Origin: Thermus caldilimi
GTDB lineage: Bacteria; Deinococcota; Deinococci; Deinococcales; Thermaceae
Assembly (NCBI RefSeq): GCF_004684245.1
Contig: NZ_CP038452.1
Location: 1,288,796 to 1,352,795 of the forward strand
Direction: 5' to 3'
Length of the DNA stretch: 64,000 bases
The position numbers were made by a program, and so were the translations under genes. This document shows positions 1 through 64,000 of the stretch, one piece after another. The number at the start of each line of letters is the position of its first letter. The stretch's first letter is position 1. Under the pieces are notes generated by a model. That model was not told where the DNA came from and ran no database searches. It saw only the letters and a program-made list of their open reading frames with translations.

Positions 1-118
1 AGACCTCGGGGTCTTTTATGCCTGGGCGCATCTCCGCCACGTAGAGAACCTCGTGCCCTTCTCCCCGGAGCCTGCCCACGATGGGGGCGTCTACCCCCTC
101 ATCCGCCAAGAGCTTCAT
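1..118 (-). CDS. DUF5615-type PIN-like toxin, partial (runs off window start)
   Basis: The first 39 residues are visible, starting MKLLADEGVDAPIVGRLR and continuing with a GHEV..VAE pattern. This is the N-terminus of the DUF5615 PIN-like family, small putative ribonuclease toxins with an early conserved Asp (here D7 in LLADEG). The start codon overlaps the stop of the DUF433 gene by four bases (ATGA), so the two are translationally coupled in antitoxin-toxin order. The rest of the gene lies outside the window, so the catalytic acidic residues cannot be checked. Function as a toxin is inferred from the family and gene pairing. Confidence 0.7.
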   Translation of the reverse strand, partial: MKLLADEGVDAPIVGRLRGEGHEVLYVAEMRPGIKDPEV

Positions 119-348
119 GCCGCCTGCTCGGGGTAGAGGTAAGTCCGCTCCCCTCCTACTGCTTCCGCGGCGTAGAGGAGGGCCGCCCGTAGACCCTCGG
201 GGGTGAGCCGGGGAAAGGCTTGGAGGATATCCTCGGGGGTTTCCCCTGCCGCCAGACGGCGCAGGATCTCCTCCACGGTGATGCGGGTGCCCGCCACCAC
301 GGGCTTGCCGCCCATGATCTCCGGGTCCACCACGATGGCCCCTTCCAT
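115..348 (-). CDS. DUF433 family antitoxin-like protein
   Basis: A 77-residue protein beginning MEGAIVVDPEIMGGKPVVAG. It has the DUF433 hallmark (xDPxIxGGKPxxxGTRxxVxxIL) followed by a helix-turn-helix-like stretch (AAGETPEDILQAFP-LTPE). DUF433 proteins are usually paired with DUF5615 PIN-like proteins as presumed antitoxins, as here. I chose the ATG at 348 because the conserved family start fits it; the open frame extends further upstream but only through IS982 terminal sequence. An AAGAAGGG stretch in front of the ATG can serve as ribosome binding site. The IS982 end lies only 14 bases upstream, so the native promoter has probably been replaced or lost. Confidence 0.75.
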   Translation of the reverse strand: MEGAIVVDPEIMGGKPVVAGTRITVEEILRRLAAGETPEDILQAFPRLTPEGLRAALLYAAEAVGGERTYLYPEQAA

Positions 349-447
349 GCCCTTCTTATGGTAACCCAAGTTGCCACCTACCCCCCGGCCTGAAAAAATA
401 GCGGCCGCTATGCTGCAACAGACTATAGCGGCCTTCTGCATTATAGG

Positions 448-467
448 TCAGCCCGCAGGGCTACCTT
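448..467 (+). repeat. small hairpin repeat, copy 1 (in IS982)
   Basis: TC, stem AGCCC/GGGCT with loop GCA, then ACCTT. It is preceded by GG and followed by G. It lies in the leader or N-terminal region of the IS982 transposase. Confidence 0.7.
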
Positions 468-499
468 GCTGACGCGCTCAAGGCCATGGGGCACAAAGG

Positions 500-517
500 T
501 CAGCCGTAGGCTATGTT
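500..517 (+). repeat. small hairpin repeat, copy 2 (in IS982)
   Basis: TC, stem AGCC/GGCT with loop GTA, then ATGTT, followed by C. Removal of 20 bases around it rejoins the transposase N-terminal frame. Confidence 0.75.
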
Positions 518-535
518 CCTGACCCCCAGACCAAG

Positions 536-1303
536 GTGCCTACCAGCGCCATCCTCACCCTAGCCATCCTGGCCGCCTTGGAACTGGGCGGCAAGCACAA
601 CAAAGCCCTGGCCTTGGCCAAGGAGCTCCGTCTCTTCAGCCATATCCCCTCCCCCAGCCGCTGGAACGTAGCCTTACGGCTGACCAACCGCCGCCTCCAT
701 CGGGCAAAGGTCTATCTCCTCCCTCTCCTCCACCTGCTGTCCCAGGTTTGGAAAAGGCTCCATACCGCCCAGAGCTATGCCTTGGATACCTTCCCCCTCC
801 CCGTCTGCGAAAACATCCGAGCCCCGAGGTCCCGCTTGGCCCCGGGGAAGGTCTACCGGGGCTATATCCCCAGCAAGCGGGTCTTCTTCCACGGCTATAA
901 GCTCCACCTCCTGGTGGACGACGGCAAGTTTGTCCATGAGGTGAACCTGACCCCGGGAAGCCTTCACGACCTCGTCTCCCTACTCCTCCTTCCCCTGGAT
1001 CTTCCCCAGGGAGCGGAGCTCTACCTGGACCGGGGGTACGAGAGCCACCTCTATGAAGACCTCCTCCGGGAGGCGCAGGGGGTGGTTCCCATGGTGATCC
1101 GCAGAAGGAACAGCCGGCGGTACGTGCCCTGGTTGCAGTACCTGGCCATCGTGGGGCGGAGGGTGGTGGAAACGGTGGGCAGCATGCTCCACCATCTCTT
1201 TCCCCGCCGGATCCATGCCGTCACCCCGGAGGGCTTTGTCCTGAAGGTCTTCCTCTTCGTCCTGGCTCACAACCTCAGGCTCAGCGCACAGAAAATCGCC
1301 TAG
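536..1303 (+). CDS. IS982-family transposase, N-terminus disrupted
   Basis: 255 residues. The DDE-type catalytic core is recognisable: SYALDTFPLPVCENIR holds the first Asp, ELYLDRGYES the second, and RRVVETVGS the Glu region. IS982 transposases are usually near 280-300 residues, so the N-terminus is short. Upstream, deleting the 20 bases that hold the hairpin repeat at 500-517 joins the phases to read ADALKAMGHKPDPQTKVPTS, a plausible native N-terminal segment. The present start is a GTG at 536 without a good ribosome binding site. The gene is therefore probably inactive or poorly expressed. Its last codons lie in the right terminal inverted repeat. Confidence 0.8.
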   Translation: MPTSAILTLAILAALELGGKHNKALALAKELRLFSHIPSPSRWNVALRLTNRRLHRAKVYLLPLLHLLSQVWKRLHTAQSYALDTFPLPVCENIRAPRSRLAPGKVYRGYIPSKRVFFHGYKLHLLVDDGKFVHEVNLTPGSLHDLVSLLLLPLDLPQGAELYLDRGYESHLYEDLLREAQGVVPMVIRRRNSRRYVPWLQYLAIVGRRVVETVGSMLHHLFPRRIHAVTPEGFVLKVFLFVLAHNLRLSAQKIA

Positions 1304-1330
1304 GTGGCAACTTGGGTTATCCTGAGATTC

Positions 1331-4145
1331 GTGCGGGTTTTGCTCTACGATGGCCTCGAGGTCCCACCCCACCTGGAGAAGCGCCTGGAGCGGGTGCTGG
1401 AGGACCTGAGGGCAGACCGCCCCGAACGGGCGGAGGTGAAGAAGCTCTCCCCCACCCCCTACTTCCGGGCCAAGCTGAGCGAAAAGGACCGCCTCCTCCT
1501 CAAGCTGGTCCGGGCCAACGGGGAAGGGGCCTGGCTCGTCCTGGAGGTCATCCCCAACCACGCCTACGAGCGCTCCCGCTTCCTGCGGGGGGCGGCGGTG
1601 CGGGAGGAAGCCCTCCGTCCCCTCCCCGAGGAAGTGCGGGAGGCGGAGCCCGTGCGCCACCTGGAGGCGGGGGCCACCCGCTTCCACTACCTGGACAAGC
1701 CCCTTACCCTGGACGAGGCCCAAGAGGCCCTCCTCCGGCTACCCCCGCCCCTGGTCCTGGGCGCCGCGGGCTCGGGGAAGACGGCCTTGGCCCTGGAAAG
1801 GCTCAAGCGAGAGGCGGGAAGGGTGCTCTATGCCACACAAAGCCCCTTCCTGGCCCAGGAAGCCCGCCGCCTCTACTTCGCCCACGGCTACGAGAACCCC
1901 TACCAAGAGGTTGAGTTCCTCGCCTTCCGGGACTTCTTGGAAACCTTTGGGGTTCCTGAGGGCAGGGAGGTGACCTTCCGCGATTTTCAGGCCTTCTTTG
2001 CCCCCTACCGCAGAGCCCTGGCCTTCACCCATGCCCACGCCCTTTTCGAGGAGTTCCGGGGGGTGCTCCTGGCCTCCCCGGAGGGCCCCCTTTCCCTGGA
2101 AGCCTACCTGGCCCTAGGGGTACGGCAGAGCCTCTACCCGAGGGAGCTTAGGCCCCAGGTCTACGAGGTCTTCCGCCGCTACCTGACCTTTTTGGAGGAG
2201 AGGGGGCTTTACGACCCCAGCCTCCTGGCCCACCGCTACCGCGGCCAGGGGCCAGGTGGAACCCCTTTACGACTTCCTGGCGGTGGACGAGGTGCAGGAC
2301 CTCACCCTGGCCCAGCTGGACCTCCTTCTGAGGAGCCTCAAGGCCCCTAGGCACTTCCTCCTGGCGGGGGACAGCCACCAGATCGTCCACCCCAACTTCT
2401 TCTCCTGGGCGGCCCTGAAGACCTACTTCTTCCAGGAGGCGGAGCGGGGAGAGGAGGCCCTGGAGCGCATCCGGGTGCTGCGGGCCAACTTCCGCAACGC
2501 CCGTAGGGTGGCGGAGCTGGCCAACCGCCTCCTCCGGCTCAAGCAGGCCCGCTTCGGCTCCGTGGACCGGGAAAGCACCTACCTCTGCGAACCCAGGCTG
2601 GACCGGGAGGGCAAGGCGGTGCTCCTGCAGGCCGAACTCAACCTCCTCAAGGACCTGGACGCCAGGAGCCAAAGGAGCGCGGAGGTGGCGGTCCTGGTCC
2701 TGCGGGAGGAGGACAAAGAGCGGGCGCGCGCCCAGTTCCACACCCCCCTCCTCTTCTCCGTGCGGGAGGCCAAGGGGTTGGAGTACCCCAAGGTCATCCT
2801 CTACGGCTTCGTGGCCGCGGCCCCCGAAGCCTACCGGGAGGTGGCCCGCGGGGTGGACCCCGCTGACCTGGAGGGGGAGCTCGTCTTCCGCCGGGCCAAG
2901 GACAAGGCGGACAAGAGCCTAGAGGAGTACAAGTTCTTCACCAACGCCCTCTACGTGGCCCTCACCCGGGCCGTGGAGGAGGTGATCTGGGTGGAAGAGG
3001 ACCCTACCCACCCCTTCCTGCGGCTCCTGGGCCTCGAGGCCGGGCGGGAGTTCCGCCTGGAGGCCCGGGAGACGAGCCGGGAGGAGTGGAGCCGGGAGGC
3101 GGCCCGCCTTGCCCAGCACGGCAACCTGGAGCAAGCACAGGCCATCCGGGAGGCCTTCCTGGGGGCCAAGCCTGTGCCCTGGACGGTTTGGGACCGGAAG
3201 CGTCTGGAGGAGGTCTTGAAAAACCCCGCTGACCTCAAGGAAAAGGCCCGTAGGGAACTTTTGGACCTCGCCCTCTTCCACCGGAACCTCCCCCTCCTGC
3301 AGGCCCTGGCCCAGGCCGGCCACCGCCCGGCCCAGGAACTCCTCTCCCCCTGGTTTCTGGACCGGCCCCGCCTGCCTTGGGAGGTAGCGGCGGAGACCAC
3401 CGCCCGCCTCCTCCGCCCCTACGGGGGCAAGGGGTGGAAGGAAATCCTCTGGGACGTGCGCACCTTCGGCCCCGATTTCCGCACCCCCTCGGGAGCCACC
3501 CCCTTGATGCTGGCCGCCCAGGCGGGAAACCTGGAGCTAGTCCACGCCCTTCTGGAAGCGGGGGCCGACCCGGAAGCCCGCGACCCCTTCGGCCAGACCC
3601 CCTTCCTCTATGCCCTCCTCCGGGCCCTCGAGGACCCCGGCTTCGCCCGCGGGCCCTTCCCCACCCTGGTGGAGCTCTTGGGTCCCACGGCGGTGGACCT
3701 TCAAGTCCCAGAGGAAGGGGGCTTCCGCCTGGTGCGCCTTTACCCCAACCACCCCGAGTTCTGGGTCTTCCTGGCGGCCCTGGCCCTAGCCAAGGGCCTC
3801 CGGGCCAACTTCCACCTCAGCGAGAGGGCCCGGCCCTACGAGGGCCTCACCTCGGCTTACCTGGCGGAGGCCCTGGGCCACCTGCCCCCTGGCCTCCTCC
3901 CCCGCACCCTAGCGGCCAAAGAAGGAGAGGAGGCGCGCCGCACCTACCTGAACGGGGTCTTGGGCAGGAACGAGGCGCAAAGCAGCTACCGCCCGGCCCG
4001 CAGGCTCTTCCTGCGGGTGGCCCGGGGCCGCTACCTGCCCAACCCTCACCTGCGCCTGCGGGTGCGGGAGGGGGAAGAAGAGGTCTGGAAGCCCCTACGA
4101 GAAGTGCTGGGGTACGGGCTTCTGGGTCTGGAGGAGCTTCGATAG
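1331..4145 (+). pseudogene. UvrD/Rep-like helicase with C-terminal ankyrin repeats, frameshifted
   Basis: Two frames together encode about 938 residues. The first part (from 1331) has Walker A GAAGSGKTAL; the second (continuing from about 2250) has the superfamily 1 motifs DEVQD (motif II), AKGLEYPKV and YVALTRA (motif VI). The C-terminal third has an ankyrin-repeat stretch (GATPLMLAAQAGNLELVHAL then ADPEARDPFGQTPFLYAL). The frame changes near 2240-2255, in GCCAGGGGCCAGG, consistent with one extra base. This is either a real frameshift or an assembly error. The native start is unclear because the IS982 end lies 11 bases upstream; I used GTG 1331, and upstream codons derive from the IS. SF1 helicases of this type unwind DNA in repair, and ankyrin repeats usually bind proteins. 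The partner is unknown. Confidence 0.75.
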
Positions 4146-4212
4146 CCCCGTCGGGCAACGGCCAGAGCCGTCGCGCACTAAGTCCAGAAAGGCAGACTTT
4201 TTCGACTTTCCC

Positions 4213-4336
4213 TTAGTGCTCCATCCCCACCTGCGCCGGCACGCCCAGGTCAAAGGCGTGCTTCACCTTGCGCATCTCGGTGACGGTGTCCGCCAGGGCC
4301 AGCAGGGCCTCAGAGGCTGTCGTAAAAGTCCTGAAG
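4213..4336 (-). pseudogene. 3' end of an unidentified gene cut by the IS3 element
   Basis: The minus strand reads an open C-terminus of about 40 residues (ASEALLALADTVTEMRKVKH, then AFDLGVPAQVGMEH and stop). It is open from the IS boundary at 4336 to a TAA at 4213. Codon use is Thermus-like (strong GC at third positions), so it looks like the tail of a real gene whose upstream part was lost at the IS insertion. I do not recognise the family. The preceding stretch 4146-4212 shows no gene. Confidence 0.45.
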
Positions 4337-4399
4337 TGCTACCCCGAATTTGGACCACCCCAAGAGAGAGGCCAAGGGGTGTAGCCTGGGGGGAGCAAG

Positions 4400-4687
4400 A
4401 TGCGCAAGTGGTCGGCGAAGGACAAGGCGAGGATCGTGTTGGGGTTGGTATCCGGCCAAAGGAGCGTGGCCGAGGCCTCTCGGGTTCAGGGGGTGGCGGA
4501 GTCCGTGCTCTACCGCTGGCAGCGGGAGTTCCTGGAAAACGCCCATGCCGCTTTCACCTCCGGCTGCAGCGAGCAAGAGGCCCGTATCCGCGAGCTGGAA
4601 CGCTTGGCCGGCCAGCTGGCCTTGGAGTTGGAGGTCCTAAAAAAAGCCTCCGCACTCTACCGGCAAAGGAAAGGCGGCGGCTGGTGA
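4400..4687 (+). CDS. IS3-family transposase OrfA
   Basis: 95 residues. The N-terminal helix-turn-helix (MRKWSAKDKARIVLGLVSG, then SVAEASRVQGVAESVLYRWQ) is followed by a leucine-zipper-like helix (IRELERLAGQLALELEVLKK), typical of IS3 OrfA. The end overlaps the OrfB start in GGTGATGG. A run of six A in CTAAAAAAAGCC near the end is the usual place for programmed -1 frameshifting that makes the OrfAB transposase in this family. The gene itself looks intact. Confidence 0.85.
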   Translation: MRKWSAKDKARIVLGLVSGQRSVAEASRVQGVAESVLYRWQREFLENAHAAFTSGCSEQEARIRELERLAGQLALELEVLKKASALYRQRKGGGW

Positions 4688-5555
4688 TGGCCTTGGGGGA
4701 AGCCTATCCCCTCCGCCTGCTCTGTCGCCTCCTGGAGGTTCCCCGCAGCGGTCTCTACTACCGCCCCAAGGGCCTTGGGGAGGAGGAAGAGAGGCTTTGT
4801 GCACGGTTGCGGGAGTTGGCGGGCACCTGGCCCCGCTATGGCTACCGCCGCCTGGGGGCGCTCCTGCGGGAGGAGGGGTTTAGGGTAGGGGACAAGCGGG
4901 TGCGCTCCTTGATGCGGGAGGAAGGCTTGCTCCTTCCCCGGCACCCTCCCAAGCTCAAGACCACTTTCCCTGGGGTTCTTGCCCTAGGGGAAGGGTTCAA
5001 CCTGCTGCCTGGGTTTGAGGTGAAGGCGCCCGACGAGGTGTGGGTAGCGGACCTGAGCTACGTGGTCCTGGGGGAAGAGACGGCTTACCTGGCGGTGGTG
5101 ATGGACCTTTACACCCGCCGGGTGCTGGGGTTGTCCTTGGGGCGGAGGCTTTCCCAGGGACTGGACTGGCCTTGGCGGCCTTGGAGCAGGCCTTGCGGGA
5201 GGGGGTGCCGCGGGTCCATCACTCGGACCAGGGGGTGCAGTACACCTCCAGGCGGTACGTGGAGCGATGGGTAGGGCTTGGGGTAAGGCTGAGCTATGCG
5301 GGGAGGGGGAGGCCATGGGAGAACGGGCATGCGGAGCGGTTGATCAGGACCATAAAGGAAGAGTGGGTGGACTTGCGGGAGTACCGAACCCTAGAGGAGG
5401 TGCGGGCATCGGTGGAGGCCTTTGTTTTTGAGGTGTACAACCGCAAGCGCCCCCATTCTGCCTTGGGGTATTTGACGCCTGTAGCCTTTGCGGAGCGTTA
5501 CTTGAACGGAGGTGAAAATCTGACTAAACTGGGTGGCGGAGTGGTCCAAATTTAG
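4687..5555 (+). pseudogene. IS3-family transposase OrfB, frameshifted
   Basis: The first half (from ATG 4687) contains the HTH_21-like region (RYGYRRLGALLREEGFRVGD) and the start of the integrase core with its first Asp (VWVADLSYVV). Near 5160 (CTTTCCCAGGGACTGG) the reading frame changes. The second half continues with HHSDQGVQYTS (second Asp) and GRPWENGHAERLIRTIKEE (catalytic Glu). Together they make a full DDE integrase, but the single-base shift should inactivate it unless the sequence contains an error. Confidence 0.8.
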
Positions 5556-5562
5556 GGTAGCA

Positions 5563-5641
5563 GTACAACGAGGTTGGTCTCCAGTTCCCGCAGCTGGGCG
5601 TCTTCCTCAGGACTCAGGTGGATGCGCAGAGGGGCTGGCAT
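5563..5641 (-). pseudogene. IS630-type transposase, N-terminal fragment
   Basis: The minus strand reads MPAPLRIHLSPEEDAQLREL and a few more residues before meeting the IS3 end. The RIHLSPEEDAQLREL pattern resembles the N-terminus of IS630-type transposases; a similar start (MATPIRLTPEENATL) occurs at 8540. TATACT lies just upstream of the ATG on the minus strand (rc of 5646-5651) and could be an old leaderless promoter. Only a remnant. Confidence 0.45.
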
Positions 5642-5654
5642 GAGGAAAGTATAA

Positions 5655-5740
5655 TAACCCAAGTTGCCACCTAGGCGATTTTCTGTGCGATGAGCCTGAG
5701 GTTGTGAGCCAGGACGAAGAGGAAGACCTTCAGGACAAAG
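5655..5740 (-). mobile_element. IS982 right-end fragment
   Basis: An 86-bp stretch is the reverse complement of the right end of the IS982 at 362-1319, with one mismatch seen (GATGAG for GCTGAG). It starts at the terminal repeat TAACCCAAGTTGCCACCTA and ends abruptly at 5740, where IS256-like sequence begins. It shows a deletion or insertion has destroyed this copy. Confidence 0.8.
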
Positions 5741-6040
5741 GGTCGTGTCAAGATTTATGTGTATGTGTAGATGTCTGTGTACGCGGGGCATACCGCTCAC
5801 GTAGCATTTCCTCCAGCACCTCTCGTACCTCGCCAAAGCCTTTCCATCGCTGCACAGCCCACCTCCCCTCTTGACCCTCTACCTCCAGGTACAACAGCTT
5901 GCATACCGCCTCAGGCCGGGGAAACTTATGGTCCCGCACCTTCGTCCCCCTTCTCACCTCCCGCATAAACCTCTCCATCAGGTTGGTGCTCCGAAGATAG
6001 GGCCAAAGCACCTGCGGGTACTCGTAGAACCGTAGCATGA
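5741..6040 (-). mobile_element. IS256-family remnant (3' end of a mutator-type transposase)
   Basis: The minus strand encodes about 96 residues (5748-6038) including LRSTNLMERFMREVRRGTK, the C-terminal signature of IS256/mutator transposases (usual form LRSTNxIERxNxExRRRT). The element end is probably GGTCGTGTCAAG at 5741. The other three quarters of the gene are missing; an IS3 element abuts at 6041. Confidence 0.8.
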
Positions 6041-6508
6041 TGTGCGCCCCTAATTTTGAACTCCTCCTGTCTCTTTGCCATGGGAAGCCCCCAAAGCCTC
6101 CCGCAAAGCCTCTTCCGGGGTCCGGTATCCCAGCCCCGAGTGCAGCCGTCCCTCGTGGTAGTATCTGATCCGTTCCGCAATCACCCCCTTCAGCTCCTCT
6201 AGCGTTCGGGCTTCCAGGAAGAGGTCCCGGTTCTCCCCCTTAAAGCGGGAGAAGAAGGACTCCACCACCGGGTTCCCCCTCGGCCCCATCAGGCTATACG
6301 AAACCCTCTGCCCGTCCTCCAGAAGAAGCTTCCCCACCCACTCGTGGCTCAGAAAAGCTCCCCCCTGGTCGTGGTGGATGAGAGCCCAGGGCTCCCGGCC
6401 CGTTTCCCTGAGAATCCGCTCCTTGGCCCCATCCCATACCCCCAGGGCCAGCTCCGCCGTAGGGGAAGGCCCCATCCCCCAGGCCAGCACCGCGCGGGTG
6501 GTATGGGC

Positions 6509-6526
6509 AAGATAGCCTGCGGCTGA
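6509..6526 (-). repeat. small hairpin repeat, copy 3a
   Basis: Stem AGCC/GGCT, loop GCA, then ATCTT on the minus strand. Same as 21308-21325. Interrupts OrfB between WFLPILG and TTRAVLAW. Confidence 0.75.
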
Positions 6527-6590
6527 CCCAGAATGGGCAGAAACCAAACCTTGCCTCCTCCGTAGGGCAGCAGGGTGAAGTCGGTGTACG

Positions 6591-6608
6591 TCACGCGAAG
6601 CGTAGGTT
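6591..6608 (+). repeat. small hairpin repeat, copy 7a
   Basis: Stem ACGC/GCGT, loop GAA, then AGGTT followed by C. Same as 21226-21243. It is antisense to OrfB and separates PFELQ from YTDFTLLPYGGG. Confidence 0.75.
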
Positions 6609-6717
6609 CTGCAGTTCAAAGGGCTTGGGTTCCCTTTCCCGCAAGAGGGAAGCCCGGAGGTCTGCCCGCTCTCCCGCAAGAAGCACAATCTCTAGGAGAG
6701 GGTTGGGTTTGGGTTGC

Positions 6718-6735
6718 AAGCTACGCTGCGCGTGA
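6718..6735 (-). repeat. small hairpin repeat, copy 5a
   Basis: Stem ACGC/GCGT, loop GCA, then AGCTT on the minus strand. Same as 21099-21116. It adds VTRSVAC to OrfB between KRGLR and NPNPT. Confidence 0.75.
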
Positions 6736-7017
6736 CCCTCAGGCCCCGCTTCAAAGCCAGGTGGAAGTCGTTCAGTAGCCGGCGGATGCGCTTGCCATTG
6801 ACCCGCATCCCCTTCCGTTTCAGCTCCTCCTGGATCCGGCGGTAGCCGTACCGGGGGTGCTCCTGCAGCACCTGGGTGATCAGAGCCAGGGTCTTCTGGT
6901 CCTCTTCCTCCCTCTTCCTATCAGCCTCTACCTTCTGCCGGCCGTAGTAGTACCAGGTGGCCCGGGAGATGTCTAGAGCACTCAGGATCCTGGGCAGGGG
7001 AGCCAGCCCTTGAGCCG

Positions 7018-7039
7018 TCAGCCGCCTTGCGGCTATGTT
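7018..7039 (+). repeat. small hairpin repeat, copy 10a
   Basis: Stem AGCCGC/GCGGCT, loop CTT, then ATGTT followed by C. Same as 20795-20816. Antisense to OrfB; adds about eight codons (NIAARRLT) after KQAW. Confidence 0.75.
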
Positions 7040-7106
7040 CCAGGCTTGCTTGGCCAAGGCGATGCGCTCCCCAACAGGCATCTTGGCTACCTCCCCTGCC
7101 CTAGGG

Positions 7107-7124
7107 TCACGCACAGCGTAGCTT
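7107..7124 (+). repeat. small hairpin repeat, copy 6a
   Basis: Stem ACGC/GCGT, loop ACA, then AGCTT. Same as 20710-20727. Lies at the OrfA/OrfB junction next to the A-rich slippery run. Confidence 0.75.
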
Positions 7125-7175
7125 GGGCTTTTTTAGGAGGGCGATCTCCACCTCTTTTTTCCCAATGAGCTGCCC

Positions 7176-7197
7176 AAGATAGCCCCCTCGGGGCTGA
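7176..7197 (-). repeat. small hairpin repeat, copy 9a
   Basis: Stem AGCCCC/GGGGCT, loop GAG, then ATCTT on the minus strand. Same as 20637-20658. Adds eight codons to OrfA between IRELGQ and LIGKKE. Confidence 0.75.
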
Positions 7198-7280
7198 CCC
7201 AACTCGCGGATCTTCTTCTCGTACTCCTTCTCCGGGGTCTTCTCGGAAAAGAGAGAGGCTCCTTTGGTCATGAGCTCAAC

Positions 7281-7302
7281 AAGCTACGGGCTTTGCCCGT
7301 GA
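7281..7302 (-). repeat. small hairpin repeat, copy 4a
   Basis: Stem ACGGGC/GCCCGT, loop AAA, then AGCTT on the minus strand. Same as 20532-20553. Introduces the in-frame TAG into OrfA. Confidence 0.75.
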
Positions 7303-7498
7303 CCCCGGTACTTGTACACGGTGTTGGGGTGGATGCCGTACGCGCGGGCAATCTCCACGGCGCTTCTCTCCCCTTTCACGACTTCCAGAGCGATCTGAAA
7401 CTTTACCTGTGGCGTTAGCGGCTTGGCTTTCTTCATCCTGTCCCCCTTGACCCTCAGCCTAACTTCTACTGGGCGTTTAGTCTAGAGGGCGCGTATCC

Positions 7499-8254
7499 AG
7501 CGGTACCAGCTCACCCACACGGGAAAGGGAAGTCCCCGCAGGTGCACCCGGCTCCCCTGCCGTCTGAGCCCAAAGAGGGGAAGCCCCTCCCGCGTCTTTC
7601 GGTCCCGCCGCATCCCCACCACCGCTTCCAGACCCAACCCCCGCACCCCCACAAGAAACCGGGCGGTGCCGAAGGCAGCATCGGCCACCACCCGAAGGTG
7701 GAAGGACTTGCGCATCCAGGGGGCAGGGAGGCCAGAAGACGCAGGGCAAGGAGGGAAAGGGCCTTCTCCCCCTTCCCCCGCCACACCCGGTAGGCCCAGG
7801 GGATGCGCAGCTCTCCCAGCACCAGATAGAGCACCACCAGGTGGAGCCCCCACTTGCCGTGGAAAAAGGAGAGGGGCAAGGCGGGGAAGAGGCCCCGCTT
7901 CTCCAGGGTGACCAGGTCCAGGACCACCAGGAGCCTGGGCTTGGGCCCCCGCCTGGGCCTGGCCCGGTGGAGGGTTTCCTGGGCCTTCTTGCGAGCCAGG
8001 CGGATGAGGGCGCGGGTGGGCCAGGGATAGCGGTTGAGGAAGCGGGAGAGGGCGGTTGCTTTGCCCGTAGGGCAAACAGATTTGCGTAAGCAAGAAGGGG
8101 ACTTGGTCTTGCTGTGCTGGGGCCTGGCCTTGCCGTGGCCGGTGAGAAGGAGGAGAAGAAGCGCTTTGAGGGACTCCCGGAGGTGGGGGGTTGGCAGGAG
8201 GGCCAGGAGGGTCCAGAGTAGAGCTTGGGCCGTCTGGTGCATGGCACCCTTCAT
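7499..8254 (-). pseudogene. IS4-family transposase, truncated and frameshifted
   Basis: Same sequence as the intact transposase at 18810 for about 250 residues, starting MKGAMHQTAQALLWTLLALL. A G run near 7720 has five bases here against six in the other copy. The frame therefore shifts after LASLPP, where the intact copy reads WMRKSFHLRVVADAAFG. The third catalytic region (IEHFFRTVKSEF) is lost with the missing 3' part. Non-functional. Confidence 0.85.
8052..8076 (-). repeat. variant hairpin insertion in the IS4 copy
   Basis: A 7-bp stem (TTTGCCC/GGGCAAA) with a three-base loop, followed by CAGATT on the plus strand. The same insertion occurs at 18985-19010. Related in design to, but not fitting, the TC...ANSTT consensus. 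Confidence 0.45.
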
Positions 8255-8364
8255 CCGAAGGGAACCGGGCGGCCCTTTTCAAGTGGTCCCCTGGCGCATG
8301 GGTATGCGGGGGGTGGATAAGTGCAAGTTTTGAGTTACACGACCGGCCCGCACCTACAGGGCCA

Positions 8365-8540
8365 CCTTGGCGTTGCCCCTGAGGGGCTTGCGGTAGGCCA
8401 GCCCGGAGGGCCCTTGGGCTAAGAATCGCTTGAGCACATCCAAGACCGTGGTGCAGTTCTGATGGAAGGGGGCGGCGATCCTAGGGGCGGTCCGCAAGGG
8501 TCGCGTTCTCCTCGGGAGTCAGGCGGATGGGAGTTGCCAT
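8365..8540 (-). pseudogene. IS630-type transposase remnant
   Basis: The minus strand starts MATPIRLTPEENATLADRP, then stops (TAG, 8481-8483). After it another frame resembles part of the helix-turn-helix region (VLDVLKRFLAQGPSGLAYRK). The start matches the IS630 fragment at 5641. This degraded piece fills the gap between the truncated IS4 and the phosphate-transporter gene; nothing else is visible in 8335-8564. Confidence 0.4.
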
Positions 8541-8564
8541 GAGGGGACTCTAAGGGGTGGGTAC

Positions 8565-10061
8565 TTAGGATCGAATGGGGCGGGAGTTATGTAGCTCGCA
8601 TACCAAGTCCCCTATCCGGCCGATGCCCTCGTCAATTTCCTCCAGGAGAAGGAGAAGGTCCAGGTGGGTCAGGGTGGAGGCGCGGGTTTCTTCCCGGCTT
8701 TTTAGGCGGGCGAGGTGGGCCTCCCGTGAGGCCTCGAGGGCTTCACGGAAAGTCCTCCTTTCGGCAAGGGTCCTCTCGGCTAACGCGGCGTTGCTCGTAG
8801 CCAGGGCAGTCAGGGCAGCATCCAGGCGTTCAAGGATCAGAGCGGACAGGTTCGTGAGCTCCTTCCTGCCCTCGGGGCTAAAGGTAATTCCCTGGTCCCA
8901 CAGGCGCTGGGCCTTTCGCAGCATCCGCTTCACTAGGTCTGCCATATGCTCCAGCTCGCTGGCCGCTTTCATCAGGATGAGCGTTTTGTTCTCCTGCGGA
9001 AGTGCCGAGATGTACAGCAGGACCTCACGGCTCAAACGGTCTACCTTGTCCTCCAGCGCCATAAGCAAATCCTCCGTACCTGCGTCGCGGGAAAGGGCCT
9101 CTACAGTCTTTGCCAACATGCCCCTGGTGGTGTCACCGATACGGGAAAGCTCCCGAAGGGCCAGCGCCTGTGCCAGCGGGGGATCCTTGAGAGCCTCGGG
9201 CCTCAGGTACCTCGGCGCCACATCATGGCGCAGAGGGTAGAGGGTAGAGGCCATTCTCCAAAGGCTAGGGTATAACGCAGGAAACGAAACCAGCGCGAGG
9301 AAGTGATAGACCACATGCGTGGCCAAAGCAGAAAAGTGCCAGGGCACCCAGAGAAAGAGGCCTGCCACAAGAAGCCTATGTATGCCAAGAACTAAGGCCA
9401 GGCGTAGGGATGGCAGGGTCGGGTGGACCAACAGGGGACCCGTACATCCCACACCGCCCCCTAGGATCAAGGCGGACGTACCCAGGGCATCGAGGCCTAA
9501 AGCCTGCAGGCTAGTCGCGAGCAGGGCCACGAGGTTGGCTGATCCGATCAGAAAGCCAAGGACAAGCCCGATGGTGAAGTGGATCGCTAGGGGGCTTTCC
9601 ATGAGCCACGGGCTCAGACTCATGGCCTTCTCCTGTGCCAAGCCTATCCCTAGGAAGAGCAGACCTAAGCCGAAGAGAACGCGGGCCAGGGGGCTGCCTT
9701 TAGCCCGCAACAGCACCTCCAGCAACAGGGCCAGGGCTAGGGCAGTAAAGGCCAGCGGGCGGTTTCCCAGACCGACTAGCGCCACCACCGCCGTAGCCCC
9801 TAGAGTACCCCCTAGCGCCAGAAGAGCTGCCTCATAGGCCCCAAGCACACCAGCCTGATGGAGGGCTCGCCCGAGAAGAGTCAGCCCCGTCCCACTTCCC
9901 GTAAAAAAGCCCAGTCCCCCCGCAAGAATCCCTAGGCGAAACCCCCTGAAGCGGGCCAGGAGACGCCGTCCCCGCGGCCCCACCAGCACCGTAGCCCCAT
10001 CCGTGAGTAGGGCGTTTCCGAAGTATAGGAGAGCGAGGCTACCGAAGAGGTCCACGCTCAT
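8565..10061 (-). CDS. Na+/phosphate-cotransporter-like protein with PhoU domain
   Basis: 498 residues. The first ~280 are hydrophobic with 8-9 predicted membrane segments and the NptA/PNaS-type repeats (GFFTGSGTGLTLLGRAL near residue 55; GFLIGSANLVALLATSLQAL near 170). The last ~200 form a helical PhoU-like domain (ELEHMADLVKRML, EEIDEGIGRIGDLVCELHNS). The family moves inorganic phosphate with Na+. Start ATG 10061 overlaps the stop of the glycerophosphodiesterase gene (ATGA), so they are co-transcribed. In this locus, phosphate is released by the phosphatase and by glycerol-phosphate catabolism, so a role in phosphate balance is a reasonable inference. Direction of transport cannot be read from sequence. 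Confidence 0.75.
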   Translation of the reverse strand: MSVDLFGSLALLYFGNALLTDGATVLVGPRGRRLLARFRGFRLGILAGGLGFFTGSGTGLTLLGRALHQAGVLGAYEAALLALGGTLGATAVVALVGLGNRPLAFTALALALLLEVLLRAKGSPLARVLFGLGLLFLGIGLAQEKAMSLSPWLMESPLAIHFTIGLVLGFLIGSANLVALLATSLQALGLDALGTSALILGGGVGCTGPLLVHPTLPSLRLALVLGIHRLLVAGLFLWVPWHFSALATHVVYHFLALVSFPALYPSLWRMASTLYPLRHDVAPRYLRPEALKDPPLAQALALRELSRIGDTTRGMLAKTVEALSRDAGTEDLLMALEDKVDRLSREVLLYISALPQENKTLILMKAASELEHMADLVKRMLRKAQRLWDQGITFSPEGRKELTNLSALILERLDAALTALATSNAALAERTLAERRTFREALEASREAHLARLKSREETRASTLTHLDLLLLLEEIDEGIGRIGDLVCELHNSRPIRS

Positions 10062-10738
10062 CCACGTGCTCCCAGGAGGACATAGGGGTGGTCGCCGATC
10101 AGGCCGTCCACGCCCATCCCTACCAACCGCTGGGCAAGTTCGGGGGCGTTAACCGTCCACACTACCACCGCAAGCCCGCGGGAGTGCCAGGATTTGACCC
10201 GTTCCGCGCTCACGAGGGAGTAATGGGGGTGGATGGCTGCAATGGGCAAGCAGTCCACCAAGGAAGCGGACTCATCTTCCGCCACCAGGAAGGCCAAAGG
10301 GACCCCAGCCCGTGCTCTGGCTAGGACCAGAAGAGCCGTGGGGTCGAAGCTTGAAACCCACACCCGGTCCCTGCCCCTGAGGACCCGTGCTAGGGCCAGA
10401 GCCTGGAGGCCCCCCATACCCGGGATGCTCTTCAGGTCCACGTTGACGAACCGGTCTCCAAAAGCTGCCACCAACTCGAGGACCTCTTCCAACCTCGGGG
10501 TTTGGGGTTCAACGGCTATCAACTCGTCAAAACCGAGCTGCCAAACCGGCCCCAAAGGGGTCTCGAAGTCGTGCCGAACCGCAAAGATGCCATCCTTCGT
10601 TAGATGGACGTCCAGTTCCACGCCGTCTAGCCCTTCCTCTAAGGCTCGGCGGAAACTTGCAAGCGAGTTCTCCTTGGCCAAGGACGGGGCACCGCGGTGC
10701 CCAATGAGCAGGGGGCGCCTAGTGTTAGCGGAAAGCAT
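10058..10738 (-). CDS. glycerophosphodiester phosphodiesterase (GDPD family)
   Basis: 226 residues beginning MLSANTRRPLLIGHRGAP. GDPD motifs are clear: the catalytic HR in IGHRGAP, EN in LAKENSLASF, the metal-binding ELDVHLTKDG and the second His in VRHD. It hydrolyses glycerophosphodiesters to glycerol-3-phosphate and an alcohol. No signal peptide, so it acts in the cytoplasm on imported diesters; the Ugp-type importer across the divergent promoter fits this. I used ATG 10738, which starts at the conserved N-terminus and overlaps the regulator's end by 14 bases, rather than the longer upstream frame. About 226 residues is usual for the short bacterial GDPDs. Confidence 0.85.
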   Translation of the reverse strand: MLSANTRRPLLIGHRGAPSLAKENSLASFRRALEEGLDGVELDVHLTKDGIFAVRHDFETPLGPVWQLGFDELIAVEPQTPRLEEVLELVAAFGDRFVNVDLKSIPGMGGLQALALARVLRGRDRVWVSSFDPTALLVLARARAGVPLAFLVAEDESASLVDCLPIAAIHPHYSLVSAERVKSWHSRGLAVVVWTVNAPELAQRLVGMGVDGLIGDHPYVLLGARG

Positions 10739-11579
10739 CTTCCTTCCCTCGTACGCGCTGAGCATCGATTGCCTGTTGCGAGCGGGCCAGGCTCCAAGCG
10801 GCTTGATCAAGCCGCAACGCCAGCGCCACATAAAGGGCGTCCACAACTGCCAGGTGGACAACCCGGGTGGCCATGGCTTCTACCCGAAAGGCGGCCTCCC
10901 GTACCGGAGCGACCAGGGCTACCGTGGCCTTGTCCACCAGCAGACTCCGAGCAAAGGAGGTCAGGGCGATAATACTCGCCCCTGATTGCGCCGCTTCCCT
11001 AACACTGTCCAGAAGTTCCCGGCTTCTGCCTGTGTGAGAAATGAAAAGTGCTACCTCACCCCCTTTCATCAGACTGGCCGCGACAGCCTGCATGTGGGTT
11101 TCCGGAGCCATGAAGACCGGAAGGCCGATTCTCAGAAAACGATAGTAGGCGTCAAGGGCCACGGGCACGCTGGATCCTACACCAAAGATGCCCACCCGTT
11201 TAGCAGAGGCCAGCAGCTCCACCGCTTGTGCAAAGGTCTCCCCGTCTATCCCTGCCAGAGCTTCCTCGAGGGCTTGCACTTCCGCTTGAAACACCTTACG
11301 CAGGACCGTCAGGGGGCTGTCCTCGGGGTGCACGTCCAGCGATGGAGGAAGGGAAGAGAAATGCCCCACTTCGAAGGCCAGGGCCACCTTAAGCTCCCGG
11401 AAGTCCTTCAGCCCCAGCTTTCGCGACAGGCGGGTCACCGTAGCCGTGCTCGTTCCCGCCTCCGCAGCGATCCTCCGTATCGAGACCTGGACCATCTCGT
11501 GAGGCCGTTCCAGCAGCAAGCGCGCTACTGCCTGCTCCTTGGCCGGCAGGGCAGGCAACTGTGCCCGTAGCTGGGCCAT
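10725..11579 (-). CDS. RpiR/MurR-family transcriptional regulator
   Basis: 284 residues. N-terminal helix-turn-helix of the RpiR family (IRRIAAEAGTSTATVTRLSR, residues ~40-60) is followed by a SIS phosphosugar-binding domain (VGIFGVGSSVPVALDAYYRF; VALFISHTGRSRELLDSV). RpiR proteins sense sugar phosphates. Given its neighbours, glycerol-3-phosphate or a related phospho-compound is a plausible effector (inference). The ATG at 11579 overlaps the stop of the HAD gene (TAATG), so translation is coupled. It probably controls the divergent promoters at 12362-12460. Confidence 0.85.
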   Translation of the reverse strand: MAQLRAQLPALPAKEQAVARLLLERPHEMVQVSIRRIAAEAGTSTATVTRLSRKLGLKDFRELKVALAFEVGHFSSLPPSLDVHPEDSPLTVLRKVFQAEVQALEEALAGIDGETFAQAVELLASAKRVGIFGVGSSVPVALDAYYRFLRIGLPVFMAPETHMQAVAASLMKGGEVALFISHTGRSRELLDSVREAAQSGASIIALTSFARSLLVDKATVALVAPVREAAFRVEAMATRVVHLAVVDALYVALALRLDQAAWSLARSQQAIDAQRVRGKEDAFR

Positions 11580-12364
11580 TATCCCAGGAGGTAGCCGCGC
11601 AGTTCCCATAAGTCCTTCACCACAAGTACGCCACCCTGGGGTAACGAATCCAGCAGAGGATCACCCACAGAAGTGGCCCCAGAAAGGACCAGAGCCGCCA
11701 TAGCCCCAGCGTTGAGGGCAAAGGGGATGTCCACCTCCAGCCGATCGCCCACGTAGAGGCAGCCTGCAGGATCCACTCCCATGCTCTCGGCCACCCTCTT
11801 AAGAAAGCCTGGATCAGGCTTGCCGAAGATCCGCTCTGGCCTTCTCCCTGTGGTGGCCTCCAGCAGGGCCAGGAGGGCGCCAGCATCGGGAAGATGCTGC
11901 CCCTCCGTGGGGCAGGTGGGGTCGGGGTGGGTGGCCAGAAAGGTCGCTCCATGCTCCAAAAAGTAACAGGCTTTTCGCAGGCGTTCGTAAGAGAGGGTTT
12001 GATCGAAACCAACCAGGACGGCATCGGGCAGCTCCTCCACCACCTGGATCCCGTGGCGGCCAAGCTCCGCCGCCAAGGAAGGGGTTCCCAGGACATATAC
12101 TGCCGCATCGGGGTAAAGCTTCGCCATTTCCTCACCGGCCGCGCGGGCACTAGTGTAGACCTGCTTAGAATATACTGGGATACCGGACCGCTGCAGCTGC
12201 AGGGCGTGGTCGCGGGCACTATAGGCGGAGTTGTTGGTGATAACCGCGAGGGGAATGCCTTTTTCTTGAAGAAGGGAAACCAGCTCTGAGGCCCCTGAGA
12301 TCGCTTTTCGCCCCAACAGGAGGGTGCCATCTAGATCGAAAAGACAAGCGGAATATGAGACCAT
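11579..12364 (-). CDS. HAD-IIA phosphatase (NagD/phosphoglycolate-phosphatase-like)
   Basis: 261 residues with HAD motifs: CLFDLDGTLLLG (nucleophile DxD, residues ~9-13), VITNNS, and YVGDRLEVDIPFA (GDxxxxD). A C2-type cap lies between motifs, as in the NagD/glycerol-1-phosphate phosphatase group. It may dephosphorylate glycerol phosphate or phosphoglycolate; the substrate cannot be fixed by sequence. I chose ATG 12364. The TATACT box lies 8 bases upstream on the minus strand, so the mRNA is probably leaderless, as is common in Thermus. First gene of the minus-strand operon (HAD, regulator, GDPD, phosphate transporter). Confidence 0.8.
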   Translation of the reverse strand: MVSYSACLFDLDGTLLLGRKAISGASELVSLLQEKGIPLAVITNNSAYSARDHALQLQRSGIPVYSKQVYTSARAAGEEMAKLYPDAAVYVLGTPSLAAELGRHGIQVVEELPDAVLVGFDQTLSYERLRKACYFLEHGATFLATHPDPTCPTEGQHLPDAGALLALLEATTGRRPERIFGKPDPGFLKRVAESMGVDPAGCLYVGDRLEVDIPFALNAGAMAALVLSGATSVGDPLLDSLPQGGVLVVKDLWELRGYLLG

Positions 12365-12372
12365 CTGAGTCA

Positions 12373-12401
12373 AGTATACGATTTTGTCACGCCATAGTCA
12401 A
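12373..12401 (-). promoter_or_regulatory. promoter of the HAD-rpiR-GDPD operon (leaderless)
   Basis: On the minus strand: -35 TTGACT, 17-base spacer, -10 TATACT (12373-12378), then ATG at 12364. The distance from the -10 box leaves essentially no 5' leader. Confidence 0.7.
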
Positions 12402-12416
12402 CTTACACGAAACTTA

Positions 12417-12445
12417 TTGACAAGCGGGGGGCTCAGTCCTAAACT
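12417..12445 (+). promoter_or_regulatory. promoter of the ugp-glp operon
   Basis: -35 TTGACA, 17-base spacer, -10 TAAACT (near 12440). It lies back to back with the HAD promoter; only about 15 bases separate the -35 boxes, so one regulator bound between them could control both. Confidence 0.65.
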
Positions 12446-12462
12446 GGTATACAAACCAGGAG

Positions 12463-13380
12463 GTGGTAGGACTGTTTCAGCGACTAGTGGCACGTTTACC
12501 AAAGGCCTTGGCAAGGCTTGAGTGGCTTGAAGGATACGGCCTCCTCCTCCCCGCGGCCCTCTTCCTCTTGGTGTTTGTCCTTTACCCCGCCCTCCAGGCT
12601 ATCCTCCTCTCTTTTCAGACAGAAAACCCGTTTGGTCGAGGCCGGGCATGGGTGGGGGTGGTGAACTACGTGGATATTTGGCAGGACCCCCGGTTCTGGG
12701 CCAGCGTGGTCATCACCATACGCTTCGCCGTGATGGTGGCAGTCCTCGAGGTGGTTTTGGGCCTGGTGGCTGCGCTGCTCCTGCAGTACGCGGTCCCCGG
12801 AATAGCCCTCTTCCGCACCATCTTTTTCCTGACCACCGCCGTGTCCACGGCAGTGGCAGCCATCGCCTGGGGATGGTTCCTCCACCCCGTTGGGGGTCTG
12901 CTCAACCGGGCCCTTGAGACCATAGGGCTGCCTCCTCAGGGCTGGCTCACCACTCCCGAGTGGGCCCTTTACAGCGTGGCTGCGGCCACCGCCTGGCAGG
13001 CGATCGGGTTTAACGCCATCCTCCTCACGGCCGGGCTTCAGGACATTCCCGAGGAGATCTACGAAGCCGCCAAACTGGATGGGGCCAGCGGGTCCGTGGT
13101 CCTGCTTAGGATCACGCTTCCGCTGCTGTCCCCGATCCTCTTCTTCGTGGGTATCCTGGCCTTGGTCCGGGGTTTCACCGCCTTCGGCCAGATCCACCTG
13201 CTGACCCGGGGTGGCCCATCGGAGGCGACCACCGTTTGGATCTATCGGGTTTACCTCGAGGCTTTCTCTAACTTCCGCTTCACCTACGCTGCCGCGGAGG
13301 CGGTCTTGCTGTTCGCGCTCTTGGTGATTCTGACAGGCCTTCAGTTTCGCTTCCTGGGAAGGAGGGTCCACTACGGATGA
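12463..13380 (+). CDS. ugpA: ABC transporter permease, UgpA-like (glycerol-phosphate uptake)
   Basis: 305 residues, six predicted membrane segments, and the EAA loop typical of MalF/UgpA permeases (EEIYEAAKLDGASGSVVLLR, ~200-220). The start is not certain: GTG 12463 overlaps the AGGAGG sequence, and a later in-frame GTG (12487) is possible. It forms the membrane channel with the following UgpE-like protein. Substrate assignment rests on the operon: binding protein, glycerol kinase and GlpD follow immediately. The stop overlaps the next ATG. Confidence 0.75.
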   Translation: MVGLFQRLVARLPKALARLEWLEGYGLLLPAALFLLVFVLYPALQAILLSFQTENPFGRGRAWVGVVNYVDIWQDPRFWASVVITIRFAVMVAVLEVVLGLVAALLLQYAVPGIALFRTIFFLTTAVSTAVAAIAWGWFLHPVGGLLNRALETIGLPPQGWLTTPEWALYSVAAATAWQAIGFNAILLTAGLQDIPEEIYEAAKLDGASGSVVLLRITLPLLSPILFFVGILALVRGFTAFGQIHLLTRGGPSEATTVWIYRVYLEAFSNFRFTYAAAEAVLLFALLVILTGLQFRFLGRRVHYG

Positions 13381-14189
13381 AGATCTGGCGGCTGACCCCC
13401 TTGTACCTACTGCTCACCGTCTACAGCATGTTCATTTTGTTGCCCCTGCTCTCGCTCTTCTCGGCCAGCTTCAAGACCGCACACGAGGTCTTTGACCCCA
13501 ACCTCATTCCCCTCCAGCCTACGCTAGAAAACTACCAGATGGCCTGGACAAAGTTTCCCATCGGGCGGTTTCTCCTGAACAGCGCGCTAGTGTCCATCTC
13601 GGTAGCCGCGGGCCAGGTGCTGACCTCGGCTCTGGCTGGCTACGCCCTCGCTAGGGTAAGCCTGCCAGGACAACGCCTCCTGTTTGGGTTCGTGGTCACC
13701 CTGCTTCTGATCCCTGGTGAGGCTACCTTTTTACCCCTCTACGATCTCGTCACCGCCCTGGGTTGGTTGGATACCTACTGGGCCCTGATCGTACCCTTTC
13801 TAGCAACGCCTTTGGGCATCTTCCTAATGCGACAGTTTTTTCGCTCCTTGCCGCAGGACTACTTTGATGCCGCCAGAATTGATGGGGCGGGGCACCTAAG
13901 AATCCTGTGGTATGTAGCTCTCCCCTTGGCTCGGCCCGTACTAGGGGCGTTGGGTGTACTCTCCTTCATTTCCGCGTGGAACATGTACCTCTGGCCTTTA
14001 GTGGTCACGCGTTCGACAGAGATGCAAACGGTGCAGATCGGTGTGAACATGATTCTGAACGAAGAGGCTGCGCGCTGGAATGTAGTGGCGGCAGGGGCGG
14101 TTATGGCCTTGCTGCCTACCTTGGTGGTTTTCTTGTTTGCCCAAAGGCAGCTCGTTCGGGGTATCACTCTGGGCGGCCTGAAGGGATGA
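13377..14189 (+). CDS. ugpE: ABC transporter permease, UgpE-like
   Basis: 270 residues, MalG/UgpE family. Six hydrophobic segments and the EAA loop (QDYFDAARIDGAGHLRILWY, ~160-180) that contacts the ATPase. The ATG overlaps the stop of ugpA (GGATGA). It partners UgpA for carbohydrate- or glycerol-phosphate-type substrates. No ATPase gene is present in the locus; in this class one shared MsmK/UgpC-like ATPase encoded elsewhere can energise several importers. Confidence 0.75.
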   Translation: MKIWRLTPLYLLLTVYSMFILLPLLSLFSASFKTAHEVFDPNLIPLQPTLENYQMAWTKFPIGRFLLNSALVSISVAAGQVLTSALAGYALARVSLPGQRLLFGFVVTLLLIPGEATFLPLYDLVTALGWLDTYWALIVPFLATPLGIFLMRQFFRSLPQDYFDAARIDGAGHLRILWYVALPLARPVLGALGVLSFISAWNMYLWPLVVTRSTEMQTVQIGVNMILNEEAARWNVVAAGAVMALLPTLVVFLFAQRQLVRGITLGGLKG

Positions 14190-14204
14190 AGGGGGTGGAC
14201 GGAA

Positions 14205-15512
14205 ATGCTGAGAAGAGGTTTTTCGGTGGCAGTTCTAGCGGTGTTGTGCTCGTACGGATTGGCCCAGAAGGTGGTTATCCAGTTCTGGCACTCCATGGGC
14301 GGTACCCTAGGGGAGGCAACGCAGGAGCTCGTAAACCGCTTCAACGCCTCTCAGGACAAGGTGGAAGTCAAGGCCCAGTATGCAGGTACCTACGACGATG
14401 GTATCAACAAGCTTCTCGCTGCCTTGCGCTCTAAGAATCCGCCACATCTAGTCCAGGTTTACGACATCGGCACGCAGATCTTGGTAGACTCCCAAGGAGC
14501 TATACCGGTTCAGGATTTCATTCAGCGGGATCGCATCGATCTTAACCGCTTTATTCGCCAGCCCTTGAATTACTACACCGTCGGGGGAAGGCTTCAATCG
14601 ATGCCTTTCAACTCTAGCACACCCCTGGTCTATTTTAACCTGAACGCGCTGCAGGAAGCGGGGATTAAACCCAAGCAGGAGTGGACGTTCGAGGAGCTCG
14701 CTGATGTGGCCCGCAAGCTGACCAAGAGGGACGCAAGCGGCAAGGTAGTGCGTTATGGGATTGCCTTGGCTGACTATGGTTGGTTCCTCGAGCAGATCTC
14801 CTACAACAACGGGTTTTACTACTGCAACAACGAGAACGGAAGAAAAGCGCCTGCCACAGAAGTGAACCTCGACAACCCCGCTGTGGAGAAGTATTTCAAC
14901 TGGTTCCTTAGCCTGTACAAAGAAGGGGTGCTCCTCTACGTGGGCAGGCGGACAGCGGACAGCCAAAGCGCTTTTGCCACGGGGAAGGCGGCCATCACCT
15001 TTGACTCCACAGCGGTTCTGGCCGGGATAACGCGCACGGTGGGGGGCAAGTTCCGGATCTACACGGGCTACTTCCCCTACTTCCAGGAGTTTGGGCGGAC
15101 GGGCGTGTCCATCGGGGGCGCCAGCTTGTGGTTGATGAAGGGTCCTAACCCTCCGGAAGTGGAGGCTGCTTGGTCCTTCATCAAGTGGCTAGTACAGCCC
15201 GAACAGCAGGCGCTCTGGCACCTCAAGACCGGCTACTTTCCCTTGCGAGTGGAAAGCCTCGAGCTCCCCGAGGTCAGGCGGGTGCACCGCGAGAACACCA
15301 ACTACACCACTGCCATCCAGCAGCTCCGCACTTCCAAAGTGTCCAACGTAACGGCGGGGTGCCTCATGGGCAGCTTCCCCGAAATCCGCCAGTTGAGCGA
15401 GCAGGCTCTGGAAGCCGCTATGCAGGGCAAGCCGGTGAAGGAAGCCTTGGCCGAGTACAAGCGCCGGGCGGACGCTTCCTTGGAGCGCTACAACCGGAGC
15501 GTGGGTAGGTAG
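14205..15512 (+). CDS. ugpB: extracellular solute-binding protein, UgpB-like
   Basis: 435 residues, family 1 binding protein. A signal peptide ([20 protein letters not shown], cut before QKVVIQF) directs export. The mature start [10 protein letters not shown] is typical for UgpB and its relatives, which bind sn-glycerol-3-phosphate or glycerophosphodiesters. Inner motifs ([13 protein letters not shown] near 128; [17 protein letters not shown]) also fit. It lies 15 bases after ugpE, and glpK follows after 7 bases. Exact ligand is inferred from the operon. Confidence 0.8.
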
Positions 15513-15519
15513 TTCGGTG

Positions 15520-17013
15520 ATGCGACGCTACCTCCTCGCCTTGGACCAAGACACCACCAGCAGCCGGGCCCTCCTCTTCAGCCTGGAGGGGAGGCCTGTG
15601 GCCATGGCCCAGAGGGAGTTCCGCCAGCTCTACCCGAGGCCGGGCTGGGTGGAGCACGATCCCCTGGAGATCTGGGAAAGCCAGCTTGGGGTGGCCCAGG
15701 AGGTCCTCCAGAGGGCGGGGGTGGAGGCCCGGGAGGTGGTGGCCCTGGGCCTCACCAACCAGCGGGAGACCACCCTCGTGTTTGAAAGGGGCACGGGGAA
15801 GCCTCTCTATGACGCCATTGTCTGGCAGGATAGGCGCACGGCCTCCCTCTGCCAGGAGCTCAAGGCCCAGGGCTTGGAGCCCCTCTTCCGGGAGCGCACC
15901 GGGCTTCTTTTGGACCCCTACTTCTCCGGCACCAAGCTCCGCTGGCTCCTGGAGAACGTCCCTGGGCTAAAGGAAAAGGCTGAGCGGGGCGAGGCCCTCT
16001 TTGGCACCGTGGACACCTGGCTCCTCTACCGCCTCACTGGGGGAAGGGTGCACGCCACGGATCCCTCCAACGCCAGCCGCACCCTGCTTTTTAACCTGCA
16101 CACCCTCTCCTGGGACGAGGAGCTTTTGGGGATTCTGGGGATCCCCCCGGCCATGCTGCCCGAGGTGCGCCCCTCGGATGGGGAGTTTGGGGCGACCCTC
16201 CCGGAGCTCTTCGGGGCCCCCATCCCCATCCGCGGGGTGCTGGGGGACCAGCAGGCGGCCCTCTTCGGCCAGGCGGCCTTGGCGGCGGGCCAGGGGAAGT
16301 GCACCTACGGGACTGGGGCCTTTCTGCTCCTGAACACGGGAAAGCGGCCCGTCCCTTCCCCGAAGGGCCTCCTCAGCACCGTGGCCTGGAGCGTAAGGGG
16401 CCAAGCCAGCTACGCCCTGGAGGGGAGCGTCTTCATGGCGGGGGCGGTGGTGGGGTGGCTAAGGGACGGTCTGGGGCTCATTCGGGAGAGCGGCGAGGTG
16501 GAGGCGTTGGCCCGGGAGGTGGCGGATAGTGGGGGCGTGTACCTGGTCCCGGCCTTCACCGGCCTGGGGGCCCCCTACTGGGACCCCTACGCCCGGGGGG
16601 CCATTCTGGGCCTCACCCGGGGGACCACCAGGGCCCACCTGGCCCGGGCGGCCCTGGAGGGGGTGGCCTTCCAGGTAGTGGACGTGGTGGCCCTCATGGA
16701 GGAGGCGGGGGTTTCCCTGGCCGAACTCCGGGTGGACGGGGGGATGGCCGGGAACCATCTCTTCCTGCAGATCCAGGCGGACCTCCTGGGGGTGCCGGTC
16801 CTGAGACCTAGGGTCACGGAGACCACCGCCCTGGGGGCGGCCCTGATGGCGGGGGTGGGGGCGGGAGCCTTGGACCTAGAGGGGGTGAAGAGGGCCTGGA
16901 TCCTGGAGGCTTCCTTTCCTCCCCGTATGTCCCTGGAACGGCGGCAGGCCCTGCACCAAGGGTGGCGGCGGGCGGTGGAGCGGACTTTGGGCTGGGCGAG
17001 GGAGGAGGGATGA
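15520..17013 (+). CDS. glpK: glycerol kinase
   Basis: 497 residues, usual length for GlpK. FGGY-family signatures are present: [57 protein letters not shown]. It phosphorylates glycerol to sn-glycerol-3-phosphate, the substrate of the next gene. Oddity: the phosphate-1 motif reads LDQDTTSSR, whereas GlpK proteins have DQGTTSSR. This is a Gly-to-Asp change (codon GAC) in the ATP-phosphate loop that may weaken activity. Start: ATG 15520 (a GTG precedes it directly). The stop overlaps glpD by four bases. Confidence 0.9.
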
Positions 17014-18548
17014 CCCCAAGCCGGGAGGAGCTCTGGGAACGCCTTAAGGAGCCCCTGGACCTCCTGGTGATCGGGGGCGGGGCCACGGGGGCCGGGGTGT
17101 TGTGGGAGGCCACCTTAAGGGGCCTAAGGGCGGCCTTGGTGGAGGCGGGGGACTTCGGGGCGGGGACCAGCAGCCGCTCCACCAAGCTCCTCCACGGGGG
17201 GGTGCGCTACCTGGAGCTGGCGGTGCGGCACCGGGACCCCAGGCAGCTTCGCCTGGTGCGGGACGCCCTTAAGGAGAGGAGGGTGGTGATGGAGCTCGCC
17301 CCCCACCTGGCCAGGCCCTTAACCCTTCTCACCCCCCTCTTCCGCCCCCTGGAGATCCCCTACTATGGGCTCGGCCTCAAGCTCTACGACCTGTTGGCGG
17401 GAAGGAGGCGACTGGCCCCAAGCCGCTACGCTCCTCCCAAGGAGGTGCAGACCCTCTTCCCCGGCCTTCCCCCCACCCTGGGGGGCATCCTCTACCAGGA
17501 TGGGCAGTTCGCCGACTACCGCCTGAACCTGGCCCTCATCCTCTCCGCTATCGGGCGGGGGGCGGTGGCCCTGAACCACGCCGAGGCCACGGGTTTCCTC
17601 CTGAAGGGGGGAAGGGTAAGGGGGGCGGTGGTGCGGGACCGGCTCACGGGGAAGGAGGTGGAGGTCTACGCCAAGGCGGTGGTGAACGCCACCGGCCCCC
17701 AGGCGGACCGGGTGCGCCACCTCCTCGACCCCCATCTTCCCCCCCTCCTCACCCCTTCCAACGGGACCCACTTGGTCCTGGACTACCCCTTGCGGGTGGG
17801 CCTCCTCCTGCCCCGGACCCGGGACAGCCGGGTCCTCTTCCTCCTGCCTTGGCAGGGCCGGGCCCTTCTGGGCACCACCGACCTCCCCGCTGAGGCCACC
17901 GCCTGCCCCCTGCCCCGGGAGGAGGAGGTGGCCTACCTCCTGGAGGAGGTAAGGCCCTACCTGGGGGATCTCTCGGGCCGGGTCCTGGCCGCCTGGGCGG
18001 GCCTGAGGCCCCTGGTGGGGAAGGGGGAGACGAGGCTTTTGGTGCGGGACCACCTCATCCTGGAGGAACAGGGCCTTTACACCCTCACCGGGGGCAAGTG
18101 GACCACCTTCCGCCTCATGGCCCTGGACCTCCTGGAGCGCCTGGCAAAAGACCTCTCCCTGCCCCTTCCCCCCTCGGAGAGCCACCGCACCCCCCTCCTG
18201 GGGGCAGGGCCCAGGCCTCCCCTGCCCCTGCCGGAGGGGGTGGCCGAACACCTCTACGCCCACTACGGCACCCTGGCCCTCGAGGTGGCCGCCTTGGGGG
18301 ATAAGCCCCTTCTCCCCGGGCTTCCCTACCTGGAGGGGGAGGTGGTGTGGGCGGTGAGGGAGGAGCTTGCCCAAAAGCCCCTGGATGTCCTGGCCCGCAG
18401 GATGGGCCTGGCCCTTCTGGACCGGAAGCGGGCGGAGGAAGCCCTGCCCCGGGTGGGGGACCTCATGGCCCCTCTCCTGGGCTGGGGGGAGGAGGCGAGG
18501 CAGGCCCAGCTGGAGGAGGCTAGGCGGGCCCTACCGGGGCTGTGCTAG
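17010..18548 (+). CDS. glpD: aerobic glycerol-3-phosphate dehydrogenase (FAD)
   Basis: 512 residues. The FAD-binding motif is near the N-terminus ([20 protein letters not shown]), followed by [20 protein letters not shown], the GlpD signature. The C-terminal GlpD domain contains [17 protein letters not shown]. The enzyme oxidises glycerol-3-phosphate to dihydroxyacetone phosphate and passes electrons to the quinone pool at the membrane. The ATG is inside GGATGA with the glpK stop; a longer upstream frame lacks family similarity and was rejected. Last gene of the operon. Confidence 0.92.
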
Positions 18549-18729
18549 AGGAAAACAGGGGCAATCTCTCTGCGCAGCCCGGACGCAACGGGTGCTCTAC
18601 CGTTACCTTAGCTTCACCAAAGCAGGAACCCCGTTAAAATCCTTCCGCAACCCGGGGATGGCGGAAAGTCAAGTCGCGATTTTTGTGGGTTTCTCTTCCA
18701 CACCCTAGAGCGGGGCCATGTCCATGTAA
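18549..18729. other. intergenic region before IS4; no gene seen
   Basis: 181 bases between glpD and the IS4 left end. I see no coding potential and no strong terminator. The last bases, TGTAA (18725-18729), are the left copy of the IS4 target duplication. Confidence 0.5.
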
Positions 18730-18809
18730 CTCAAAACTTGCACTTATCCACCCCCCGCATACCCATGCGCCAGGGGACCACTTGAAAAGGGCCGCCCGGT
18801 TCCCTTCGG

Positions 18810-19973
18810 ATGAAGGGTGCCATGCACCAGACGGCCCAAGCTCTACTCTGGACCCTCCTGGCCCTCCTGCCAACCCCCCACCTCCGGGAGTCCCTCAAAG
18901 CGCTTCTTCTCCTCCTTCTCACCGGCCACGGCAAGGCCAGGCCCCAGCACAGCAAGACCAAGTCCCCTTCTTGCTTACGCAAATCTGTTTGCCCTACGGG
19001 CAAAGCAACCGCCCTCTCCCGCTTCCTCAACCGCTATCCCTGGCCCACCCGCGCCCTCATCCGCCTGGCTCGCAAGAAGGCCCAGGAAACCCTCCACCGG
19101 GCCAGGCCCAGGCGGGGGCCCAAGCCCAGGCTCCTGGTGGTCCTGGACCTGGTCACCCTGGAGAAGCGGGGCCTCTTCCCCGCCTTGCCCCTCTCCTTTT
19201 TCCACGGCAAGTGGGGGCTCCACCTGGTGGTGCTCTATCTGGTGCTGGGAGAGCTGCGCATCCCCTGGGCCTACCGGGTGTGGCGGGGGAAGGGGGAGAA
19301 GGCCCTTTCCCTCCTTGCCCTGCGTCTTCTGGCCTCCCTGCCCCCCTGGATGCGCAAGTCCTTCCACCTTCGGGTGGTGGCCGATGCTGCCTTCGGCACC
19401 GCCCGGTTTCTTGTGGGGGTGCGGGGGTTGGGTCTGGAAGCGGTGGTGGGGATGCGGCGGGACCGAAAGACGCGGGAGGGGCTTCCCCTCTTTGGGCTCA
19501 GACGGCAGGGGAGCCGGGTGCACCTGCGGGGACTTCCCTTTCCCGTGTGGGTGAGCTGGTACCGCTATCCCTTACCCGGGGGAGGGTGGGAGTGGCGGTA
19601 CGTGGTGGCCACCTTTCCCGCGGGGCCACGGACTGTGCTGGTGTGGGGGCGGCGGCGGTTTACCATTGAGCACTTCTTCCGCACGGTAAAGAGCGAGTTT
19701 TCCCTGGGGCGTTTTGGGCAGCGGACGGCCTTGGGGGTGCATCGGTTTCTGGTGTTGTCCTTCCTGGCTTACCTGCTGGCCCACTGGGTGAGGCTAGCTC
19801 CAGACGGGAGAGGTCTTTCTTGGCGGGAGGCTGGGTGGGCAGCGGTGCGCCTGCTTCTGCCGGAGGTGGTCTTGCGGGTCCTTATGGCCGAGCTGGGGGC
19901 TTTGGGTCTTTGGCCTCCGCCTGCGGGGGGAAGGGGGTGTTCATGCAGGGTATTCGGGAGGTGCAAGTTTTGA
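18810..19973 (+). CDS. IS4-family transposase (DDE)
   Basis: 387 residues. Catalytic acids are recognisable: Asp in LLVVLDLVTLEKRG, Asp in LRVVADAAFGTARF, and Glu in the IS4-type block FTIEHFFRTVKSEFSLGRFG. Around residues 52-65 there is an odd insertion (CLRKSVCPTGKAT) between KTKSPS and ALSRFLNRYPW, encoded by a hairpin sequence at 18971-19010. Relatives by inference read straight through. The frame is kept, so the protein may still work. The stop overlaps the right terminal repeat. Confidence 0.85.
   Translation: MKGAMHQTAQALLWTLLALLPTPHLRESLKALLLLLLTGHGKARPQHSKTKSPSCLRKSVCPTGKATALSRFLNRYPWPTRALIRLARKKAQETLHRARPRRGPKPRLLVVLDLVTLEKRGLFPALPLSFFHGKWGLHLVVLYLVLGELRIPWAYRVWRGKGEKALSLLALRLLASLPPWMRKSFHLRVVADAAFGTARFLVGVRGLGLEAVVGMRRDRKTREGLPLFGLRRQGSRVHLRGLPFPVWVSWYRYPLPGGGWEWRYVVATFPAGPRTVLVWGRRRFTIEHFFRTVKSEFSLGRFGQRTALGVHRFLVLSFLAYLLAHWVRLAPDGRGLSWREAGWAAVRLLLPEVVLRVLMAELGALGLWPPPAGGRGCSCRVFGRCKF
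18985..19010 (+). repeat. variant hairpin insertion in the IS4 transposase
   Basis: Stem TTTGCCC/GGGCAAA with loop TAC on the plus strand, embedded in about 40 bases that appear inserted into the transposase gene in phase. Same as 8052-8076 in the other copy. Confidence 0.45.
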
Positions 19974-19979
19974 GTGTAA

Positions 19980-20336
19980 CGCCTGAATGCCCATTCCTCT
20001 TTGGGGCCCCTACCCCCAATGAACCGCTGTGACCCTGAACCCACATTCCGCACCCCTCCCACCTTCCCGTAGGATTTCGGGGTGGCAGAGACTCCCGACC
20101 TGCAGGTGTACGACCTCGGCCACCTGGGCCTGGTGGCCGGCATCCTGGACCGCATCGGATTGGTATCCCTGGTGGACAGGCGGGTAGGTCCCCGCCCGGG
20201 GGAGAAGGTGAGCACGGGGGTTGCCCTGAAGGCCGCGGTCCTCAACGCCCTGGGCTTCCTCTCCTCCCCCCTTTACCTCTTCGGTCACTTCTGGGAGGAC
20301 ATCACCCCGGACCTCCTCAACGACGACCGCATGGGG
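19980..20336 (+). pseudogene. IS1634-type transposase (DUF4277), 5' fragment
   Basis: GTG 20082 starts MAETPDLQVYDLGHLGLVAG, followed by PGEKVSTGVALKAAVLNALG and DITPDLLNDDRMG. This is the DUF4277 N-terminal domain of IS1634-type transposases. The frame is cut after about 84 residues by IS3 element B (left end 20336-20337). The 100 bases before it probably hold the IS left end, but its terminal repeat cannot be confirmed since the right end is not in the window. Confidence 0.7.
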
Positions 20337-20531
20337 GATACGCGCCCTCTAGACTAAACGCCCAGTAGAAGTTAGGCTGAGGGTCAAGGGGGACAGGATG
20401 AAGAAAGCCAAGCCGCTAACGCCACAGGTAAAGTTTCAGATCGCTCTGGAAGTCGTGAAAGGGGAGAGAAGCGCCGTGGAGATTGCCCGCGCGTACGGCA
20501 TCCACCCCAACACCGTGTACAAGTACCGGGG

Positions 20532-20553
20532 TCACGGGCAAAGCCCGTAGCTT
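20532..20553 (+). repeat. small hairpin repeat, copy 4b
   Basis: Stem ACGGGC/GCCCGT, loop AAA, then AGCTT. A 27-base in-phase insertion into OrfA that carries TAG. Confidence 0.75.
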
Positions 20554-20636
20554 GTTGAGCTCATGACCAAAGGAGCCTCTCTCTTTTCCGAGAAGACCCC
20601 GGAGAAGGAGTACGAGAAGAAGATCCGCGAGTTGGG

Positions 20637-20658
20637 TCAGCCCCGAGGGGGCTATCTT
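20637..20658 (+). repeat. small hairpin repeat, copy 9b
   Basis: Stem AGCCCC/GGGGCT, loop GAG, then ATCTT. Lies between direct copies of TTGGG; 24 bases added in phase to OrfA. Confidence 0.75.
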
Positions 20659-20709
20659 GGGCAGCTCATTGGGAAAAAAGAGGTGGAGATCGCCCTCCTA
20701 AAAAAGCCC

Positions 20710-20727
20710 AAGCTACGCTGTGCGTGA
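20710..20727 (-). repeat. small hairpin repeat, copy 6b
   Basis: Minus-strand orientation: stem ACGC/GCGT, loop ACA, then AGCTT. Supplies the OrfA stop codon. Confidence 0.75.
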
Positions 20728-20794
20728 CCCTAGGGCAGGGGAGGTAGCCAAGATGCCTGTTGGGGAGCGCATCGCCTTGGCCAAGCAAGCCTGG

Positions 20795-20816
20795 AACATA
20801 GCCGCAAGGCGGCTGA
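20795..20816 (-). repeat. small hairpin repeat, copy 10b
   Basis: Minus-strand orientation: stem AGCCGC/GCGGCT, loop CTT, then ATGTT. In-phase insertion in OrfB. Confidence 0.75.
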
Positions 20817-21098
20817 CGGCTCAAGGGCTGGCTCCCCTGCCCAGGATCCTGAGTGCTCTAGACATCTCCCGGGCCACCTGGTACTACTACGGCCGGCAGA
20901 AGGTAGAGGCTGATAGGAAGAGGGAGGAAGAGGACCAGAAGACCCTGGCTCTGATCACCCAGGTGCTGCAGGAGCACCCCCGGTACGGCTACCGCCGGAT
21001 CCAGGAGGAGCTGAAACGGAAGGGGATGCGGGTCAATGGCAAGCGCATCCGCCGGCTACTGAACGACTTCCACCTGGCTTTGAAGCGGGGCCTGAGGG

Positions 21099-21116
21099 TC
21101 ACGCGCAGCGTAGCTT
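21099..21116 (+). repeat. small hairpin repeat, copy 5b
   Basis: Stem ACGC/GCGT, loop GCA, then AGCTT. Adds VTRSVAC in phase to OrfB. Confidence 0.75.
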
Positions 21117-21225
21117 GCAACCCAAACCCAACCCTCTCCTAGAGATTGTGCTTCTTGCGGGAGAGCGGGCAGACCTCCGGGCTTCCCTCTTGCGGGAAAG
21201 GGAACCCAAGCCCTTTGAACTGCAG

Positions 21226-21243
21226 AACCTACGCTTCGCGTGA
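21226..21243 (-). repeat. small hairpin repeat, copy 7b
   Basis: Minus-strand orientation: stem ACGC/GCGT, loop GAA, then AGGTT. Breaks the OrfB frame and adds a TGA. Confidence 0.75.
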
Positions 21244-21307
21244 CGTACACCGACTTCACCCTGCTGCCCTACGGAGGAGGCAAGGTTTGGTTTCTGCCCA
21301 TTCTGGG

Positions 21308-21325
21308 TCAGCCGCAGGCTATCTT
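21308..21325 (+). repeat. small hairpin repeat, copy 3b
   Basis: Stem AGCC/GGCT, loop GCA, then ATCTT. Breaks the OrfB frame after WFLPILG. Confidence 0.75.
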
Positions 21326-21793
21326 GCCCATACCACCCGCGCGGTGCTGGCCTGGGGGATGGGGCCTTCCCCTACGGCGGAGCTGGCCCTGGGGGTATGG
21401 GATGGGGCCAAGGAGCGGATTCTCAGGGAAACGGGCCGGGAGCCCTGGGCTCTCATCCACCACGACCAGGGGGGAGCTTTTCTGAGCCACGAGTGGGTGG
21501 GGAAGCTTCTTCTGGAGGACGGGCAGAGGGTTTCGTATAGCCTGATGGGGCCGAGGGGGAACCCGGTGGTGGAGTCCTTCTTCTCCCGCTTTAAGGGGGA
21601 GAACCGGGACCTCTTCCTGGAAGCCCGAACGCTAGAGGAGCTGAAGGGGGTGATTGCGGAACGGATCAGATACTACCACGAGGGACGGCTGCACTCGGGG
21701 CTGGGATACCGGACCCCGGAAGAGGCTTTGCGGGAGGCTTTGGGGGCTTCCCATGGCAAAGAGACAGGAGGAGTTCAAAATTAGGGGCGCACA

Positions 21794-21969
21794 TCACACC
21801 ACGGGCCTGGATGCAGTGATCAACGTGGTGGCCTTCAGTTACGGCCAGAGGGAGCAGGTGTACTGAAGCCCTACCCCATCGCTAAGGGCTGACCCCCGGG
21901 CAAGTCCTGGGAGTTGCCTTCAGGAGGTCGAGAAGCCGGGGAGTTGTCACTCAGCTGGGAACCGGCTCC
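21794..21969. other. IS flank; short unidentified open frame end
   Basis: After the IS end the frame reads TTGLDAVINVVAFSYGQREQ-VY and stops at 21865. I cannot assign it; it may be the tail of a gene or IS lost by deletion. From 21866 to 21969 I see nothing. Confidence 0.3.
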
Positions 21970-22344
21970 TTAAACCTGGATCACGAATCTTCCGTAGGAG
22001 GCCAGCGCTTGATCCGCACTCATCAACCTCACCCCCTCCACCATGGCTTGGGCCAGCAGAATGCGGTCGAAGGGGTCGCGATGATGCCACGGCAGGCTTT
22101 GGACCGCCATGGCGTGCACTGGTGTGATGGGGAGATGGGTGAACCCCTCTTCCTCCACCACCTCCACGAAACCCTCCGGCATCCGCAGTTTGCCCAGAGA
22201 AGCCTTTACGGCAAGCTCCCAGGTGGTTGCGGCACTCACGAATACCTGGTCGGCCCCCTCAATCAACCGGCGGGCCCTGCGGCTCAGCCTTCGGTCATCG
22301 GAAAGCCACCACAGCACGATGTGACTATCGAGAAGTAGGTTCAA
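21970..22344 (-). CDS. vapC: VapC-type PIN-domain toxin
   Basis: 124 residues with PIN-domain features: LLLDSHIVLWWL (first Asp, residue 6), VSAATTWELAVKASLGKL (Glu in the WE pair), and HHRDPFDRILLAQAMVEG with a later SAD (third acid). VapC toxins are Mg-dependent ribonucleases that cut tRNA or rRNA and are held inactive by the partner antitoxin. The start lies 20 bases inside the antitoxin gene, so the pair is coupled. All key acids are present, so it should be active. Confidence 0.85.
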   Translation of the reverse strand: MNLLLDSHIVLWWLSDDRRLSRRARRLIEGADQVFVSAATTWELAVKASLGKLRMPEGFVEVVEEEGFTHLPITPVHAMAVQSLPWHHRDPFDRILLAQAMVEGVRLMSADQALASYGRFVIQV

Positions 22345-22606
22345 CCGGACCTTCCTCCATCATCCGGGCAATCTCGGCGTTGGGTTCATCGAAGTCCGGG
22401 GCGATCCAGACCTTCCCTTTCCAGACTCCTGGAACCCGCTTGGGCTTGGGAGGGGTGTCGGGCGGCACCAGCTTGGCCACCACCCGCCCATACCGCCCAA
22501 TAAGGATGACCTCGCCTCGCTCAACCCGCTGCACCAACCGGGAGAGCTGGGCCTTAGCCTCGGCAATGTTGACCAGTTTCTTGTTCCGATCCGCCGTTCT
22601 AGGCAT
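22325..22606 (-). CDS. vapB: VapB/Phd-type antitoxin
   Basis: 93 residues. The N-terminal Phd/YefM-like DNA-binding region (KKLVNIAEAKAQLSRLVQRV and GEVILIGRYGRVVAKLVP) is followed by a C-terminal toxin-binding tail with PGVWKGKVWIAPDFDEP. I used ATG 22606; the frame also opens with TTG six bases earlier. GGGAGGGGAG gives a ribosome binding site. It represses its own promoter in related systems (family knowledge). Confidence 0.85.
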   Translation of the reverse strand: MPRTADRNKKLVNIAEAKAQLSRLVQRVERGEVILIGRYGRVVAKLVPPDTPPKPKRVPGVWKGKVWIAPDFDEPNAEIARMMEEGPVEPTSR

Positions 22607-22627
22607 CAGCAATCTCCCCTCCCTCTA

Positions 22628-22657
22628 AGGATAGAAGACATAACCATAGTTGGTCAA
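22628..22657 (-). promoter_or_regulatory. vapBC promoter
   Basis: Minus strand: -35 TTGACC (22652-22657), 18-base spacer, -10 TATCCT (22628-22633), 22 bases before the vapB ATG. Confidence 0.55.
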
Positions 22658-22674
22658 TTTTTTGAACCCCTCTT

Positions 22675-23530
22675 TCAGCGTCCTCCCGGCCACCTATGGA
22701 AGAGGGTGTAGCTCCGGATGAGGTGGTGCTGGGTCTGTAGGTAAGCGCACCGCGCCTCCACCCGCTCCCAAAGCTCCTCCTCCGTCTGCACCTGCCCGTT
22801 GGCCACCACCGCATCCACCAGGGACCACACCCGCTCCACCGGCTGCAGCTCGGGAGAATAGGGGGGTAGGAATACCAGACCCACCCCTTCAGGCACCCGC
22901 AGCTTGGGAGAGATGGGCCACCCTGCCCGGTCTAAAACCACCAAGACCACCTTCCCGCCCCTCGGGCCCGGGCAAACGCCTCCAGAACCACCCCCAAGCT
23001 TTCCGTGTCCACCGAAGGCAATAGACAGTGCTCGTTCTCCCCCGTGCTGGGCCGCACGAAGGTGTAGATGTAAAGCCAAATGTAGCGGGGCCTCTCCCAG
23101 ACCAGGGGGGGCTTGCCCCGCAGGGCCCACACCCGGCGGCGGATGGGCTTCAGGCCCAGGCGGTGGGCAAGCTACGCTGGCGCGTGACCGTCGAAGGCCC
23201 ACAGTTCTACGAGAAGCCAAGGGAAGAGGTAGTGTAGAAGGACCAGGGTCAGGAGGAGCTTTTTTAAACCCCTCCCCCACCTCCGGGTCCTGCTCCCGGT
23301 GCCGGGGGTGTAAGGGGGCAAAGCCCAGCTTCTTCATCCAGCTCCAGGCCCGCCTGGGGTCCACAGGGCGCCCCAGCCTCTCGGAAAGCCACTCCGCGGC
23401 GAGGGCCTGCCAGCGGGCTCGTTCCACTGGGTCCTCTGTTTCCCTGGTAGAGGGCGTGAAGGTTGTCGGAGTGGGGAGGGTTCTTCAGCTCCAGCCTGGG
23501 GCGGCGTTGGTGTTTGGCCAGGTGCATGAT
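22675..23530 (-). pseudogene. IS630-family transposase, multiply frameshifted
   Basis: Pieces in several frames make one IS630-like protein: WLSERLGRPVDPRRAWSWMK (N-terminal region), FPWLLVELWAFDG (first catalytic Asp), KPIRRRVWALRGKPPLVWER, YIYTFVRPSTGENEHCLLPS, then GKVVLVVLDRAGWPISPKL (second Asp) and FLPPYSPELQPVERVWSLVD (Glu region, the IS630 signature). A hairpin repeat at 23169-23187 inserts 24 bases with an in-phase TAG directly after the first Asp block. At least two further frame changes exist. No terminal repeats were identified. Confidence 0.75.
23169..23187 (-). repeat. small hairpin repeat, copy 8 (in IS630)
   Basis: Minus strand: stem ACGC/GCGT, loop GCCA, then AGCTT followed by G. 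In the transposase phase it reads GHAPA, TAG, LA. Confidence 0.75.
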
Positions 23531-23562
23531 CCCATCCTAGTGGATGGGGTCATGGGGAGTTC

Positions 23563-24225
23563 TTATAAGGCCTCCCGCCACTTTTCCGCTTCGGCTAGAA
23601 CTGCCGCCACCCGCTCCCGCAGACCATAAAGATCTATGGAGACCTCCCCCTGAGCAAAGCGCTCCCGGAGAGCCTCCTCCCGCCCCGCCCGCTCCTTCGC
23701 TTTTTGCAAAACCTCCCGGATCCGCTCCCTGCGCACCACCACCACCCCATCCCCATCCAAGACTAGGTAGTCCCCGAGGCGCACCTCCACCCCAGCCACT
23801 CGTACAGGCCGACCCAGCCCCAAAACTGTTTCCCGCCTGGCCCCTTTGGGGCTGAGGAAGCGGGCCCAAACGGGCAGGCACAAGGACTTCAAAGCATCGG
23901 CATCCCGCACCGCTCCATCCACCAGAAGGGCCACCGCCCCCTGGGTCTTGGCCTGGGTCGCCAGAAGTTCTCCCACCAGGGCCACGGGTTCGGGCTGAGG
24001 CATGGCTACCACCAGGACCTCGCCCGGGCGCAGGGCGGCCATGGCCGCATGCACAGCCAGGTTATCCCCCTGGGCGCAGAGGACGGGAAAGGCAGGCCCC
24101 GCCGCCTTGGCCCCCTCGGGTAAGCGCAGGAAGGAGGCTTCCAGCAGACCCTCCCGCCCCCCTGCTTCGTAGACCGTAGCCGTGCCCAGTCGGACCAGTT
24201 CTAAGACCTCCTCAGGCGTCAGCAT
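23563..24225 (-). CDS. RraA-like class II aldolase, GalC/LigK-type (4-carboxy-4-hydroxy-2-oxoadipate aldolase)
   Basis: 220 residues. RraA/HMG-aldolase fold motifs: GDNLAVHAAMAALRPGEVLV, VDGAVRDADALKSL (the conserved G-x-R-D) and GDYLVLDGDGVVVVR. The family members GalC, LigK and ProA split 4-carboxy-4-hydroxy-2-oxoadipate into pyruvate and oxaloacetate. RraA proteins lacking catalysis look similar, but the direct neighbour here is a GalB-like hydratase, which supplies that substrate. ATG 24225 has AGGAGG five bases upstream and is preferred to GTG 24231. Last gene of a minus-strand operon. Confidence 0.75.
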   Translation of the reverse strand: MLTPEEVLELVRLGTATVYEAGGREGLLEASFLRLPEGAKAAGPAFPVLCAQGDNLAVHAAMAALRPGEVLVVAMPQPEPVALVGELLATQAKTQGAVALLVDGAVRDADALKSLCLPVWARFLSPKGARRETVLGLGRPVRVAGVEVRLGDYLVLDGDGVVVVRRERIREVLQKAKERAGREEALRERFAQGEVSIDLYGLRERVAAVLAEAEKWREAL

Positions 24226-24234
24226 TTCCACCTC

Positions 24235-24945
24235 CTAAAGACCCCCAACCACCTGGGGCAGGACCCGTTGGAAGGCCTCGGCCCGGGCAATATCCGGCCG
24301 CCCTGAGATCCTGCGGGCGTGATTGGCCCGGTGCTCCGCTCGCTCGGCATAGTAGCGTTGCAGGTATCCCTGGGAAGCGAAAATCTGCATGGCCGCAAGT
24401 TTCTTATCCCAAACAAGTGTAATGTCCAAAAAGAGGTTGGGCACAAAACCACAGAGTTCGGGTTGGTGGGGCTCAAAAAGGAGGAACTCCGGGGGGCGCA
24501 CGGTCTTGAAAGCGCTGGCTACCCCAGACCCTGTGGCCAGTTGCCGGGCCCGCTCTGTGGCTTCGTAGGCTACAGGATGGTCCGGGTTAAAGGGGTCGTG
24601 GGGGGTGTGGGTGATGAGGACCTCCGGAGCAAAGTCCACCAGGATTTCCACCAAGTGTTCCTGGGCTGCTTCGTCCACCCGTAAGGGGTAATCCCCCAAG
24701 TCCAAGGGAAGGAATTCCGCCCCCAGGATCTCCGCCGCCTGGCTCGCCTCCTGATGCCGGATGGCCTTGACCCGCTCCAGGGTCTGGCCGGCCTCCTTCC
24801 AAAGCTCCCCCGATTCCCCCCGCTCCCCGTAACTCAGGGCCACCACCAGGGCCTTTCCTCCTTGGGCCACGGTGAGGGCTATCGCCCCCCCGGCCCGCCA
24901 CACAAAGTCCGCCGCGTGGGCGCTCACCACCAATAGACGCTTCAC
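24235..24945 (-). CDS. PIG-L/LmbE-type hydratase, GalB-like (4-oxalomesaconate hydratase)
   Basis: 236 residues. Start MKRLLVVSAHAADFVWRAGG resembles the GalB subgroup of the PIG-L/LmbE metal hydrolase family, where the usual AHPDD is AHAAD. A second metal motif is THTPHDPFNPDHPVAY (residues ~113-128). GalB of Pseudomonas hydrates 4-oxalomesaconate to 4-carboxy-4-hydroxy-2-oxoadipate in gallate degradation (family knowledge). An unspecific deacetylase is the alternative, but linkage to the GalC-like aldolase supports GalB. The ATG overlaps the preceding gene by four bases. Confidence 0.72.
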   Translation of the reverse strand: MKRLLVVSAHAADFVWRAGGAIALTVAQGGKALVVALSYGERGESGELWKEAGQTLERVKAIRHQEASQAAEILGAEFLPLDLGDYPLRVDEAAQEHLVEILVDFAPEVLITHTPHDPFNPDHPVAYEATERARQLATGSGVASAFKTVRPPEFLLFEPHQPELCGFVPNLFLDITLVWDKKLAAMQIFASQGYLQRYYAERAEHRANHARRISGRPDIARAEAFQRVLPQVVGGL

Positions 24946-25853
24946 CGCACGCCCCCTTCGGCCAGGAGCGCGGGCACGGTCACCGCCCAGTGGCGCACCT
25001 CAGCCTCCCCGAAGCCCGCCTCCAAAAGGCGGTCGGCGAAAAGGGCCAAGCCTTCCTCCACCGGTGGGTTTAGAGGCTGACCCAGGTCAGTGGAGAGGAA
25101 GTTTTTCTCTGGCGGAGTCTCCCGTAGAGCCTGGAAAAGCCTTTCCCAAGGCACTTTCCCCGTCAAAAAGGGAACAAGGCATCGCTCTAGGTAAGCCCCC
25201 CAGTCGGCCAGGAGGCGTTGATCGGAAAGGGGAAGGTCCTGGGTAGGGTAGTCGGGGTGGGTCACCACCACCCAACGGACTCCCTCCTCAAGAGCCGCCT
25301 CCACCACCCTTAGGATCTCCTCCCGGGAAAGGTGTCCCGTAGCCAAAACCAACCCGTGCCGGGCCACCACCTGAAGGACTGCTCGTACCTTCGGTAAAAG
25401 CTTACCCGAAGCATCTACGAGACCTACGGGTGGGGGGAGAAGCCCGGCCTCCCCAAAGACCGTCTGCAACTGGGCCCACTGGGGACGCTTCCCGGGGGGA
25501 AGCCCTGCCACCTCCTTGGCCTCGTTGGCGGCGTCCACCGTGGGCAACCAGATGAAACGCGCTCCCGAGCGGGCCGCCACCTCCACTGCCAGAGGGTTTA
25601 AGCCTCCCACGGCGTGGTTCAGGACTAGGCCACCCAGGACCTCCACCCCGGGAACCGCCTGGCGCACCACCGCCGCCCGCTCTCCCGTGGGCACAAAGTG
25701 GGACTTCAGGAGGAAGCCCTTGAGGCCCAGCTCCCGAAACCGGCGAGCCAGTGTCAAGTCGTCGGTCTTGCGGGGAAGTAGGTCGGGTGCCACGTGCACG
25801 TGGAGGTCATACCCGCCCTGCACCAGGGCCCAGGCGCGGGGGCTTGGGCTCAC
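24942..25853 (-). CDS. DUF6282 amidohydrolase-like protein (candidate lactonase)
   Basis: 303 residues. It has a metal-hydrolase-like start YDLHVHVAPDLLPRK (HxH), then GLKGFLLKSHFVPTGERAAV, LATGHLSREEIL and VVTHPDYPTQDL, which give further His/Asp ligands on a TIM-barrel-like pattern. I place it in the DUF6282 group, whose activity is not established to my knowledge. In 4,5-cleavage pathways the lactonase LigI is also an amidohydrolase, so a lactone or cyclic intermediate is a possible substrate (inference). Start is GTG 25853, overlapping the gntR stop (GTGA); the longer upstream frame is only gntR antiphase. Confidence 0.6.
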   Translation of the reverse strand: MSPSPRAWALVQGGYDLHVHVAPDLLPRKTDDLTLARRFRELGLKGFLLKSHFVPTGERAAVVRQAVPGVEVLGGLVLNHAVGGLNPLAVEVAARSGARFIWLPTVDAANEAKEVAGLPPGKRPQWAQLQTVFGEAGLLPPPVGLVDASGKLLPKVRAVLQVVARHGLVLATGHLSREEILRVVEAALEEGVRWVVVTHPDYPTQDLPLSDQRLLADWGAYLERCLVPFLTGKVPWERLFQALRETPPEKNFLSTDLGQPLNPPVEEGLALFADRLLEAGFGEAEVRHWAVTVPALLAEGGVR

Positions 25854-26512
25854 AGTACCCCTCCTTGGGTCTGGCGCAGAGCGGCCGTCACCCCTTCCAG
25901 ATGAGCCCGCATGGCCCTTTCCGCCTCGGCCTCGTCGTGGGCAACCACCGCCTCCACAATGCGGCGGTGCTCGGCCAAGGACTTCTGGGCCCGCCCCGGT
26001 ACCAGGATGGTCCGGAACTGGTGGCGCACCCCCTGAGCGCGAAGGGCCTCTATAAGGCGGGTAGCCGTGCGATGGCCAGCGATTTCCACCAAGGTCCTGT
26101 GGAGGGCACTGTTGAGTTCCGACATCCCCAGGAGGTCCCCTTCCCCCAGGCGCTGTTCCATTTCTGCCAAGATTTTTTGTAACCTCGCCACGTCCTCCTC
26201 TTTGGCTTTTCTGGCGGCGTGGCGGACCACCAGGCACTCCAAGGCCATGCGGGCCTCGAGGATCTCCAAGGCATCCTCCTCATCGATGGCCCGTACCCAG
26301 GCCCCCCGGTAAGGTTCGCTGTCCACTAGCCCCTCCTGCTCCAGGCGGGCCAGGGCGGTGCGGATAGCAGCCCGACCCAGACCGTACCGCTCCGAAAGCT
26401 CCTTCTCCACGAGGCGCTGTCCTGGGAGGAGCTCCCCCTTCAGTATGGCCTCCCGCAGCCTCATGTAGGCAGTCTGTCCCTCTGTGCGCTTTTCCACCGT
26501 CGGCGTTCTCAT
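25850..26512 (-). CDS. GntR-family regulator (FCD domain)
   Basis: 220 residues. The winged helix (LREAILKGELLPGQRLVEKE, then LSERYGLGRAAIRTALARLE) lies at residues ~14-60. A helical FadR-C (FCD) ligand domain follows, with metal or acid-binding His positions (LNSALHRTLVEIAGH; HRRIVEAVVAHDEAEAERAM). FCD-type GntR proteins usually sense carboxylic acids. The ATG overlaps the end of the dioxygenase gene (ATGA). It likely controls the divergent promoter region at 27499-27645 in response to an aromatic acid or ring-cleavage product (inference). Confidence 0.85.
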   Translation of the reverse strand: MRTPTVEKRTEGQTAYMRLREAILKGELLPGQRLVEKELSERYGLGRAAIRTALARLEQEGLVDSEPYRGAWVRAIDEEDALEILEARMALECLVVRHAARKAKEEDVARLQKILAEMEQRLGEGDLLGMSELNSALHRTLVEIAGHRTATRLIEALRAQGVRHQFRTILVPGRAQKSLAEHRRIVEAVVAHDEAEAERAMRAHLEGVTAALRQTQGGVL

Positions 26513-27498
26513 CCCTCGCCCACCTCCACCGGGGGTACCCCATAGGTGTGGAACGTGGGGACCGTCTGCAGACCCCAGGCTTGCCCCCTCTTGCGCTCTT
26601 CCTCGTTCCAACGGATGGGCTTCCAGTCGGGGGCGAGGAGCAACCTGGCCCCGGGGGAAGCAATCTCAAACCGGCACCCCCCAGGCTCGTACACATAGAG
26701 GAAGAAGGTCTGCTGGATGGCGTGCTTGTGGGGCCCAGTCTCAATGAAAACCCCGTGCTCCAGGCAGATGTCCGCTGCCCGCAGCACATCCTCTCGGGTA
26801 TCCACGGCGTAAGTGAAGTGGTGGAGTCTGCCCCGGGCTCCCAAGTGGTCCTTGGTGACCGCCACATCGTAGGTTTTGTTGTTGCAGGTGAGCCAGGCCC
26901 CTTGCTCGCCCCCATCGCTGAAGATGATCTGCTCGGTTACCTTCATTCCCAGGTACTCCTCCATGAAAATCCGTACCGCCGCCACGTCTGCGGCCAAAAG
27001 GTTGACGTGGTCCAGACGCCGCAGGTTCACCCCCCTGCCAGGAAAGCGGGAGGCCTGGTTTTTCAGGGCCGGCCGGGTTGCTTCCGTAGGGGTGTACCAG
27101 CGGGTCTCGTAGAAAAGCTCTACCAGGTGGCCATCCGGGGTGCGGAAGCGGTAGGCAAGGCCATGGCCCAGATCGCCCTCCGTCCAGCCCTCACCAAGAC
27201 CTGTAGCCTCCAGGGCCCGCACCCGCCGGCGTAGAGCCTCCGGGCTTTTGGTACGGAACGCCAGGTGGCCCAGCCCCGGCCACTTGCTGGCCGTGAGCTT
27301 CAGAGTGTGGAACTCGTAGTCGTCCCAGCCCCGGAGGTAAACCGAGTCCCCCTCCTGGCCGCTCACCTCCAGGCCCATAACCTGGGTGAAAAAGCGAAGG
27401 CTCTCCTCAGGCCTTGGGGTAAAGAGTTCCAAGTGGGCCAAGTGGGCCAGGTCACCGTAGGGCCAGCGGGCGCACTCCTCAATGACAACCTGCTCCAT
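26509..27498 (-). CDS. extradiol ring-cleavage dioxygenase (catechol 2,3-dioxygenase type)
   Basis: 329 residues, a two-domain vicinal-oxygen-chelate enzyme of XylE type. The Fe(II) ligands are visible in the second domain: His in RRLDHVNLL (164), His in GRLHHFTYAV (226/227) and Glu in CRFEIA (278). It opens a catechol-type ring next to the two hydroxyls. About 50% similar by eye to the second dioxygenase at 40255. First gene of the operon with the regulator, the DUF6282 protein, GalB-like and GalC-like enzymes, so its true substrate may carry a carboxyl group (inference). Confidence 0.85.
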   Translation of the reverse strand: MEQVVIEECARWPYGDLAHLAHLELFTPRPEESLRFFTQVMGLEVSGQEGDSVYLRGWDDYEFHTLKLTASKWPGLGHLAFRTKSPEALRRRVRALEATGLGEGWTEGDLGHGLAYRFRTPDGHLVELFYETRWYTPTEATRPALKNQASRFPGRGVNLRRLDHVNLLAADVAAVRIFMEEYLGMKVTEQIIFSDGGEQGAWLTCNNKTYDVAVTKDHLGARGRLHHFTYAVDTREDVLRAADICLEHGVFIETGPHKHAIQQTFFLYVYEPGGCRFEIASPGARLLLAPDWKPIRWNEEERKRGQAWGLQTVPTFHTYGVPPVEVGEG

Positions 27499-27514
27499 AT
27501 CGCCTCCTGCCTAG

Positions 27515-27544
27515 AGGGTAGCTCAAGGTCAACTTTTTTGTCAA
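27515..27544 (-). promoter_or_regulatory. promoter of the dioxygenase-gntR-galB-galC operon
   Basis: Minus strand: -35 TTGACA (27539-27544), 18-base spacer, -10 TACCCT (27515-27520). GTCAAC is directly repeated 12 bases apart over the -35 box (27529 and 27541), a possible regulator site. The context ATTGTTGACA is also found at the 41272 promoter. Confidence 0.6.
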
Positions 27545-27645
27545 CAATTTTGTCCTGTTAAGCGGAACTGGGCTTTCACCATAACGGAACATCCCCCTGG
27601 CCCTTCTCACCCCGTCTGCTCTACCCTGGTTCCGAGGAGGAAAAT

Positions 27646-29109
27646 ATGGTGCCGACACCCGCCCAAGTGCGGCTGTACATTGGAGGCCAGTGGCGTGAAG
27701 CCACCGGAGGGCGTACCTTTTCCCGGGTTGGCCCCTTGGGGCAAGGAGTGGCTTCGGAAGCAGCTGCTGCTGGGCTGGAGGACGCCCAAGCCGCGGTGAG
27801 GGCCGCCCAAGAGGCCTTCGTCAGCTGGCGGGAAACCTCCCCGAGCCTGCGCCGGGATCTCCTCTGGAAGGCAGCTGAGGCCCTCGAAGCTCGGGCTGAG
27901 GCTTTCATGGAAGCCATGGTGGCAGAAACAGGGGCCACCCCTGGCTGGGCTCAACTCAATGTCCACCTAGCGGCAGGGATGTTCAAGGAGGCTGCCGCCC
28001 TCACCACCCAGATTACCGGGGAGGTCATCCCCTCCGACCGTCCCGGCACCCTGGCCTTTGCTGTGCGCCAACCGGTGGGGGTAATCCTGAGCCTAGCCCC
28101 TTGGAACGCCCCGGTGATCCTGGGAGTACGGGCCCTGGCCACCCCCCTGGCCTGCGGGAATACCGTGGTCTTCAAGGGATCAGAGCTTTCCCCCCACACC
28201 CACGCTCTTATTGTGGAAGCCCTGGAGGAGGCTGGGCTTCCTCCCGGGGTGGTCAACTTCCTCACCACTGCCCCCGAGGAGGCCCCAAAGGTGGTAGAGG
28301 CCCTCATCGCCCATCCTGCGGTACGCAGGGTCAACTTTACTGGCTCCACCCGCACTGGTCGTATCATCGCCGAGCTGTGTGGTCGGCACCTCAAGCCGGT
28401 GTTGCTAGAGCTGGGAGGCAAAGCCCCAGCCATCGTGCTAAGGGATGCCGACCTCGAGGCCGCTGCCAAGGCCATCGTCTTCGGGGCCTTCGCCAACCAA
28501 GGCCAGATCTGCATGTCCACGGAACGCGTGGTGGTGGAAGAGGCCGTGGCCGAGGCCTTGGTGGCCAAGCTGGCGCAACGGGTCGCCAACCTCCCCGTGG
28601 GTGACCCGAAGCAAGGTCAGGCAGCCCTGGGTTGCCTGGTGGACCCCAAGGCGGCAGAGCGAGTGGCCAAGCTGGTGGAGGAAGCCCTCGCTCAGGGGGC
28701 CAAGCTGGTGGTGGGGGGCAAGAAGGAAGGTCCCTTCTTCTGGCCCTCAGTTCTAGACCACGTAACCCCCAGGATGCGTGTCTACCACGAGGAGTCCTTT
28801 GGCCCGGTGGTGGCAGTGGTCCGGGTGGCAGATGAAGAGGAAGCCATCCATGTGGCCAACGATACGGAATACGGTCTCTCCGCTGCCATCTTCACCCAGG
28901 ACATCGCCAAAGGACTGCGGCTAGCCAGAAAGGTTCAGTCGGGTATCTGTCACATCAACGGGCCCACAGTGCATGACGAACCCCAGATGCCTTTTGGAGG
29001 CGTCAAGGCTTCCGGCTATGGCCGCTTCGGCGGGCGGGCTGGGATCCAGGAGTTCATCGAACTGCGTTGGATCACGGTGCAGACGGAACCCCTGCAGTAC
29101 CCCTTCTAG
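27646..29109 (+). CDS. aromatic aldehyde dehydrogenase (vanillin/salicylaldehyde type)
   Basis: 487 residues, ALDH superfamily. Motifs: LAPWNAPVILGVRALATPLA, VNFTGSTRTGRII (NAD loop), LLELGGKAPAIVL (Glu general base), GQICMSTERVVV (catalytic Cys) and EESFGPVVAVV. The arrangement matches salicylaldehyde/vanillin/benzaldehyde dehydrogenases, which oxidise an aromatic aldehyde to the acid. ATG 27646 lies after GGAGGAAAAT. It heads a plus-strand operon with the first ABC importer (29120-33554), ten bases before the binding-protein gene. Confidence 0.82.
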   Translation: MVPTPAQVRLYIGGQWREATGGRTFSRVGPLGQGVASEAAAAGLEDAQAAVRAAQEAFVSWRETSPSLRRDLLWKAAEALEARAEAFMEAMVAETGATPGWAQLNVHLAAGMFKEAAALTTQITGEVIPSDRPGTLAFAVRQPVGVILSLAPWNAPVILGVRALATPLACGNTVVFKGSELSPHTHALIVEALEEAGLPPGVVNFLTTAPEEAPKVVEALIAHPAVRRVNFTGSTRTGRIIAELCGRHLKPVLLELGGKAPAIVLRDADLEAAAKAIVFGAFANQGQICMSTERVVVEEAVAEALVAKLAQRVANLPVGDPKQGQAALGCLVDPKAAERVAKLVEEALAQGAKLVVGGKKEGPFFWPSVLDHVTPRMRVYHEESFGPVVAVVRVADEEEAIHVANDTEYGLSAAIFTQDIAKGLRLARKVQSGICHINGPTVHDEPQMPFGGVKASGYGRFGGRAGIQEFIELRWITVQTEPLQYPF

Positions 29110-29119
29110 GAGGAAAGCT

Positions 29120-30319
29120 ATGAAGACCCGTAGGTCGTTTCTTGTTCAAGGTGTGGCTGCTGCCGCCAGTCTGTTGGCAGCAAGTCAGGCCCAGACCCGA
29201 ACGGTGCGCATCGGCTACAGTATCTCCAAGACTGGCCCCTACGCCACGGGGGCAGGCATCACCACTCTGCCCAACTACCGCCTCTGGGTGGAAGAGGTAA
29301 ACGCTGCCGGGGGCCTCAAGCTGGCCACGGGCTCTGCCCGCATCTCCGTGGTGGAGTACGACGACCGTTCCAGCCCAGAGGAGGCCATCCGCAACATAGA
29401 GCGCCTCATCACCCAGGACAAGGTGGATTTCGCCCTACCGCCCTGGGGAACGGCCATGAACCTAGCTGTGGCCCCCGTCTTTGCCCGTCATGGCTATCCC
29501 CAGGTAGCCGTCACCAACCTAAGTGAGAAAACCCCTGAGCTGGTGCGCCGCTGGCCTAGCTACTTCTCCTTGCTGGGCCTACCCTCCCAGTACGCCGAGG
29601 CCCTGGCTCTCCTCCTGCGCAACCTGGTCGCAGGGGGAAGGATTGGGCGCCGGGTAGCGGTGGTCCACACCGATGACGAGTTTGGGCTGGAGCTTTCTGG
29701 GGCTTTCCGACGAGCAGCACAGAAAGAAGGCTTAGAGCTGGTTTACTTCCAAGGCTACCCTGCAGGCTTCAGCGACTTCCAGTCCCTCCTCAACGCAGTA
29801 AAGGGGCGGAGCCCAGATGCCTTTGTGGCCTTCAGCTACCCTGCGGAAACCCTAGCCCTCCCTGAGGCAGCGGCAGTGGTGGGGTTCAACCCCGCGGTCT
29901 TCTTCCTCGGGGTGGGCACCGCCTTTCCCATCTTTCGTCAGCGCTACGGGGCCAACGCCGAGGGCATTATGGGCCTGGGTGGGGTGGTGCCCAACCAAGC
30001 ATGGCGCACCTACCTGGAACGGCACCGGGCCGTGACCAACCAGGAGCCGGACCGCTGGGCCAGCCCCGTCACCTATGTCTCCCTCCAAGCCCTTCGCGTC
30101 GCTATAGAGAGGATCGGTAAAATAGACCGGTTCCAGATTATTCGCCTCCTGCGCCAGGAAACTTTTGACACCCTGCTGGGCCCCTTGCAACTGGAGGGAA
30201 ACGTCTTTCGGAGCAACTGGCTGATCGGCCAGTGGCAGGGAGGAGAGTTCGTGGCCCTTATGCCTGAACGTCCTGGGGCACTGGCCCCTAGGGTGCCCAA
30301 GCCCACCTGGAACCGCTGA
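29120..30319 (+). CDS. branched-chain-amino-acid-type ABC binding protein (importer 1)
   Basis: 399 residues. Twin-arginine-like or Sec signal (MKTRRSFLVQGVAAAASLLA, cut near AQTR), then the LivK-type core (VRIGYSISKTGPYATGAGIT; RVAVVHTDDEFGLELSGAF). Family members bind amino acids, but many linked to catabolic islands bind aromatic acids. The gene lies between an aromatic aldehyde dehydrogenase and permease genes, so an aromatic substrate is inferred. ATG 29120 has AGGAGG eight bases upstream. Confidence 0.82.
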   Translation: MKTRRSFLVQGVAAAASLLAASQAQTRTVRIGYSISKTGPYATGAGITTLPNYRLWVEEVNAAGGLKLATGSARISVVEYDDRSSPEEAIRNIERLITQDKVDFALPPWGTAMNLAVAPVFARHGYPQVAVTNLSEKTPELVRRWPSYFSLLGLPSQYAEALALLLRNLVAGGRIGRRVAVVHTDDEFGLELSGAFRRAAQKEGLELVYFQGYPAGFSDFQSLLNAVKGRSPDAFVAFSYPAETLALPEAAAVVGFNPAVFFLGVGTAFPIFRQRYGANAEGIMGLGGVVPNQAWRTYLERHRAVTNQEPDRWASPVTYVSLQALRVAIERIGKIDRFQIIRLLRQETFDTLLGPLQLEGNVFRSNWLIGQWQGGEFVALMPERPGALAPRVPKPTWNR

Positions 30320-30324
30320 AGCCT

Positions 30325-31196
30325 ATGTCCATCCTGGACGCCCTGCTCACCGGGGCCATCGCTGGCGGGGTTTATGGCCTCCTGGCCCTAGGCTTTGCCC
30401 TCCAGTACGGGATAGCCCGCATCCTCAACCTAGCCTACGGGGAAGGCGTGGTCCTAGCGGGCATCACCACCGCCTTGCTCTACCAGGGCCTTTCCCTAAG
30501 CCCCCTCATTGCCCTATTCGTCCTACCTTCCCTTTTCGCCTTGGGGAACTTTCTCCTCCACCGCCTGCTCTTCCTGCCTCTGGTGGGGCGCACCCTGGCC
30601 CTGGACGGGGAAAAGGAGGGGCGCCTCATCCTTCTTACCTTTGGTCTCTCCTTCCTGATCCAGGGATTTTTGGCCGCCGAGCTAGGCGGGCAGCTCTTCA
30701 GTTACAGCTACCTGGGCCAGGGGGTATCCCTGGGCGCCACCACCGTGGCCCTCAACCGACTCCTGGCCTTCGGAGTGGCCTTGGCCCTGGTAGCCCTAGC
30801 CCACTTGGTCTTCACCTGCACCCGTCTAGGGATAGCAGTGCGGGCTTTGAGCCGGGAGCCTGAGGAGTCCCTACTGGTAGGCATTCCTGCCACCCGGTTA
30901 AGCACCTGGGCCTTCGCCTTGGGAGGAGGGGTGGGAGCAGCAGCCGGGGTCCTTTTGAGCACGTTCCATGCCCTTACCCCCGCCTCCGGCCCCGAGTTCA
31001 CCCTCAAGGCCCTGGTGGTAGTCATCCTGGGGGATTAGGGGGCGCACCAGGGGCTCTTCTGAGCGGAGTGGCCCTGGGCTTGGCCGAGAGCCTGGTAACC
31101 CGCTTCGTTAGCCCTGGGCTCAGCATGACCGCGGTCTACGGCCTCTTTGTCCTAGCTGTCCTGTACCTGAGGGCCAATCGGGAGGTGGCCCGGTAA
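30325..31196 (+). pseudogene. LivH-type permease (importer 1), frameshifted near the end
   Basis: The frame reads 237 residues of a LivH permease (hydrophobic segments; GIARILNLAYGEGVVLAGIT) and stops at 31038 after VVVILGD. One base later in phase the sequence continues LGGAPGALLSGVALGLAESL and ends with LAVLYLRANREVAR, overlapping the next ATG (TAATG). The length, 872 bp, is one base short of a full frame, and the break lies in CTGGGGGATTAGGGGG. It is either a recent one-base deletion, a sequencing error in a G run, or slippage-rescued. The intact protein would have 290 residues. Confidence 0.8.
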
Positions 31197-32863
31197 TGAA
31201 GGTCTACTTCATGGGCTTTTTCTTTCTGGTCTTATCCCTCCCCTGGTGGGGCGGGGAGTACCTGCGCTCCCTAGGGCTTTCGGTACTCCTGTACGCCGCC
31301 TTAGGCGCCGCTTGGTCCACCTTCACCGGACCCGCCCGGCACCTGAGTCTGGCCACTTCGGCCTTCTTTGGGTCCGGGGTGTACACCGTGGCTCTGCTCC
31401 ACGAGCTGGCCCCATGGCCACTTCTGGTAATCCTAGCCTCTTTCCTCGCCACCCTCTTGGCCCTCGGGGTAGGCCTTGCCACCCTTAGGCTTCAGGGCAT
31501 CTACTTTACCGTCTTTACCTATGGTCTGGCAGAACTGGTACGACAGCTGGTGACCTGGGCCCAGCGCAACCTAGGAGGGTCGGTGGGAAGTTACGTCTTT
31601 GTGGAAGTCAGCCCCACAGCTCTGTACTACGCACTAGCCCTACTGGCCTTTTTGGCTTTGGGGCTCGGCCACCTGTTCCTGAAAAGCCGTTTCGGCCTAG
31701 CCCTGATGGCTATAGGCGATGACGAGGCTGCTGCCCGGCACGTGGGGGTCCGGGTGTTTGGCCTGAGGATGGCAGCCTTTGCCACTAGCGCAGGCCTTAT
31801 GGGCGCTGTGGGGGCGGTGGTTGCCCCCCGCTGGGTCTATGTGGACCCTGGCTTGGCCTTTAATCCCAACCTTTCCTTCCTCACCGCCATCACCGCCCTT
31901 CTGGGGGGTCTTCGGCACCCTTCAGGCGCCTTTTTGGCGGCCCCTCCCCTGGTGCTGGTCTATGACCTCCTGAGCGGGCCCTTCCCCCACCACGCCACCG
32001 CTCTTTTAGGGCTGGCCTTCATCCTCTTGGTCTACTTTCTGCCTCGGGGACTCCTAGGTATGTTCCGAGAAGCCCCCTCATCCACTCTCCCATCCCAGGT
32101 GGATCTTGAGATCAATCCTTTACCCCTCCCCCAGATGAGCGCAGGACCAACCCCCCTGCTGGAAGCCAGGGGCCTGCACAAGGCCTTTGGTGGCCTCGTG
32201 GCTGTGGCAAGGCTGGACTTAGAGGTCCGCCCCGGGGAAACCGTGGGCTTAATAGGCCCCAACGGCTCGGGCAAGTCCACTGTCTTAGGCCTCCTGGCAG
32301 GCACCCTTAGACCCGAAAGCGGTCATATCTTTTTCCTAGGGCAGGAGGCCACAGGCAAGCCCCCCGAGCTCCTGGCCCGGAGGGGCCTAGCCCGCACCTT
32401 CCAGCAGGTACGCCTTTTCCCCTCCCTCACAGTCTACCAGCACGTCTACCTTCCCCTAAGCCTGCACAGGCCCAAGGGGGCCCGGGAAGCTGCCTGGCAC
32501 TACCTTGGGGCCTTAGGCCTAAGGGAAAAGGCCCACCACTTCCCCCAAGCCCTCACTTATTTGGATCAAAAACGTCTAGAACTGGCCCGCGCCCTCGCCC
32601 TTTCCCCTAAGCTTGTCCTGCTGGATGAGTGGCTGGCAGGCCTAAACCCAGCTGAGCTACAAGAAGCCATCGCCCTCCTCAAAGCTCTCAAGGACCAGGG
32701 AGTAGCCCTAGTGGTAGTGGAACACCTGATGCCTGCAATCCGCGCCCTTTGCGACCGGGTCTATGTGCTCTCCTTCGGCGAGGTCATCGCCCATGGAACC
32801 CCAGCCGAAGTCTTACAGGACCCCAAGGTGGTGGAGGTTTATTTAGGGGTGGAACATGCTTGA
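31196..32863 (+). CDS. LivM permease fused to LivG ATPase (importer 1)
   Basis: 555 residues. Residues 1-290 are a LivM permease with about nine membrane segments (LRLQGIYFTVFTYGLAELVR; IGDDEAAARHVGVRVFGLRM). A 25-residue linker follows, then a LivG-type ATPase: Walker A GPNGSGKST (354-362), Walker B VLLDEWLAGLNP, His switch VVVEHLMPAI. The signature motif is divergent, LTYLDQKRLELARAL instead of LSYGQQ. Fused LivM-LivG proteins are known. Translationally coupled to livH (TAATG) and to livF (ATG 32856 lies within it). Confidence 0.85.
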   Translation: MKVYFMGFFFLVLSLPWWGGEYLRSLGLSVLLYAALGAAWSTFTGPARHLSLATSAFFGSGVYTVALLHELAPWPLLVILASFLATLLALGVGLATLRLQGIYFTVFTYGLAELVRQLVTWAQRNLGGSVGSYVFVEVSPTALYYALALLAFLALGLGHLFLKSRFGLALMAIGDDEAAARHVGVRVFGLRMAAFATSAGLMGAVGAVVAPRWVYVDPGLAFNPNLSFLTAITALLGGLRHPSGAFLAAPPLVLVYDLLSGPFPHHATALLGLAFILLVYFLPRGLLGMFREAPSSTLPSQVDLEINPLPLPQMSAGPTPLLEARGLHKAFGGLVAVARLDLEVRPGETVGLIGPNGSGKSTVLGLLAGTLRPESGHIFFLGQEATGKPPELLARRGLARTFQQVRLFPSLTVYQHVYLPLSLHRPKGAREAAWHYLGALGLREKAHHFPQALTYLDQKRLELARALALSPKLVLLDEWLAGLNPAELQEAIALLKALKDQGVALVVVEHLMPAIRALCDRVYVLSFGEVIAHGTPAEVLQDPKVVEVYLGVEHA

Positions 32864-33554
32864 AGTCTACCAGTTGGGAGTAAGCTACGGAAACCACCGG
32901 GCTCTGGAAGGAGTGGACCTCTTCCTAGCACCCGGGGAAGTGGTGGCGGTGCTGGGGGCCAATGGAGCAGGCAAGAGCTCCTTGCTCAAGGCCCTCCTGG
33001 GGTTGGTTCCTGTCCGGGGCCAGGTGTTCCTGGACGGGGAAGAGGTGACCCAACTCATCCTCCAGGGCAAAACCGAGGCCCTCGCTATCCGGGGCCTGTC
33101 CCTTGTGCCTGAACGGGGGGGCGTCTTCCGCACCCTCTCCCTGCGGGAAAACCTCCTCCTGGGCAGCTACCGGGGGGGCGAACCTCCCTGGGAGGAGATC
33201 CTGGTCTTGTTCCCCCACCTGCGGGAACGCATGCCCCAGTGGGTGGGCTCCATGAGCGGGGGCGAGCAGCGCATGGTAGCCCTGGCCCGGGCCCTGGCCC
33301 AGCGGCCCCGCTACCTCCTCCTGGACGAACCCACCTTGGGCTTGGCCCCCTTTCTGGCCCGGAAGATCCTGGAAACTCTGCCGGCTTTCACTGCCAGGGG
33401 AGTTGGGGTGCTTTTGGTGGAGCAGAACGTCGGCCTGGCCCTGGGAGTAGCCCAGCGGGCCTACCTCCTGGAACAAGGGCACCTGGTGAGGGAGGGGACC
33501 CCTGAGGTTCTTCTCGAGGATCCCAGCGTGCGTCGGGCCTACCTTGGGGGCTAG
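32856..33554 (+). CDS. LivF-type ABC ATPase (importer 1)
   Basis: 232 residues with canonical motifs: Walker A GANGAGKSS, signature MSGGEQRMVALARAL, Walker B YLLLDEPTLGLAP and VLLVEQNVGLALG. It is the second ATPase of importer 1 and overlaps the LivMG gene by eight bases. The stop overlaps the convergent tautomerase gene by four bases; there is no intergenic terminator. Confidence 0.88.
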   Translation: MLEVYQLGVSYGNHRALEGVDLFLAPGEVVAVLGANGAGKSSLLKALLGLVPVRGQVFLDGEEVTQLILQGKTEALAIRGLSLVPERGGVFRTLSLRENLLLGSYRGGEPPWEEILVLFPHLRERMPQWVGSMSGGEQRMVALARALAQRPRYLLLDEPTLGLAPFLARKILETLPAFTARGVGVLLVEQNVGLALGVAQRAYLLEQGHLVREGTPEVLLEDPSVRRAYLGG

Positions 33555-33742
33555 CCCTCTCCCCCTCGGCACTCCCCTAGGGGCTGGGGCTGAACAGCCT
33601 CCTCCAACACCAGGACCCGCAAGCGCTCCGGGGAGGTACCCAGCACCTCTTGGAAGATGGCCTCCGCCTCTCGGCGCAGGACCTCCCGCTCCTCTAAGGT
33701 GAGGGGAACTCCCCTGGAGACAAGGATTTCCAGCATGGGCAT
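33551..33742 (-). CDS. 4-oxalocrotonate tautomerase-like protein, with Pro1
   Basis: 63 residues. It starts M-P-M-L-E-I, so the catalytic N-terminal proline is exposed after Met removal. The rest (GVPLTLEEREVLRREAEAIF, then RVLVLEEAV) shows the beta-alpha-beta pattern of tautomerase monomers, which assemble as hexamers. It would convert 2-hydroxymuconate to 2-oxo-3-hexenedioate. Sequence similarity to classic XylH is weak, so the substrate is an inference from location as last gene of the meta-cleavage operon. Confidence 0.65.
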   Translation of the reverse strand: MPMLEILVSRGVPLTLEEREVLRREAEAIFQEVLGTSPERLRVLVLEEAVQPQPLGECRGGEG

Positions 33743-33752
33743 TCCTGACCTC

Positions 33753-34535
33753 CTAGATAAAACGCAAGCTAAGGGCCCTTGTCCCAGAGGCCACTAGGGT
33801 GAAGAGATCCCCTGAGGCCGCAGGTAGCACCGGGGCCCAGGCTCCTGACATAACAATGTCCCCAGGCTCCAGGCCGACGCCGAAGGCGGCCAAGGCATTC
33901 ACCAGCCAGGCCACGGCCCTAGCCGGGTGGCCGAGGCAGGCTGTCCCTACGCCCTGGGCCAGCGGCTCCCCATTCCTGTGGAGGACTAAAGCCACGGAGG
34001 AAAAATCCTCCTCCAAAGGGTTCTTCTCCCAAGGGGCCACCACGAAGGCCCCGAAGGAGGCGTTGTCGGCAATGGTGTCTTCAATACGGATCCGCCAATC
34101 GCGGATGCGGGAGTCCACAATCTCCAGGGCAAAGGCCACCGCCTCCGTGGCCACCAGGACCTCCTGGGGCGTCACGTAGGGCCCCTCGAGGCGCCTCCCA
34201 ATCAAAAAGGCCAGCTCCCCCTCCACTCGGGGCTGGAGGAAGAGCTGGTGGGGCACCTCCACCCGTTCCCCCACCCCGAGGAAACGGCTTGCCCAGAGGT
34301 TGCCAAAGTCGGGCTGGTCTACCCCCAGCTGCTGTTGCACCGCCTTGGAGGTGAGCCCGATCTTCCGGCCCACCACCCTGTCCCCCTTGGCCTGGCGCAG
34401 GCGGCCCCAGGCCTCCTGCACCCTGTAGGCCGCCTCTATGCCGATAAGGCCCCGCTCGGAAAGGGGCTCCACCGGCTTCCTCTCTTCCCAAGCATGCTCC
34501 AGCTCTTGAGCAAAGGTTTCCAGGTCCATGGTCAT
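33753..34535 (-). CDS. 2-oxopent-4-enoate hydratase (XylJ/MhpD family)
   Basis: 260 residues of the fumarylacetoacetate-hydrolase-like hydratase family. Key stretches: RVVGRKIGLTSKAVQQQLGV, RVEGELAFLIGRRL (metal Glu pair), FALEIVDSRIRDW and ADNASFGAFVVA. It hydrates 2-hydroxypenta-2,4-dienoate to 4-hydroxy-2-oxovalerate. It is distinguished from the decarboxylase paralogue at 36051 by length and by the IGLTSKA motif. The ATG overlaps the dehydrogenase stop (ATGA). Confidence 0.85.
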   Translation of the reverse strand: MTMDLETFAQELEHAWEERKPVEPLSERGLIGIEAAYRVQEAWGRLRQAKGDRVVGRKIGLTSKAVQQQLGVDQPDFGNLWASRFLGVGERVEVPHQLFLQPRVEGELAFLIGRRLEGPYVTPQEVLVATEAVAFALEIVDSRIRDWRIRIEDTIADNASFGAFVVAPWEKNPLEEDFSSVALVLHRNGEPLAQGVGTACLGHPARAVAWLVNALAAFGVGLEPGDIVMSGAWAPVLPAASGDLFTLVASGTRALSLRFI

Positions 34536-36040
34536 CGGTTGGCAAGGCAGACGTTCTTGGTTTCGTAGTAGAACTCGTAGCCGTAGTGGCCGCCTTCACG
34601 ACCAATGCCCGACTGTTTAGCCCCGCCGAAGGGGACCCGTAGGTCCCGCACAAACCAGTCGTTCACCCAGACCGTACCCACCTCCAGGGCCTCGGAAACC
34701 CGGAGTACCTGACCCACATCCCGGCTCTGGACGATGGCGTTCAAGCCGTAGGGGGTGTTGTTGGCCAAGGCGATGGCCTCCTCCTCGGTGTCAAAGGGCA
34801 AGACCACCACCATGGGCCCAAAGATCTCTTCCTGACAAACCCGGTCCGAGGGCTTCACGTCCACCACCACCGTGGGCTCCAGGAAGTAGCCCTTGTCAAA
34901 GGGATGAGGTAGCTCCGGCTGCCTGCCCCCCGTGAGGATGGTGGCAGTCTTTTGGGCAATCTCCACGTAGGCCATCACCTTTTGCAGGTGCTCCTCGGCG
35001 ATAAGGGCCCCCATCCGGGTCTCGGGATCCAGGGGATCCCCCACCTTGAGGGCCTTGGCCGCAGCCACTAGCTTTTCCACAAAGGGCTCGTAAATGGAGT
35101 GCTGGACCAAAAGGCGGGAACCCGCCAAACACACCTCCCCCTGGTTGAAAAAGCTGGCCCGCAAGGTGACCTCAACTGCCCTCTCCAGGTCAGCGCTTTC
35201 AAAGATCAGGTTCGGGGCCTTTCCCCCAAGCTCCATGGAAAGGCGCTTCAGGGTGTCGGCGGCGTTTTTCATGATGATTTTGCCGGTAGTGGTCTCTCCG
35301 GTGAAGGAGATGAGGCGCACATCAGGATGCCGGGTGAGGAACTCCCCAGCGGAGTCTGGGCCAAACCCGTGGACCACGTTTAAGACCCCCGGAGGCAGCC
35401 CCGCTTCATGGGCGCACCGGGCGAGAAGCCAGGCCCCCAGGGGGGTGAACTCCGCGGGCTTCAGGACGGCGGTGTTGCCGAAAGCCAGGGTGGGGCCAAT
35501 CTTCCAGGTGGCCAGCATGGAGGGCATGTTCCAAGGGGTTATGAGGGCCGCCACCCCCACGGGGAAACGGAGGACGTAGTTGACGTAGCCATTCTCCATA
35601 GGGTAGGCCTCGGAACCGTGGGTGACGGCGAAGTCGGCGAAGAACTCGATGTTGTTGGCCATGCGCTCCACGTACCCTAGGCGGTTCTCGTGGATAGGTC
35701 GCCCCACATCCAGGGTTTCCAGTACCTCAAACACCGGCTTGTACTCCCGGATCTTTTCCGCAAAGCGCCGCAGGTAGGGCCTCCTTTGGCTTGGGGTAAG
35801 GCGGCTCCAATTCTGGAAGGCTACCTTGGCGGCAGCCACCGCGGCCTCCACTTCCTTGGCCCGGCCCTCAGGGGCGGTACCGATCATCTCCCCTGTGGCG
35901 GGGTAAACGACAGGGAAACGGTTTTCCCCCGGCACGAACTCTCCCCCAATGTAGTGGGCCACCTCCAGGGGCAAGTCAAAGGGGAAGCTCAGGGCCTTCA
36001 ACCTTTCTAGCGTTTCCTGATAAAGTTTGGGTCCCACCAT
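34532..36040 (-). CDS. 2-hydroxymuconic semialdehyde dehydrogenase (XylG/HpaE family)
   Basis: 502 residues, ALDH fold. Motifs: LITPWNMPSMLATWKIGPTL, ISFTGETTTGKIIM, MELGGKAPNLIFE (Glu), NQGEVCLAGSRLLV (catalytic Cys) and QEEIFGPMVVVLPF. The ending TVWVNDWFVRDLRVPFGGAK fits the semialdehyde dehydrogenases of meta-cleavage pathways. It oxidises the yellow ring-cleavage product to 2-hydroxymuconate. ATG 36040 has GGGAGGAA upstream. Member of the minus-strand operon 39673 to 33551. Confidence 0.88.
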   Translation of the reverse strand: MVGPKLYQETLERLKALSFPFDLPLEVAHYIGGEFVPGENRFPVVYPATGEMIGTAPEGRAKEVEAAVAAAKVAFQNWSRLTPSQRRPYLRRFAEKIREYKPVFEVLETLDVGRPIHENRLGYVERMANNIEFFADFAVTHGSEAYPMENGYVNYVLRFPVGVAALITPWNMPSMLATWKIGPTLAFGNTAVLKPAEFTPLGAWLLARCAHEAGLPPGVLNVVHGFGPDSAGEFLTRHPDVRLISFTGETTTGKIIMKNAADTLKRLSMELGGKAPNLIFESADLERAVEVTLRASFFNQGEVCLAGSRLLVQHSIYEPFVEKLVAAAKALKVGDPLDPETRMGALIAEEHLQKVMAYVEIAQKTATILTGGRQPELPHPFDKGYFLEPTVVVDVKPSDRVCQEEIFGPMVVVLPFDTEEEAIALANNTPYGLNAIVQSRDVGQVLRVSEALEVGTVWVNDWFVRDLRVPFGGAKQSGIGREGGHYGYEFYYETKNVCLANR

Positions 36041-36050
36041 ATGTTCCTCC

Positions 36051-36761
36051 CTACTCCACCCGAGCGAGGAGAAGCGTCCCCTCGCCCCAAAGCTCCAGCA
36101 CCCCTGGTTCCAAGGGGACAGCGGGGGCCGGAGACCCGAGGAAGACCACCTGCCCCGCCTTCAGACCCCCTACCCGCTCCGCCAGCCAGGTGAGCCGGGC
36201 TCCTGGGTCCCCAAGGGCCTCCAGGGAGCCTTCCGCCACCTTCTCCCCGTTCAGGTAAAGGCGAAGGCTTCCCTTAGGTAGATGAGAGAAGCGCTTTTTC
36301 CCCAGGAGGAAACCACCCCCAGAAGAGTTGTCCGCCACCACCTCGGCCAGGGTGAAGCGGTACCCTTCCCAAACGGAGTCCAGGATATCCACAGCCAGGA
36401 AAAAGCCCCCGATGGCCGCATAGGCCTGGCCTAACCCGGCTCCGGGAGAAAGGTCCGCCTTGAGAAACACCGCTACCTCAGGTTCCGCTCGGGGCTGAAG
36501 GAAGCGGGAAAAGGAAACACCCTCCAGGAGCATTCCTGGGCACACCCGGCCAAAGATGGGCTCCCCAATCCCCATCTGTCGTTGCTTAGCCGGGGAGACT
36601 AGGCCCAGCTTGAATCCCTTAAGAGGCCCGGGGAAGAGGGCCTCCTGAATGCGATAGGCCTCCTCAAGACCCACCCCCCAGTCTCGACCACCTTGAAGGA
36701 GGTGGCCTATGGCCCGGGCCTCGCGCACTGCCTCCAAAAGGAATTGAGCCCTGGGGCTCAC
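36051..36761 (-). CDS. 4-oxalocrotonate decarboxylase (XylI family)
   Basis: 236 residues, same fold family as the hydratase at 33753. Stretches PLKGFKLGLVSPAKQRQMGI, RAEPEVAVFLKADL, FLAVDILDSVWEGYRF and ADNSSGGGFLLGKK fit the family. It decarboxylates 2-oxo-3-hexenedioate; with XylJ it normally forms a complex, and both are in this operon. GTG 36761 overlaps the stop of the tautomerase gene (GTGA). The family is assigned by position and similarity; hydratase activity cannot be excluded. Confidence 0.78.
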   Translation of the reverse strand: MSPRAQFLLEAVREARAIGHLLQGGRDWGVGLEEAYRIQEALFPGPLKGFKLGLVSPAKQRQMGIGEPIFGRVCPGMLLEGVSFSRFLQPRAEPEVAVFLKADLSPGAGLGQAYAAIGGFFLAVDILDSVWEGYRFTLAEVVADNSSGGGFLLGKKRFSHLPKGSLRLYLNGEKVAEGSLEALGDPGARLTWLAERVGGLKAGQVVFLGSPAPAVPLEPGVLELWGEGTLLLARVE

Positions 36762-36952
36762 CGCTCCTCCCGATCGACCATGAGCACCCCGCCCACGGCC
36801 CAGTTCTCCTTAGGGACCTCGTAAAGGATGAGGCGGACCTCCTCCTTGGGCTCGCCTAAGCGGCGGGCCACCATCTCCGTTAGGAGGCGGGCTAACTCCC
36901 GCTTCTTTTCCAAAGACCTTCCCTGCAACAAAGTCACCTTCAGTACCACCAT
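36758..36952 (-). CDS. 4-oxalocrotonate tautomerase-like protein lacking Pro1
   Basis: 64 residues: MVVLKVTLLQGRSLEKKREL, then LLTEMVARRLGEPKEEVRLI and YEVPKENWAVGGVLM. The body is an excellent match to 4-oxalocrotonate tautomerase (4-OT), including the xEVPxENWAVGG stretch. The residue after Met is valine (ATG-GTG-GTA), not the catalytic proline that 4-OT needs. No alternative start would expose a proline. It sits between the aldolase and decarboxylase genes where the true 4-OT normally is. Activity may be lost, altered, or shared with the Pro1-containing paralogue at 33551. Confidence 0.8.
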   Translation of the reverse strand: MVVLKVTLLQGRSLEKKRELARLLTEMVARRLGEPKEEVRLILYEVPKENWAVGGVLMVDREER

Positions 36953-36960
36953 ACGTCCCC

Positions 36961-38004
36961 CTAGTCCGATAAGCCCCTGGACTCCTTCTCCCTGAGCTCC
37001 AGGGCCACCCGAAGGATCCAGTCCTCCTGCCCAGCCACTGCCTGCCGCCGTCCCAGCTCCAACAAGATGGCCAAGGGATCCACCCCCAGTTCCCGCCCGA
37101 TGCGCTTAGCGTGGAGAAGGAAAGTGGAGTAGACCCCGGCATAGCCGATGGCCACCGAGTCCCGGTCCGGATAGGGCTGGAAATGCAGGAGGGGGCCCAT
37201 CACGTACTCCGCTGCATCCAGGAGCCTGAAAACGTCCAGGCCTGGATTAAGCCCCGCCTTGTCCAAGACTGCGGCCAGCACTTCCGTGGCTGCGTTTCCT
37301 GCCCCCGCCCCGTAGCCCCTCAGGGTCCCGTCCACCCAGTCAGCCCCTGCAGCCAAGGCCGCTAGAGTGTTGCCCACGGCCAGACCAAGATTGTTATGGG
37401 CGTGGAAACCCACCTTGGCCTGGGTAAGCGCTCCCTTCAGGGCCCGCACCCGGGCATAGGCATCCCCAGGGAGCATAGCCCCAGCAGAGTCCACGATGTA
37501 GACCACATCCGCCCCGTAACCCTCCATCAAAAAGGCCTGCTCTGCCAGAAACTCCGGGGGGCGCATGTGGCTCATCATGAGGAAGCCCACCGCCTCCAGG
37601 CCCATCTCCTTGGCCATGCCAAAGTGCTGCTCCGAGATGTCTGCCTCGGTACACTGAGTGGCGATGCGCACCATATGAATGCCAGCTTCCAAAGCCTCTT
37701 TCAATTCCTTGCGGGTGCCGATCCCGGGCAGGAGCAAGGCCGCCACCTTGGCCTTCTTGACCACCTCCCGAACCACGTGGATAAGCTCGAGCTCGTTCAC
37801 CCGGGAAAAGCCGTATTGGAGAGAACTCCCTCCCAGACCGTCCCCATGCGAAACCTCGATGGCGTAGACCCCGGCTTCATCCAGAGCCTTGGCGATGGCG
37901 CGGACCTCCTCGGGAGTATACTGGTGGCGGTGGGCGTGGGAGCCGTCCCGCAGGGTGGTGTCCACCACCATTGGGGGCTTGGCCCCCTTCAGGCTCCAGC
38001 TCAT
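36961..38004 (-). CDS. 4-hydroxy-2-oxovalerate aldolase
   Basis: 347 residues, DmpG/XylK family. [20 protein letters not shown] (metal and catalytic region, near residue 14) and [19 protein letters not shown] are diagnostic, as is [17 protein letters not shown]. It splits 4-hydroxy-2-oxovalerate into pyruvate and acetaldehyde. It works in a complex that channels acetaldehyde to the acylating dehydrogenase encoded just upstream; the genes overlap by four bases. Normal length. Confidence 0.93.
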
Positions 38005-38918
38005 GCTCTCACCTCCTCCACGCTCCTGCCTAGAAGGTGCTGGGCGAAAACCTCCCCTACCCGCCGGGCAGAAGCGGTCATGATGTCCAGGTTTCCCGCA
38101 TATTTGGGTAGGTAGTCCCCCGCTCCCTCCACCTCGAGAAGCATGGAGACCACCGTGCGTTCCCCCCAGGGAGTGGGAAGGAGCTCAAAGACCGGGTCTG
38201 CCTTGAGGTGGTACCCCGGCACATAGGCCTGCACTTCCTGCTCCATGGCGCGGACACTGGCCACCACCGCTTCCCGGTCCACCTCTCCCTTGGGGATCAC
38301 CCGCACAGTGTTCGTCATGAAGATGGGGGGCTCCGCGGGGTTCAGAATAATGATGGCCTTGCCCTCTTCAGCCCCTCCGATGGCCTCCAGGCCCCGGGCA
38401 GTGGTGAAGGTGAACTCATCTATGTTCTGCCTAGTCCCTGGCCCTGCAGAACGGGAAGCTACAGTGGAAACCATCTCCGCATAGCGCAAAGGGACCACCC
38501 GGTGCACTGCGTAGACCAGGGGAATGGTGGCCTGCCCTCCGCAAGTGATGAGGTTCACGTTGTCCTTGTCCAGATGTTCCTTGAGGTTCACCGGGGGGAC
38601 CACATAAGGACCCCGGGCCGCTGGGGTGAGGTCTATGGCGATCTTCCCCGCCTCACGCAACAGCTTGGCATGGCGCACATGGGCCTTGGCGCTGGTGGCG
38701 TCAAAAACGATTTGGATCTCCGGCCTCTCCAGAAGGTAGGCGATTCCCTCAGAGCTTGCCTCCAGGCCCAAGGCCCTAGCCCGAGCCAGCCCCTCAGAAG
38801 CCGGGTCTATGCCCACTACCGCTACCAGCTCCATGTGCCTGGGGTTCCTTAAGAGCTTGTACATAAGGTCCGTACCGATGTTGCCAGATCCTAGGATCGC
38901 CACCTTAACTTTGTCCAT
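38001..38918 (-). CDS. acetaldehyde dehydrogenase (acylating)
   Basis: 305 residues, DmpF/XylQ/MhpF family. N-terminal NAD fold [19 protein letters not shown], catalytic Cys in [17 protein letters not shown], and [16 protein letters not shown] all match. It turns acetaldehyde, NAD and CoA into acetyl-CoA. ATG 38918 lies 28 bases inside the end of the IclR regulator gene, an unusually long overlap that implies coupled expression. Confidence 0.93.
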
Positions 38919-39673
38919 GTGTCTCCTCCCATATAGCCAAGCCGCTCGGAAACCCGATGGGTCACCTCCAGAACGCTCCTTCGGTACTCTTCCTTGAGCT
39001 GCTGGAACCGGTAAAAGGGTACGGAGAGGCTTAGAGCAGCCACCACCTCCCCCGTGTGGTCCCGGATGGGGGCCGCCACACAGCAGAGCTCCGGGACCAC
39101 CTCCTCTATGTCGTAAGCGTACCCCCGCTCCCGCACCGCCTGGAGCTCAGTTTTAAGCTCATCCAGGGTAGTGATGGTGTTGGGGGTGAAGGCGGGCATG
39201 CCCTGCTCGGCCATAATCCTTTCCACCTCCTCCCAAGACCGAAAGGCTAGGAGTACCTTGCCCACCGCGCTGCAGTGGGCGGGGAGCTCCACCCCAACCC
39301 CCGTATTCACCACCCGCACCGCCCGGGTCCCCTCCAGCTTCTCCACGTACACCACCCGGCCACACTCCAAGACCGCCAGGTGGGTGGTCTCCCCAAAGCG
39401 GGCCACCAGTTCCTCCATGGCTCTCCGAGCTTCCCCCCGCCAGGAACTGGTGGAGAGGAGTACCTGGGAGAGGGCTAGGATCCGCCAGCCCAACCGGTAC
39501 CTTCCCTCCCGGGTCCGCTTCAAAAATCCGATCTGGGCTAGGGTGGCCAAAAGAGAGTGAGCGCTGGATTTGGGAATGCCCAGGGCCTTGGCCGCCTCGC
39601 TCACTCCCCACTCGGGACGCTCTCGCGTGAAGAGCTCCAACACTTCCCCCACCTTCTGCACCGTTCCCAGCAT
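38891..39673 (-). CDS. IclR-family transcriptional regulator
   Basis: 260 residues. Winged helix at the N-terminus ([20 protein letters not shown], then [20 protein letters not shown]) and an IclR effector domain ([52 protein letters not shown]). IclR regulators often control aromatic pathways. I used ATG 39673; the open frame extends much further upstream without family similarity. It is the first gene of the meta-cleavage operon, so it probably regulates itself and the divergent genes from the tandem sites at 39725-39761. Confidence 0.88.
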
Positions 39674-39724
39674 GGGCCTCACCTCCGAGAGTAGCGGGCT
39701 AGGATACCTTGGCCGATAGGTTCT

Positions 39725-39761
39725 TTCAGTATAGCCGAACTTCCTGTTCCGTATAGGTGAA
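39725..39761. promoter_or_regulatory. tandem 15-bp operator-like repeats in the divergent iclR/CMD region
   Basis: TTCAGTATAGCCGAA (39725-39739) and TTCCGTATAGGTGAA (39747-39761) are imperfect palindromes of the form TTC-N9-GAA, 12 of 15 bases identical, with centres 22 bp apart (two helical turns). On the minus strand the first copy overlaps TATACT, a likely -10 box. This fits binding of two dimers of the adjacent IclR protein. They lie between the iclR start (39673) and the CMD gene (39848). Confidence 0.65.
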
Positions 39762-39847
39762 CGAATAGCTTGCCTCGGGGGAAACCTCAACCTAAGGTGG
39801 AGGGTAGACACCCTAAGCTTTCTGCCCTTCACAAGGAGGTCAATACG

Positions 39848-40255
39848 GTGTCCAGTCTGCCCTTGAACATGCCCCTCGAAGAATTGGAGCACCTTAGGGA
39901 GCGCTACCGCGAGCTCATCGGCTTCGTGCCCCCTCGGATCCAGGCACGCACTGACCTCCTGGCCCGCCTGGACCCCGAAACCCTGAGGATGCAAGAGGCG
40001 CTTCGCGCCCGGCTCATGTACCCCCCCTGCTTTGACGTGAAGACGGCCCAGCTCATGCTCTTCGGCATGCTCCTCATGGACCTTTCCGACGCCGCCCGGC
40101 TCCACGCTATTGCCGCCCGCCGGGCTGGGGCCAGCTACGAGGAGCTCAACGCCGTGGTGGGGCTAGCCTTTCTCTTCAGGGGTCTACCCGCCGCCAACCG
40201 CGGGGCAGAGGTAATCCAGGAAATCCTGCGCATGGAGGAAGAAGGGAGGCTTTGA
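39848..40255 (+). CDS. carboxymuconolactone decarboxylase (CMD)-family protein
   Basis: 135 residues. The CMD/AhpD-like core is seen in [20 protein letters not shown] (preserves only one Cys), [20 protein letters not shown] and [20 protein letters not shown]. Start GTG 39848 follows AAGGAGGT with suitable spacing. The ortho-pathway CMD decarboxylates 4-carboxymuconolactone, but no other ortho-pathway gene is seen here. It is coupled to an extradiol dioxygenase by a TGATG overlap, so it may act on a carboxylated ring-cleavage product (inference). Peroxidase-type AhpD would need CxxC, which is absent. Confidence 0.7.
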
Positions 40256-41226
40256 TGGAAGGGTTCGACATCACACAGCTGGCACATGCGGAGATATACA
40301 CCCCTAACCCCGAGGGCACCCTGTGGTTTTTCACCGAGCTCCTGGGAATGGAGATAACCGCTCGGGAGGGTCAGTCCGTTTATCTGAGGGCCTATGAGGA
40401 CTGGTACCACCACAGCCTTAAGGTCACCGAAGCCAGGGAAGCCGGTCTAGGGCACATCGCCTGGCGCACCGCCTCCCCCGAAGCCCTGGCACGCCGGGTG
40501 CAGGCCCTCGAGGCCTCAGGTCTGGGCCAAGGTTGGAGCGAGGGGGACCTGGGCCACGGCCCCGCCTACCGCTTCCGCACCCCGGATGGACACCAGATGG
40601 AGCTCCTCTTTGATGTAGCCTACTACGAAGCCCCGCCGGAAAAGCGGAGCAAACTGAAAAACCGACCTTCTAAACGCCCATTAAGGGGCGTACCCGTCCG
40701 GCGCATAGACCACGTGAACTGCCTCTGTGCTGAGGTCACGCCCAATCGCCGCTTCTTTGAGGAAGTCCTAGGGTTCAGGCTCCGGGAGCAAAAGGTGCGA
40801 GGCGAAGGAGAAGAACTCGGGGCCTGGCTCTCGGTGAGCCCCCTGGTCCATGAGATCGGGCTCATGCGGGACGCCAGCGGTTCTAAGGGGCGCTTCCACC
40901 ACATCGCCTTCTGGTACGGCTACCCTCAGCACCTCATGGACTTGGCGGATCTATGCATGGACTACGACATTAGCATAGAGGCCGGGCCCGGCAAGCACGG
41001 CACCACCCAGGCCTACTTCATGTACGTCTTTGAACCCGGGGGCACCCGGGTGGAGCTCTTCGGGGATACCGGCTACCTCATCTTTGACCCCACCTGGAAG
41101 ACTGTGGTTTGGGACGTGACCAATGTGAACGATCTGGAAAAGAGCACCATCTGGTTTGGGGGACAACTACCGGAAACCTTCTACACCTATGGCACCCCAC
41201 CCGTACGGGAGAAAGCTGGGGTGTAG
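40255..41226 (+). CDS. extradiol ring-cleavage dioxygenase, second paralogue
   Basis: 323 residues, XylE-type two-domain enzyme. Fe ligands: His in RRIDHVNCL, His in GRFHHIAFW, Glu in TRVELFG. N-terminal half keeps the fold without ligands ([20 protein letters not shown]). ATG 40255 overlaps the CMD stop. It is the enzyme best placed to feed the divergent meta-cleavage operon (39673-33551). Catechol or protocatechuate (2,3-cleavage) are possible substrates. Confidence 0.86.
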
Positions 41227-41271
41227 GAGCAGGGGGAAGCCCTAGGGCTCGGGATTTAGTAAACACGATTG

Positions 41272-41301
41272 TTGACACTTTAAGCGAAGACCTGTTAGGG
41301 T
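41272..41301 (+). promoter_or_regulatory. promoter of importer 2 / oxygenase operon
   Basis: -35 TTGACA (41272-41277), 18-base spacer, -10 TAGGGT (41296-41301), 29 bases before the binding-protein ATG. The -35 context ATTGTTGACA and the following TTAAGCG element recur at the divergent promoter near 27540. Confidence 0.6.
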
Positions 41302-41329
41302 AGAGGCTAAAGTCCCAAGGAGGATAAAA

Positions 41330-42520
41330 ATGGGTAAGGTTAACCGCAGGAAGGTGGTCAAGGTAGGGCTCGGGCTTGCAGGGCTAGCAGTTTCCTCCCG
41401 ATTCTCCTTTGGCTTCGCCCAACGAGAGGAAGCCATCCGCATCGGGGTGGTGCTCTCCTACTCTGGCCCCTATGCACGGCTTGGACAGGAGATCACCCGT
41501 GGCATGGAGCTTTTCTTGGAGAGGGTGGGCTACCAGGCCGGAGGGCGCCGGATCCAACTCCTAAAGGAGGACGAAGAGGCCGACCCTGCCGTGGCTGTGC
41601 GGAAGGTGCGCAAGCTGGTAGAGCAAGACCGGGTGCACCTTCTTGCGGGCATTATCCTCTCCTCTTCAGCCTACGGCATCCGGGACTACGTGCACGAGCG
41701 ACAGATCCCCTTGGTGGTGGCTAACGCTGCCGCCAACGGCATCACCCGGGAACGCCGTAGCCCCTACATCTTCCGCACCTCCATCAGCGCCTGGCAGCAG
41801 CACTACCCCATGGGTCCCTGGGTGGCCAAAAACGTAGGCAAGAGGGTCTTCCTCCTGGCCCTGGACTATGCCTTTGGCAAGGAAGCCACCGCCGCCTTCA
41901 AGGAGGGCTTCCTGGCCTCAGGGGGTGAGCCGGTGGCAGAGGTGTACATACCCCTGGGAAGCACGGACTATAGCGCCGTAATCTCCCGCATCGCTGCCGC
42001 TCGGCCCGAGGCGGTGTTCGCTGTTCTTTCGGGCAGTGATGCCGTGATCTTTATGCGCCAGTTTGCCCAGTTCGGTCTGAACCGCACGGTGCAGCTGGCA
42101 GTGAGCGGGGAGGTCACGGATGAGAGCGTCCTCGAAGCTATCGGGGAAGCGGCCATCGGGGCCAAGAGCGGGGACCACTGGGTCTACACCCTCAACAACT
42201 CCGCCAACCGGGAATTCATCCGCACCTACCGGCAGAAGTACGGGGGTGTGCCCAACCACTTCGCCGTGCGAGGCTACGACGCCATGCAGTTCATCGTGGG
42301 GGCCCTAAACGACGTGCAGGGAGATGTGTCCAATAGAAGCCGCCTCCTCACCGCTTTTAAGAACGCCAAGATCATCAGTCCTCGAGGCTTCGTGCAGATT
42401 GACCCAGAAACCAACAACGCCACCCAGCACGTCTACGCACGGGAAACGGCCCGGATTGACGGTGTCCTCACCAACCGCCTCATCGCCGACCTGGGCGTGA
42501 TCCGCGACCCTGGTAAGTAG
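41330..42520 (+). CDS. branched-chain-amino-acid-type ABC binding protein (importer 2)
   Basis: 396 residues with an export signal (VNRRKVVKVGLGLAGLAVSS, cleavage near GFAQRE), then IRIGVVLSYSGPYARLGQEI, typical LivK start. DRVHLLAGIILSSSAYGIRD and YAFGKEATAAFKEGF follow. Binding proteins of this subgroup in catabolic islands often take aromatic acids; the same operon encodes a ring-hydroxylating oxygenase and 4-hydroxybenzoate hydroxylase, supporting this. AAGGAGG lies upstream of the ATG. Confidence 0.84.
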   Translation: MGKVNRRKVVKVGLGLAGLAVSSRFSFGFAQREEAIRIGVVLSYSGPYARLGQEITRGMELFLERVGYQAGGRRIQLLKEDEEADPAVAVRKVRKLVEQDRVHLLAGIILSSSAYGIRDYVHERQIPLVVANAAANGITRERRSPYIFRTSISAWQQHYPMGPWVAKNVGKRVFLLALDYAFGKEATAAFKEGFLASGGEPVAEVYIPLGSTDYSAVISRIAAARPEAVFAVLSGSDAVIFMRQFAQFGLNRTVQLAVSGEVTDESVLEAIGEAAIGAKSGDHWVYTLNNSANREFIRTYRQKYGGVPNHFAVRGYDAMQFIVGALNDVQGDVSNRSRLLTAFKNAKIISPRGFVQIDPETNNATQHVYARETARIDGVLTNRLIADLGVIRDPGK

Positions 42521-42525
42521 TAACC

Positions 42526-43389
42526 ATGGCCCTCCTCCTCCTAACCCAGCTTCTCAACAGCCTGGCCTTTGCCATGCTCCTTTTCCTCCTGGCCCTAGGC
42601 CTTTCCCTGATCTTCGGGGTAGCCCGAGTGGTGAACCTGGCCCACGGAGCCTTCTACATGCTGGGAGCCTACCTGGGATTGGTCCTGATTCAGGCCCTAG
42701 ACAACTTCTGGCTGGCCCTTTTTCTGGTTCCCCTGGGGGTGGGGCTCCTCGGGATCATGGTGGAGCGCTTCCTCCTACGGGGGCTCCACGGGAGGGAACT
42801 GGAACAGGTGCTTCTCACCATTGGCCTGGGGTTCATGATCGCCGACCTCCTGCGTGGGGTCTTTGGAGCGGCCATCCGCTCGGTGCCCCCACCCCCGGAA
42901 CTCTCGGGCCCCCTCTTCCTGGGAGCCTTCCTGTACCCCAAGTATCCCCTTTTCGTCCTGGGCCTGGGGGTAACCCTCTTCCTGGCCGTGCGCCTGGTAC
43001 TGGCCAGGACACCCTTTGGCGTCCAAGTCCGGGCGGTAACGGCCGACCCAGGCATGGCCAGCGCCCTGGGCATCCCGCCAGCCCGGATCAGCCTCTTCAC
43101 CTTCGGGGTGGGCACGGCCCTCGCGGGCCTTGGGGGCGTGGTGGGAGCCCCCCTCATCGCCTTAGCCCCTGGCCTAGACGCTCAAATGACCCTCTTCGCC
43201 CTAATCGTCGTGGTTATTGGGGGGCTCGGGCGGATAGAAGGGGCCTTCTGGGGGGCACTCCTGGTGGGACTAGTGGACGGGTTTGGTCGACTTTTCCTGC
43301 CCCAGGCGGCCATGTTCCTCATCTTCGCCTTCATGGCCCTGGTCCTAGCCCTAAAACCCGAGGGTCTCCTCGGACGGAGGGTCGCATGA
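42526..43389 (+). CDS. LivH-type ABC permease (importer 2)
   Basis: 287 residues with about eight membrane segments and the LivH pattern LSLIFGVARVVNLAHGAFYM near the N-terminus. FGVQVRAVTADPGMASALGI and ALIVVVIGGLGRIEGAFWGA are the conserved cytoplasmic loops. It is intact, unlike the LivH of importer 1. The stop overlaps the next ATG (GCATGATGG). Confidence 0.9.
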   Translation: MALLLLTQLLNSLAFAMLLFLLALGLSLIFGVARVVNLAHGAFYMLGAYLGLVLIQALDNFWLALFLVPLGVGLLGIMVERFLLRGLHGRELEQVLLTIGLGFMIADLLRGVFGAAIRSVPPPPELSGPLFLGAFLYPKYPLFVLGLGVTLFLAVRLVLARTPFGVQVRAVTADPGMASALGIPPARISLFTFGVGTALAGLGGVVGAPLIALAPGLDAQMTLFALIVVVIGGLGRIEGAFWGALLVGLVDGFGRLFLPQAAMFLIFAFMALVLALKPEGLLGRRVA

Positions 43390-44338
43390 TGGCCTGGATA
43401 CCACAAAAAGCCTTGAAGGGGTGGCGGCGGGGGCTTCCTTTGCTGATGCGTGGAGGGCTTTGGCTCCTTTTCCTGGTGCCCCTTTTGGTCCAGGGCTACA
43501 CGCTTTACCTGGCCACTGAGGCCGCCTTTTTTGGCCTGGCAGCGGTAGCCCTGAGTTTTCTCTTGGGTCACGGGGGTATCCCCTCCCTGGGTCAGGCGGC
43601 CTTCCTGGGGCTTGGGGCCTATGCGGTGGGGCTCAGCCTAAACGCTGGGCTTCCCTTAGCCCTAGGGCTCCTGGTGGCTGCGGCGGTGGCCGCCCTGTAC
43701 GCCCTTTTGACTGGCCTACTCCTCTTTCGCACCCATGGGATCTTTGTCCTCATGCTCACCCTGGCCTTCGGCCAGATGGTCTACTCCGTGGCCCACAAGT
43801 GGAACGCGGTCACCGGTGGGGACGACGGACTGAGCCTTCAGGGGGTTGGTCTGGCTCCGGCGGCCTTGCACCTCGGGGCTTTGGGCCTTCTGGCCCTTGT
43901 CGTGGCAGGGCTTCGCTTACTTCTGCAAAGTCCCTACGGGAAGACCCTGGAGGCCATCCGCCAGAATGAGGAGAAAGTGCGTTCCCTGGGGGTGCCCGCC
44001 TTCTACTATAAGCTCTGGGCCTATGTGCTGGCCGGGGCCCTCACCGGGCTGGCAGGGGCCGGGGTGGTCCTGCACCGCACCTTCGTGAGCCCCCATGACC
44101 TCTTCTGGCTTACCTCTGCCACCCTGATGGTCATGGTGCTCCTGGGGGGAGCCGGGGGCTTTATGGGGCGGCCTTCGGGGCTTTACTTTACACCTTTGTC
44201 CAGGCCTGGGTCAGTTCCTTCACAGAACTATGGGGCCTTCTCGTGGGTGGTCTGCTCATCCTCACTGTCCTCTTCGCCCGCGAAGGCCTGTGGCCGTTTC
44301 TGGAACGCAAGCTGGGAGGTGAGCGTGGAAGCGCTTAA
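43386..44338 (+). pseudogene. LivM-type ABC permease (importer 2), frameshifted near the end
   Basis: The frame from 43386 encodes a LivM permease (VALSFLLGHGGIPSLGQAAF; RTHGIFVLMLTLAFGQMVY; LEAIRQNEEKVRSLGVPAF). After GGAGGFMG (near 44165, in ATGGGGCGGCC) it leaves the conserved phase. One base apart, AAFGALLYTFVQAWVSSFTE and LTVLFAREGLWPFLERKLGG continue to TAA 44338. The span is 953 bp, one short of a full frame, so one base is missing. As a result the written frame runs into the ATPase and mimics an 801-residue triple fusion. Deletion or sequence error. Confidence 0.8.
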
Positions 44339-45791
44339 GGTGGAGAAGGTCAGCAAGGCCTTCGGGGGCATCCTGGCCCTGACGGGGATACACCTCTCCG
44401 TGAAACAAGGCGAACGACGGGCGGTGATCGGTCCTAACGGAGCGGGAAAGAGTACTCTTTTCAAGATCATTTCTGGGGAGCTAAGGCCCGACCAAGGACG
44501 GGTCTTCCTGGGGAACCGAGAGGTGACCGGACTGCCCCAAGAACGGGTGGCCCGTCTGGGCCTGGGCCGCACCTTTCAGCGCTCCAGCGTTCTGCCCGAG
44601 CTGGCGGTCTGGGAGAATGTGGCCCTGGCCCGGCAGGCTGCCACAGGGCAGAGCCGAGTCTTCCATCAACCCCTAGCTGCCGGCGCTCGCGTGGAAGAGG
44701 TGCTGGAGCAGGTAGGCCTTTCGGCTCGAGCAGGGGATCCAGCAGGGTCTTTGTCCCACGGGGAAAAGCGCCAGCTGGAGATCGCTATGGCCTTGGTACA
44801 GGACCCCCAGGTCCTCCTCCTAGACGAACCCCTGGCAGGGCTTTCTGGTGCTGAACGGGAGCGCATAGGGCGGTTGATCCTGGAGTTAGACCCGAGGATG
44901 ACGGTCCTCTTGGTGGAGCACGACCTGGAGTATGCCCTTCGCTTCGCCGACCGGGTGACCGTGCTTCACTATGGCCAGGTGGTGGCCGAGGGGGAACCGG
45001 AAGCTGTGCGGGAAAACCCCGAAGTTCAGGCAATTTATGTGGGAGGTGGGAGGACCCTCGAGGCCACCCGAGGAGGCCACTCTAGGGAGGAAGCCTGGGA
45101 AACGGTGCTTGAGGTGGAAGGCCTGACGTCGGGCTACGGGGGGATGCAGGTGCTCAACGGCATCCATCTCCGGGTACGGCGAGGGGAGGTGGTGACCCTC
45201 CTAGGCCGCAACGGTATGGGCAAGACCACCCTCCTTTCCACCCTAATGGGCCTTGTACCACTCCAAGGCGGAGAGGTCCACTTGGCTGGGATCCCCCTCA
45301 GCCACCTTCCCGCCCACCGCCGGGCGGAGCTGGGCCTGGCCCTAGTGCCCCAGGGACGGCGCATGTTCGACGGACTAAGCGTGGAAGAAGAGCTTCGCCT
45401 AGCCGCCTGGGGCAACCGAGGTTCCTGGACAGTAGAGCGGATTCTCGATGTCTTCCCCCGCCTTGCCGAGCGGCGCAAAAGCCCTTCCAAGGCCCTCTCC
45501 GGAGGGGAACAGCAAATGGTGGCCATCGCCCGCGCCCTATTGCGCAACCCCAGCTTGGTCCTCATGGACGAGCCTACCGAAGGGTTATCCCCCCTCATGG
45601 TGCGGCAGGTGGCCGAGGTGGTGCGCACCCTGAAGCAGGAGGGAGAGACAGTACTCCTAGCGGAGCAAAACGTCCAGATGGCCCTTTCGGTGGCCGACCG
45701 GGTCTACATCCTGGAGCACGGGAAGATCGTCTGGGAGGGAAACCCCTGGGAAGCCAGCGAGGCAGTACTTCACCGGTATTTGGGCGTGTAG
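44325..45791 (+). CDS. LivG-LivF fused ABC ATPases (importer 2)
   Basis: About 488 residues. First ATPase (LivG type): Walker A GPNGAGKST, signature LSHGEKRQLEIAMAL, Walker B VLLLDEPLAGLSG, switch VLLVEHDLEYALRF. A 25-residue linker (GGGRTLEATRGGHSREEAWE) follows. Second ATPase (LivF type): GRNGMGKTT, LSGGEQQMVAIARAL, LVLMDEPTEGLSP. I chose GTG 44325, with GGGAGG five bases upstream, overlapping the true livM end. Fusion of both ATPases gives a covalent heterodimer. The first importer uses a different fusion (LivM with LivG). Confidence 0.82.
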   Translation: MEALKVEKVSKAFGGILALTGIHLSVKQGERRAVIGPNGAGKSTLFKIISGELRPDQGRVFLGNREVTGLPQERVARLGLGRTFQRSSVLPELAVWENVALARQAATGQSRVFHQPLAAGARVEEVLEQVGLSARAGDPAGSLSHGEKRQLEIAMALVQDPQVLLLDEPLAGLSGAERERIGRLILELDPRMTVLLVEHDLEYALRFADRVTVLHYGQVVAEGEPEAVRENPEVQAIYVGGGRTLEATRGGHSREEAWETVLEVEGLTSGYGGMQVLNGIHLRVRRGEVVTLLGRNGMGKTTLLSTLMGLVPLQGGEVHLAGIPLSHLPAHRRAELGLALVPQGRRMFDGLSVEEELRLAAWGNRGSWTVERILDVFPRLAERRKSPSKALSGGEQQMVAIARALLRNPSLVLMDEPTEGLSPLMVRQVAEVVRTLKQEGETVLLAEQNVQMALSVADRVYILEHGKIVWEGNPWEASEAVLHRYLGV

Positions 45792-45803
45792 GAGGTGGTG
45801 GTA

Positions 45804-47141
45804 ATGGGGAGTGGAAAAACCCCGAAGGGCATGGTAAGTGCACCCAGACTCCTTCAAGAACTGGCCGAGGGTCTTGAGAAGGGGCTGGTTCCCGCAGGGA
45901 TCCTCAACGACCCTGAGGTTTTTGAATTGGAAAAGGAGCGGATTTTTTCGCGTTCCTGGGTGTACCTGGCCCATGCCTCGGAGGTGGCAAGCCCTGGGGA
46001 CTACGTTCTCCGCTACATCCTTAACAACGCCTTCATCGTGGTGCGGGGAGAGGACGGACAGGTGCGGGCCTTCCTGGACATGTGCCGCCACCGGGGGATG
46101 CGGGTCTGCCGGGCGGAAGCTGGCAATGCCAGCCACTTCCGTTGTCCTTTCCATGGCTGGACCTACCGCAACGACGGAACCCTGGTGGGGGTGCCGGCAG
46201 AGCGGGAGGCCTTTGGCGAGGGGTTCAACAAGGTGGACTGGGGCCTTGTGCCCATCCCAAAGCTGGCGGAGTTGGATGGCCTCATCTTCGGCAACCTGGA
46301 CCGCGAGGCTCCTTCCCTCGAGGCCTGGCTGGGGGAGGCCCTCTGGTACCTGGAGCTGGTGAGCAAGCGGAGCCCGGAGGGTCTGGAGGTTCTCGGTCCA
46401 CCCCAGCGCTTTGTGGTGAACACCGACTGGAAGTTGGCCTTGGAAACCTTCATCAGCGACAGCTACCACACCCTCATGACCCACCGCTCCATGATTGAGC
46501 TAGGCATCGCCCCTCGGGACGCCAAATACGCCATGTACGGGGAGCAAATTCACATTCCCGGCAAAGGGCATGGGGCCATGGTGGTGGGCAGTCCCCCCGG
46601 GGCCAAGCTCCCCCCTTTCTGGGGCTACCCCGAGGAGATGATGGAGCGGGCAAAGGCCTCTTATCCCACCCAAGAGCAGTGGGAGGTGGCGCGGGAGACC
46701 CGCATCTTCCTCCTCACCCTCTTCCCCAACTTTTCCCTCCACAACCCCATCCGCAAGCCTGACCACCTTTACCCCACCCCCATCCCCATGCTGACCTTTA
46801 GGGTCTGGCATCCCTTGGGCCCGGGGCGTATTGAGATTTTCTCCTGGGGCATGGTGGAAAAGGATGCTCCAGAATGGTTTAAGGAAAAGGCACGCCACTC
46901 CTATCTGCGCTTCTTCGGCTCCTCAGGCACCTTTGAGCAGGACGACACCGAAATCTGGTCCCATGTAGCCCAAAACGCCGGAAGTTCCCTGGGCCGTAGG
47001 CTCCACTTCAACTACCAGATGGGGCGGAACGTGGCCCCCGACCCCAACTGGCCCGGGCCCGGGGTCGCCTACCCCATCAACTTTACAGACGAAAACCTGC
47101 GCAACTTCTATCGGCGCTATCTGGAGATGATGCTGGGCTGA
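45804..47141 (+). CDS. Rieske ring-hydroxylating oxygenase, alpha subunit
   Basis: 445 residues. Rieske [2Fe-2S] motif: CRHRGMRVC... with CxH at ~93-95 and FRCPFHGWTY (CxxH) about 18 residues later. Catalytic Fe site: NTDWKLALETFISDSYHTLM-THR, giving the bridging Asp and the two His; a later Asp completes the triad. Enzymes of this group dihydroxylate aromatic acids (benzoate, salicylate, anthranilate, terephthalate types). A ferredoxin or reductase gene is not in the window. ATG 45804 lies eight bases after GGAGG. Beta subunit follows. Confidence 0.88.
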   Translation: MGSGKTPKGMVSAPRLLQELAEGLEKGLVPAGILNDPEVFELEKERIFSRSWVYLAHASEVASPGDYVLRYILNNAFIVVRGEDGQVRAFLDMCRHRGMRVCRAEAGNASHFRCPFHGWTYRNDGTLVGVPAEREAFGEGFNKVDWGLVPIPKLAELDGLIFGNLDREAPSLEAWLGEALWYLELVSKRSPEGLEVLGPPQRFVVNTDWKLALETFISDSYHTLMTHRSMIELGIAPRDAKYAMYGEQIHIPGKGHGAMVVGSPPGAKLPPFWGYPEEMMERAKASYPTQEQWEVARETRIFLLTLFPNFSLHNPIRKPDHLYPTPIPMLTFRVWHPLGPGRIEIFSWGMVEKDAPEWFKEKARHSYLRFFGSSGTFEQDDTEIWSHVAQNAGSSLGRRLHFNYQMGRNVAPDPNWPGPGVAYPINFTDENLRNFYRRYLEMMLG

Positions 47142-47151
47142 GGAGGGAAGC

Positions 47152-47664
47152 ATGGACCCCACCCGGGAAATACTGGAATTCCTTTATCGAGAGGCTGAGC
47201 TCCTGGATGAGGGCCGCTACCGGGAATGGCTTTCCCTCACCACCGAGGACATCCTCTACCAGGTTCCCGTGCGCCTCACCCGGGAACGCCCGCCTGAAGG
47301 GGGCTATGGGGGGGTGAGCGAGCGGATGTTCCACCTGGACGAGGACCGCACCTCCTTGGAAATGCGGGTATCCCGGCTGGAGACCGGCTTTGCCTGGGCA
47401 GAGGATCCCCCTTCCCGCCTCCGCCACTTCGTCACCAACGTACGGGTAGGAGAACCCAGGTCCACGGAGCGGGGAGAAGAGGTGGAGGTGCGCTCCAACC
47501 TGCTGGTCTTCCGCAGCCGCTGGGATCGGCCTGAGTACACGCTGCTTTCCGCTGAGCGGCGGGATCTTCTTCGCCGGGAAAAGGGCACCTGGAAGCTAGC
47601 CCGAAGGGTGGTGATCCTAGACCAAAGCACCCTGCCCACCCACAACCTAAGCTTTTTCCTCTAG
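47152..47664 (+). CDS. ring-hydroxylating oxygenase, beta subunit
   Basis: 170 residues, SnoaL-like fold typical of small subunits: ILEFLYREAELLDEGRYREW, LTTEDILYQVPVRLTRE, RLRHFVTNVRV and WKLARRVVILDQSTL. It has no cofactor and stabilises the alpha3beta3 oxygenase. It starts 10 bases after the alpha gene, with GGAGG upstream. Normal length. Confidence 0.9.
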   Translation: MDPTREILEFLYREAELLDEGRYREWLSLTTEDILYQVPVRLTRERPPEGGYGGVSERMFHLDEDRTSLEMRVSRLETGFAWAEDPPSRLRHFVTNVRVGEPRSTERGEEVEVRSNLLVFRSRWDRPEYTLLSAERRDLLRREKGTWKLARRVVILDQSTLPTHNLSFFL

Positions 47665-47672
47665 GGGGCATC

Positions 47673-47924
47673 ATGATCACCCTCACTAACGAGTTCACCA
47701 CCGTGACCATAGAAAAGGTCCGCACCGGCAACGGGGAACGCCTTCGCATAACTGCCCCCAGGCTGGGGTACAGCATTGACCTGGACCCTTTGGAGCTCGA
47801 GGCCCTCACCTGGCAAACGGTAGAGACCTTCTCCCGCCTCCTCCACACCCCCTATGGCCCGGAGGAGGAGGTGGAGGTGCGCCCCTTTTCGGACTTGGTC
47901 CTTTTCGGAGGGCAGAATGCGTAA
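47673..47924 (+). CDS. small conserved protein of unknown function in the oxygenase operon
   Basis: 83 residues: MITLTNEFTTVTIEKVRTGN, then ERLRITAPRLGYSIDLDPLE and LEALTWQTVETFSRLLHTPY. No membrane segment, cysteines or known motif; predicted as beta-rich with a C-terminal helix. I recall similar small proteins next to aromatic oxygenases but cannot give a function. It lies 8 bases after the beta subunit and overlaps the pobA start by eight bases, so it is expressed with both. A role in oxygenase assembly or in the product dehydrogenation step is only a guess. Confidence 0.6.
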   Translation: MITLTNEFTTVTIEKVRTGNGERLRITAPRLGYSIDLDPLELEALTWQTVETFSRLLHTPYGPEEEVEVRPFSDLVLFGGQNA

Positions 47925-49197
47925 AGTGCAGGTAGCCATCATTGGAGCAGGGCCTGCGGGCCTCCTCCTGGCCCACCTCCTGCGCCAAGCTCAGGTGGAG
48001 GCGGTGGTCCTGGAGGCCCGAAGCCGCACGTACTTAGAAACGAGCCCACACCGTATCCGGGCAGGCGTGCTGGAATGGGGCACCAAGGAGATCGCCATCC
48101 GGGCGGGGGTGGGGGGGCGGATGCTCCAAGAGGGGCTGGAACACCGGGGCATCTATCTGGCCTTCCACGGGGAGGCTCTCCATTTGGACTTTCCCGCCCT
48201 TACGGGGAAGAGCATCTGGGTGTACGGCCAGCAATACCTAGTGCAGGACATGATCCGCCACCACCTTGAAGCTGGAGGGGAGATCCTCTTTGAGCACGAG
48301 GTGGTGGGTTTAGAAGGTCTAGAGAAAGCTCCCATACTCCGCTACCGCACCCCCGATGGGGGTGAAGAGCGGCTGGCTGCAGAGTTCGCCGTGGGGGCGG
48401 ATGGATCTCATAGCCTGGCCCGGCAACACCTTCCTGGGACTAGGGTGCACCAAAAAACCTACCCCTTCGCCTGGCTGGGCATCCTGGCGGAGACCCAACC
48501 CGCTGCCAAGGAGCTGATCTACGCCAGCCACCCCCGGGGCTTCGCCCTCTTCAGCATGCGCTCCCCCACCCTTTCGCGGAATTACCTGCAAGTGAGCCCA
48601 GGAGAGAAGCTAGAAGCGTGGCCTGAAGAGCGCATCTGGGAAGAGCTAAACTGCCGACTGGAAGGGGTAGCAGAGGTAAGGCCAGGAGCCCTCTTGGAAA
48701 AGAGCTTGACCCCCATGCGCTCCCTAGTGGTAGAGCCCCTGCAGTACGGGCGCTTCTTCCTTGTGGGGGACGCCGCCCACGTGGTTCCCCCCACAGGGGC
48801 GAAGGGAATGAACCTGGCCTTCTGCGATGTGGCCGTACTCTACCGGGCCTTCATGGCCTACTACCGTGAGGGAGACCAAAACCTGCTCAACCGCTACACC
48901 CAGGAGGCCCTCCGTCACGTGTGGCAGGCGGAGCTTTTTTCCTACTGGATGACCACCCTCCTTCACACCCTAGAAGACCCTTTTGAGGAGGCCCTCCGAC
49001 AGGCCAAGCTATCCCACCTTCGGGAAAGCCCCCACCTCCAGCGCTTCTTAGCGGAAAACTATGTAGGCCTCTATACGAGCGGGCGGTATGCAGACGTCCT
49101 AGAGCATGTTAATGACTTTGCCCAGCAAGTCCACGAACCTCTTCAGGAGGAGCATGGCAAAAGCCAAGAAGTGCAACCCCGCCACCGTCTCCGGTAA
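47917..49197 (+). CDS. pobA: 4-hydroxybenzoate 3-monooxygenase (C-terminus altered by IS5)
   Basis: The gene sequence runs to 49102; a frame continues into IS5 to 49197. FAD motif [15 protein letters not shown] (residues ~8-22), the DG motif [10 protein letters not shown], and GD motif [20 protein letters not shown] are those of PobA. It hydroxylates 4-hydroxybenzoate to protocatechuate with NAD(P)H. PobA proteins normally end near LAENYVGL; here about 12 native residues follow before IS sequence adds some 32 foreign ones. The core is complete, so activity is likely retained. ATG 47917 lies within the previous gene's end. Confidence 0.86.
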
Positions 49198-49869
49198 CCG
49201 CTCATAGTCCCGCACCAACCGCCGAAACCGCGTCAGCCAAGCAAACGACCTCTCCACCACCCACCGCCGCGGCAACAGCACAAGACCCCGCCTCGCCGCC
49301 TCCGCCGCCCTCTCCCCCGTGTACCCCTGGTCCACAAAGGCCACCTCCACCCGCTCCCCCGTGGCCTCCTGCACCTCCCGCGCCAGCCGCCCCACCTCCT
49401 CCCGGTCCCCCACGTCCGCCGGGGTCACCACCAGGGCCAGCAAGTGCCCCAGGGTATCCACCGCCATGTGCACCTTGCTCCCCCGCCGCCGCTTCGCCCC
49501 GTCGTACCCCGCCCGGTGCCCGCTCTCCGGTGTGGCCGGCAAGGTGCGGCTGTCCAGAACCACCGCTGAGGGGTCGGGCTCCCTCCCCTCCAGGGTGCGG
49601 AGCAGGGCCCGCAGGTCGTGGACCAGGGCCTGGAACACCCCCGCCTTGAGCCACCTCTGGGTCTTTGCGTAGACCACCTCCCAGGGGGGGAAGTCGTGGG
49701 GGAGCATGCGCCAGGGGGCCCCGGTGCGGACGATCCACCGGAGGGCGTTGAACACCTCGCGCAGGGGGTACTCCCTTTGGGGGGCGTCCTCCCGCATGAG
49801 GGTGAGGTAGGGGGCCACCAGGCTCCATTCCTCGTCCGTCACGTCGGAGGGGTAGGCTTTCCTCTTCAT
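49099..49869 (-). CDS. IS5-family transposase
   Basis: 256 residues: [20 protein letters not shown] (IS5 N-terminal DUF4096-like), [20 protein letters not shown] (first Asp), [37 protein letters not shown] (second Asp) and [20 protein letters not shown] (Glu with the R-K/R block). Complete and in one frame, so this copy is probably active and recent. The end lies in the left terminal repeat. Confidence 0.92.
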
Positions 49870-49900
49870 CGCTATCGCAGTCTATAGTCATTAACACGCT
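49103..49900 (-). mobile_element. IS5-family insertion sequence
   Basis: 798 bp with terminal inverted repeats GAGCRTGTTAATGACT (49103-49118 region and complement at 49886-49900), and CTAG on each side (49099-49102, 49901-49904) as target duplication, matching the YTAR preference of IS5. With CTAG included the inverted match extends to CCTAGAGCRTGTTAATGACT. Left neighbour is the end of pobA; right neighbour is the 3' end of a tRNA. Confidence 0.85.
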
Positions 49901-49904
49901 CTAG

Positions 49905-49935
49905 GCCGGGGGTTCGAATCCCTCCGGGCGCACCA
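49905..49935 (+). tRNA. 3' fragment of a tRNA (T-arm, acceptor and CCA)
   Basis: The sequence gives T-stem GGGGG, T-loop TTCGAAT, T-stem CCCTC, acceptor strand CGGGCGC, discriminator A and encoded CCA. The 5' acceptor partner GCGCCCG, D-arm and anticodon are missing; IS5 abuts immediately before. The identity cannot be proven without the anticodon, though the acceptor (GCGCCCG/CGGGCGC) is common in tRNA-Arg. It is either an attachment-site remnant of an integrated island or a tRNA destroyed by IS-mediated deletion. Confidence 0.8.
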
Positions 49936-49940
49936 AGAAA

Positions 49941-49967
49941 GGCCCGCTTCCCCTGGGGAAGCGGGCC
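49941..49967. terminator. strong hairpin terminator between tRNA fragment and hera
   Basis: A 12-bp G/C-rich stem (GGCCCGCTTCCC/GGGAAGCGGGCC) with a tiny loop. It is placed to end both the tRNA transcript and the convergent minus-strand helicase operon. No long U tract, as is usual in Thermus. Confidence 0.75.
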
Positions 49968-49984
49968 TGATGCATGCCCGGCGT

Positions 49985-51532
49985 CTAGGCTCGGCCCGTG
50001 CGGCGGCCCCGGGCGGTGCCTGCGTAGGCCTCAGGCAACGCCTCCACCCGCCTGGCCCGCTCCAACTTCACACCCTGGACCTCGGAAAGCCTGGGCAGGT
50101 CCTGGGGGCGGAGGTCCACGTAGAAACCCTCCTCTCCCTGAGCAATCTTGCCCACCTCGAGGCCCCCTTCCTTCAAGAGGGCCACCAGCCGGGGCAGGGT
50201 GAGCCTGGGCCCCGTGGCCTTGAAGGTAAGCCAGCCCTCCTCGCCGGTGAGAAGGCTTTTCTCCTTGGGTGCCCCGCCCAGGAGAAGCGCCATGAGGGCC
50301 GCCACCACCTCCACCCGCCCCTCGGCGAACAGGCGGCTGGCAAAATCCTGGTACAGCTTGTAGTCCCTCTCGGGTACCCGGGCCAGGCGGGCCAGGAGAT
50401 GGTGCCACTTGGCCTCGAGGACCTCCTCGGGGGTGGGGGGATTCACCCGCTTAAAGGCGCGGCCCACGGCCCTTTCCAGCTCAGAAAGCTCCCGCCTTTC
50501 CCTGGGGCCGTAGAGGATCACCACCTCACCCCCCCGCCCGGCCCTGCCTGTGCGCCCCGAACGGTGCTGATAGGTTTCCGGTTTATCGGGGAAGCGGTAG
50601 TGCACCACCAAGTCCACCTCCGGGATGTCTAGGCCCCGGGCGGCCACATCCGTGGCCACCAAAACCCTTACTTCCCCTTCCCGAAAGGCCCTCATGACCC
50701 TTTCCCGGTCCGTCTGGGAAAGATCCCCGTGGATGGCCCGCGCCGGGTGCCCGAGGCGAAGAAGCCCCGTGGCCACCTCCTCGGTTTCCGCCTTGGTACG
50801 GGTGAAGACGATGGCCCGCTTAGGGGCCTTGACAAAAAGGATATCGGAGAGGAGGGAAAGGCGGTCCCCAGGGGCGGGAATGGCCTCCTCCTGGTAGGTG
50901 ACGCCCTCCTCCCGCACTACGTTGATGACCACCGGGCTTTTCATGTACCGCTCCGCCAGCTTCTTGGCCCAGGAGGGCAGGGTGGCGGAGAAAAGAAGGG
51001 TCTGGCGCTCCTTGGGGGTGGCGGAGAGGAGGGCCTCCACCTCCTCCTCAAAGCCCATGGAAAGCATCTCGTCCGCCTCGTCCAAGACGGCGATCCGAAC
51101 CTGAGAAAGGTCCAAGACCCCTTGCCGCAAGTAGTCCAGGGCCCGCCCCGGGGTGGCCACCACCACATCGGCCCCCCGGGCCAGCTCCTCCTTCTGCTTG
51201 CCGTAACCCGTGCCCCCGTACACCGTGACCACCTTGAGGTGGGGGGCTACCGCCTGCAACTCCCCGGAAACCTGAAGGGCCAGCTCCCGGGTGGGGGTCA
51301 ACACCAAAGCCCTGGGGGGGCGGCCCCGCTCCTTGGAGGCCTCCAGGGCCTGGGCGATGGGCAGGGCAAAGGCCAGGGTCTTACCGGTGCCCGTGCGGGC
51401 CTGGCCGATGAGGTCCTTGCCCTCGAGGGCCAGGGGCAAGGCCGCCGCCTGGATGGGGGTGGGGGCGGTGATACCCCGGCGCAAAAGGGCTTCCTTAATC
51501 TCGTCCTTCAGGGGAAAGTCTTTGAACTCCAT
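49985..51532 (-). CDS. hera: DEAD-box RNA helicase Hera
   Basis: 515 residues, matching the T. thermophilus heat-resistant RNA-dependent ATPase (about 510). Motifs: Q motif ITAPTPIQAAALPLAL, Walker A ARTGTGKT, DEAD in VLDEADEM, SAT in FSATLPSW, and YQHRSGRTGRAGRG (motif VI). The C-terminal dimerisation and RNA-binding domains follow (LLARLARVPERDYKLY; GWLTFKATGPRLTLPRLVAL), then a basic tail. It remodels structured RNA such as 23S rRNA fragments. ATG 51532 starts MEFKDFPL as in the family; the longer frame was rejected. Confidence 0.93.
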   Translation of the reverse strand: MEFKDFPLKDEIKEALLRRGITAPTPIQAAALPLALEGKDLIGQARTGTGKTLAFALPIAQALEASKERGRPPRALVLTPTRELALQVSGELQAVAPHLKVVTVYGGTGYGKQKEELARGADVVVATPGRALDYLRQGVLDLSQVRIAVLDEADEMLSMGFEEEVEALLSATPKERQTLLFSATLPSWAKKLAERYMKSPVVINVVREEGVTYQEEAIPAPGDRLSLLSDILFVKAPKRAIVFTRTKAETEEVATGLLRLGHPARAIHGDLSQTDRERVMRAFREGEVRVLVATDVAARGLDIPEVDLVVHYRFPDKPETYQHRSGRTGRAGRGGEVVILYGPRERRELSELERAVGRAFKRVNPPTPEEVLEAKWHHLLARLARVPERDYKLYQDFASRLFAEGRVEVVAALMALLLGGAPKEKSLLTGEEGWLTFKATGPRLTLPRLVALLKEGGLEVGKIAQGEEGFYVDLRPQDLPRLSEVQGVKLERARRVEALPEAYAGTARGRRTGRA

Positions 51533-51607
51533 GCTCTCTCGCTTCCCGGGCCCCACCCGCGCCCGAAAAGGAGGGGCAAAGCCCGTAAACCTTTCAAGTT
51601 TAGTGAA

Positions 51608-52822
51608 CTAAAGCACGAATGTCAAGGGGATGACCTCCACCCTTTCCCCTTCCCTGGCATCCTGGTCGGGAGGGAGGACCACCAGGGCGTTGCCCAGGGC
51701 CATGGAGCGCAAAACCCCGCTGGACTGGCTCCCGGTGGTGCGCACCACCAGCTCCCCCTCAAAGGAAAGCACCCCGCGGCGGAAGACCTTTTTGCCCTGA
51801 GCGCCCTTAAAGGGGGTAAGGACCCTGGCCTCGAGGGAGCGGTAAGGGGGGTCGGTGCGGCGCTGGAGCCGGAAGAGGAAGGGTCTGCCATAGAGGAAAA
51901 AGGTAACCATGCTGGAAACCGGGTTTCCCGGAAGCCCAAGGATGGGAAGCCCACCCAAACGGGCCAGGAGCAAGGGCCCCCCAGGCTGCTGCTTCACCTT
52001 CCAGAAGACCACTTCCCCCGCCGTCTCCAAAACCTTACGCACCACATCGTACTCCCCCATGGATACCCCCCCAGAGGTGAGGAGGAGGTCCAGGGGCCCT
52101 GCCGCCTCCAGCTTCTCCAACACGGTTTCCGGCCTGTCCTCCACCTTGCCCAAAAGGACGGGCTCGCCCCCCGCCTCCTTCACCAATCCCAGAAGGCTGT
52201 AGGCGTTGGAGTTGTAGACCCCGCCAAAGGGCAAGGGCTCCCCTGGCTCCACCACCTCATCCCCCGTGGAGAGGATGCCCACCCGGGGGCGCCGGAAGAC
52301 CTTAAGGCGCGGGTAGCCCATGGCCGCCGCCAGGCCCAGCCTTCCCGGGGTAAGGAGGTCTCCCCGGCGCAGGTACACCTCCCCCTTCCGTAGGTCATCC
52401 CCCTGGGGCCGGATGTCCTTGGGGCTCGCCGGGGCAAAGAGGAGCACGTAATCCCCTTCCCGCCGGGTGTCCTCCACCCGGATAACGGCATCTGCTCCAT
52501 CAGGGATAGGAGCCCCGGTGTAGACAGCCACCGCCTCCCCCTTCCCCACCCGTCCAGCAAAGGGCCTTCCCGCCGGCGACTCCCCGATGACCCTAAGGCG
52601 CACCGGGTTCTCCCGGCTCGCCCCCAGGGTGTCCTCCTCTCGGCAGGCGTAGCCATCTATGGCGGTGTCGTCCTGGTCGGGGTGGTTCACCAAGGAAACC
52701 AGGTCTTCCGCCAGGACGCGACCATAGGCCTCCTTCAGGGGCACCTCCTCCAGGGGAAGCTCCCCCCTGGCCTCCGCCAAGACCAGCTCCAACGCTTCCT
52801 CCACGCTGATGCCCGTGCGCAT
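51608..52822 (-). CDS. moeA: molybdopterin molybdenumtransferase MoeA
   Basis: 404 residues. MoeA signatures: HPDQDDTAIDGYAC near residue 48, VYTGAPIPDGADAVIRVEDT, GILSTGDEVVEPGEPL, TSGGVSMGEYDVV and LGLPGNPVSSMVTFFL. The enzyme inserts molybdate into adenylylated molybdopterin to make Mo-cofactor. C-terminal MoeA domain IV is present (LEARVLTPFKGAQGKK). No other moa/moe genes lie nearby. Normal length. Confidence 0.93.
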   Translation of the reverse strand: MRTGISVEEALELVLAEARGELPLEEVPLKEAYGRVLAEDLVSLVNHPDQDDTAIDGYACREEDTLGASRENPVRLRVIGESPAGRPFAGRVGKGEAVAVYTGAPIPDGADAVIRVEDTRREGDYVLLFAPASPKDIRPQGDDLRKGEVYLRRGDLLTPGRLGLAAAMGYPRLKVFRRPRVGILSTGDEVVEPGEPLPFGGVYNSNAYSLLGLVKEAGGEPVLLGKVEDRPETVLEKLEAAGPLDLLLTSGGVSMGEYDVVRKVLETAGEVVFWKVKQQPGGPLLLARLGGLPILGLPGNPVSSMVTFFLYGRPFLFRLQRRTDPPYRSLEARVLTPFKGAQGKKVFRRGVLSFEGELVVRTTGSQSSGVLRSMALGNALVVLPPDQDAREGERVEVIPLTFVL

Positions 52823-52851
52823 AGGCCCAGTCTAGGGCAAAGGCTAAGGCC

Positions 52852-54006
52852 TCAGGAAGAAGATTCCCGGTAGGCGGCCCGCAAGCGGCCAAAGGTCCAG
52901 GGCCAAAGGGCAATCCCCACGGCGTAAAGGCCCAGGGTAAGGGCAAAGAGGTAGTTGAAGGCGACCAGGCCCCAGGCCTCCTGCACCACGCCGGACAGGG
53001 CACTTGCTAAAGCAAAGAGAAGGCTCCAGAGGGCGGACTCCATCAGGAAGAAGCCCGGGCGCTCCTCTTCCTCCAGGTAGTCCATCACCAAGGCGGCGTA
53101 CACAGGCCCGGCGGCGTTCATAAGGGCTCCCCGGATGAGGAGGGCCACGGTAACCAAGGGTAGCCAAGGCACCCAGGCCAGGATGGCCATAAAGGGTAAG
53201 GACAAGGCCTGCACGAACACGATGGCCCCCAGTTTCCCCATCCGGCGCACCAGAAGGGGCTGGAGCAACATGGCCACCCCAGTAGCCAAGGCGGAAAGGG
53301 CGAAGACCAGGCCCGTGGTTCCGTAGCTGAGGCCAAACTTTTCCCGAAGGTACAGGTTCAAGAAGGGGATGACCAGCCCGGCCCCAAACCCGATCACCGC
53401 CTGGGGCAAAAAAAGGCGCAGCCAGATCCCAAACCGCCCCCTCAGCCTGGGGGGTGTTCCCTGCCCTTCGGGAAGCCCAACCAGAAAGGGAAGCGTCAGG
53501 AGGAAAAAGGGAAGGGCGAAGAGGATCACCCACCTGGCCCCCACCCATTCGGAAAGGGCACCGGCCAAAAGGGTAGAGAAAAACCCCGAGACAGTGGTCA
53601 AGGCCGCCTGCAGGCTGAAAAGGGAAACCCGCCTCTCGGCAGGAACCAATCGGGCCATGAGCGGGGCCCCCGCCCCCTGCACCAAGGCTCCCGCCAGCCC
53701 ATACCCTGCTAACGAGGGGAACACCAGCAGACCAAGCCCCAAAAGAAGCCCGCTTCCCACCGCCAGGGCCAAAGCCAGAAAAAAGCTTTTCCGGTAACCC
53801 AAGCGAGGGATGAGGTAGGCCAGGGGCAGGGCAGAGACCACCCCTACCAGAAGCAATAGGGCCTGGGCAAGCCCTATGGCCTGGCGGTCGTAGCCCAGGC
53901 CCTCGAGGTGAAAGTTCAGGAAAAAGTAGATGAGGTTAGCCCCGAAGGACCAGAGGAAGCTGGCCGCGAGGAAGCGATAAGCTGGTGAACTGAGTATATA
54001 TTTCAT
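52852..54006 (-). CDS. major facilitator superfamily transporter
   Basis: 384 residues with 12 hydrophobic segments and an MFS loop (LIPRLGYRKSFFLALALAV, between segments 2 and 3; LVRRMGKLGAIVFVQAL in the second half). Substrate unknown. The first Met of the well-formed first segment, MKYILSSPAYRFLAASFLWS (54006), was chosen; the open frame goes further upstream into nth. Weak internal similarity between halves is as usual. Not obviously linked to moeA or nth beyond strand and proximity. Confidence 0.8.
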   Translation of the reverse strand: MKYILSSPAYRFLAASFLWSFGANLIYFFLNFHLEGLGYDRQAIGLAQALLLLVGVVSALPLAYLIPRLGYRKSFFLALALAVGSGLLLGLGLLVFPSLAGYGLAGALVQGAGAPLMARLVPAERRVSLFSLQAALTTVSGFFSTLLAGALSEWVGARWVILFALPFFLLTLPFLVGLPEGQGTPPRLRGRFGIWLRLFLPQAVIGFGAGLVIPFLNLYLREKFGLSYGTTGLVFALSALATGVAMLLQPLLVRRMGKLGAIVFVQALSLPFMAILAWVPWLPLVTVALLIRGALMNAAGPVYAALVMDYLEEEERPGFFLMESALWSLLFALASALSGVVQEAWGLVAFNYLFALTLGLYAVGIALWPWTFGRLRAAYRESSS

Positions 54007-54041
54007 AAAACTCTTTTTAAAAAAGCCAGAATCCAGAGCTC

Positions 54042-54704
54042 TTACCCCTGCCGGCTTGGGCAGTAAGGCGCCAGGGAACAAACCCCGCACCGGGGCTTAC
54101 GGGCCAGGCACACGTACCTCCCGTGAAGGACCAGGGCGTGGTGGACGAACACCCACTCCTCCTTGGGGAAAAGGGCCTCCAGCTCGGCCCCGACCCTTTC
54201 GGGGGCCTTGGCCAGGGAAAGGCAAAGCCTCCGCGCCAGACGGGCCACATGGGTGTCCACGGCGATGCCCGGCACGCCGAAGGCCGCTCCCAGGACCACG
54301 GTGGCCGTCTTCCAACCCACCCCGGGCAACTTCATCAGAGCCCTTTTATCCCTTGGCACCTCCCCCCCATGCTCCTCCACCAGCCTCCGGGCCAGGGCCA
54401 CCAGGTTTTTGGCCTTGGTGCGGTAAAGACCGATGCGCCTGATATAAGGCTCCACCTCCTCGGGCGTCGCCTCGGCCAGGGCCTGAGGGTCGGGGAAGCG
54501 GGCAAAGAGGGCCGGGGTGGCCTCGTTTACGCTTTTGTCCGTGGCCTGGGCGGAAAGCACCGTGGCCACCAAAAGCTGGAAGGGGTTACTGTGCTTGAGT
54601 TCCGTTTTAGCCCCCGGATACGCCGCCTTCAGGGCCTTTAGGATGGCCCAGGCCCGCGCTTTCTTCTCCCTTTGCCCTTCCTTAGGGCAACCCACGGAGT
54701 TCAC
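54042..54704 (-). CDS. nth: endonuclease III (DNA glycosylase/AP lyase)
   Basis: 220 residues. Helix-hairpin-helix LPGVGWKTATVVLGAAFG holds the catalytic Lys, VDTHVARLARRL the catalytic Asp, and the 4Fe-4S cluster pattern C-x6-C-x2-C-x5-C ends the protein (CLARKPRCGVCSLAPYC). It removes oxidised pyrimidines from DNA. GTG 54704 was chosen; a second GTG four codons on is possible. Divergent from the ASCH gene with only 14 bases between starts. Confidence 0.92.
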   Translation of the reverse strand: MNSVGCPKEGQREKKARAWAILKALKAAYPGAKTELKHSNPFQLLVATVLSAQATDKSVNEATPALFARFPDPQALAEATPEEVEPYIRRIGLYRTKAKNLVALARRLVEEHGGEVPRDKRALMKLPGVGWKTATVVLGAAFGVPGIAVDTHVARLARRLCLSLAKAPERVGAELEALFPKEEWVFVHHALVLHGRYVCLARKPRCGVCSLAPYCPSRQG

Positions 54705-54718
54705 TCTACAATGAGGGC

Positions 54719-55084
54719 GTGGAAAAGCCCAAGCTGGGCCTCATCGTGCGGGAGCCCTATGCCAGCCTCATTGTGGACGGAAGGAAGACCTGGGAGATCC
54801 GCAAACGCCAGACCCGACACCGGGGTCCCTTGGGGATCGTCACCGGGGGGTATCTCATCGGCCAGGCGGACCTCCTGAACGTACAAGGGCCCTTCACCGT
54901 GGAGGAGCTTCTGGCCCACCCGGAAAAGCACCTGGCGGAGGAGGCCTTCCTCAGGGCCTATGCCGGGGAACAGCCCCTTTACGCCTGGGTTTTGCACAAC
55001 GCCTTCCGCTACGAAAAACCCCTCTTGGTACCCAAAAAGCCCGGTAGGGTCATGTTCGTGGATCTTTCCGAGGTATGGCCATAA
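54719..55084 (+). CDS. ASCH-domain protein
   Basis: 121 residues: GLIVREPYASLIVDGRKTWE (typical ASCH start with the GxKTxExR pattern, here GRKTWEIRK), GPLGIVTGGYLIGQADLLN and PLLVPKKPGRVMFVDLS. ASCH is a PUA-like RNA-binding fold; a few members are hydrolases on modified nucleosides. GTG 54719 follows TACAAT by six bases, so the transcript is probably leaderless. Its 3' end overlaps the converging ABC-acetyltransferase gene by 35 bases, an odd arrangement that suggests little room for regulation. Confidence 0.82.
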   Translation: MEKPKLGLIVREPYASLIVDGRKTWEIRKRQTRHRGPLGIVTGGYLIGQADLLNVQGPFTVEELLAHPEKHLAEEAFLRAYAGEQPLYAWVLHNAFRYEKPLLVPKKPGRVMFVDLSEVWP

Positions 55085-56786
55085 GCCCCCCGTACCCCAC
55101 GAAGACCAAAAGGTCGGGATCCAAGGAAGCGATCACCTCCTGGCGGTGGGTGGCCACCACCAGGGTGATCCCCGCCTGGCGCACCAGCTTCCCAAGGCCC
55201 AGGGCCACCCGCCTGGCGGTGGGCACGTCCAGGTGAGCGGCGAACTCGTCGATCAGGAGGAGGTCGGGGCGTTGGGCCAGGAGGAGGGCCAAGCGGTAAC
55301 GCTCCCGCTGGCCCGTGGAAAGCTCCTTCGGCCTCGCCCGGTAGAGCACGGCGTCGGAAAGCCCCACCCGGTTTAACACCTCGATGGCCGCTCCCACATC
55401 CTGAAGCTGGCGGTAAAGCCGCTCCAAGAGGGGCTCCTGGCCCAGGTCCACCTCCCGCTCCCCGGGGATATAGGCCACCCGCCTACCCTCGGGCACCTGC
55501 ACCTCTCCCCCATCCGGGGGCTCCCCCAGGAGGAGGCGAAGGAGGGTGGTCTTCCCCGCCCCGCTGGCCCCGGCCAGGGCCACCACGCTGCCCGAAGGAA
55601 CCTCGAGGTTCACCTCCTTAAGAATCGCCCGCTCCAGCACCCGGGCCTTGACCCCGAAGGCCGAAAGGGTCTCCTGCACCTCGGGGGAGAGATGGGAAAG
55701 GTCCAGGTGGCTCCGATAGCCTTTACGAACCCCCACCAGCCGTATGGACCCCGGAAGCCCCCGCACCCTGCCGAAACGGGAAATAAAAAGCCTTCCCCCA
55801 TGGGCCCTGGCGTAAGGGTCTTTCTTCAAAAACCGTTCCAGGTAGCGCTCCGCCTCCTCGGTAAGGGGATAGGCCAGCACGGGCCTTCCCGAGGCGGTGT
55901 CGAAGAGGTAACGAAAGCCCACCTTCTCAAAAAAGGGGTGATAGCGGGCCATCTGGGCCACGGTGTACACCAGGTGTTTCTCCCGCCTTCCCTCGGGCAC
56001 AGCCCGCTCCTTCGCCCACGCCAAAGCCAGCTCCACCAAAAGAGCCCCCAGGCCCTCCGAGCGGTAGTCGGGGTGCACCACCACCCGGGCGATGCGGCTG
56101 GCGGCGGTGTGCACCCGGTCCAAAGCGCTTTCCCAGTCCTTCCCGCCCCCAAAGGTAGGGTGGAACCAGTCCTTGGGAAAGATGCGCTCCCGGATGTTCC
56201 GCTCCACGCCCCCAGGAATCCGACGGTGCATCCGGGGAATGGGGGGGTCCAAACGCCCATAGCCCAGGATCCTGGGCTCAAAGGGTAGGCGCTCCACCAG
56301 CTCCAGGATGAGAAAGCGGCTGGCCGGGGTAGAGCCCCTGATCTCCCTTAGGCGGGCCTCCCCCCCGCATTCGCAAAGGGGCTTGGTGTTGGCGAAGAGG
56401 GTCTTGCCACAGCGGGGGCAGACCCAGACGGCCACCACCTCTTTCTCCGAGGCATAGTGGTATTGCTCCAGCTCGGCGATGGCCTCGAAATCGGCCTCAT
56501 ACATGGCCTCCCGTGCGCGGAGGCGGTAGCGGTACACCTCACCCCCCAAGGGGCTTTCCCTCACGTGGTCCAGCTCGCGGGAAAAAAGGGGCCAGATGGA
56601 AAAACGCCCCTGGAGGGCGTACTCGTCGAAGCCCAGGACAGGCTTCTTGAACTCGGTGACCAGGCGGACCCGGTCCCCGGGGCGGAGCCATTTGGCGGCG
56701 TCCCCGGTCATGCGTAAGGTAAGGCCCCCCTCGAGGAAAACCTCCCCAAACCAGCGCCAGTAAACCCTCCGCCCCAGGACCCTCAT
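55050..56786 (-). CDS. fusion: zinc-ribbon + GNAT acetyltransferase + ABC ATPase
   Basis: 578 residues. An N-terminal domain of unknown fold (1-110) is followed by a zinc ribbon (CPRCGKTLFANTKPLCECGG, ~120-140), a GNAT acetyltransferase (RIARVVVHPDYRSEGLGALL, the acetyl-CoA motif, ~245-265; FFEKVGFRYLF), and a C-terminal ABC ATPase: Walker A GASGAGKTTLL, signature ELSTGQRERYRLALLLA, Walker B LLLIDEFAAHLD, switch VVATHRQE. No membrane segment, so not a transporter. ATG 56786 overlaps the proS stop. I do not know its substrate. Position after proS and opposite an ASCH protein suggests RNA or translation-related work (inference). Confidence 0.78.
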   Translation of the reverse strand: MRVLGRRVYWRWFGEVFLEGGLTLRMTGDAAKWLRPGDRVRLVTEFKKPVLGFDEYALQGRFSIWPLFSRELDHVRESPLGGEVYRYRLRAREAMYEADFEAIAELEQYHYASEKEVVAVWVCPRCGKTLFANTKPLCECGGEARLREIRGSTPASRFLILELVERLPFEPRILGYGRLDPPIPRMHRRIPGGVERNIRERIFPKDWFHPTFGGGKDWESALDRVHTAASRIARVVVHPDYRSEGLGALLVELALAWAKERAVPEGRREKHLVYTVAQMARYHPFFEKVGFRYLFDTASGRPVLAYPLTEEAERYLERFLKKDPYARAHGGRLFISRFGRVRGLPGSIRLVGVRKGYRSHLDLSHLSPEVQETLSAFGVKARVLERAILKEVNLEVPSGSVVALAGASGAGKTTLLRLLLGEPPDGGEVQVPEGRRVAYIPGEREVDLGQEPLLERLYRQLQDVGAAIEVLNRVGLSDAVLYRARPKELSTGQRERYRLALLLAQRPDLLLIDEFAAHLDVPTARRVALGLGKLVRQAGITLVVATHRQEVIASLDPDLLVFVGYGGLMAIPRKDPRT

Positions 56787-56791
56787 GGGCG

Positions 56792-58231
<1,440 letters not shown>

Positions 58232-58260
58232 CTATCATACCGGGGCGGGCTTCGTTGCGG

Positions 58261-58266
58261 TATAAT
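58261..58266 (+). promoter_or_regulatory. -10 box of the subtilase gene
   Basis: Perfect TATAAT, 26 bases before the ATG; a weak -35 (TACCGG) lies 17 bases upstream. GGAGGTGA is the ribosome binding site. Confidence 0.6.
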
Positions 58267-58292
58267 TAGGTCGCTTCAATCGGAGGTGAGTT

Positions 58293-59807
58293 ATGCGCAA
58301 AGTTGGGTATGCGTTTTTAGCCAGTTTGGCCCTAGGACTATTCGCCTGCCAGCAGCAAGCCCCAAGCGGAACCACCAGCCTTTCCGTGCAAAGCGCCTCG
58401 CCTCAGGGGCGCTACCTGGTGGTCTTTAGGTCGGAAACCCTTCCCCCCAACGCCCAGGCCTTGGCCCAAAGCGCCGGGGCCCGGGTGGTCAAGACCCTGG
58501 AGCCCATCGGTGCCCTCACGGTGGTGGCGGACCGGGCGGCTGTAAGCCGCCTGGCCCGGAACCCCCAGGTGCTGGCGGTGGGCCCCGAACGGTACTACTC
58601 CCTGCCCAAGACGGAGCGCATCCTCTATCAGGAGGAAACCTATGGCGCGCCCTCGGCAGCCGACAACCTCTACAAGTACCAGTGGGACATCCGGCGGATC
58701 GGCGCCCCGAAGGCTTGGGAGAGGGTACCCCTCGAGGTCCAAGGCCGGGCCACGGTGGCGGTGCTGGACACCGGGGTCATGGACAACCACCCCGACCTGG
58801 TAGGCCAGATCGTGGATTTCCAGGCCACCAACTACTGCTACGAAACCGCAGGCCCCAACAACACCCCCAGCTACCCCAAGTACACCCTCTGGATCGACTT
58901 TGATAACCTTGATCTAAGTAACTTGTGCACCCCTGCCCCTAGCGTCCTCTATGAAGCCCACGGCACCCATGTGTCCGGCACCGTGGCCGCCGCCTTTGGA
59001 GGCGGCCGGGTGGTGGGGGTGGCCCCCGGGCTCAGGCTTGCCGCCTACAAGGTCTTTGACCGCATCCACTTCACCGAAGGCGGCGAGGAGTACGACGACG
59101 TGGGCGCCTTTGACGGCCCCATCTTTGAGGCCATCATCGACGCCGCCAAAAAGGGTTACGACGTTATCAACATGAGCCTGGGCGGCACCCTGGACACCCG
59201 CAACAAGGACGACGTGGCCGCCATGGTGGCCTGGGACCGGGTGATGAAGTACGCCAACCGCATGGGCACCCTGATCGTGGCCTCGGCGGGTAACAGCGCC
59301 CAGAATGCCAATGGCTATGTCGTTCACATTCCCTCTGACCTGCCCACGGTGATCTCCGTTTCCGCCACGGGCACCGCCACACCCCTTTGGCAGTACCCCT
59401 ACCCCACCAACGAAACCCTGAATGCCCTGCCGGGTCAGGACGTCCTAGCCTTCTACTCCAACTACGGGGCAGCCGTGGACCTTTCCGCCCCTGGGGGGGA
59501 CTGTGGCCTAGACGAGAATGGCCAAAGCTGGTGCTTCCGGCCTTCCAACCAGCGCCCCCCTGGCTGGCGCTACCACCTGATCCTTTCCACCATCATCATC
59601 AACGAAAACCTCCCTGCCTACGCCTGGTACGCGGGCACCTCCATGGCCAGCCCCCATGTGGCCGCCGTGGCGGGGTTGGTGAAGGCCCTTCACAAGGACT
59701 GGACCCCGGGTGAGGTGCGGGCCCATTTGAAGGCCACCGCCGAGGACATCGGTAGCCGGCAGCTCTTCGGCCAGGGTCTGGTGGACGCGGACCAGGCCAC
59801 CCGCTAA
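58293..59807 (+). CDS. secreted subtilisin-family serine protease (lipoprotein signal)
   Basis: 504 residues. Signal with lipobox LFAC (Cys19), then an I9-type propeptide (YLVVFRSETLPPNAQALAQS to ~104). Catalytic triad of family S8: Asp159 (VAVLDTGV), His223 (HGTHVSG) and Ser450 (GTSMASPH); oxyanion Asn in ASAGNSAQN. Two Cys in the mature domain (YCYE, LCTP) plus two more near 407-414 may form disulfides, as in aqualysin-type proteases. It is probably tethered to the cell envelope and degrades external proteins. Confidence 0.9.
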   Translation: MRKVGYAFLASLALGLFACQQQAPSGTTSLSVQSASPQGRYLVVFRSETLPPNAQALAQSAGARVVKTLEPIGALTVVADRAAVSRLARNPQVLAVGPERYYSLPKTERILYQEETYGAPSAADNLYKYQWDIRRIGAPKAWERVPLEVQGRATVAVLDTGVMDNHPDLVGQIVDFQATNYCYETAGPNNTPSYPKYTLWIDFDNLDLSNLCTPAPSVLYEAHGTHVSGTVAAAFGGGRVVGVAPGLRLAAYKVFDRIHFTEGGEEYDDVGAFDGPIFEAIIDAAKKGYDVINMSLGGTLDTRNKDDVAAMVAWDRVMKYANRMGTLIVASAGNSAQNANGYVVHIPSDLPTVISVSATGTATPLWQYPYPTNETLNALPGQDVLAFYSNYGAAVDLSAPGGDCGLDENGQSWCFRPSNQRPPGWRYHLILSTIIINENLPAYAWYAGTSMASPHVAAVAGLVKALHKDWTPGEVRAHLKATAEDIGSRQLFGQGLVDADQATR

Positions 59808-59822
59808 GCCCTAGCAGACCTA

Positions 59823-59853
59823 GGGAAACCCCTGGTCTCCCCGGGGGTTTCCC
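59823..59853 (+). terminator. terminator after the subtilase gene
   Basis: Stem GGGAAACCCC with GGGGTTTCCC around a short loop, 16 bases after the stop and 20 bases before the apgM start. Confidence 0.75.
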
Positions 59854-59872
59854 ATGGCCATAAAATGGCGGC

Positions 59873-61093
59873 ATGGATCTCTTTGCCGTCTTCAAAGAGC
59901 TTCAGCAAAAAAGCGGTACCAAGATCCTCTTGGTAGTCCTAGACGGCGTAGGGGGGCTTCCCCTCGAGCCTGGGGGGGCCACGGAGCTGGAAGCTGCCAG
60001 AACCCCGAACCTAGACCGCTTGGCGGAGGAAAGCGCCTTAGGCCTTCTCACCCCCGTTTACCCCGGCCTTACCCCGGGCTCTGGCCCCGGGCACCTGGCC
60101 CTTTTCGGCTATGACCCCTTCCGCTACCTGGTGGGGCGGGGGGCTTTGAGCGCCCTAGGCCTCGGCGTGGACTTCCGGGATGGGGATGTGGCCTTAAGGG
60201 GAAACTTCGCCACCTTAGGCCCAGATGGACAGGTTCTGGACCGCCGGGCAGGCCGCCCCAGCACCGAGGAGAACCAACGGGTGGTGGCCAAGCTCCAGGA
60301 GGCTATCCCCCGCATTGAGGATGTAACGGTCTACTTCTACACGGAAAGCGAACACCGCTTCCTGGTGGTCCTCCGGGGGGAGGGCCTGGGGGATGGCATC
60401 ACGGACACCGACCCTCAGAAAACCGGCCTTCCTCCCCTCGAGGCTCAGGCCCTGGACGAAGCCTCCAGAAAAACCGCCCGGGTGGTGAATCTCCTTTCGG
60501 CACGTATCCGGGAGGTGCTCAGGAATGAGTCCAAAATCAACGGGGCGCTTTTCCGAGGCGCCTCAAGAAGGCCTTCCTTTCCCAGCATGGCGGAGGTCTA
60601 CGGGGTAAAGGCGGCCGCCATCGCTAGCTACCCCATGTACAAGGGTCTGGCTAGCCTGGTGGGCATGGAAGTCCTGCCCGTGGAAGGGGAAGGGGACGCC
60701 CACGAGGGAAAGCTTAAAGCCTTAAGGGAAAACTGGGAACGGTACGACTTCTTCTACCTCCACTTCAAGAAAACCGACGCCAAGGGGGAGGACGGGGACT
60801 TCCTTGGTAAGGTGGCGGAAATCGAGCGCTTTGACGCCCTTCTTCCGGAAATCCTTGCCCTAAAGCCGGATGTCCTGGCCATCACCGGGGACCACTCCAC
60901 CCCTGCCCTTCTAAGGGCCCACTCGTGGCACCCTGTGCCCGTGCTCCTCAAGGCCCCTTACCTGCGAAGGGATGCTGCCCAGCATTTCACGGAAGGCGAG
61001 GCTGCCAAGGGAAGCCTGGGCCACCTGAAGGGGATGGAGCTCATGCCCCTCCTCCTCGCCCATGCGGGAAAACTTCTCAAGTACGGGGCTTAG
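59873..61093 (+). CDS. apgM: cofactor-independent phosphoglycerate mutase, archaeal (ApgM) type
   Basis: 406 residues. Alkaline-phosphatase-like fold with metal motifs: [24 protein letters not shown], the serine nucleophile in [14 protein letters not shown], and [11 protein letters not shown]. It converts 3- to 2-phosphoglycerate in glycolysis without 2,3-bisphosphoglycerate. ApgM of about 400 residues is typical for archaea and Thermus. ATG 59873 has no strong ribosome binding site, and the preceding terminator implies its own promoter. Confidence 0.92.
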
Positions 61094-61187
61094 ATCTCGG
61101 TAAACGACGTGGACGGAAAGAAGCGGGCCCTTCACGCCCAAGTGGGCTGTGTAGAGGCCCCCTTCCTCGCCTGGCGCCCCCCAGGCC

Positions 61188-62165
61188 CTAAAGGTACCCT
61201 GCCCGCCGAAGCTCTTCCGCCACCGCCTCGAGGACCCGCTCGTAGGCCCGGTCCAGGTCCACGTCCTTGAGGGTAGCCCCGGCGGCGGGCACGTGCCCCC
61301 CACCCCCAAGCCTCACGGCGATATTCTGGGCGGAAACCCCGCCCCGGGAGCGGATGGACACCTTTACCCCCTCCTCCCGCTTGCGCAGGAAAACGGAAAC
61401 CACGCTCCCCTCCACGTAGCGGATGAGGCCCACGAAGTCGTCGGAGTCCTCCTCTTCCCGCTTGGCATCCTCGGGAAGGTGGGCGGTGACGAGAAGCCCC
61501 CCAAAGTGGAAGGCCACGGTGGAAAGCACCTGGCCCATGAGGCGGAAGTAGGAGGGGGGACGGAACTGAAGCCTATCCGTAAGCTCGGCCAGCTTCACCC
61601 CGTAGCCCACCAGCTCTGCCGCAACCTTAAGCACCTCGGGGCTGGTGTTGGCGAAGCGGAAGTTGCCGGTGTCGGTGAGGATGCCGGTGAGCACCGGGGT
61701 AGCGATCTCCGCCGTCCACGCCACCCCCAGGAGATCAATGAGATCCTTCACCATCTGGGCGGTGGCCGCCTTGGAGGGATCCACCACGGCGATGTGGCCG
61801 AAACGGGGGTTGGTGCCGTGGTGGTCGATGTTGATGACAAAGCCCTCCACCGGCACCCCCACCACCCGCGAAGGCTCGGCGCTGTCCAAGGCCACCAGGG
61901 TGGCCCCCACGGGAAGCCGCTCCACGGGGTCCGAGTACTCCTCCTCCTTGGGCAAAAAGCGCAAGAAGCGGGGGGGCTCGGCCACCCAGCGGGCGTCCTT
62001 GCCCAGGGCCCTTAGGGCCCGGTACAGGCCTAGGGAGCTTCCGATGGCGTCTCCATCGGGGTCCACGTGGGTGGCGATGTAGATGGGGCCCTCCACCGCC
62101 TTCAAGACCTCGGCCACTAGGCGCATCTTCTCCCAATACCTAGGGTCGGGAGCGTTCCCGTCCAT
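61188..62165 (-). CDS. nrnA: DHH-family oligoribonuclease / pAp phosphatase (NrnA type)
   Basis: 325 residues. Motifs: THVDPDGDAIGSSLGLYRAL (DxD), ALDSAEPSR, INIDHHGTNPRFG (DHH), DTGNFRFANTS, and C-terminal DHHA1 RLGGGGHVPAAGATL. It degrades 2-5 nt RNAs and 3'-phosphoadenosine 5'-phosphate. It converges with apgM; 94 bases lie between (61094-61187), without a clear gene. Confidence 0.92.
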   Translation of the reverse strand: MDGNAPDPRYWEKMRLVAEVLKAVEGPIYIATHVDPDGDAIGSSLGLYRALRALGKDARWVAEPPRFLRFLPKEEEYSDPVERLPVGATLVALDSAEPSRVVGVPVEGFVINIDHHGTNPRFGHIAVVDPSKAATAQMVKDLIDLLGVAWTAEIATPVLTGILTDTGNFRFANTSPEVLKVAAELVGYGVKLAELTDRLQFRPPSYFRLMGQVLSTVAFHFGGLLVTAHLPEDAKREEEDSDDFVGLIRYVEGSVVSVFLRKREEGVKVSIRSRGGVSAQNIAVRLGGGGHVPAAGATLKDVDLDRAYERVLEAVAEELRRAGYL

Positions 62166-62175
62166 AGGTTATAAC

Positions 62176-62310
62176 CTACCACGCAAAGGGGTTTCTCACC
62201 TCTAGCCCTCCATAGGCCCCAGGGTGTAGGTCCTCGCTCCATACCCCTTGGGCATTTAGGGCCCGGCGCACCAGCTCTGGGGGAAGCCTTAAGGTTAGGT
62301 TCCGGCTCAT
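62176..62310 (-). CDS. short ORF with antitoxin-like N-terminus (probable remnant)
   Basis: 44 residues: MSRNLTLRLPPELVRRALNA, then QGVWSEDLHPGAYGGLEVRN and PFAW. The first 17 residues look like the ribbon-helix-helix start of VapB-type antitoxins (MxxNLTLRLPxELVxxA). The rest does not continue such a domain, so part was probably deleted. No toxin gene follows: nrnA starts 11 bases downstream. It may be a decayed antitoxin or a short real peptide. Confidence 0.4.
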   Translation of the reverse strand: MSRNLTLRLPPELVRRALNAQGVWSEDLHPGAYGGLEVRNPFAW

Positions 62311-62379
62311 GCCCTCAGGTTAGCGCAACATGATGTGCGTGTGGGTAGGCTAGACCCAAAGAAAAGGTTCTTCCCGGGC

Positions 62380-62407
62380 CCCCACCCTGGCTTTTGCCAG
62401 GGTGGGG
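62380..62407 (-). terminator. hairpin terminator after the SDR gene
   Basis: A 12-bp stem (CCCCACCCTGGC/GCCAGGGTGGGG) with a TTTT loop, directly after the stop of the minus-strand SDR gene. Confidence 0.75.
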
Positions 62408-62412
62408 TAGCG

Positions 62413-63117
62413 CTAGAGGTTCCACCCCCCCGCCACCTCGAGGACCTGGCCGGTCACGTAGGGCTCCCGCACAAAAAAGAGCACCGCCCGGGCGATCTCC
62501 TCGAGCAGGGCCAGACGGGCCATGGGGATTTCCTGAAGAGGTTGGGACACGGAGTTTTCCGCCACGCCCGGGGCCACCACGTTGGCGGTGATCCCCACCT
62601 GGGCAAAGCGCTTGGCGATGGCCTTGGTGTAGAGGATCACCCCGGTCTTGGCGATGGCGTAGGGGGTGATGTGGGGCCGGGCCAGAAGGTTCCCTGCCCC
62701 GGCGTAGCCCAGGTTCACGATGCGCCCATACCCCTGGGCCACCATGAGGGGAAGGATCTTCTGGGTGAGGAGGAAGGTGCTGGTAAGGTTGGAGTCCAGG
62801 ATCCACCGCCACTCCTCCAGGGAAACCTCCTCTATGGGCTTATAGAGGTAATCCCCCACGTTGTTCACCAAAATGCCGATCCCTCCCAGGTGGTAGCGCA
62901 CCTCCTCCACCAGGGTCAAGACCTCCTCCTCCCGGGTGAGGTCGGCCCGCACCTTGAGGGCCTTAACTCCCAGGGCCTCCGCCTCGAGGCGGGTGGCCTC
63001 CGCTAGGCCCTCCGATGTGCGGTAGTGCACCACCACGTGGAAACCCTCCTTGGCCAAGGCCAGGAGGATAGCCCGGCCAATGCCCTTGGCGCTTCCCGTG
63101 ACCAAAGCGACCCTCAT
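62413..63117 (-). CDS. short-chain dehydrogenase/reductase
   Basis: 234 residues. NAD(P) motif [33 protein letters not shown], and the catalytic Tyr-Lys pair in [17 protein letters not shown]; the Ser position is replaced by GYAGAGN before it, so the usual Ser is not obvious. Similar proteins are often annotated as 3-oxoacyl-ACP reductase. Substrate unknown. The start overlaps the NUDIX stop by four bases. Confidence 0.85.
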
Positions 63118-63533
63118 CCCTCCCCCTTTACCACCAGGTAGGTTTCCAGCAAAACCCGGGTGAAGCTATTTAGCGGAAAGGAAAAGCCCTCTTCCGGTCT
63201 TACCCACACCCATTCCAAAATCTCCTCGCCCGGCCGCACCTCCCCTTCCCCTCGGGCAAAGTAGTTGAAGAGGAGCATGTGGGTGGGCTTGTAAAACTCC
63301 GGGCTGAAGATGGCCTCCTGCACCAGGGCAAAGCGCACCTCCCTAAGGTCAAGGCCCACCTCCTCCCGAAACTCCCGCCTCAAGGCCTCCTCGAGGCTTT
63401 CCCCCCACTCCACCTTTCCCCCGGGCACCCCCCATAGCCCCCGCCACTTCGGGGTGCGCACCAGAAGCACCCGGCCCCCTTGTTCCACCAGGGCCCCTAC
63501 CGTGGGAACGGGATGGCGCGGAGGATTCTCCAT
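63114..63533 (-). CDS. NUDIX hydrolase
   Basis: 139 residues. The full Nudix box is present, [23 protein letters not shown], matching GX5EX7REUXEEXGU. It hydrolyses a nucleoside diphosphate linked to another group; target unknown. I used ATG 63533 (MENPPRHP); an ATG three codons upstream is also possible. The gene overlaps the phosphatidyltransferase end by 37 bases. Confidence 0.88.
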
Positions 63534-64000
63534 AGATACCAAAGGACAAGATACAGGGCCTGAAGGAGCACGAAGGTGAGGTAGGCCTCAGGCCTTTGCC
63601 AAAGCAAAAAGACCCCCAGGAAGAAAAGCTGGGTGGTGAGGCCCAGGTTCACCACTCCCGCCAAAGCCCATTCGTCCCAAAAGCGCGCGGGAACAAGGCG
63701 AAAACGCCGGAGCACAAAGCCCTCCAAGGCCCTAATGCCCCAGTCCTGGGGGAGGAAGAGGAAGCGGTACACCCCCCGTAGGAAGACGAGAAGCGGGGTG
63801 GGGGGATCCCGTTTCTCAATGGGCAGGGGAAGACCCCGGGCCTCCCGGTAAAGCCTCTCCAGGTTGAAGTCATAGGACTGGACCAGGGTGAAAACCCAAA
63901 AGGCTGCAAAGGCCAGCTCCCAGGCTCCGGTGCGCGCCCCCAGGGCCAGGAAGAGGAAGAGGTTCCCCAAAAGGTCCAGCTCCGTGTCCAGGTACCGCCC
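63497..64000 (-). CDS. CDP-alcohol phosphatidyltransferase, partial (runs off window end)
   Basis: At least 167 residues. The first visible residues, GRYLDTELD, fit the second half of the family signature (G-x3-D-x3-D); the DGxxAR half lies outside the window. About five hydrophobic segments follow ([40 protein letters not shown]). The family transfers a phospho-alcohol group from CDP-linked donors to make phospholipids. The exact product cannot be told. Confidence 0.72.

Follow-up and report, generated by a model that had tools for sequence, protein, structure and literature searches.

A GNAT-ABC ATPase fusion paired with an ASCH-domain protein in Thermus: a candidate cellular equivalent of a phage module predicted to modify DNA

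The gene pair and its protein domains

The window, which is the whole 64,000-nucleotide stretch of Thermus caldilimi DNA analysed, contained on the minus strand a gene for a 578-aa fusion of an N-terminal domain, a GNAT domain and an ABC ATPase (GAA; 55050-56786), and on the plus strand a gene for a 121-aa ASCH-domain protein (54719-55084). The two genes were convergent, and their 3' ends shared 35 bp (55050-55084), so that both coding regions overlapped tail to tail. The pair was lodged between proS (56792-58225, minus strand), whose end at 56792 left 5 nt before the GAA start downstream of it, and nth, encoding endonuclease III (54042-54704, minus strand). The fusion, the overlapping ASCH gene and the position after proS had been read in the same way in the original prediction, and all were confirmed. 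The GAA start was placed at the ATG at 56786 and the stop at 55050, based on the ORF and on homolog starts; a longer version starting at the GTG at 56855 was rejected because most homologs aligned from its residue 23-24. Compared with other Thermus, both genes were under purifying selection (dN/dS 0.09-0.24), and thus neither is a chance ORF.

The N-terminal domain of GAA (residues 1-80; 56547-56786, minus strand) was beta-rich in the strands of the AlphaFold model (mean pLDDT for GAA 88.6). The GNAT domain (residues 83-307; 55866-56540, minus strand) matched PF13508 (E = 2e-7) and PF00583 (E = 2e-6) in Pfam. Its acyl-CoA motif, R242-S-E-G-L-G247, was intact, and the residues of the motif were invariant across 27 homologs; the family-specific motifs HYAS and RLDPP preceded the acyl-CoA site in GAA homologs. 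An insert of the GNAT domain (residues 121-143; 56358-56426, minus strand) contained the four cysteines (C123, C126, C138 and C140) of the zinc ribbon that had been proposed for this protein. All four were present here, and only C123 and C138 were invariant within the GAA family; because the other two varied, the zinc ribbon does not define the family.

The ABC ATPase domain (residues 346-570; 55077-55751, minus strand) matched ABC_tran in Pfam (E = 7e-20, 72 bits) and had an intact Walker A (GASGAGKTT), signature (LSTGQ), Walker B (IDEF) and H-loop. Residues 344-578 of the model aligned to ABC structures with a VIA-align Z of up to 22.4. The Foldseek and VIA match lists for the GAA model were filled by ABC chains. 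COG2401 is an orthologous group in which an ABC-type ATPase is likewise joined to a predicted acetyltransferase, and a literature search for it found no paper.

An ABC transporter was rejected, since no membrane domain occurred in the GAA chain or was conserved beside it. No membrane segment was found in GAA (maximum 19-residue Kyte-Doolittle mean 1.48), and domain content and hydropathy together bore out the earlier statement that the protein is not a transporter. A nearby MFS gene belonged to a different transporter class and was not kept beside GAA across phyla. An ABC-F translation factor was also rejected, GAA having one ABC domain rather than two in tandem with a linker.

The ASCH domain of the partner matched PF04266 in Pfam (E = 2e-8), and the GxKxxExR motif, as defined for ASCH domains (PMC6803910), was present as GRKTWEIR. 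A profile search of PDB sequences identified the protein as the ortholog of T. thermophilus TTHA0113 (PDB 1WK2 and 2DP9), and human ASC-1 was matched weakly. YqfB-type N4-acetylcytidine amidohydrolases use a catalytic Lys/Thr/Glu set, of which Thr appears to be replaced by Glu here (KTWEIR). The TTHA0113 structures stand without an assigned function in PMC6803910, and no connection between TTHA0113 and the GNAT-ABC protein appeared in the literature searched. From this orthology, T. thermophilus probably carries both the GAA and the ASCH gene.

Conservation of the GAA-ASCH link and of its surroundings

Twenty-seven Thermus genomes were searched, 25 of them at least 90% complete. GAA and ASCH were both present in 20 of these 25 and both absent in the same five (chance of matching absence 1 in 53,130, phylogeny ignored), and in Thermus without the pair nth lay directly after proS. 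A scan of the family with one genome per species found hosts in Thermaceae, Thermomicrobiales, Chloroflexota, Bipolaricaulota and WOR-3. Thermomicrobium roseum had the same overlapping tail-to-tail pair on a megaplasmid (54% and 52% identity). At nine loci in Chloroflexota, Bipolaricaulota and WOR-3, GNAT, ABC and ASCH were encoded in frame as a single chain, with ASCH behind ABC, and these nine formed one clade (support 100/99). The model of the fused protein was poor (pLDDT 57) and was left unused. A few genomes had the two genes apart with the ASCH ortholog still present, 75-80 kb off in G328 and G260, and all checked genomes with an intact GAA ATPase also had ASCH. Two more distant cellular proteins (L100 and L101) aligned over the full GAA length, including the N-terminal domain, with 28-29% identity; a C-terminal ASCH-like domain was only suggested in them, L100 giving a Pfam E of 0.085 and hhalign no significant match.

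In-frame fusions, co-loss, and a tail-to-tail order kept across phyla uphold the functional tie between GAA and ASCH that had been proposed, and on these comparative grounds we regard the two as one functional unit.

The only two genomes without an ASCH ortholog were Thermaceae MAGs (G043 and G044); one of these two (listed also as G039, its contig being that of L075) was 98% complete. In the GAA proteins of both MAGs, and in no others, Walker B and the signature had lost residues and the acyl-CoA motif was kept, a pattern which suggests that the GAA ATPase serves a function needing ASCH. The two ASCH-less lineages were sisters on longer branches, so that loss of ASCH and decay of the ATPase were probably a single event. 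Their GAA genes were still constrained (dN/dS 0.18 and 0.26), and the GNAT domain may therefore be of use without the ATPase.

Interrupted copies were seen in several genomes. GAA in G011 was split over two contig ends (L018:1-217 and L041), one with the tail of an IS3-type integrase, which suggests an insertion. Frameshifts affected both GAA and ASCH in G016; those in G024 and G021 were excluded as evidence because other genes in these genomes were broken too, making sequencing errors likely. In one Thermaceae MAG, GAA and ASCH were separated by an operon that reads as a tctCBA-like tripartite tricarboxylate transporter (L061:4300-7220).

The proposed coupling to a tRNA synthetase did not hold. 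In five Thermus species, inserts of approximately 1-5 kb, some with peptidase-like genes and transposases, lay between proS and GAA. Several Thermaceae MAGs, and likewise Thermomicrobiales, Chloroflexota, Bipolaricaulota and WOR-3, had the pair without proS beside it. By gene order, proS is judged a bystander outside the system and its proximity accidental; nth, too, is taken as a mere neighbour. The neighbourhood survey thus separated the two links that had been put forward, that with ASCH being conserved and that with the tRNA synthetase not. A variable cassette of 4-5 kb between GAA and proS in several Thermus (L025:9222-14457, L029:2881-6848, L030:8795-12837 and L039:9219-13258) contained a C39-peptidase-like gene, small secreted proteins and transposase pieces, and by its gene content looks like a bacteriocin-type island. 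At the cellular loci compared, no RNA gene and no restriction, other defence, nuclease or immunity gene was kept beside GAA, and no ParB-like or terminase neighbour was conserved.

Phage relatives and the likely acceptor

The best family match of the GAA ABC domain in all libraries was the phage family phrog_293, at 131 bits; none of the NCBIfam models for transporters or other ABC proteins scored above 84 bits. The Thermus GNAT domain matched phrog_886 (hhalign E = 1.2e-7, probability 94%), and its HMM matched 31 viral GNAT proteins (best E = 1e-13); an earlier viral scan with the N-terminal half of GAA gave no matches. In SSU5-like, nickievirus and rhizobiophage genomes, the phrog_293-type ATPase followed two ParB-like genes, and phrog_886, a 290-aa protein, was encoded near it. 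PHROGs labels phrog_886 'ABC transporter ATP-binding subunit'; by profile and motif it is a GNAT protein (L050:4814-5686, L051:3775-4662 and L052:5190-6071), and the ABC label is probably wrong.

The module recurred with ParB-like genes in the 80 viral loci examined: a ParB-like ORF lay upstream in 36 of the 56 loci with room for it, and a GNAT gene downstream in 31/47. In a second viral group ABC and GNAT were fused, the fusion starting directly after the large terminase, and the GNAT parts matched the Thermus profile down to E = 1e-13. One such fusion (L109:7109-9412) had an N6-adenine-methylase-like gene just downstream. In Leptospira phage LE4 an ABC-GNAT fusion came after a ParB-like gene, and the LE4 protein and that of Tenacibaculum phage pT24 were mutual relatives. 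By profile matches, the GAA GNAT and ABC domains are thus homologs of those in a phage module that accompanies ParB-like genes and terminase.

Prediction of DNA-base acylation by a GNAT coupled with an ABC ATPase reportedly goes back to Iyer et al. 2013. The original prediction knew of no established function for such proteins; PMC7824862, citing its reference 136, describes the pT24 GNAT, coupled with an ABC ATPase, as predicted to acylate a DNA base. The GAA-ASCH pair is real and conserved, a cellular form, linked to ASCH, of a module for which DNA modification had been predicted before.

We lean, tentatively, towards GAA and ASCH forming an ATP-gated acyltransferase unit that acts on nucleic acid, most likely DNA, with ASCH recognising the target. 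The GNAT domain would transfer an acyl group from acyl-CoA to a base, at one of its amino groups. Dimerised on ATP, two ABC domains would clamp or distort the strand, licensing the transfer, and ASCH, acting in trans in Thermus or in cis in the fused forms, would bind the target or the modified base. Nucleic acid, to which the original prediction had pointed, stands as the likely substrate; its choice of RNA is the less favoured one, the ParB-like and terminase context of the nearest homologs of known context pointing to DNA. Besides these phage partners, the absence of the pair from five good Thermus genomes speaks for DNA. Set against the proposed unit are the frequent link of ASCH domains to RNA, the fact that cellular loci lack the ParB-like genes and terminase that flank the phage module, and the lack of a defence gene kept beside GAA. 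A fuller proposal, that the GNAT-ABC-ASCH chain or the two overlapping genes are a writer and reader of an acyl mark on a base of cellular DNA (or RNA), gated by an ABC dimer and forming the cellular counterpart of the phage DNA-modification module, is possible but on the doubtful side. A role in restriction protection or in heat adaptation may be supposed.

If DNA or RNA is acylated in this way, the nucleic acid of well-studied thermophiles, T. thermophilus among them, bears an acyl modification not described before, and an ABC ATPase serves a base-modifying enzyme as its energy-consuming gate. The gene fusions already give TTHA0113, a protein of solved structure, a partner and a possible role as a reader.

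RNA (rRNA or tRNA) could instead be the substrate of the same machine, which would then be a bacterial equivalent of TmcA/NAT10 with an ABC-type ATPase, and this is the strongest of the alternatives, although an unlikely one. Thermophile RNA is heavily modified, and all named cultured hosts of the family here are thermophiles. An analogy is offered by TmcA/NAT10, which also joins a GNAT to an ATPase in one chain and makes N4-acetylcytidine (NAT10/Kre33 domains in PMC9957541), and the PUA/ASCH superfamily is usually tied to translation and RNA (PMC7641849); the analogy and the ASCH domain together keep RNA under consideration. A structural RNA modification would however not usually be missing from a fifth of the good Thermus genomes, no RNA gene showed a conserved link with the pair, the phage homologs sit by ParB-like genes and terminase, and the ATPase is of the ABC type and not of the helicase type of TmcA.

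Acetylation of a DNA- or RNA-bound protein, with ABC and ASCH targeting the nucleoprotein complex, is improbable. GNAT enzymes mostly modify proteins or small amines, and among PDB sequences the GNAT part matched RimI best, though weakly (E = 4e-4). The partners of nucleic-acid type (ParB-like in phages and ASCH in cells) and the HYAS and RLDPP motifs may instead point to an unusual acceptor shared across the family. A conflict system, in which an ABC ATPase would gate an acetylating effector or phage-DNA sensor and ASCH would recognise modified phage DNA, is very improbable: the patchy presence, the apparent IS interruption in G011 and the two broken genes in G016 agree with it, as does the joining of GNAT, PUA-like domains and an ATPase in (PIN)-GNAT-EVE systems (PMC7641849), but no nuclease or immunity gene was kept beside GAA, PADLOC returned only generic ABC matches (best mad3, 76 bits), dN/dS was low and the locus was stable in most Thermus.

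Comparison with known systems

The proposed ATP-gated acyltransferase unit shares with the Mom acyltransferase of phage Mu the GNAT superfamily and would share base modification with it. The Mom model PF25680 gave a sub-threshold match (E = 0.02) for the LE4 protein only and none for the Thermus GNAT in Pfam.

The (PIN)-GNAT-EVE operons, for which base acetylation has been proposed (PMC7641849), likewise bring a GNAT, PUA-like or ASCH domains and a P-loop ATPase, there of the AAA_17 type, together in one system. The ATPase of the GAA system is instead an ABC ATPase, GAA is not near restriction-modification genes, and no EVE or PIN domain was found by Pfam in GAA or ASCH.

With TmcA/NAT10, GAA has in common a GNAT and an ATP hydrolase in one chain and a presumed nucleic acid substrate. 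TmcA/NAT10 has a helicase ATPase and a tRNA-binding tail, whereas the Thermus protein has ABC_tran, and NAT10-type domains, including the helicase, had no match in Thermus GAA in Pfam. TTHA0113 is the direct ortholog of the partner, which has the GxKxxExR motif in common with it and with ASC-1-type ASCH domains.

The phage GNAT and ABC module has homologous ABC (phrog_293) and GNAT (phrog_886 and the viral ABC-GNAT fusions) domains. The order of domains differs, being N-terminal domain, GNAT and ABC in cells and ABC followed by GNAT in the phage fusions. ASCH was not found by profile in the 80 viral loci; the cellular GAA family has the zinc-ribbon-like insert and an ASCH partner or fusion, whereas the phage module often has a ParB-like gene upstream. 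With GAA, the predicted phage GNAT-ABC module gains a cellular relative.
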